This document shows positions 1 through 22,358 of a DNA stretch of 22,358 nt, piece after piece. Location: positions 1 to 22,358 of IMG/VR virus record IMGVR_UViG_3300027170_000004; one strand, 5' to 3'. The stretch comes from a virus. Each line of letters starts with the position of its first letter. The stretch's first letter is position 1. The position numbers and the translations under genes were made by a program. The notes beneath the pieces were generated by a model, which ran no database searches, was not told the DNA's origin, and saw only the letters and a list, made by a program, of their open reading frames with translations.

Positions 1-3000
1 ATGGGATTAGTTACTGCAACACCTAGCAAACTGCTATCTTCAACTACAGCAGCGAATGGAGTGGTAGATGTATTTATGTCTCCTACTTTCCTTAAAGGTC
101 TAGGAATGACTGAAAGTCAGGTTACTAGATCTCTAGTAAATGCTGCTAATTTTTCAACAACTAAAAATGTAAAAGACAATAAGGGAAATATTAAGCAGGT
201 AACAACAGGACTAAGAGCAGGTGTATCAGCAAAAGCAAATATAGAGGATACATTAAAATTAATCAGAACTAAACTTGCATCAGATAAATCTTCCTTTGAG
301 GATAGAAAAGTATTTGTAGAATCTTTCTTAGGAAGGGTTGCAAAAAGAATTAACCCAAAATCATTAGATCCAAAAACTGGTAAAATGAAATTTGTTAACT
401 CTAAAAAATCTATTGCAACAAATAAAAAGATTGTAAAATTCTTTAAAGAAAGTATAGGGTTTACGCAAATGAAAGCGACAGGTGGTAGAGTTTCACCTGC
501 TAACCTAAAGGCTGCTGTATCATATATGTTAGGTGAGCCACTTTTAAGAAGTGAATCTCAAACAAATAAAATTTATGCTGTATTAGAAATAGATGGTAAA
601 GTAAAACCAGTAAAGTCTGATGCACATGAGTCTTATCCTAAAGCAATTGCATCTGAGGGTGATGCTAGAACTAAATTACACATTCTAAAAGATAGAATGG
701 ATTGGAGAGATAATGTAGCAGATCCTGATACAGATACAAACATTGAAGTGGGGCGACCAAGAAATAAAGATGGTAAGCCAAGATCACATATACAAATACT
801 ACCTACAACTGTAGGATTATCTTATGCACCAGTAAGGGTGTTAAATCAATCAGAGAATCCTGGAATGTCATTTCAGTTAAATACTGATACTAATAAAAAA
901 CAGATATCTGAAAGCATAACAAGACTTAAAGAGCAAGGTAAATTTACAGAACAGCAGTTAGTCGATTACTACCATAGAAGATTCCCTGACGTATCTAAAA
1001 AAGAATTAGGAGAAATGTATAATGGTAAGGTGCCAGAAGATTCTCCAAGATCTGAAAAAAGAAAATATACTAATAGACTAGAAGAAGTATTAAGTGAGCA
1101 AACTTTTGAAGAATTATCTGAAGAAGCAAAAACTTATATTCCAAAAAGAAATAATATAACAGAGGCTGAGGCTGATGCTATGTTTGAAGGACTAGGCTTA
1201 GAAGATGCTATAGTTGTAGTGAAATCTAATCCTGAATATTTATTACCTGAAGTTAGAATTGCTCTAACCAATAAAGTTGTAATGGAGTTAGAGAAGAAGG
1301 CTCAGCAACTAAGAGCAGAAGGAAAAGACTCTGAGGCTAATCTAATATCAGCATCTATAAACAGTATTGTTGAGGTTATCGCAGCAGAAGGAACAAAAGC
1401 AGGTAGGTTTATTCAAGCATTTAAATTATTAAAAGCATTAAGTGCAGATAGAACGGTTTCTCTAGTAAACAAAAAATTAAAAGAGGCAGGCAAACAACCT
1501 TTAACAAAAGAACAAGAGGCCGAGTTAAAAAGATTAAAACAAGAGTCTGATAACGCAGCAGAAGGATTACCAAAATCTGAGGCGATGGCAAAACAATTTA
1601 AATACATTCAGAAACTTTTAGGATCTTCTTTTAAAGGTGTGTTTGAGGCGTATTTCTATGCTAGTATACTGTCGGGAATGACAACTCAATTGAGAAACAT
1701 TATGGCTAACGTAATGTCTATAGGTAATGAATTAATTGTTACATCCATAAGAGAGGCTATTTTAGGAAATCCAAAAGCAATATTCCAAGCACCAATGGGA
1801 ATGATTAAAGGACTTAGTAAAGGGTGGTTGAATGCTAAAAATATTTTACAAACTGGTATAAAGTCTGATAAGTCGAATAAGTTTGATAACCCTGCCCTAC
1901 TTGAGTGGTGGAGATTTAATACTAATGAAACTGTTATAGGTAAACTATTACCTAAAAAAGTAACTGATTCAGCAGACTGGCTTTTAAATTCTAAGTTTTT
2001 ACCATGGTCACCTAACTTTTTAAAATATGTTCAAAGAGCAATGGTTGCAGGTGATCAAATGTTTTTTCATTCTGCAAAAGAAATGCAAGCGAGAGCACTT
2101 GCAAATAGAATTAAAAGAGGTAAAGACGTAACACCAGAAGATGTTAAAAGAGCAGAAAGTATATTAGAACCTTCTCAAGAATTAAAAGACCAAGCAAAAG
2201 CACAAGCAATTAAAGAAGGTTTTAAGGAAGGCACTACAAGATATAAGATAAGGGTGCATGAATTGATTGAGGCACAAAGAGACATGACTATTCAAGGTCA
2301 GTCTGAAGACTTTGCTGCCAAAACAACTTTTAACTATGAGCCAGAAGGTGCATTAAGTTACTTATATAACTTTATCGTACAGTCAAGACAGATGCCAGGT
2401 ATTGGCCCAATCATGACTACGTTTATTCCTTTTGCTAGAGTATTAACAAATGTATTTAATAGGTTCTTACACTATACTCCTGTAGGTGCTGTAACAGCAT
2501 ACAGAGGAAAAGTAAGAATAGCAAGTGGTAAAATTAGAACCCTGAGTACGGAAGAAAAAGCAGACTTATATATCAAGTCATCAATTGGTTTGTCTACAAT
2601 GGCAGGATTGGTTGCATATTTAATGTCTCAAGCAGACGATGATGATGCTGTTCTAAAAATATCAGCAGCAGGCCCTTCTGATTTTAATAAAAAATATGAA
2701 TTACAAAAGGCGGGTTGGAAACCATTTACTATTACAGTAGGTGATGTAAGTGTATCTTATCAAGATCATCCATTATATTTTATTCTTGCAGGTGCAGGTA
2801 CTTTATATGAAAGTGATAAGTATGGTAACTCAATAGATGGTGAAGGTAACGCAGATCTATTCTCTTATGTAGCATTAACAACTGCGATGAGTATGCTACA
2901 ACAATCATGGTTACAGGGCTTGTCAGACCTTGGTAGAATTTTAAATTCAAATGATCCTGCTAAAGCAATAGCAAATAAAACTTTTGGTGTTCTTGGTTCG

Positions 3001-3537
3001 GTTGCAATGCCTAATTTCCATAAACAACTGGTAAGACAATACATGGAAATAATGAGTGATCCAATTAAGGCAAGAAGAACAGGTACATTATCTGGTGCAA
3101 TAGATCAACTGTATAGAGACATACCTATTGCAAACTCTGGACTATATGATATGGTAGATAATTTTGGTGATCCAGTTATTCCTAACCAGGGAGAAAAATT
3201 TGTTCCTTTAAGTTTAGACTTCGGAGAAAGAGGAGATCCATTAGTAAAACATCTTGTTGAAGAAGGAGTATTTGTAGGCTCTGCAAGAAACAGAAAAATT
3301 GAGGACTTTGAAACAGGCGAATCTAGATACCTAGATGGCGATGAGTATCAGGTTTATAAAATGGAATCTGCAAAAGCAGTAGGTAAACTACTTAGAGAAA
3401 ATTATTCCTACTTAAAAACATTAAAAGGAGAAGAGTTAGGAGAAACTGTAAAAATGTATAAGCAACAAGCGAGAGAGGAAACACTATATGAGTTATTCTA
3501 TTATGATAAATACAAAGAATTAACCAAGAAAAAATGA
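1..3537 (+). CDS. Large polyvalent / internal virion-type protein (5' end uncertain)
   Basis: The open frame covers 1178 residues and starts with ATG at the first base of the window, so this may be only the C-terminal part of a larger protein. It is rich in K, E, S and T. Recognisable features are a hydrophobic segment near residues 860-876 followed by an acidic run (ADDDD), the stretch SGMTTQLRNIMANV near 558-571, and a region PFTITVGDVSVSYQDHPLYF near 909-928. These resemble the large polyvalent or internal virion proteins of podovirus-like phages, which are carried in the capsid and ejected with the DNA. Its stop overlaps the amidase start (ATGA), so virion and lysis genes form one rightward operon. 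No catalytic motif is visible to me. The virion role is inference; the family resemblance is from memory. Confidence 0.6.
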   Translation: MGLVTATPSKLLSSTTAANGVVDVFMSPTFLKGLGMTESQVTRSLVNAANFSTTKNVKDNKGNIKQVTTGLRAGVSAKANIEDTLKLIRTKLASDKSSFEDRKVFVESFLGRVAKRINPKSLDPKTGKMKFVNSKKSIATNKKIVKFFKESIGFTQMKATGGRVSPANLKAAVSYMLGEPLLRSESQTNKIYAVLEIDGKVKPVKSDAHESYPKAIASEGDARTKLHILKDRMDWRDNVADPDTDTNIEVGRPRNKDGKPRSHIQILPTTVGLSYAPVRVLNQSENPGMSFQLNTDTNKKQISESITRLKEQGKFTEQQLVDYYHRRFPDVSKKELGEMYNGKVPEDSPRSEKRKYTNRLEEVLSEQTFEELSEEAKTYIPKRNNITEAEADAMFEGLGLEDAIVVVKSNPEYLLPEVRIALTNKVVMELEKKAQQLRAEGKDSEANLISASINSIVEVIAAEGTKAGRFIQAFKLLKALSADRTVSLVNKKLKEAGKQPLTKEQEAELKRLKQESDNAAEGLPKSEAMAKQFKYIQKLLGSSFKGVFEAYFYASILSGMTTQLRNIMANVMSIGNELIVTSIREAILGNPKAIFQAPMGMIKGLSKGWLNAKNILQTGIKSDKSNKFDNPALLEWWRFNTNETVIGKLLPKKVTDSADWLLNSKFLPWSPNFLKYVQRAMVAGDQMFFHSAKEMQARALANRIKRGKDVTPEDVKRAESILEPSQELKDQAKAQAIKEGFKEGTTRYKIRVHELIEAQRDMTIQGQSEDFAAKTTFNYEPEGALSYLYNFIVQSRQMPGIGPIMTTFIPFARVLTNVFNRFLHYTPVGAVTAYRGKVRIASGKIRTLSTEEKADLYIKSSIGLSTMAGLVAYLMSQADDDDAVLKISAAGPSDFNKKYELQKAGWKPFTITVGDVSVSYQDHPLYFILAGAGTLYESDKYGNSIDGEGNADLFSYVALTTAMSMLQQSWLQGLSDLGRILNSNDPAKAIANKTFGVLGSVAMPNFHKQLVRQYMEIMSDPIKARRTGTLSGAIDQLYRDIPIANSGLYDMVDNFGDPVIPNQGEKFVPLSLDFGERGDPLVKHLVEEGVFVGSARNRKIEDFETGESRYLDGDEYQVYKMESAKAVGKLLRENYSYLKTLKGEELGETVKMYKQQAREETLYELFYYDKYKELTKKK

Positions 3538-3959
3538 GAGAAATAAATGAAATAATTGTGCATTGCACAGCAACACCAGAAGGCAGAAAGGTTTCTGTTG
3601 AAGAAATAGACAGATGGCACAAGGACAGAGGATGGTCAGGTATAGGATACCATTATTGTGTTCAGTTAGATGGTAAAGTAAACAAAGGAAGAGATGTGAA
3701 AATTCCAGGTGCTCATTGTAAAGGAAGAAATAAACAATCTATCGGTATTACATATGTTGGGGGGTTAGATTCAGATATGAGTCCATGCGACACAAGAACG
3801 GATGCACAAATTGACAGTCTTAAATATCTAATTGGATATCTTTGTGCAAGTTATCCAGGGGCAAAAGTTTCTGGTCACAGGGACTGGTCATCTAAGGCTT
3901 GTCCTTCTTTTGACGCTAAAGAAGAATATAAAAATATATCAGAGAAATATGGAGGATAA
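3534..3959 (+). CDS. N-acetylmuramoyl-L-alanine amidase, T7 lysozyme type (endolysin)
   Basis: This 141-aa protein matches the Amidase_2 fold of T7 lysozyme along its whole length. It should hydrolyse the amide bond between muramic acid and L-alanine in peptidoglycan. The zinc ligands are visible as H10 (IVHCTAT), H115 (SGHRD) and C123 (KACPSFD). The catalytic pair corresponds to Y39 (GIGYHY) and K121. The spacing H115-K121-C123 equals H122-K128-C130 of T7 lysozyme. There is no signal peptide, so export to the periplasm would depend on the downstream holin. T7 lysozyme also inhibits T7 RNA polymerase, but no phage RNA polymerase is seen here, so that second role is not supported. The start overlaps the preceding stop by four bases. 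Confidence 0.95.
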   Translation: MREINEIIVHCTATPEGRKVSVEEIDRWHKDRGWSGIGYHYCVQLDGKVNKGRDVKIPGAHCKGRNKQSIGITYVGGLDSDMSPCDTRTDAQIDSLKYLIGYLCASYPGAKVSGHRDWSSKACPSFDAKEEYKNISEKYGG

Positions 3960-4119
3960 TAAAGGTTACGAGATTGCTGTATCAGAAAGGTTCAAAATTG
4001 GGCCATTAGTTGGATGGGCATTTTATTCACCAGACGAACATGGTGATTGGTACGAATTTAATCTTTACCTATTGTTTTTTATGATACATATAAAATGGTG
4101 GGATTTAGATGAAGAGTAA
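3949..4119 (+). CDS. Small hypothetical protein in the lysis cassette (56 aa)
   Basis: I choose the ATG at 3949, which overlaps the amidase end by 11 bases; a longer open frame from 3832 would lie mostly inside the amidase gene. The product is 56 residues, has an aromatic-rich C-terminal half (FNLYLLFFMIHIKWWDLDEE) that could touch a membrane, and ends acidic. The stop overlaps the next gene's start at 4109. The tight coupling on both sides argues that it is translated. Its place between amidase and holin-type genes suggests a lysis accessory role, but no family was recognised. Confidence 0.6.
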   Translation: MEDNKGYEIAVSERFKIGPLVGWAFYSPDEHGDWYEFNLYLLFFMIHIKWWDLDEE

Positions 4120-4360
4120 AGATGAAAGTATAAATAGTTTTTTAGCCAAAAATTGGTCAATGGTAGTTGGTCTATTGGCTGCGATATTTACAGCAGGAAC
4201 TATCTTCGCACAATTCACCGCCCTTCAAGTAGAATTAACTACTCTACATGAAAGATTAGATAAGAAAATTAAAGTTATAAATCAATTAGAAGACAGAATA
4301 GTTGATATTGAGAAAGAACTACAATACGAAAAGGGATATCTAGAAGGTAAAGAAAAATAA
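4109..4360 (+). CDS. Membrane-anchored coiled-coil protein, possible spanin- or holin-like lysis protein
   Basis: The 83-aa product has a short charged N-terminus, one hydrophobic segment at about residues 17-37 (SMVVGLLAAIFTAGTIFAQF) and a long heptad-rich helix at about 40-80 (LTTLHERLDKKIKVINQLED). This architecture, a single N-terminal anchor and a periplasmic coiled coil, is typical of inner-membrane spanins and some single-pass phage lysis proteins. It lies between the amidase and the holin, overlapping the previous gene by 11 bases and ending 5 bases before the next. No separate outer-membrane spanin with a lipobox is seen. Function is inferred from topology and context only. Confidence 0.65.
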   Translation: MKSKDESINSFLAKNWSMVVGLLAAIFTAGTIFAQFTALQVELTTLHERLDKKIKVINQLEDRIVDIEKELQYEKGYLEGKEK

Positions 4361-4365
4361 AAATC

Positions 4366-4836
4366 ATGAGTAATAAAAAACCAAAAAAAAAGTTTAAAGA
4401 AACTAAAGTTGGTAAGTTTCTATTAGGTTCTGGATCAGCCATCATAGATGTTGTAGGCGATTTGTTACCAGACTCTGGTGTAATGGGTGTGGTTAAAAAT
4501 CTTATCGAAAAAGAAGATCCTAAAATATTACCTCCAGAAGACAAGGAAAAAGCAATGAAACTCTTAGAACTAGACATGATAGAGTTGCAAGAGGTGAGTA
4601 AGCGTTGGGATTCAGATATGAAATCAGACTCATGGCTTTCAAAAAACACAAGACCTATGACTTTAATCTATCTAACAGTTACCACATCATTATACATTAT
4701 CTTAGATAGTCTAGATATTGCGTTTGATATTGATGAAAGTTGGGTAGAACTTTTAAAAACTCTTCTAGTTACAATTTATGTAGCCTATTTCGGATCGAGA
4801 GGATTTGAAAAATACAGTACAATTAAAAAAGGTTAA
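4366..4836 (+). CDS. Holin, GTA_holin_3TM-like
   Basis: This 156-aa protein has a basic N-terminus, a middle helix and two clear membrane segments at about residues 97-115 and 127-144. The block SKRWDSDMKSDSWLSKNTRP just before the first clear membrane segment is characteristic of the holin family named for gene-transfer-agent release (GTA_holin_3TM). A weaker amphipathic stretch at about 18-45 could be the third segment. It would make membrane lesions that let the amidase reach the wall and set lysis timing. It is the last rightward gene here, and its stop overlaps by four bases the end of a convergent leftward ORF, leaving no room for a classic terminator. Confidence 0.8.
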   Translation: MSNKKPKKKFKETKVGKFLLGSGSAIIDVVGDLLPDSGVMGVVKNLIEKEDPKILPPEDKEKAMKLLELDMIELQEVSKRWDSDMKSDSWLSKNTRPMTLIYLTVTTSLYIILDSLDIAFDIDESWVELLKTLLVTIYVAYFGSRGFEKYSTIKKG

Positions 4837-4961
4837 GATTCTTTATCTTCCTTATATATTTTATACCCTTGTTCCTTCAATAATTTAATAGCCTTCTTGA
4901 TCGCTCTTTCATTCATTCTAAATTCGTGAAAAATTTGATTCTCAAATGCGTGATGTTTCAT
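4833..4961 (-). CDS. Small hypothetical protein, last gene of the leftward replication operon (42 aa)
   Basis: A 42-residue ORF starts with ATG at 4961, overlapping the stop of the upstream DUF1599 gene (4963-4965), and ends overlapping the convergent holin gene. The sequence is strongly helical and basic, with RMNERAIKKAIKLLKEQGYK in the middle. The last part resembles the alpha-beta piece of small phage DNA-binding or replication accessory proteins. No family was recognised. The start/stop coupling and protein-like composition support it, but its small size keeps confidence moderate. Confidence 0.5.
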   Translation of the reverse strand: MKHHAFENQIFHEFRMNERAIKKAIKLLKEQGYKIYKEDKES

Positions 4962-4962
4962 A

Positions 4963-5286
4963 TTAGTATGTATTAGTTGTCGTTGTAAACCAACCATTCT
5001 TATCAGCACCTTCGTTTTCTTTAACCTCCTGGTCTTTCAACGCTATTATTAAAAGTATTAAATATCCTGTAAGATCTTTTACAGAATCTTCAGTCTTATC
5101 GTATATACCCTTCTGCTTTATTCTAGATATTTTATCATCTATCCTAGCACACAAAGATTTTACCGCATCGCCATCACTAAAAATATTGACTGGATTAGTT
5201 GCACTATCTCCGTAGTCTTTATTTTTAGAGACGAGAAGGCTGATGATTTCAGCACCAACCCTCTCAATTTTTTCTCTAGTATCCAT
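4963..5286 (-). CDS. DUF1599 protein (nucleotide modification associated domain 1)
   Basis: The start chosen is the ATG at 5286, directly after the stop of the upstream SSB-like gene (5288-5290); an ATG at 5319 would add 11 residues and overlap that gene. The 107-aa product carries the DUF1599/Nmad1 signature: SKNKDYGDSA, a later NPVNIFS, and the block RIDDKISRIKQKG, followed by DLTGYLILLIIAL. The family is widespread in phages and is linked by gene neighbourhood to modified nucleotides. The reaction is not established. No thymidylate-synthase-like or base-modifying enzyme is seen nearby. Confidence 0.75.
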   Translation of the reverse strand: MDTREKIERVGAEIISLLVSKNKDYGDSATNPVNIFSDGDAVKSLCARIDDKISRIKQKGIYDKTEDSVKDLTGYLILLIIALKDQEVKENEGADKNGWFTTTTNTY

Positions 5287-5287
5287 A

Positions 5288-5647
5288 TTAGAATGGTGCA
5301 GTTTCATCTTGGTTAACAAAACTTTCTACTTTTTCCTCATGGCTTTTTGAAGGAATATTACCATCTGCGTATGTAATTTTCCATGCATTAGCATTAGCAG
5401 TTCTTAACTCTCCATTACGGTCTGTGTAACTTCTTAGGTTTACTGATACTTTTACTTCATCATTTTCTTTGTATGCAGTAAATAGGTTTGCTTTTGCACC
5501 AATAGCCTCCACTGGGTAGTCTACAGGATACTCTCCTCCTAACGTAAGTGTTAGGGTTCTTTTCTCCAGATCTCCATTTTTAGTCTGGATTGTCATCGCA
5601 TCAGATATTGTTTTGATGCGGCCTTGTAATTCAATTGAATTGCTCAT
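5288..5647 (-). CDS. DUF3127 OB-fold protein, probable phage ssDNA-binding protein
   Basis: The 119-aa product begins with IELQGRIKTI and continues with QTKNGDLEKRTLTLTLG, the beta-strand pattern of DUF3127, an OB-fold family common in Bacteroidota and related to SSB. The C-terminus is acidic and ends DETAPF, like the DDDIPF tip that SSB proteins use to recruit partners. It sits between replication and recombination genes in the leftward operon. A role coating ssDNA for the primase-helicase and the annealing protein is therefore likely, though inferred. Confidence 0.75.
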   Translation of the reverse strand: MSNSIELQGRIKTISDAMTIQTKNGDLEKRTLTLTLGGEYPVDYPVEAIGAKANLFTAYKENDEVKVSVNLRSYTDRNGELRTANANAWKITYADGNIPSKSHEEKVESFVNQDETAPF

Positions 5648-5665
5648 AATTATTATTTAAAAGTG

Positions 5666-5890
5666 TTATATATATTCAGAGGTGTTGATTCCTCTTGCCT
5701 TGAGACATTCAAGGACTTGTTTTATTATATAGTTTACATAGTCTAAATCCTTTTCTAGTTGTTTATCTAGTTGTTTTAATTTCTTTTTTTCTTGTGCTGT
5801 ATTGTTTACACAGATGATTTTTACATGATCTGTGTTATGTTTTTCTAACAACCTATCCATTTCTGGTATTTTTAAAATCTTGTCTGGCAT
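5666..5890 (-). CDS. Hypothetical protein, helical (74 aa)
   Basis: This 74-aa product is lysine-rich and mostly helical. A stretch from about residue 31 to 62 (AQEKKKLKQLDKQLEKDLDY) could form a coiled coil. No known domain was recognised. It starts nine bases after the end of the upstream resolvase-like gene and is followed at once by the SSB-like gene's leader, so it belongs to the replication operon. A structural or accessory role in replication is possible but not shown. Confidence 0.6.
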   Translation of the reverse strand: MPDKILKIPEMDRLLEKHNTDHVKIICVNNTAQEKKKLKQLDKQLEKDLDYVNYIIKQVLECLKARGINTSEYI

Positions 5891-5899
5891 ACAATTTTA

Positions 5900-6247
5900 T
5901 TAAGGCGTATTAATTATTTTATTTTGAATTAGCATCTCTATTAATTCCATCATATCTTCCTTATAAAGAATGCAATATTCTTTCCCTCCTGGTGCTTTAT
6001 GAAACACAATAGGAACATCTGTTGGTTTTATATCCATGTCGCTTAGGACTTTTTTATACTGAGGATTTCTTTTGTAACATTTTGCCTGGACAGCAAAATC
6101 TCCAGTATTCATAAGGTCAATACCCTTATCATCTAACATTTTAGATCCATACCTAGTTGTTACACAATCTGTAAATCCTAACTTTTTAAAGTCTTTTACT
6201 AATTGTCTTTCGTAATTGTGCCCTTTATTTCTGTTTGTGTTTGCCAT
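5900..6247 (-). CDS. PD-(D/E)XK nuclease, Hjc-type Holliday junction resolvase-like
   Basis: Using the ATG at 6247 (MANTNRNKGH), the protein has 115 residues; an earlier ATG at 6271 would add eight and overlap the upstream gene further. It shows the Hjc-like layout: KGHNYERQLVKDFKKLGF with E13, a basic TRYGSKM segment, D44 in KGIDL, and QAK (residues 54-56) as the metal and lysine motif, with Q in place of the usual acidic residue. Such enzymes resolve branched recombination and replication intermediates. It follows the primase-helicase region, as resolvases often do in T7-like modules. The exact substrate is inferred. Confidence 0.7.
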   Translation of the reverse strand: MANTNRNKGHNYERQLVKDFKKLGFTDCVTTRYGSKMLDDKGIDLMNTGDFAVQAKCYKRNPQYKKVLSDMDIKPTDVPIVFHKAPGGKEYCILYKEDMMELIEMLIQNKIINTP

Positions 6248-6530
6248 ATACATTAAAATCTTTATAAACATAAACCGCTTTGCGTTTTACAAATGCTTTT
6301 ATGTCTTCATATTTAACTGATTTATCAAAACCTCTTAGTAAAAGGTAATAATCCTTACCTAAACCATTTGGTCTAATAAAATACTCTTCTTTGTTTGGAA
6401 CTATTTCTTCTAGTTTTGCAGGTCTCAGTAAGTCTACGCCTTTCTCAAAAGGTTTTTGCTTTCCTACCTTGCCTCCATACCTATTGTTTTCCCAAACTAC
6501 CCTATATAATATTTGCTCATTCTTGACCAT
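6225..6530 (-). CDS. Hypothetical protein between primase-helicase and resolvase
   Basis: The open frame extends up to an ATG at 6575, but the ATG at 6530 (MVKNEQILYR) is preferred because it overlaps the end of the primase-helicase gene by only 14 bases. The 101-aa product is lysine- and tyrosine-rich, with NRYGGKVGKQKPF near the start and a basic C-terminus. No family was recognised. The 23-base overlap with the resolvase start and the conserved direction place it in the replication operon. It may bind DNA, judging only from charge. Confidence 0.55.
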   Translation of the reverse strand: MVKNEQILYRVVWENNRYGGKVGKQKPFEKGVDLLRPAKLEEIVPNKEEYFIRPNGLGKDYYLLLRGFDKSVKYEDIKAFVKRKAVYVYKDFNVYGKHKQK

Positions 6531-8235
6531 TAAACTTTGCATACTGCCCGCCATGAGTTGTGTTGCTATACTCATTATAACAAGTTGTTTCTAAATTATA
6601 CTTGAATTCCTGCATACCAGTCTTTCCAGTAAACCTCCATCGTACCTTCCAAACGTGCACTTCGACTAGTTCATTCTCAAAATCTCGGTACACAGTAATT
6701 CCATTATCTACTTTATTAAAGAAATGGGAAGACCCACTTACACTATACCCACTTGCAACCTCTACCTTACCATTCTCTTTCTTTAATTTTTGTGGGTGAG
6801 CAACTAATATCACTCCACAATCATAAGCCTCTTTAAATATTTTTATCTTAGATAATTGTAATCCAGTATACTGATGCTCATTCATCCCTCTCTCAATCTT
6901 ATGCTCAACAAATGCCCAGTTATCTATAATCAAGCAATTGATACCCATCTTTTTGACCAACTCTTTTCCTTTGTTTAATATCCCCTCTACTGTAAGGTCA
7001 TTGTCTTTTAAATTTATAAAGTAGAAATGCTTATTAATAAAATCAATTGCAGGATCTAATTCTTCTGGCTGTAAATTTGTAGCAGAGCCTTTACCAAACT
7101 TTTTACCGCTATACTTTTCAATTAATTCAGCAACATGAACTTTAATTGGCTGTTTCTCAGCAGAAAATATTCCAAACTTCCATCCTTGTCTTGCCAACTC
7201 TACAATAACTTGATCTACAAAAGAAGATTTACCATGCCCTGGAACTCCAGTAACTAAAGTAAATTCACTTGGTCTCCATGACATCAATTTGTCAAACTCT
7301 TTATAACCTATCTCATCACCTTTTGGCATTCCATGGTTATACAGGTTGTGTATTTCTTTACGAGAATCTGATGCCTTACTTACGCCTTCTAGTGGAAAAG
7401 GCTTTGCATTATCTAAACATTTAACTAATTCAACACTTCCATGTTTAAGTAAGACATCGTTGGCATCCTTACATCCTTCTGGAAAGTTTACTAACCAGAT
7501 CCTGTCTTTGCCAATTCTTCTCGATAATTCGTCTCTTAATTTAATTCCAGGGGCATCATTGTCTAATGCCAAGTATATTTTTTCTTTGTTTTCAAACTCC
7601 TCTATGCTGTTGTCTAGATATGTAAGGTTTTGATTACCAGTAGATGCTCCATTAGGTACAGAGCAAGCAAACATTAATTTACCTTGCTGTAATCCTGCCT
7701 CATAAAAAGCCATAGCATCAAACTCCCCTTCTGTTATTATACACCAAGATGCAGGTTTAATTAAATCTAAACCATACATTATCATTTCAGAACCTTTATT
7801 AAGTTTAAAGTTTTTCTGTGAATCTCTAAACTTGATATTTATTCTTCTACCTTTTCTAATATAATTAAATTGGATAACTGGTTTTTCCATCTGTACTTGT
7901 GGCATATACTCTACGCCTTCAGTCACTCCGAAATACTCAATTGTGCTATCACTTATCCCTCTGTCTTTGAAGAATTTTAGAACCTTATCAGATAGTGGGG
8001 ATGCTCTTTGAACAGGCATCTCATATTCAGTTTTATATTCTGCTACGGATCCATTATCTCCACAGTGGTGGCAATAATAAGTACCAGTTTCAACCCAAAC
8101 TCTTAGGCATTTTTCATTCCTATTCTTCTTCCTAGTATGAGAACACTTAGGACATTTGGTTTTTTGGGGGTCGTTCCCTCCATTAGACTTGACTTCAATG
8201 CCAAGTGCTTGCAGTTTTGATAAGTTATCTGTCAT
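6517..8235 (-). CDS. T7 gp4-type bifunctional primase-helicase
   Basis: The 572-aa protein has all the parts of a T7 gp4/Twinkle-like enzyme. An N-terminal zinc ribbon has C28, C31, C55 and C58. A TOPRIM primase fold has E169-G170 (IITEGEFDA) and D225-x-D227 (LALDNDAPG). The RecA-like helicase has Walker A at 330-338 (GVPGHGKSS), Walker B at 434-439 (CLIIDN) and a VAHPQKL motif near 478-484. It should unwind DNA 5'-3' as a ring and prime the lagging strand. With the winged-helix protein upstream (stop and start overlap) and the SSB-like protein downstream it forms the replisome core. No phage DNA polymerase is visible in the window, so one lies outside or the host enzyme is used. Confidence 0.93.
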   Translation of the reverse strand: MTDNLSKLQALGIEVKSNGGNDPQKTKCPKCSHTRKKNRNEKCLRVWVETGTYYCHHCGDNGSVAEYKTEYEMPVQRASPLSDKVLKFFKDRGISDSTIEYFGVTEGVEYMPQVQMEKPVIQFNYIRKGRRINIKFRDSQKNFKLNKGSEMIMYGLDLIKPASWCIITEGEFDAMAFYEAGLQQGKLMFACSVPNGASTGNQNLTYLDNSIEEFENKEKIYLALDNDAPGIKLRDELSRRIGKDRIWLVNFPEGCKDANDVLLKHGSVELVKCLDNAKPFPLEGVSKASDSRKEIHNLYNHGMPKGDEIGYKEFDKLMSWRPSEFTLVTGVPGHGKSSFVDQVIVELARQGWKFGIFSAEKQPIKVHVAELIEKYSGKKFGKGSATNLQPEELDPAIDFINKHFYFINLKDNDLTVEGILNKGKELVKKMGINCLIIDNWAFVEHKIERGMNEHQYTGLQLSKIKIFKEAYDCGVILVAHPQKLKKENGKVEVASGYSVSGSSHFFNKVDNGITVYRDFENELVEVHVWKVRWRFTGKTGMQEFKYNLETTCYNEYSNTTHGGQYAKFNGQE

Positions 8236-8846
8236 ATTATTGCTACTCTCTTTCTATTGGGGGTGACCTGGTTAGTAGTCTCCCACTCTTTATATTGTAT
8301 GAGATATTTCTCAACGAATTTATTACCGAAGATTACCTCTGGTGTAACAGAAGATTGATACTTTTCACTCCATTGCTCCTTACAGTAATCAAACACTTTT
8401 ACCATTATTGAACCAGTAATTGGCTTACCATCAAACTTTTTAGCCAAAATACTTTTAAATCTTTTCTCGTATGTTCGTGCTTGGTAATTCTTCTTATATC
8501 TTTTATTTATATATTCTATCACATCTTTACATACAGTTTGATATTCAAGTGAAATTACTTGATCTGTTTCTGCAACAGCAATCCTAAACCACAAAGGTGT
8601 GGTTCTGTATTTCGGATGTGCCTTTGTTCCTATATTGTCTATTAAACCTTTTTCTCCTAACTCCGAAATATATCTACTCATAGTTCTGGATGAGGTGTTT
8701 AACTCAATACTTAAATCTGATAAGGTTTTATCACAATAATTATCTTGTGATGTATACTTATAAATTAAATCACATAACATATACGACAATGGAGATAAAT
8801 CGTGTTTGCGTAAGACTTCATATATTACAGTTGTGCTTCTTATCAT
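8232..8846 (-). CDS. Winged-helix replication protein with phage conserved C-terminal domain (Phg_2220_C-like)
   Basis: The 204-aa product has an N-terminal winged helix-turn-helix (about residues 20-95, with KTLSDLSIELNTSSRTMSRY as the recognition region). Its C-terminal domain at about 105-185 matches the pattern of the conserved phage C-terminus family (Phg_2220_C): an initial VIEYINKRYKKNY, a middle helix and a final VTPEVIFGNKF-YL block. Proteins of this layout are phage replication organisers that bind the origin and load helicase. It directly precedes and overlaps the primase-helicase gene, which supports that role. DNA target unknown. Confidence 0.75.
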   Translation of the reverse strand: MIRSTTVIYEVLRKHDLSPLSYMLCDLIYKYTSQDNYCDKTLSDLSIELNTSSRTMSRYISELGEKGLIDNIGTKAHPKYRTTPLWFRIAVAETDQVISLEYQTVCKDVIEYINKRYKKNYQARTYEKRFKSILAKKFDGKPITGSIMVKVFDYCKEQWSEKYQSSVTPEVIFGNKFVEKYLIQYKEWETTNQVTPNRKRVAII

Positions 8847-9103
8847 TTTAACAATAATTTATGATACCAGAGTTCTCTTTTCTTTTTATTCCTGTGCGAC
8901 TCTAACCTACAATCCAGTTCTACAATTTGCCCTACCTTATATCCTTTTGCTTTATCTATTGAATCATCCCATGCATGGATTGCTAAGTAGGAGTTGTCTA
9001 GGGTTTCTATGATGACTATTTTGAATTGGTGATCTCCTTTTTCGCCACTTACCTCCTGGTCTTCTCCAATATGTCTAATCTTTCCGTTTACTTTTATGTT
9101 CAT
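8843..9103 (-). CDS. Small OB-fold-like protein, possible second ssDNA-binding protein
   Basis: The 86-aa product opens with IKVNGKIRHIGE, has a mid-strand GDHQFKIVIIE, then KGYKVGQIVELDCRLESHRN and ends WYHKLLLK. The order of beta strands and the glycine and charged positions resemble the DUF3127/OB-fold protein encoded at 5288-5647, although the match is weak and lacks an acidic tail. It lies directly upstream of the replication initiator candidate and overlaps its neighbours by about four bases on each side. A nucleic-acid-binding role is an inference from fold pattern and context. Confidence 0.55.
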   Translation of the reverse strand: MNIKVNGKIRHIGEDQEVSGEKGDHQFKIVIIETLDNSYLAIHAWDDSIDKAKGYKVGQIVELDCRLESHRNKKKRELWYHKLLLK

Positions 9104-9465
9104 TTGATGTGTTCTTTTATAATTTCAGCAAGCGACACCGCTTTACCATGCCTATTTTTTATGTAGTTCATTACTAAACTAGTCTTGGTATGAAATCCTT
9201 TTGCAGTAACCCTGGGGTCTTTTGTGTTATAAAACTCATCCATTATAGAAAGAAACTTTCCTTCCATAAATTCTATGTTACTGATATCTTCAGATAAAAA
9301 ATCTGCTATATCCTCTTTAGAATGCCCATACATCAATGCTATGCCAGTAAATATGCAAACACCAAAATAAGAGTTTCCTTCTATCACTTGATTTACCTCA
9401 AGCGTGTGTGGGTTTTTCACAGCCAAGTTTGCCAGAATTCCCTTTTTTATGTTTTCTAATTCCAT
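9100..9465 (-). CDS. Hypothetical protein of the recombination/replication operon (121 aa)
   Basis: The 121-aa product is mainly helical. The segment GHSKEDIADFLSEDISNIEF at about residues 47-66 looks like a helix-turn-helix, and a second helical region lies near the C-terminus. There is faint similarity to DnaA-type DNA-binding helices, too weak to name. It starts four bases after the exonuclease stop and overlaps the next gene by four bases. It is clearly part of the operon; its function is unknown. Confidence 0.6.
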   Translation of the reverse strand: MELENIKKGILANLAVKNPHTLEVNQVIEGNSYFGVCIFTGIALMYGHSKEDIADFLSEDISNIEFMEGKFLSIMDEFYNTKDPRVTAKGFHTKTSLVMNYIKNRHGKAVSLAEIIKEHIK

Positions 9466-9468
9466 GTT

Positions 9469-10491
9469 TTAAAATTTAGGTTTTTCAATATCCTTATATC
9501 TTACATTGAAGGTTTTTCCCCAAATAATCTTCCCTTTCTCACCAAAATCTACCTCTTGTGCCCCTCTATGAATCATCATTTGCTTGATAAGTTGCTGAGT
9601 AAGATTTTTATTTGCTTTTGCCTCTTTCTCATTTTCCCTGTGTACGATATATGCTTTTGTTAAATCTTCCAGATCATCATTACCATTAATCTTTACTCTA
9701 TCAACCATTGCTTTATGTTTCTCTGAAAGAAACTGGTCAAGATCAATTTTATATTCTTCTTCTACAGAAGGCTCTAAGTGAGATACCAATCTGTATACCT
9801 CGTTATTGTTCATTGCATCTCCTTCGAGTTCTATGGTTTGCCTTGCCTCTTGAACACTATTGTAGAACCTTTCTCCTTCCTCTATAATTGTTTCTTGAAT
9901 GTTTGGGTTTGCCTCGATTGTAAAAACATCCATATGTCTTCCATCTTTTAAAAAAGCAAACTGACCATATGCATATTCAAGAACAAGCATATATAATTGT
10001 ATTTGTGCTATATAGTATGGAGGAATTCCTCCTTCCCATTTATCTGCATTGTATCCAGAAATAGTTTTAATTTCTAAAATACCTCTTCCCTCCATCTCAT
10101 CGTGCTGTACTATTTGTCTGTCTATGTTAGCAAACAAAAAAGGATATTTAGGATTAACAAATATAGAATTCCTTCTTATTGATTTTCTTAATTTGTTTTT
10201 AGACTGGTAGTTGTTTATCATTTCAACAGGATCTCCAGTCCAATATTGCCATAGGTCAGCAACATAATCTTCAAGTAGCCTACCATGAAACATGACTTCA
10301 TTGTCTATGTTCTTAATATTTGCAGTTCCTACTGATTGATTCCATCTGGTGATTTTAGATGTCCAGGGGTTTAACCCTAATAGTGTTGAGGCATCTGATC
10401 CTCCCACCATACCTTTATAGACTAAGGATTTTCTTAATTCTACCCACTCTTCGTAGGTTAGGTTTGCTGTTGGTATTCTTTTTAATTTCAT
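9469..10491 (-). CDS. YqaJ-type viral recombinase / exonuclease
   Basis: The 340-aa protein carries the YqaJ version of the lambda-exonuclease-type PD-(D/E)XK fold. Visible motifs are GGSDAS (31-36), HGRLLE with E74, D124 in FANIDR, the catalytic E140-x-K142 in ILEIKTISG, and QIQLYM (163-168). It should degrade one strand of dsDNA ends to give ssDNA for annealing. The upstream gene in the operon encodes a Rad52-like annealase, giving the usual exonuclease/annealase pair. Its start is preceded by an A/T leader with AAAACTA and, just before that, by a hairpin plus T-run, so its expression may be attenuated. The C-terminal region beyond 220 is helical and less conserved. Confidence 0.88.
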   Translation of the reverse strand: MKLKRIPTANLTYEEWVELRKSLVYKGMVGGSDASTLLGLNPWTSKITRWNQSVGTANIKNIDNEVMFHGRLLEDYVADLWQYWTGDPVEMINNYQSKNKLRKSIRRNSIFVNPKYPFLFANIDRQIVQHDEMEGRGILEIKTISGYNADKWEGGIPPYYIAQIQLYMLVLEYAYGQFAFLKDGRHMDVFTIEANPNIQETIIEEGERFYNSVQEARQTIELEGDAMNNNEVYRLVSHLEPSVEEEYKIDLDQFLSEKHKAMVDRVKINGNDDLEDLTKAYIVHRENEKEAKANKNLTQQLIKQMMIHRGAQEVDFGEKGKIIWGKTFNVRYKDIEKPKF

Positions 10492-10501
10492 AATTAGTTT
10501 T

Positions 10502-10568
10502 AAAAAAAGGGGAGGCTATCAATTACACTCTTGGGTGTTTTTGATTTGTTGTTGGCTTGTACCTCCCC
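10502..10568 (-). terminator. Hairpin plus T-run between annealase and exonuclease genes (attenuator candidate)
   Basis: In the leftward sense GGGGAGG pairs exactly with CCTCCCC, followed directly by seven Ts, with an inner small hairpin (ACAC/GTGT) in the loop. It looks like an intrinsic terminator or processing site and ends ten bases before the exonuclease ATG. Confidence 0.55.
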
Positions 10569-10579
10569 TATGGGTTTAT

Positions 10580-11116
10580 TTACTTACTCGCTTTGCTGAC
10601 TGCTTTCTGTGACTTCTTCGAGTTTATAGTCTTTCTTAATAGATCAATTTGTTCTTTTGTTAATTGATTCTTATAAGATGAAAGTTTTTTCTCTACATAC
10701 ACATAGTCTGTATCAATATGCTTTAGCATATCTTCAAACAATTTGTTTCCAGATTCTACTTGTACTTGCTCTAATTCTTTCGCCTCATACTCATCCATGA
10801 TAGTATCTTCTCCTCCATCTGCTATACCAAAAATAAACAGTGCTCTATTCAAAGCACCAGACTGGCATTTTTGAGATGCAAAAGGTTCGTTTGCTCTTTT
10901 ATGAGCAATTCCATCTGCGACAACAATATGTTCTGAATTTAAAACTGAACCCCTCATCATAATTGTACTTTCGTTCAATTCGACAATCTCAGTTTGTGTG
11001 TAGAATCCTTCGGTTCTGTAGTAGTCATTAAAATAACTTAATCTCTCAGTCCAAGGTACTATTTCTTTTCCTCCTCCAATTCTAGTTTTCTTTAGTTTCC
11101 TTTTTAGTTTCCCCAT
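10580..11116 (-). CDS. Rad52-like single-strand annealing protein (probable)
   Basis: The 178-aa product has a basic N-terminus (MGKLKRKLKKTRIGGGK), a central beta-rich part and the block KRANEPFASQKCQSGALNRA followed by LFIFGI. This corresponds to the conserved helix of Rad52/ERF-type annealases, in which small residues precede RAL-x-x-x-GI. The C-terminal third is lysine-rich and helical. It would bind ssDNA made by the neighbouring YqaJ exonuclease and anneal complementary strands. The assignment rests on that block and the gene pairing; overall similarity cannot be measured here. Its start overlaps the upstream small gene by 35 bases. Confidence 0.65.
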   Translation of the reverse strand: MGKLKRKLKKTRIGGGKEIVPWTERLSYFNDYYRTEGFYTQTEIVELNESTIMMRGSVLNSEHIVVADGIAHKRANEPFASQKCQSGALNRALFIFGIADGGEDTIMDEYEAKELEQVQVESGNKLFEDMLKHIDTDYVYVEKKLSSYKNQLTKEQIDLLRKTINSKKSQKAVSKASK

Positions 11117-11330
11117 GATTATTTTTTATTAAGTTGGTTAAATAAATATTTACTATAAAATACTTTCTTGTGTGAAACAAGATTGATTCCCAGTCGAAAA
11201 TCCATTCCTTAATTCTCCTCTTCATACATAACTCTTCAAAGTTATCTAAGAGGTATAGTTTGAAATCTCTAAGAGAAAAACGCTTCCGATCATGAATAAT
11301 CTCTCTATTTTCGTAGTCGAATCTGACCAT
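11082..11330 (-). CDS. Hypothetical protein, first gene of the leftward replication operon (82 aa)
   Basis: The 82-aa product is rich in R, K, F and Y, with IIHDRKRFSLRDFKLYLLDN in the first half and a hydrophilic tail (HGETKKETKEN). No domain was recognised. It is the first gene after a non-coding gap that shares motifs with the 19175-19475 control region, so it may be the first product of the replication/recombination transcript. The tail overlaps the annealase start by 35 bases, unusual for this genome; the annealase might start later, but no good alternative ATG is seen. Confidence 0.5.
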   Translation of the reverse strand: MVRFDYENREIIHDRKRFSLRDFKLYLLDNFEELCMKRRIKEWIFDWESILFHTRKYFIVNIYLTNLIKNNHGETKKETKEN

Positions 11331-11416
11331 GTAATAATGTTATTTATCATGTCGTGGTGTTGTGGTGTAAAGGTAAAAATAAATTACACTTATTAACGAT
11401 TGTTCAAAAAATAATG
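11331..11416 (-). promoter_or_regulatory. Putative promoter/leader region of the leftward replication operon
   Basis: This 86-base gap separates the integrase end from the replication operon. It contains GGTGTTGTGGTGT (11356-11368) and ATTAACGAT (11392-11400) on the plus strand, both also found in the 19175-19475 gap. In the leftward sense TACCTTTA resembles the Bacteroidota -7 box TAnnTTTG with one mismatch. Promoter activity is inferred. Confidence 0.4.
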
Positions 11417-12394
11417 TTAAATAGTTATTAACATTTCGTTGGTTAACAGGTTTGCCATTTCCTTCTGTTTCTGGATACTGCTTTTGTTGGTGAATTTCAC
11501 ATATCTGTAGAAAGCCTCAGACCCATTCGCATGACCACTTATTTCTCTTACTTCCATTTCAGTCAATCCTTTACTTAAATAATATGTGATTGCACTACTC
11601 CTTAATTTATGTGGTGTATATAATTCCCAGAGTTTGTTTGTGCATTTTTTGGGGTTGCCTTCATAATCATATAAGTAGGTTACTTTGTCAATACAGAAAG
11701 CCTGGTATTGTTGTAATAATTTTTTTAGATTTCTTCTGAATGTAACTATATCTAATTTCCATTTAGTCTTTACAATAAAGTCTTTTACATCCTGTGGAAG
11801 ATAGAAATTACTTATCGATCCAGTTCCTTTTTTTGTAATGATAGTGACAGAATCACTATTTGTATCACATTCAAACCCTACCAGATCACTAATTCTCATG
11901 CAAGAGTATAACATAAGCCTTGTATAATACCATGTTGTATGTAGAGACTTGTCAATTGGCATTGCTGTATGTATTAGTTCTACTTCTTCTGGAGTCATTG
12001 CGATTACTTCTGTCTTCACCTCCTTAACTGATTGTAATTTAGGAAACCAGTATCCGTACTCTTCCTCTCCCTTTTTAAGTGTTGCTCTTATTGTTTTAAG
12101 ATGAGATTTTCTGGTGTTAGGATGTTTAAAGTCCTCAGTTAATAGGTTAAGGTATTTGTTTACCTTCCCTTGTAGAGACTTCTTTACTCTGATTCTACTT
12201 CTTCTTTCTACTACTGCATTCAAATCTAAATTCTCAATATTAAAATTATACTTATATCTTTTCATGGTATTGTATACACCTTTATAAGATTTAATTGTTG
12301 AGTAGTTTAGTTTCTTTCCGTTGTGAAGAATCTCTCCACTTTCTAATTTATTTATAATGTCCTTTAATAAAGAGACAAAGGTATGTTCTTTCAT
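11417..12394 (-). CDS. int: Tyrosine recombinase / phage integrase
   Basis: The 325-aa protein has a SAM-like core-binding domain (about 30-115) and a catalytic domain (about 130-315). Catalytic residues are visible: R167 in SCMRISDL, K188 or K189 in TKKGTG, H262 and R265 in PHKLRSSAITYYL, H288 in SGHANGS, and Y298 in FYRYVKF as nucleophile. It should join the phage attP to a host attB. A sequence resembling the 3' end of a tRNA gene lies about 85 bases upstream of its start and is the likely attP core. The gene is leftward, behind a terminator-like hairpin, so it probably has its own promoter in the 12395-12523 gap. Confidence 0.95.
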   Translation of the reverse strand: MKEHTFVSLLKDIINKLESGEILHNGKKLNYSTIKSYKGVYNTMKRYKYNFNIENLDLNAVVERRSRIRVKKSLQGKVNKYLNLLTEDFKHPNTRKSHLKTIRATLKKGEEEYGYWFPKLQSVKEVKTEVIAMTPEEVELIHTAMPIDKSLHTTWYYTRLMLYSCMRISDLVGFECDTNSDSVTIITKKGTGSISNFYLPQDVKDFIVKTKWKLDIVTFRRNLKKLLQQYQAFCIDKVTYLYDYEGNPKKCTNKLWELYTPHKLRSSAITYYLSKGLTEMEVREISGHANGSEAFYRYVKFTNKSSIQKQKEMANLLTNEMLITI

Positions 12395-12443
12395 GTTTAT
12401 GAATTAATAGGGTTAAACAGGTAGGTTGGATATATGAGATTGT

Positions 12444-12470
12444 AAAAGCCTCTCCATTGACTGGAAAGGC
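12444..12470 (-). terminator. Intrinsic terminator candidate upstream of the integrase
   Basis: In the leftward sense GCCTTTCC and GGAGAGGC form an 8-bp stem with one mismatch around a 7-base loop, followed by TTTT. It would end transcripts from the DnaA-like gene and the small gene before the integrase. Confidence 0.5.
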
Positions 12471-12477
12471 ACATTGT

Positions 12478-12499
12478 TGTAGTCCCTAGGGGAATCGAT
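12478..12499 (-). other. Putative attP core, identical in form to a tRNA 3' end
   Basis: On the minus strand the sequence TCGATTCCCCTAGGGACTAC has the T-loop, 3' T-stem (CCCC) and 3' acceptor strand of a tRNA, as I recall for Bacteroidota tRNA-Glu. The 5' half of a tRNA is absent. It lies between the integrase start and the next gene, where phages that integrate into tRNA genes keep attP. Exact core limits are unknown. Confidence 0.65.
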
Positions 12500-12523
12500 T
12501 TACAATCGTTCAATTTATCAAAA

Positions 12524-12748
12524 TTACCTAGCAATAATATCATCAATTTCTTGTGCTAAATTCGAGTAGTATTCTATAATCCTTGATGATTCTTGAAACA
12601 TTAACTGAGTCTTCCCAGTTTTCTTTTGGTTCAATCTACTCTTTCTTGTTTTAGACCCATATACATATTCGCATACATCGGTAGAGGTTATTCCTTTTAT
12701 GTTTAGGAGTTCTCTGGCTTTCTTCTTATATATTAATTGAGATTTCAT
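12524..12748 (-). CDS. Small basic protein, possible HTH / excisionase-type
   Basis: The 74-aa product is basic. A pattern ARELLNIKGITSTDVCEYVY followed by GSKTRKSRLNQKKTG may form a helix-turn-helix. It lies just beyond the putative attP and ends about 25 bases from it, the position of recombination directionality factors in many phages. No excisionase family was recognised, so that role is only suggested by location, size and charge. A Cro-like regulator is an alternative. Confidence 0.5.
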   Translation of the reverse strand: MKSQLIYKKKARELLNIKGITSTDVCEYVYGSKTRKSRLNQKKTGKTQLMFQESSRIIEYYSNLAQEIDDIIAR

Positions 12749-12770
12749 TATTTAGTTGGTTGGGTTTTAG

Positions 12771-13343
12771 TTATAATATTACTTTGTCCTTCCAATTTAG
12801 TGAAGGATCTCTATTTGTCAAAGTTTGTCTTACAGAATTTTTAATTCTTTCTGTAGCCGAATCTGACTCATAGATTGTTGTTAATGAATTAGATGGTAAA
12901 CTGTCCAATTCAAACATTAAAGCAGAATTTAATTTTGCCTCAAAGTTTTCGTGTAGTTTGTCGTACTGGTCTTGCAGAATATTATTCTTTTTGACTAGTC
13001 CGATATAATCATCTAATAAATCTTGATTGTCAGTTCTTTCAACATCAAAGTCGAAATCATGTTCCAACATTTCAAGAGTGTTGTGGTACTTCCTTTTAAG
13101 TTCCTTGTCAATGTCGTAAAAATTTTTAAATTGCTTTAATGCATGAATACCAGTTGCATGGTTTTTTCCTATGTAATTTGCTGAATGAGATATAGGTACT
13201 CTCAAATGATCATGCACTATTTTAAAATAAATTTGTCTGGCATCCACATTGTGTCTCTCCCTGTTTCCATGAACCTTGCCCATCGAAACCGTATCGATTA
13301 TTTTGATAATCGCATCAAGTTTTAGTTGTAATTGTTTTGTCAT
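12771..13343 (-). CDS. Protein with DnaA domain-IV-like DNA-binding region
   Basis: The 190-aa product has, at about residues 35-75, the pattern of the DnaA C-terminal DNA-binding domain: ARQIYFKIVHDHLRVPIS, then YIGKNHATGIHALKQFKN. The second part matches the DnaA motif in which the residues before the alanine-rich helix read IG-x-x-H-x-T-x-x-HA. No AAA+ domain is present, so it is a stand-alone DNA binder, followed by a helical tail. It may recognise DnaA-box-like sites in the phage or host origin, acting in initiation or in interference with host DnaA. Its leader is very A-rich. Function is inferred from the motif. Confidence 0.6.
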   Translation of the reverse strand: MTKQLQLKLDAIIKIIDTVSMGKVHGNRERHNVDARQIYFKIVHDHLRVPISHSANYIGKNHATGIHALKQFKNFYDIDKELKRKYHNTLEMLEHDFDFDVERTDNQDLLDDYIGLVKKNNILQDQYDKLHENFEAKLNSALMFELDSLPSNSLTTIYESDSATERIKNSVRQTLTNRDPSLNWKDKVIL

Positions 13344-13356
13344 TTTTTTCTTTTTT

Positions 13357-13379
13357 AAAAGAAGGCATAGTTTCGCCTC
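13357..13379 (-). terminator. Weak terminator-like hairpin
   Basis: In the leftward sense AGGC and GCCT enclose an eight-base loop and are followed by TCTTTT. The stem is short, so this is only a candidate end for the accessory-gene transcript before the DnaA-like gene. Confidence 0.3.
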
Positions 13380-13425
13380 GTGACGACCAAGTTTAAAAGG
13401 TTAATAATATACCCTCTTCTTTAAT

Positions 13426-13737
13426 TTATCGTTGTAATTCTTCTACTATAGATTCACCTATAAGTTTGGATATGTTCCATTCATCAGACCAGTATTTTTT
13501 TGATCTTTCTATTGAACCTTTATCTCCTCTAGAAACTTGGTATCTAGATGGAGCCCATGTGAAAATATTTATTTTGTGGGATCTGTATGCTAAGAAACAA
13601 GCACCAGAATCAAGAGCCTCTTTACACTTTTGTGTTATCTCTCCTCCGAGTCTCCAAGCCTCACCAGAGTCAATTAAGTCTTGGTAAATCTTGAATCCAT
13701 ACTGCTTTTGCAGTTTTCTAATTTTACTTTCGTTCAT
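13426..13737 (-). CDS. Hypothetical protein, paralogue of the product of 17043-17321
   Basis: The 103-aa product shares with the protein of 17043-17321 an N-terminal KLQ-x(3)-G helix, a W-x(3)-G-x-I block, the sequence SGACFL (SGACML in the other), and PSRYQVSRGDKGS (PSRYEVQRGTTGS in the other). The two are clearly related and lie about 3.5 kb apart in the same accessory block. No named family or catalytic motif was recognised; one conserved cysteine is shared. A recent duplication is unlikely because similarity is confined to these blocks. Confidence 0.65.
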   Translation of the reverse strand: MNESKIRKLQKQYGFKIYQDLIDSGEAWRLGGEITQKCKEALDSGACFLAYRSHKINIFTWAPSRYQVSRGDKGSIERSKKYWSDEWNISKLIGESIVEELQR

Positions 13738-13811
13738 AATATCAGTTTTTTTTAGAGACTAAATAATGAGTTTATGGGTGCTAAATTAACATTTAATGTT
13801 GATAAAACAAA

Positions 13812-13964
13812 TTATTCTCTATCCGAAATTGAATTTTCGTTCAAGTTTGCATCCCTCCATAAGTATTGTTTGCCTTTGATATTGTGATACATAGAAACAA
13901 TAAAATGCTCTGGTGCATCTGGGAACATTTCTTTTACTTTAATATATATAGGGTCTTTTTCCAT
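13812..13964 (-). CDS. Small hypothetical protein (50 aa)
   Basis: A 50-residue ORF from the ATG at 13964 encodes a protein-like sequence with KDPIYIKVKEMFPDAPEHFI and an aromatic YLWRD segment. It starts four bases after the stop of the next upstream small ORF, consistent with an operon. About 75 bases without a gene follow before the next coding region. No family recognised. Confidence 0.5.
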   Translation of the reverse strand: MEKDPIYIKVKEMFPDAPEHFIVSMYHNIKGKQYLWRDANLNENSISDRE

Positions 13965-13967
13965 TAT

Positions 13968-14072
13968 TCAGTTATTATAATTATTAGTATTGTTACAAAA
14001 AGTCCAATCATGCTAAAGAATGCACCTTTGTAGTTAGTTTTCATTTGTTGAGGTGACCTTCCTTGATTCATA
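13968..14072 (-). CDS. Very small membrane protein (34 aa)
   Basis: The ORF begins at 14072, overlapping the end of the upstream gene by five bases. It encodes 34 residues: a short hydrophilic start (MNQGRSPQQMKTNYKG) and one hydrophobic segment (AFFSMIGLFVTILIIY). A single-pass membrane peptide is likely. The role is unknown; similar tiny membrane ORFs occur at 14942-15055 and 18028-18150 in this block. Confidence 0.45.
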
Positions 14073-14433
14073 GTCTTAGATTTTTTAGTTCTTTTTCAGC
14101 AACCTCTTTAGTCATATAGTATTTTGTGTCTGGGTTCTGATCATGTAATTTTTCACTTTCATAATCCCAACAAGACCAAACTATCTTCCCATTTTCAATA
14201 GTCCAGTAATCATCTCCTTCATCAAAAGGATATACTACACCATTTCTTTTGGCTTTTAATCTTTTAACATTAATCATGTAATCAATAGTCTCATCGACTG
14301 TCTTCATTACATTACCTAATTGTGCTTTAATGTTCATTAGATAATCTAATGATTCTGGGTCATACTGATATTTTTCAGATACTACATCCAGAATGTTTTT
14401 CTTTATGAAATCTTCCATTTTTATTTCTGACAT
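14068..14433 (-). CDS. Hypothetical phage protein with DDYWTI motif (121 aa)
   Basis: The 121-aa product has a helical N-terminal two-thirds and a C-terminal region with GDDYWTIENGKIVWSCWDYE and later MTKEVAEKELKNL. This end resembles a small module found at the ends of many phage proteins: an acidic pair, YW-x-I, and a closing TKEEAE helix. Its function is unknown. It lies one base after its upstream neighbour, so the two are probably co-translated. Confidence 0.6.
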   Translation of the reverse strand: MSEIKMEDFIKKNILDVVSEKYQYDPESLDYLMNIKAQLGNVMKTVDETIDYMINVKRLKAKRNGVVYPFDEGDDYWTIENGKIVWSCWDYESEKLHDQNPDTKYYMTKEVAEKELKNLRL

Positions 14434-14434
14434 T

Positions 14435-14812
14435 TTATTTAAGTTTAGTGAATTGAATTGTTAAATTTTCTTTCCAGTTGTCTGAGTCGTTTTCATACTC
14501 TTCCAGAATAGCATTGACCAAAGGGAGTTCATCGATCCCTAGTTTACATAATCTGGTCATAAGTTCATCTGTATGTTTTTGTAGGTTTACCAGAAATTCT
14601 TCATTCTCTCCATACATCCTATCAAGGAGTTGGTTAGTGGCTTTTTCTAGTTCCTTTTCTGCTTGTTTCACTTTAAATTTTAGTGAATGCTTAAATACTG
14701 GTGTGTGTGATACTTCATCAAGTGACTCCAGTAATAATTGTGAGTAGAAAGTTGCTTTAACTACTGCATAGCGTATGTCGTTTTTATTCATAGTTTTTAT
14801 TTTTAATTTCAA
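14435..14812 (-). CDS. Hypothetical helical protein (125 aa)
   Basis: The 125-aa product is almost entirely helical and charged, with VKQAEKELEKATNQLLDRMY and a later HTDELMTRLCKLG. It may form a coiled coil or helical bundle. The leader before its ATG contains AAAAACT, a shortened form of the element ahead of six other starts in this block. It overlaps the end of the upstream gene by 29 bases. An ATG three codons before the second methionine cannot be excluded. No family recognised. Confidence 0.55.
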   Translation of the reverse strand: MKLKIKTMNKNDIRYAVVKATFYSQLLLESLDEVSHTPVFKHSLKFKVKQAEKELEKATNQLLDRMYGENEEFLVNLQKHTDELMTRLCKLGIDELPLVNAILEEYENDSDNWKENLTIQFTKLK

Positions 14813-14945
14813 TTTTTAATTGCATCTCTTCCCAAACCTCCTCCATGAATTCCAATTTCTGGTTTTCATTATCTGCATACTTAGGGTATGTTGTCCAGTA
14901 TGCTTTTCTCTTTGTTTTTAAAAGTGATTTTAAAAGTTTGATCAT
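14784..14945 (-). CDS. Small basic hypothetical protein (53 aa)
   Basis: The ATG at 14945 is chosen because it forms an ATGA overlap with the stop of the small membrane ORF upstream; an ATG at 14984 would extend it within that ORF. The 53-aa product starts MIKLLKSLLKTKRKAYWTTY and continues with an acidic EFMEEVWEEM helix. It shows no known domain. It overlaps the next gene by 29 bases. Confidence 0.5.
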   Translation of the reverse strand: MIKLLKSLLKTKRKAYWTTYPKYADNENQKLEFMEEVWEEMQLKIEIKNKNYE

Positions 14946-15055
14946 AGATTTTTTATTATTAAGAACAGGATGAAGAACATCCACACCAATATAATTAGTG
15001 TGAATATCCCCTCTCCCACTCCTTGTTTAAACTTTCTCTTTAGTTCTGGCTTCAT
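14942..15055 (-). CDS. Very small membrane protein (37 aa)
   Basis: This 37-residue ORF starts at 15055 inside the end of the Api92-like gene and stops in an ATGA overlap with the next start. The sequence has a basic head (MKPELKRKFKQGVGEG) and a strongly hydrophobic tail (IFTLIILVWMFFILFLII), typical of a single-pass membrane peptide with the N-terminus inside. The role is unknown. The exact translational coupling supports it. Confidence 0.5.
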   Translation of the reverse strand: MKPELKRKFKQGVGEGIFTLIILVWMFFILFLIIKNL

Positions 15056-15611
15056 TATATATTTTTTCTATTTCCTTTTTCTTTGCGTAAGGATATTCTA
15101 TTACAGCCTCTTCTAAAGTAAAAACTTCATCAGCAAACATTTCACCTAAATCATATTCCCAAGTTTCGTAACTCTCTCTGTATTGCCACTCATCGTAGGA
15201 GTAATCCTCTTTTTTTGTTATTCCATCTTCATCAAACGTTGTTCGCCCTCCAAAGTCACATCCACCTTCCTCGTATTCTATTTCAGCCTTGAGTTTATAC
15301 TTTTTACAAATTTCCTCGACAAGTTTAATTGGGGGTGACCATGCAGAATCACCATAGACTCTTAATCCATGATCATCAGACTCCATTTCAAAATCGAACC
15401 ATTTAGTTCCATACATATAGAAGACATTAAAGTTATCTCCATACTTTTTTTTGAAGCCTTCGCCTCCATCAAGTTTACCTTCGCCTATTACATACTCACT
15501 CCACTCCGTAAAGTATTTAGATTTATCATAGGTTTTAAGTTTCTTTTCTAATTTGCTGAGAGTAGATTTACTTCCCTCAAACGTTATCCAGTTATTACAA
15601 TTATTTGCCAT
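15027..15611 (-). CDS. Api92-like / YubB ferredoxin-like domain protein
   Basis: The 194-aa product opens MANNCNNWITFEGSKSTLSK, the usual start of the family with a ferredoxin-like domain found in phage Api92-type and plasmid YubB proteins. It also has the family blocks GDSAWSPPIKL (about 86-96) and YEEGGCDFGG (about 113-122). The family is common on mobile elements; its biochemical role is unknown. The start follows a full copy of the leader element, and the stop of the upstream gene overlaps that element. One GGTCACC site lies in its WSPP codons. Confidence 0.8.
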   Translation of the reverse strand: MANNCNNWITFEGSKSTLSKLEKKLKTYDKSKYFTEWSEYVIGEGKLDGGEGFKKKYGDNFNVFYMYGTKWFDFEMESDDHGLRVYGDSAWSPPIKLVEEICKKYKLKAEIEYEEGGCDFGGRTTFDEDGITKKEDYSYDEWQYRESYETWEYDLGEMFADEVFTLEEAVIEYPYAKKKEIEKIYNEARTKEKV

Positions 15612-15627
15612 ATTATATAGTTTTTAA
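15612..15627 (-). promoter_or_regulatory. Start-codon leader element, copy 1
   Basis: Near-identical to ATTAAAACTATATAAT and ending at the base before the ATG of the Api92-like gene; it also contains the stop codon of the upstream gene. Copies 2-6 sit at five other starts. Confidence 0.6.
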
Positions 15628-15882
15628 GTTTTTAATAAATTCTACTACTGCTTGGTATCTTGTGTCTAAATCGTTACTGCTTAGACATTCATCAAAGTAC
15701 CCTACTTTACCTACATTATCACTTAAATAATCTTCAATCTTCTTTACTACTGGCATAAGCCAATCCCAAGATTTGTGAAATTGCATTGGTGCAATCGTAC
15801 CATCATTGTATTTAGGTGAGTAGCATTTGTTATGATTTACCTCGTACCCCATAAATTCTGCTATAAGTTTATTGTCATTCAT
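15613..15882 (-). CDS. Conserved hypothetical phage protein, IAEFMG family
   Basis: The 89-aa product has NKLIAEFMG near the start, WDWLMPVVKKIEDYL in the middle and YQAVVEFIKNL near the end. This combination recurs in small proteins of Bacteroidota phages as I remember them, without known function. The gene is tightly packed: its stop lies within the leader of the next gene, and its own ATG follows a leader copy at 15883-15898. Confidence 0.65.
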   Translation of the reverse strand: MNDNKLIAEFMGYEVNHNKCYSPKYNDGTIAPMQFHKSWDWLMPVVKKIEDYLSDNVGKVGYFDECLSSNDLDTRYQAVVEFIKNLKTI

Positions 15883-15898
15883 ATTATATAGTTTTAAT
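15883..15898 (-). promoter_or_regulatory. Start-codon leader element, copy 2
   Basis: Exact ATTAAAACTATATAAT directly before an ATG; it contains the last codons and stop of the upstream gene. Confidence 0.6.
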
Positions 15899-16153
15899 TA
15901 ATGATTGCTCTATCTCATCATATCCGTAAACATCAGTATAGACAAGTCCTGCGTTCTCTTCGTTGTAGTCGGTATACTGAACGCAGAATATTTCATCATC
16001 AACACTTTCATCGGTGTCTCTGATTACAAAATAATCCTCATCAAAATATGAGTATAACTCATACCTTTCATTCAGTACAATGGTTTGACCTTGTTCCATT
16101 TGGTCAAGAGTTTCTCTGCTGACCTTGTTAAGTGCTTCTTCTAATATGTTCAT
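15884..16153 (-). CDS. Acidic hypothetical protein (89 aa)
   Basis: The 89-aa product is very acidic, with DTDESVDDEIFC and YTDYNEENAGLVYTDVYGYD, and starts with a helical NILEEALNKVSRETLDQMEQ. Acidic small phage proteins sometimes mimic DNA or inhibit host enzymes, but nothing specific is visible. Its ATG follows leader copy 3. Its end encodes IKTI-stop, which is itself the next leader copy. Confidence 0.55.
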   Translation of the reverse strand: MNILEEALNKVSRETLDQMEQGQTIVLNERYELYSYFDEDYFVIRDTDESVDDEIFCVQYTDYNEENAGLVYTDVYGYDEIEQSLIKTI

Positions 16154-16169
16154 ATTATATAGTTTTATT
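16154..16169 (-). promoter_or_regulatory. Start-codon leader element, copy 3
   Basis: AATAAAACTATATAAT directly before the ATG of the acidic protein; one base differs from the main form. Confidence 0.6.
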
Positions 16170-16543
16170 TAGTTTTCGTTTATAAAATCCATTGCCATGT
16201 TATATAGCGATGGGCTGTTTTCCTTAATAAAGTTGATGAATAGTTCATTCCTTTCCAGTTCCTTTAGATTGCTCTGGTTTATTGCAATAGCAATAGCAAG
16301 ACTACTATTTGCTGTTTTTAATTCTTCATGATTATCCACCTCTCTTACTATGATATCGTGTTCGTGTCTAATCCCTTCTTGAAAATAAACAGAATACTTA
16401 CCCTTCTCTATGTGGTCACAGATTAATTGTATCTGGTCGACATCATCTTCAGCCTCCCAGTTTTCCCCTAAGACTTTATCAGCCACCTCTTCTAATTTGA
16501 GGTGACCGACAAATCCGTATGTTGACATATATTCTCCTACCAT
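16169..16543 (-). CDS. Hypothetical protein (124 aa)
   Basis: The 124-aa product has STYGFVGHLKLEEVADKVLG at the start, an acidic DDVDQIQLICDHIEKG, and helices at the end. No domain was recognised. It overlaps the end of the upstream gene by seven bases; the second ATG (codon 6) is an alternative start. One GGTCACCTCAAA site overlaps its GHLK codons. Confidence 0.55.
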   Translation of the reverse strand: MVGEYMSTYGFVGHLKLEEVADKVLGENWEAEDDVDQIQLICDHIEKGKYSVYFQEGIRHEHDIIVREVDNHEELKTANSSLAIAIAINQSNLKELERNELFINFIKENSPSLYNMAMDFINEN

Positions 16544-17040
16544 GATGCGTGATAATAAAATGAATCATTATGAAAACCTTTCTTCGGTGTTTTCACTTCA
16601 CCTAACTTCTGGATAGTTTCTTTCAATGAATCTATATAGTATTCTATATCATCATTGGTTTCCATTTCAGAGTTGCCAAATAAGAATCCAGATTGTGGAG
16701 GTAGCATATCGTTAATGACATCTACTTTTGCCTTAACTGATTTCTCTTTCTTTAATCTCTTCAATACATCCTTACAGAGTTTTACAAGTTCTTCGATTTG
16801 CTGTGATTCTACATAATAAGTTCCACAATTATCTACTCCATCTTGGATGTTATCTACAAACCATTGGTGAATCCAGTTAACCTTTCTCCAGTACATGACT
16901 TCAAACTGGAGATACTTTAGATTCTTCATGTCGATTTGCTGTCCTTTAGCAGTTCCGAATATGTGATGCTTTTCGGATTCTTTCTGGTGTGACCAGTTCT
17001 GGACATACTGCTTTCTGTCTAAATACATATCTAATCCCAT
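16537..17040 (-). CDS. Conserved hypothetical phage protein, MGLDMYL family
   Basis: The 167-aa product starts MGLDMYLDRKQYV and has YWRKVNWIHQWFVDN, CGTYYVE and LPPQSGFLFGN. These blocks recur in a family of phage and prophage proteins that I remember only as hypothetical. The aromatic and charged pattern around YWRK-x-N-x-IH-x-WF is well conserved and may form a ligand site. The C-terminus has a short YYHASW. It starts two bases before the end region of the paralogue gene and is probably co-translated with it. Confidence 0.7.
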   Translation of the reverse strand: MGLDMYLDRKQYVQNWSHQKESEKHHIFGTAKGQQIDMKNLKYLQFEVMYWRKVNWIHQWFVDNIQDGVDNCGTYYVESQQIEELVKLCKDVLKRLKKEKSVKAKVDVINDMLPPQSGFLFGNSEMETNDDIEYYIDSLKETIQKLGEVKTPKKGFHNDSFYYHASW

Positions 17041-17042
17041 AA

Positions 17043-17321
17043 TTACCAGTTTAAAATGTTTTGAGGATCAGAATAAAATTCTACGGAATTTAGAAATGAT
17101 CCTGTTGTACCTCTTTGTACCTCATACCTTGATGGTATTTTGTTTCCGTAATAATCTAACTTGCTTGTTTTTGGTAGCATACAAGCACCAGAGTTTAGCA
17201 ATTCCATTGCTTGTCTTCCGATTGTACCTTCCATTTGCCATACAATTCCAGTATTAATCATGGATTGCATTCTTGAGTAGCCCAATTCTAATTGGAGTTT
17301 CTCGACTTTTTTATAATTCAT
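17043..17321 (-). CDS. Hypothetical protein, paralogue of the product of 13426-13737
   Basis: The 92-aa product shares KLQ-x(3)-G near the start, a central SGACML block and PSRYEVQRGTTGS with the protein of 13426-13737. The cysteine in SGAC and the RG-x(2)-GS loop are conserved between the two, suggesting a functional site. It is the first gene after the tRNA-Arg, with an exact leader element before its ATG. No named family was recognised. Confidence 0.65.
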   Translation of the reverse strand: MNYKKVEKLQLELGYSRMQSMINTGIVWQMEGTIGRQAMELLNSGACMLPKTSKLDYYGNKIPSRYEVQRGTTGSFLNSVEFYSDPQNILNW

Positions 17322-17337
17322 ATTATATAGTTTTAAT
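17322..17337 (-). promoter_or_regulatory. Start-codon leader element, copy 4
   Basis: Exact ATTAAAACTATATAAT directly before the ATG of the gene that follows tRNA-Arg. Confidence 0.65.
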
Positions 17338-17372
17338 GTTGCCTACTATTAAGGAGTTCGGCTGTTCCTTTG

Positions 17373-17446
17373 TGACTCAGATAGGATTCGAACCTATAAC
17401 CGATACCTTAGAAGGGTATTGCACTATCCAGTTGTGCTACTGAGCC
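17373..17446 (-). tRNA. tRNA-Arg (anticodon UCU)
   Basis: A full cloverleaf can be drawn on the minus strand: acceptor GGCTCAG/CTGAGTC with one G-T pair, D-arm GCAC/GTGC, anticodon stem ATACC/GGTAT around the loop CTTCTAA (anticodon TCT), and T-arm ATAGG/CCTAT around TTCGAAT. The discriminator is A and no CCA is encoded. It would read AGA, the main arginine codon in this A/T-rich genome. It sits in a gap between two protein genes of the leftward operon and is followed by a hairpin and a leader element. Confidence 0.93.
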
Positions 17447-17455
17447 TCCCTTGAC

Positions 17456-18031
17456 TTACGCCAAGTGCGTTCTTTGAATATGCTGTATCATGGTAGTAAC
17501 ATTTGTACCAGTACAAGCCATTGTTGGATTATCACATTCATCCCTCTTCACACCATCATGAACATCCTCCAAAACAACACATTCATGAGTGCATTCCAAA
17601 TCATCCCTCCAGAGGGTTGTTGTGTTCTCATTCATGTACTTGATTAATCTCTGGACATCTGCTTTCAAAGATTCATAGTCTGATTCTGGGGTGACCTTAT
17701 CCTTATTCCATGAGGGGGTAAAGTGCTTATCAAATTCATCTGTACCTTCTTCGTACATTACACCATCTACCTCAACAAATTGGATATCATCTGGACATTC
17801 CCAATCTGTATAGTAGTAGTAGTCATGATTATAATAATCCTCTAATAACCATTCATCAGTTATTTCGCCTTCTTTGTATTCTGGGTTTCCTTCCTCTTCG
17901 ACTAATCTAAGGTGGTTTATCATATCAGATTCGTACTTAATGTACATTAGACCTTCTCCGATGCAGTAGCCAGATGCCATACCTTCTCCTGTGACATCGC
18001 ATTTTCTTGGGTGTAGTTTTACGCTTTTCAT
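17456..18031 (-). CDS. Hypothetical acidic, cysteine-containing protein (191 aa)
   Basis: The 191-aa product has an N-terminal KCDVTGEGMASGYCIGEGLM, an acidic and tyrosine-rich centre (LLEDYYNHDYYYYTDWECPD) and a C-terminal region with several cysteines (LECTHECVVLED, later DECDNPTMACTG). The CDVTG-x-GM-x-x-G start recurs in Bacteroidota phage proteins that I know only as hypothetical. The cysteines could bind metal. It ends ten bases before the tRNA-Arg and overlaps the upstream small membrane gene by four bases. Confidence 0.6.
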   Translation of the reverse strand: MKSVKLHPRKCDVTGEGMASGYCIGEGLMYIKYESDMINHLRLVEEEGNPEYKEGEITDEWLLEDYYNHDYYYYTDWECPDDIQFVEVDGVMYEEGTDEFDKHFTPSWNKDKVTPESDYESLKADVQRLIKYMNENTTTLWRDDLECTHECVVLEDVHDGVKRDECDNPTMACTGTNVTTMIQHIQRTHLA

Positions 18032-18150
18032 ATTCCATGTGTTAAGAGGTGAGCGAATAGCATCCCAAATGAAAAGAGTGCTGTAAGACCTAATGCGACA
18101 ACGAAGATGTGCATAATGATTGTTGTTGATTTTTGAATAATTAATTTCAT
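18028..18150 (-). CDS. Very small membrane protein (40 aa)
   Basis: The ATG at 18150 is chosen because an exact leader element ends just before it; a longer open frame to 18249 would translate the tRNA-like hairpin. The 40-aa product begins MKLIIQKSTTIIMHIFVVAL and continues hydrophobic (GLTALFSFGMLFAHLL), giving one or two membrane passes. The function is unknown. The stop overlaps the next gene by four bases. Confidence 0.55.
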   Translation of the reverse strand: MKLIIQKSTTIIMHIFVVALGLTALFSFGMLFAHLLTHGI

Positions 18151-18166
18151 ATTATATAGTTTTAAT
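18151..18166 (-). promoter_or_regulatory. Start-codon leader element, copy 5
   Basis: Exact ATTAAAACTATATAAT directly before the ATG at 18150, 22 bases after the tRNA-like hairpin. Confidence 0.65.
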
Positions 18167-18187
18167 GTAAGGGCATTATTGCCTTTG

Positions 18188-18230
18188 ATACTGGAGGAGG
18201 AATCGAACCTCCTTGCATCCAATCCAGTAT
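18188..18230 (-). ncRNA. tRNA-like acceptor/T-arm hairpin without D and anticodon arms
   Basis: On the minus strand TACTGGA pairs with TCCAGTA (8 bp with the outer A-T), and GGAGG pairs with CCTCC around the canonical T-loop TTCGATT. Only ten bases (TTGGATGCAA) separate the 5' acceptor strand from the T-stem. It is therefore an acceptor/T-arm mimic, either a decayed tRNA or a functional minimal RNase P/Z substrate. A 5-bp hairpin (18233-18247) precedes it. Confidence 0.6.
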
Positions 18231-18238
18231 AGGTTGCT

Positions 18239-19174
18239 TTACGCAACAAGAGTGCTTAAAGAGTTAAACACCTTTTGGTCTAAGCGTTGAAGACCTCCGA
18301 CATATTTTGACTCTTGTCTGGTTCTGTCTGAACCTCCTTTGTGAGTTGTGTAATGAGTTACACCAGAAAATAATCCCCAAAGCGTTTGACCTTTGTAAGA
18401 CATTTCATTTACTACAGACTGGACTAAATCTTGAGTCTGGTTCAATTTACGAGTTGAGTAATTTTCTTTGGCTCTGGATTCTCCCATAGTTACATCCACA
18501 CCAGTAACAAGATTAATAGTCTTATTCACTTGATTTTGGGTGACCTTCTCATTAGCCATTTTACTGAATATCTCAAATAAAGATTTATCAGCCTGTTCCA
18601 TATTCTCTATAATGCGTAGAGACCTTTGAACAGCATCTCTCATATTAGCAGTATGTCTAACTGAGTTCTGTAATTCTTTACTAAGTGCAGAGAATTGATT
18701 AGCACACGAGATTGTTGTTCCAGTTGTTCCCCATCTTAATGAGCATGAACCATCATGTGAATTGATTGCTGTTGCTTTTCTTGTGATTATATCATCTCCT
18801 ACTTTCTTGTCTTGGAGATTTACCTGTAACATAACTTTACGACCTCCTTTGAATTCTTGACCATTTGAAATTGGCTGTCCGATTACATCAGCAATCTCCA
18901 GTACAAGTTCTGCAAGTTCTGAATTCTGAAAAGTTTCGTACTGGTTAGTGAATGCACCGAAGCAATCGTTGTTGTCTGTTCTAACTACGCCGAAGAAATC
19001 TGTTGCAGTTGTGATTGTTCTGTTAGGGTCAACATTTGAGGGAGACTCAAAGTTTAAAGGATACTTCTTAACATCCCAGTTAAGATTAAATTTGTGTAGC
19101 AGTTGCTCTGCTTTTGATAGGTTTACACTTTCTAAGTTTGTGTCGATTAATCGACCTTTTGAATCTAAATACAT
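18239..19174 (-). CDS. DUF932 phage/plasmid-like protein (TIGR03299-type)
   Basis: The 311-aa product matches the DUF932 family found on phages and plasmids: an N-terminal VNLSKAEQLLHKFNLNWDV, then FGVVRTDNNDCFGAFTNQYE, a GGRKVMLQVNL strand, the block SHDGSCSLRWGTTGTTISCA and a later WGLFSGVTHYTTH. Length is typical. The biochemical function of the family is not established; recombination-like roles have been suggested. The gene is first in the accessory block, behind a variant leader element and a 300-base control region. A small hairpin overlaps its stop codon. Confidence 0.85.
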   Translation of the reverse strand: MYLDSKGRLIDTNLESVNLSKAEQLLHKFNLNWDVKKYPLNFESPSNVDPNRTITTATDFFGVVRTDNNDCFGAFTNQYETFQNSELAELVLEIADVIGQPISNGQEFKGGRKVMLQVNLQDKKVGDDIITRKATAINSHDGSCSLRWGTTGTTISCANQFSALSKELQNSVRHTANMRDAVQRSLRIIENMEQADKSLFEIFSKMANEKVTQNQVNKTINLVTGVDVTMGESRAKENYSTRKLNQTQDLVQSVVNEMSYKGQTLWGLFSGVTHYTTHKGGSDRTRQESKYVGGLQRLDQKVFNSLSTLVA

Positions 19175-19190
19175 ATTGTATAGTTTATTT
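19175..19190 (-). promoter_or_regulatory. Start-codon leader element, copy 6 (variant)
   Basis: AAATAAACTATACAAT directly before the DUF932 ATG; it differs from the main form at a few positions. Confidence 0.5.
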
Positions 19191-19475
19191 AATTAATGTG
19201 GCAAAATCGCCTTCATGAACCATCGTTCACATTGCAATAATACAATAATAATTTGAATTAACAATAATGTTGATAAAAATAATTTAAACGAAGGTTTTCG
19301 CTACTGGTGTTGGGGTGTGTGTAATTAACGATGGTAGATTTTCAAAATCAAATGATCCCGAATTTTTTTCTTTCGGGGGTAATTGGGCGTTCTCTTTACA
19401 GATGGTTTGTATTCTGTATAGATTATGGCTTTTACTTTACAAATGGTGTTTTGGGGTGACCTTAGTCTTATATTC
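19191..19475. promoter_or_regulatory. Non-coding control region of the leftward accessory operon
   Basis: No convincing gene is seen. The region holds a perfect 9-bp inverted repeat, ACCATCGTT at 19219-19227 and AACGATGGT at 19327-19335; the palindrome GATTTTCAAAATC at 19337-19349; a hairpin CCCGAA/TTCGGG at 19357-19377; GGTGTTGGGGTGT at 19306-19318; and one GGTGACC at 19455-19461. An A/T-rich stretch at 19236-19290 could hold the leftward promoter. Regulation is inferred. Confidence 0.5.
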
Positions 19476-19862
19476 CTATAGAGAGAGATAACATTCCCGT
19501 ATAAGGTAATTATAAATCCTACGGAGTTGTGTACGACCATAGATAGTAACATTGAATTGTTGTTTGGTGTACTTCTCTCGTTTTGTCTGGCGTTCAATAA
19601 AACCTTCGTTCAATAGTCGTTTGTGTTCTCTATAGAATTGATGAGGTGAAGAAATCTTTACAAGTTCCATTTTGTCCAGGAGTTGAAGAACCTTTTTAAT
19701 CTCGTAGTATGTGAAATCTGATTTACATTCTGATTCTATTATACTACATGCTAAAAAGATGTAAACTGACTTAGGTGTAAAGTCGTTGTCCAGACTTCGC
19801 AAGTATTTCTGGATGGCTTTGTTGTGGCTAAATAATTCTCTTAGTTTGTTCGCTACTTTCAT
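19476..19862 (-). CDS. Winged-helix-like protein, candidate transcription regulator
   Basis: The 128-aa product is basic. Its C-terminal half reads like a winged helix: a helix FYREHKRLLNEGFIERQTKR, a basic wing YTKQQFNVTIY and a closing helix GRTQLRRIYNYL. The N-terminal half is helical (SVYIFLACSIIESE). It lies at the edge of the region between the leftward and rightward transcripts, where phage repressors or early activators often sit. AAAACTAA precedes its ATG. No family was recognised; a regulatory role is inferred from fold pattern and position. Confidence 0.5.
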   Translation of the reverse strand: MKVANKLRELFSHNKAIQKYLRSLDNDFTPKSVYIFLACSIIESECKSDFTYYEIKKVLQLLDKMELVKISSPHQFYREHKRLLNEGFIERQTKREKYTKQQFNVTIYGRTQLRRIYNYLIRECYLSL

Positions 19863-19962
19863 TTAGTTTTATGTTTGGTTTGTTTTGTGGCTTAATTCTC
19901 CACAGCATTACTCCATCTTTATAAAGAGGAGGAGAGATTCCCAAAATCGTATCGCTTGACAT
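19828..19962 (-). CDS. Small hypothetical protein, weakly supported (44 aa)
   Basis: A 44-residue ORF from 19962 overlaps the start of the winged-helix-like gene by 35 bases. The sequence has ILGISPPLYKDGVMLWRIKP and a hydrophilic tail. Composition is protein-like, but there is no known domain and the overlap is long, so it may be only a leader ORF. Confidence 0.3.
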   Translation of the reverse strand: MSSDTILGISPPLYKDGVMLWRIKPQNKPNIKLNESSEQTKRII

Positions 19963-20318
19963 TTTTTTTGTTGTTGGTTTCCTTTTTAGCATAGTAAATA
20001 AAGAAAAACAAGCACAAAATAGATACAGACTGCTTATAAATGACTGACAATCAGTAGTCTATAGGTATTTGTTCGATTCCTATTGAGAATCGGATTTGAT
20101 TTTAGAATGCCACAATTCAATAGTACCCAGTTCACCAAATCCACTTCCACTCTCGGACACAAGCCACCATATATATACTATTACCACATCAAGATGCCTA
20201 CAATGAGTTTCTGAGCAAATATAAGAAACTTAAATTAAATTTTGATGCTACCATATCACAAGGTTTTTGATCGTTCCTTAGACGAAAGATTTGGGGAAAT
20301 AAAAATCATTTCGGTAAT
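19963..20318. other. Non-coding region with nested inverted repeats
   Basis: No convincing gene on either strand. On the plus strand ACTGA-CAA-TCAGT (20043-20055) lies inside flanking AGACT/AGTCT arms, and CGATTC-CTATTGA-GAATCG forms a perfect 6-bp stem at 20074-20092. Base use between 20105 and 20215 is richer in C than the surroundings. It may be a structured leader or an acquired segment. Confidence 0.4.
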
Positions 20319-20395
20319 AATGTAATATACTAATAAGATCTATTATACTAATATATAATATATATATATAATATATAATATACTAATATATAACA
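20319..20395. repeat. A/T-rich tract with three TATACTAATA repeats
   Basis: This stretch is nearly pure A and T and contains TATACTAATA three times (near 20326, 20345 and 20379), separated by alternating TA runs. It would melt easily and may serve as a promoter region or origin unwinding element; neither is shown. Confidence 0.5.
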
Positions 20396-20414
20396 AACTT
20401 CCAAATTTATTTTG

Positions 20415-20453
20415 GCTAGACAATTTGGCTACCCATGCTAGACATAATGGCTA
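20415..20453. promoter_or_regulatory. Two operator-like direct repeats
   Basis: GCTAGACAATTTGGCTA (20415-20431) and GCTAGACATAATGGCTA (20437-20453) match at 14 of 17 positions and start 22 bp apart, about two helical turns. Each is an imperfect dyad (TAGAC and GGCTA half-sites). They resemble phage repressor operators ahead of the rightward genes. Confidence 0.55.
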
Positions 20454-20466
20454 TCAGTTCATAACA

Positions 20467-20479
20467 GTGTTAATAACAC
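20467..20479. promoter_or_regulatory. Perfect palindrome upstream of the GroES-like gene
   Basis: GTGTTAATAACAC is a perfect 6-bp dyad around a central A, about 50 bases before the ATG at 20528. It is a further operator candidate. Confidence 0.45.
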
Positions 20480-20527
20480 ATTGATAATTAGGCATTAACT
20501 ATCGTTCATGTTAAGTATTTTTACCAC

Positions 20528-21133
20528 ATGAATATGATTGGGTCAAAGATAGCAGTTAGGGTTTCTAAAAAATATAACGATGAGGTTACATTTGGAAACG
20601 GAGACAAGTTATACCTAGACGTCACATTTAATCCAGAACACCATGTAACAATATGTGGAGAGGTCGTGGCTTTGCCTAGAGGTAAATGGTGTAAGGATAC
20701 TCGTGGTGATTTTCTAGCACAAGAATTAGTGGTAGGTGATAAAGTATACTTCAATTATTTAACAGTTGATAAGGATAATTTGATCTTCGGAGAGGATGAC
20801 ATATATACTTGTAGTTTAGAAGATGTTTTTTGTAAAGTTGATGGAACTGGAATAACTGCTATCTCCAATCATGTTTTAATTGAGCCTGAAATGACAGACG
20901 AAATGATTGGCTCTATTTATTTAGGACAACCCAAGATGTCAGAAACCGAAGGGTATGTAAGATTTGTTAGTACCCCCAAAAAAAATAAGGAAGAATTATT
21001 AACCCCAGGAGACCATGTTATGTTTCATGAAAGGTATGCCTTTCTAAATACTATAGAAGAAATCAAATTCTATATAATGAGACAGGATGATGTTCTTGGG
21101 AAAATTAAAGAACACTCTGGAAGGCCCGTTTGA
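20528..21133 (+). CDS. GroES-like co-chaperonin with two tandem cpn10-type halves
   Basis: The 201-aa product is about twice the usual GroES length. Residues 110-193 read as a cpn10 domain: NHVLIEPEMTDE, GSIYLGQ, a central EGYVRFVS, TPGDHVMFHERYAF and the ending FYIMRQDDVLGKI, which matches the closing strand of GroES. Residues 4-104 follow the same order more loosely: GSKIAVRV, GEVVALP, VVGDKVYFNY and a final LEDVFCKV. A protein of this kind would cap host GroEL, as T4 gp31 does, to fold a phage protein. The mobile-loop IVL motif is not obvious in either half. It is the first rightward gene after operator-like repeats. ATG at 20534 is an alternative start. Confidence 0.75.
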   Translation: MNMIGSKIAVRVSKKYNDEVTFGNGDKLYLDVTFNPEHHVTICGEVVALPRGKWCKDTRGDFLAQELVVGDKVYFNYLTVDKDNLIFGEDDIYTCSLEDVFCKVDGTGITAISNHVLIEPEMTDEMIGSIYLGQPKMSETEGYVRFVSTPKKNKEELLTPGDHVMFHERYAFLNTIEEIKFYIMRQDDVLGKIKEHSGRPV

Positions 21134-21668
21134 TATACCTCAATGCATAAGTGATCATGCTCGACTTTATGTCGACTCAAGAGTTATGGCTAATCGTGAA
21201 CACTACAAAAAACTTTACTGGAAATCTAGGTCTTACCAATACAAGAATCCAATACTATTTGACCACCCAGTTGACAATGAATTTTACACAGACTTTAAGG
21301 GTATACTTGCCGAGTTACTAGTACGTCACAACTTTGATTTAAAAGGGACAAATTATACAACTTCAGCCTTTGTTAAAGAGAAGGGAGTTAGTGATCCTGA
21401 TTTAATAGTTAATGAATGTAAGATAGATGTAAAAGGATGTGAAAGGTCTTTAAAGGTAAATATGTTTACCATAGATAAGTTAGATGTTGATTTTATAATA
21501 TTTGTTTTATTCCTTTCTGGACAGAGGTATGTTATATTAAACTTTAAAAAGGAAGATATTAAAAAGTGGGATCTCGTTACTGTAAATGAGAGAAACAAGT
21601 ATTATGAATTCAAGGTAGATAAGAGACGTTGGAGATATGACACCCCAAATTCTGATACCCCCAAATAA
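21087..21668 (+). CDS. PD-(D/E)XK-like nuclease family protein
   Basis: The 193-aa product has E76 in FKGILAELLV and the block GVSDPDLIVNECKIDVKGCE, in which P104-D105 and D114-V-K116 fit the PD-(D/E)XK motif on adjacent strands. Later strands (FIIFVLFL, RYVILNF) complete a restriction-endonuclease-like core. It may cut host or phage DNA or process ends; the substrate is unknown. The start at 21087 overlaps the GroES-like gene by 47 bases. A later ATG (codon 34) would lose protein-like sequence, so the early start is preferred. Confidence 0.6.
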   Translation: MMFLGKLKNTLEGPFDIPQCISDHARLYVDSRVMANREHYKKLYWKSRSYQYKNPILFDHPVDNEFYTDFKGILAELLVRHNFDLKGTNYTTSAFVKEKGVSDPDLIVNECKIDVKGCERSLKVNMFTIDKLDVDFIIFVLFLSGQRYVILNFKKEDIKKWDLVTVNERNKYYEFKVDKRRWRYDTPNSDTPK

Positions 21669-21707
21669 AAATTTTTTGAAATCGAGTAGTAAAAATTTAC
21701 ACCGAAT

Positions 21708-21977
21708 ATGAAGAAACATACTAAATTATACCACGAGTATTTTATGTATGACCCAGGAGACTGGATTGGCTGCGAGGTTTGTGATAAGACAGCAGTTGAT
21801 ATTCATCATATAGAACCAAGAGGTATGGGAGGGTCTAGTGAAAGAGATACCCCAGAAAATCTTATGGCACTTTGTAGGGAATGTCATTCCTACTTCGGAG
21901 ATAAAAAACAATTTAAACGAATGCTAAAAACTATGCACTATGTCAGAATCGAAAAAATTATCGAAAGCAAGTCCTAA
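21708..21977 (+). CDS. HNH endonuclease
   Basis: The 89-aa product is a compact HNH nuclease: two zinc-binding pairs C22/C25 and C56/C59, the motif DIHHIEPRGMGG with H33 and H34, N51 in PENLMALC, and H60 in RECHSYF. Small HNH enzymes near the start of phage packaging genes often cooperate with terminase; here no terminase is visible within the window. It could instead be a homing-type nuclease. The gene is rightward and its end overlaps the next small ORF by 38 bases. Confidence 0.85.
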   Translation: MKKHTKLYHEYFMYDPGDWIGCEVCDKTAVDIHHIEPRGMGGSSERDTPENLMALCRECHSYFGDKKQFKRMLKTMHYVRIEKIIESKS

Positions 21978-22089
21978 AGATATTTTAGAAGAAATATTAA
22001 GATTAAAATTAGAACACCCCTATCACCCACAAATTCAAAAACTACAAGTGTTCTATGATATTATAAATAATCGTGAGGCTAGAGCCTAG
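21940..22089 (+). CDS. Small hypothetical protein after the HNH gene (49 aa)
   Basis: A 49-residue ORF starts at 21940 inside the HNH gene and ends at 22089, overlapping a convergent gene by 11 bases. The product is helical and charged (SPKDILEEILRLKLEHPYHP). It has no known domain and is too short for a complete terminase subunit. Placement after HNH suggests a packaging-related accessory protein, but this is speculative. Confidence 0.4.
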   Translation: MSESKKLSKASPKDILEEILRLKLEHPYHPQIQKLQVFYDIINNREARA

Positions 22090-22282
22090 ACACAAGTCTG
22101 TCTATCTTATCAATAATATTTAACTTAACTCCATATAAATCTGCTGAATTAGAATTCTCTAAAGTTTGTAGAGTGTCTATCATTAATTCTAATTTTCTCA
22201 TGTTTAAAACCTCTTCCTTGTCCTCCAATGTAACATGAAATTGATTATTGTAATTTGAGTCAGGTGGTGGATTTTCTGGCAT
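22079..22282 (-). CDS. Small hypothetical protein behind tandem repeats (67 aa)
   Basis: The 67-aa product begins MPENPPPDSNYNNQFHV and ends with a helical YGVKLNIIDKIDRLVSRL. It is acidic overall and shows no known domain. It is the only leftward gene in the final part of the window, facing the rightward HNH group, and its upstream region carries 19-bp tandem repeats. If the repeats bind this protein, it could be an autoregulator or partition/replication factor; that is only a possibility. Confidence 0.5.
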   Translation of the reverse strand: MPENPPPDSNYNNQFHVTLEDKEEVLNMRKLELMIDTLQTLENSNSADLYGVKLNIIDKIDRLVSRL

Positions 22283-22310
22283 TTTTAATTTAATTAATTA
22301 GTTGAACAAA

Positions 22311-22358
22311 GTAAGCGTAAGCGATAATAGTAAGCGTAAGCGATAATAGTAAGCGTAA
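22311..22358. repeat. 19-bp tandem direct repeats (iteron-like), running off the window
   Basis: Two full copies of gtaagcgtaagcgataata and ten bases of a third are seen, each with the hexamer GTAAGC twice. They lie about 30 bases upstream of the leftward gene at 22282. They could be iterons, operators or part of a packaging site; the full array length is not visible. Confidence 0.8.

Follow-up and report, generated by a model that had tools for sequence, protein, structure and literature searches.

A stretch of viral DNA of 22,358 nucleotides (IMG/VR record IMGVR_UViG_3300027170_000004, positions 1 to 22,358; hereafter the window) carries on its minus strand, between two protein genes, an element of about 42 nt that resembles a tRNA reduced to its acceptor and T-arm. 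The locus raises the question of whether this is the remnant of a tRNA or an RNA with a function of its own and, in the latter case, what that function may be. The original prediction suggested a processing mark or tRNA mimic, with decay of a tRNA as the simpler alternative; at the level of sequence, the former reading was supported over decay by compensatory changes, intergenic arrays and the retention of positions involved in end processing. Comparison indicates that the element is one copy of a widespread family of about 40-nt tRNA-like RNAs, real and not decayed tRNA, although the window phage itself has a single copy.

The minus-strand acceptor/T-arm fold with the loop TTCGATT, described in the original prediction, was confirmed by the sequence, by folding and by the covariance-model search proposed with it: model R1, built from relatives, matched the window site with 71 bits (E 8e-19) over 18184-18230, flanks included. 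The fold energy was -15.8 to -18.1 kcal/mol (z about -2 to -2.5), and 5-9 of 200 shuffled controls folded as well. Taken alone, the energy is only suggestive of a real structure and, as it is just moderately unusual for a single sequence, the case for the element rests on comparison, which settles it. The features of the locus are listed in Table 1; if the acceptor is taken as 6 bp, T18188 is the equivalent of N73. Within the window, ARAGORN and Rfam 15 did not call the element, tRNA-Arg being the only call.

Table 1. Features at and around the element, with positions in the window; sequences are read 5' to 3' on the strand given.
Feature	Position	Strand	Basis
Mini-tRNA element (acceptor, mini D-arm, T-arm): ATACTGG ATTGGATGCA AGGAGG TTCGATT CCTCCT CCAGTAT	18188..18230	-	Sequence and model R1 match
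Acceptor stem, 5' strand ATACTGG	18224..18230	-	Pairs with 18188-18194; six of six core pairs covary in relatives
Linker ATTGGATGCA: miniature D-arm with UGG loop, then GCA	18214..18223	-	Both pairs covary
T-stem, 5' strand AGGAGG (6 bp)	18208..18213	-	Pairs with 18195-18200; five of six pairs covary
T-loop TTCGATT	18201..18207	-	Sequence; nearly constant in family
T-stem, 3' strand CCTCCT	18195..18200	-	Covariation in relatives
Acceptor stem, 3' strand CCAGTAT	18188..18194	-	Covariation in relatives
tRNA-like 3' signature C74-A75-A76 (CAA, not CCA)	18185..18187	-	C74-equivalent in 74% of family copies
Weak second hairpin GGC-AATAAT-GCC with bulged continuation, directly 3' of the element	18169..18185	-	Sequence
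Upstream gene, DUF932 protein, 311 aa	18239..19174	-	Pfam PF06067, E 5.5e-21
Downstream small gene, about 40 aa, ATG at 18150	18028..18150	-	ORF list and gene-start motif AAACTATATAATATG
Full tRNA-Arg(UCU)	17372..17446	-	9 nt past a stop codon, same kind of site as the mini-tRNA

Two details of the predicted fold required revision. The acceptor had been given 8 bp; the stem stood, but its eighth pair (A18223-T18195) is better replaced by A18213-T18195 as the sixth pair of the T-stem, because this R-Y position covaries within the T-stem and A18223 covaries with T18217. The linker had been described as ten bases in place of the D and anticodon arms. Its length and the missing anticodon arm held, but it is not empty of a D-arm: AT-TGG-AT forms a 2-bp miniature D-stem around a UGG loop (G18G19-like), and both of its pairs covary, A18223-T18217 as A-U/G-C/C-G and T18222-A18218 as A-U/U-A. 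In the window, the mini D-arm is not formed in the minimum-free-energy structure from ViennaRNA, so that support for this arm comes from covariation.

The element begins 8-9 nt past the stop codon of the DUF932 gene (TAA, 18241-18239) and ends 37 nt ahead of the next ATG, that of a small gene whose start motif AAACTATATAATATG is common to neighbouring genes and to the relative L001. A coding role was rejected: the sole long ORF across the element (18028-18249) starts with TTG and is probably not the gene, the gene-start motif lying at 18150. A gene-start motif, TAAAACTATATAATATG, precedes several small genes on the minus strand of the window (18146-18168, 17317-17339, 16149-16167 and 15878-15898), recurs in the relatives L001-L003, and forms a conserved leader of this phage group.

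Relatives identified through the DUF932 gene carried the element at the same place in two cases, L001 (91% identity) and L002 (80% identity). The acceptor reads TACTAG/CTAGTA in L002 vs. TACTGG/CCAGTA in the window, a compensatory change on both strands of the kind for which an alignment of related phages had been suggested. In the third relative, L003, the element was absent after the DUF932 gene and present at another site; stem loss in close relatives, named beforehand as a point against a functional element, was thus seen at this site in L003 and not in L001 or L002. A GAAA-loop hairpin stands after the DUF932 gene of L003 (L003:1037-1130), where the relatives carry the mini-tRNA. At a neighbouring site, the window and L001 have the full tRNA-Arg, and the homologous upstream gene of L002 is followed by another mini element, which shows exchange between sites and not decay of the window copy. 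A DNA similarity search with the flanks of the element returned just chance matches to an AT-rich gene-start motif, and a Vibrio phage matched in that search had no element.

The wider family was searched with a pattern of linker and T-arm that left the acceptor unspecified. It matched 19 viral contigs, and in nearly all of these the flanking bases formed an acceptor stem. A looser pattern matched 108 viral contigs and 12 bacterial or archaeal genomes; among 101 newly inspected loci, roughly 88 (manual count) combined a full T-stem and a paired mini D-stem with an acceptor in which five or more of the six pairs formed. Model R1 found 136 copies in 97 loci. A stems-only descriptor gave 39 matches in the first loci vs. 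0.6 per shuffled set, many of these loci having been selected by means of an element-specific pattern. Members share an acceptor stem of 5-7 bp and a T-arm of 6 bp with the loop TTCGAYT; the D-arm is tiny, usually 2 bp around an NGG loop, and the anticodon arm is missing. Named carriers included the Mycobacterium phages Fowlmouth, Indlulamithi and Papyrus and the Gordonia phage Cafasso (together the four actinophages counted below, with genes annotated by others), as well as the crAss-like phage cr131_1.

The bacterial and archaeal genomes tested had single or few copies each, and those in Lactobacillus, Carnobacterium, Carboxylicivirga, Lachnospiraceae and Bathyarchaeota lay near phage-type or replication genes, including terminase, HNH, integrase, SSB, exonuclease and Sak4. 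When the phage collection was queried with the Streptomyces and L094 copies, no record matched. Unannotated tRNA-like sequences also occur between genes of Arthrobacter phage Kalizoi (L161:2440-2580) and Halorubrum virus Serpecor1 (L165:2450-2580), one of the pair lacking an anticodon and having a D-stem of 3 bp and a bulge in the T-stem, the other being longer and uncalled by ARAGORN; as longer or bulged forms outside the descriptor, both were left out of the family.

Across 133 distinct copies, 99.0% of cells were paired and 13 of 14 pairs showed double (compensatory) changes, with a covariation score of 1.01 compared to 0.18 in shuffles and 0.12-0.14 when the partner was slid by 1-3 columns. 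The 133-row alignment was itself fitted to model R1, so that a set whose selection ignored the acceptor is the cleaner test; there, the acceptor was 95% paired, with double changes at 6 of 6 pairs. The 19 actinophage copies were 100% paired and 9 of 11 pairs covaried. Linker positions 1-2 and 6-7 paired as AA/UU, AU/AU, GA/UC, GU/AC, CA/UG, UA/UA or UU/AA around the NGG loop, and one copy had a longer linker pairing (CCGA/UCGG). With a descriptor of stems and T-loop that did not require it, GG was present in the linker of 142 of 146 matches, many from loci for which the selecting pattern itself contained GG; of the 57 copies not covered by that pattern, 40 kept the 2-bp D-stem. A few copies had a longer D-stem or an extra hairpin at the place of the anticodon arm (L028:6693-6747, L159:4298-4361 and L159:6870-6916).

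These changes bear directly on the idea that the element decayed from a full tRNA or is a tRNA fragment left at an integration (att) site. The window phage does encode an integrase and has a full tRNA-Arg nearby, and integration of phages and other elements leaves tRNA fragments in prokaryotic genomes (PMC9897764). Such fragments, however, are without the 5' acceptor strand, whereas here both strands are present and covary. Compensatory changes on both acceptor strands across unrelated phages, the occurrence of many copies in arrays, the constancy of the linker and the preservation of the element in L001 and L002 make either origin extremely improbable, and both were rejected on covariation.

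The conserved positions indicated which tRNA properties are kept. As in canonical tRNAs (RF00005), a 7-nt T-loop (TTCRANN) sits on a T-stem of at least 5 bp, and acceptor and T-stem total 11-13 bp (mode 12), giving the 12-bp stack followed by N73 and C74; a cloverleaf with an anticodon is not formed, the linker in the window being 10 nt. The C74-equivalent base was C in 74% of family copies, while acceptor sequence and position 73 were freely variable family-wide. The four actinophages had G1 in 36/37, A73 in 35/37 and C74 in 37/37 copies; copies outside the actinophages showed no G1/A73 preference, position +1 being U, G, A or C. Full tRNAs in the same viral contigs had C74 in 96% of 164 cases, a frequency perhaps partly favoured by ARAGORN's own scoring, and mostly ended in N-C-A/T-A (CAA/CTA-type) without CCA. 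Since C74 and the 12-bp stack are kept while acceptor and N73 are free, marks for end processing are conserved and marks of amino-acid identity are not. The free acceptor and N73 argue against a specific synthetase, and specific aminoacylation of a released mini-tRNA is unlikely on these grounds.

An acceptor stacked on a T-stem-loop and followed by C74 is the make-up of the AT1-type minimal substrate of RNase P. That acceptor/T-arm hairpins are such substrates, as the original prediction held, agrees with the published work: they are cleaved efficiently, replacement of the T-loop reduces and shifts cleavage, and C+74 has a counterpart in minimal substrates (PMC11143913).

The position of the copies relative to genes was far from random. 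A stop codon lay 5-11 nt upstream of 37% of copies, compared to 2.2% at random positions (17-fold), with a peak at 7-9 nt. In the four actinophages, 29 of 35 annotated same-strand gaps of 55-130 nt contained the element, always in sense orientation with the neighbouring genes, at median distances of 9 nt from the stop codon and 43.5 nt to the next start; shuffled controls of these genomes gave no elements. Acceptors and T-stems differed from gap to gap within one phage and covaried, which shows that the copies are not recent duplicates. A second hairpin often began 2-5 nt past the acceptor: hairpins of at least 6 bp within 10 nt after the element numbered 53 vs. 10.8 expected (about 5-fold), and those of at least 7 bp 31 vs. 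4.4. The tRNA-like structure thus stands at gene-gene boundaries, co-transcription itself being suggested by gene order.

In most of the named phage records examined, the element was unannotated; in a few it lay under an annotated hypothetical gene, which probably has a misplaced start. In Fowlmouth, genes 43, 47 and 56 have been annotated with starts inside or ahead of mini-tRNAs (L159:2412-2451, 3276-3317 and 6870-6916), and these calls are probably wrong.

The GC-rich hairpin would suit a transcription terminator or a DNA-level repeat, and L028 has a T-run a few nt after it. Most copies, however, are without a U-run, no terminator was predicted at the window element, and conservation that tolerates GU pairs and is tRNA-specific points to RNA; the terminator was rejected, and we consider this class of explanation very improbable. 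It is somewhat less remote, yet still unlikely, that the element acts in cis without being cut, by abutting the terminating ribosome, by insulating or coupling the genes, or by blocking 3' exonucleases. The tight 7-9 nt spacing to the stop codon and the hairpin ahead of the following start would suit such a translation or mRNA-stability element, but any hairpin would then serve, and conservation of the T-loop, the D-loop GG and C74 would go unexplained.

Taken together, we consider it rather probable that the anticodon-less mini-tRNA is an intercistronic processing punctuation cut by host tRNA-processing enzymes. Docking of the mini D-loop GG into the T-loop would restore the tRNA elbow in the absence of the anticodon half. 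Because RNase P cleaves hairpins of acceptor, T-stem and T-loop, a cut by the host RNase P at the 5' end of the acceptor may be expected, with the 3' end produced by RNase Z, or by 3' exonucleases plus RNase P. The upstream message would then end a few nt past its stop codon and the downstream message would start with a near-terminal hairpin; near-terminal 5' hairpins slow 5'-dependent decay (ompA-type stabilisers), and here they could do likewise. Long phage messages would be chopped into one-gene pieces, releasing an RNA of about 42 nt that, having no anticodon, could not decode. Against punctuation stand the confinement of the G1/A73 preference to actinophages and the absence of the element from 6/35 gaps and from the L003 site, and the tight stop-codon spacing could alternatively come from a function in terminating translation or simply from compaction of the genome.

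Alternatively, the released and perhaps CCA-tailed mini-tRNA could itself be the product, acting in trans by occupying or decoying tRNA-handling proteins such as the CCA enzyme, EF-Tu, tRNA-modifying enzymes or tRNA-sensing defence, while offering no anticodon to nucleases. Retention of the whole top half of a tRNA (D-loop GG and T-loop) with free acceptor identity is what recognition by shape would lead one to expect, and in Corynebacterium phage PSonyx the copy, with an encoded ACCA (L166:2496-2541), is immediately followed by the gene for an RtcB-like RNA ligase. For a single product, however, there should be no need of as many as about ten different copies, distributed gene by gene, all in the sense direction and at a fixed distance; the lone copy of the window phage also counts against this explanation, which we judge improbable. 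A combination of both roles is doubtful as well: tailed viruses of many bacteria, and possibly archaea, might share an unrecognised class of anticodon-less tRNAs that makes monocistronic mRNAs with protected 5' hairpins and, at the same time, stable 42-nt mimics acting in trans on host tRNA-handling or tRNA-sensing proteins.

Intercistronic punctuation of this type has relatives among known systems. In plant mitochondria, mRNAs carry t-elements at their ends, tRNA-like structures through which tRNA-processing enzymes are directed to cleave (Forner 2007; Hanic-Joyce 1990; as summarised in PMC8003010). Both are tRNA-like and lie at message ends or boundaries, cleavage by tRNA-processing enzymes being presumed for the phage; t-elements are organellar as described, whereas the phage family covaries, has a mini D-arm and no anticodon arm, and forms arrays between genes. 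In metazoan mitochondria, genes are bounded by tRNAs that are excised by RNase P and RNase Z (Ojala 1981; as summarised in PMC4394434), but these are full, functional and decoding tRNAs, which mini-tRNAs cannot be. The AT1 and pMini substrates share with the phage RNAs an acceptor stem, a T-stem-loop and the C+74 equivalent; they are synthetic, whereas the phage RNAs are natural and have an added 2-bp D-arm with GG. The phage-derived M3 RNA and the C4 antisense RNA of P1/P7 are also RNase P substrates (PMC11143913); they are not described there as a repeated intergenic family.

The tRNA-like domain of tmRNA (RF00023) likewise combines acceptor and T-arm without an anticodon arm, and L181:5283-5322 matched it weakly (25.6 bits; gathering score 47). 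However, tmRNA has an mRNA-like domain and a tag reading frame, and mini-tRNAs, about 42 nt in total, have neither; ARAGORN and Rfam called no tmRNA in the window. Armless mitochondrial tRNAs of Enoplea and mites are also tiny (under 50 nt), tRNA-derived and processed, but in them the anticodon arm is retained and the D/T arms are gone, opposite to the situation in mini-tRNAs. SAS/ESAS repeats are conserved upstream of many genes of cluster K mycobacteriophages (PMC3203893); they are sequence repeats of 13 bp and 17 bp, unlike the structured mini-tRNAs, and were rejected as a prior description of the family, no mini-tRNA being found in the examined stretch of the cluster K phage TM4. Rfam 15 gave no family match at gathering score for the elements in the window and 12 further loci. 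In a search of open-access journal papers, natural mini-tRNAs without an anticodon were not found described for phages. The RNA itself thus appears to be new, while its manner of working resembles known punctuation.

To our knowledge, the minimal RNase P substrate has so far been known only as a laboratory construct. If the proposed punctuation is correct, phage transcripts are processed by a system like the mitochondrial one, through a natural minimal substrate. The family is common, is missed by ARAGORN and Rfam, and has gone without annotation in phages cultured on M. smegmatis mc2 155, which makes it directly testable. It would provide many natural covarying minimal substrates for studies of RNase P, RNase Z and the tRNA elbow, help to mend start-codon and gene calls in phages, and offer compact self-excising spacers for synthetic operons.

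Further RNA features were observed in the loci that were inspected. CCCCCG stands directly 5' of many acceptors (CCCCCGAACTGC...) in L015, L016, L054, L060 and L089, a conserved 5' leader of one group. On the plus strand of L029 (5580-5780), a tRNA-Leu-like sequence with an apparent insertion in the D-loop region follows a second odd tRNA-like stretch, and ARAGORN called neither. Papyrus, which carries a mini-tRNA array, also encodes a GOLLD RNA (RF02032, 190 bits; L176:16282-16741), and a Type III hammerhead-like match (L051:720-777, plus strand; 42 bits, gathering score 48.5) lies about 1.2 kb from a mini-tRNA.
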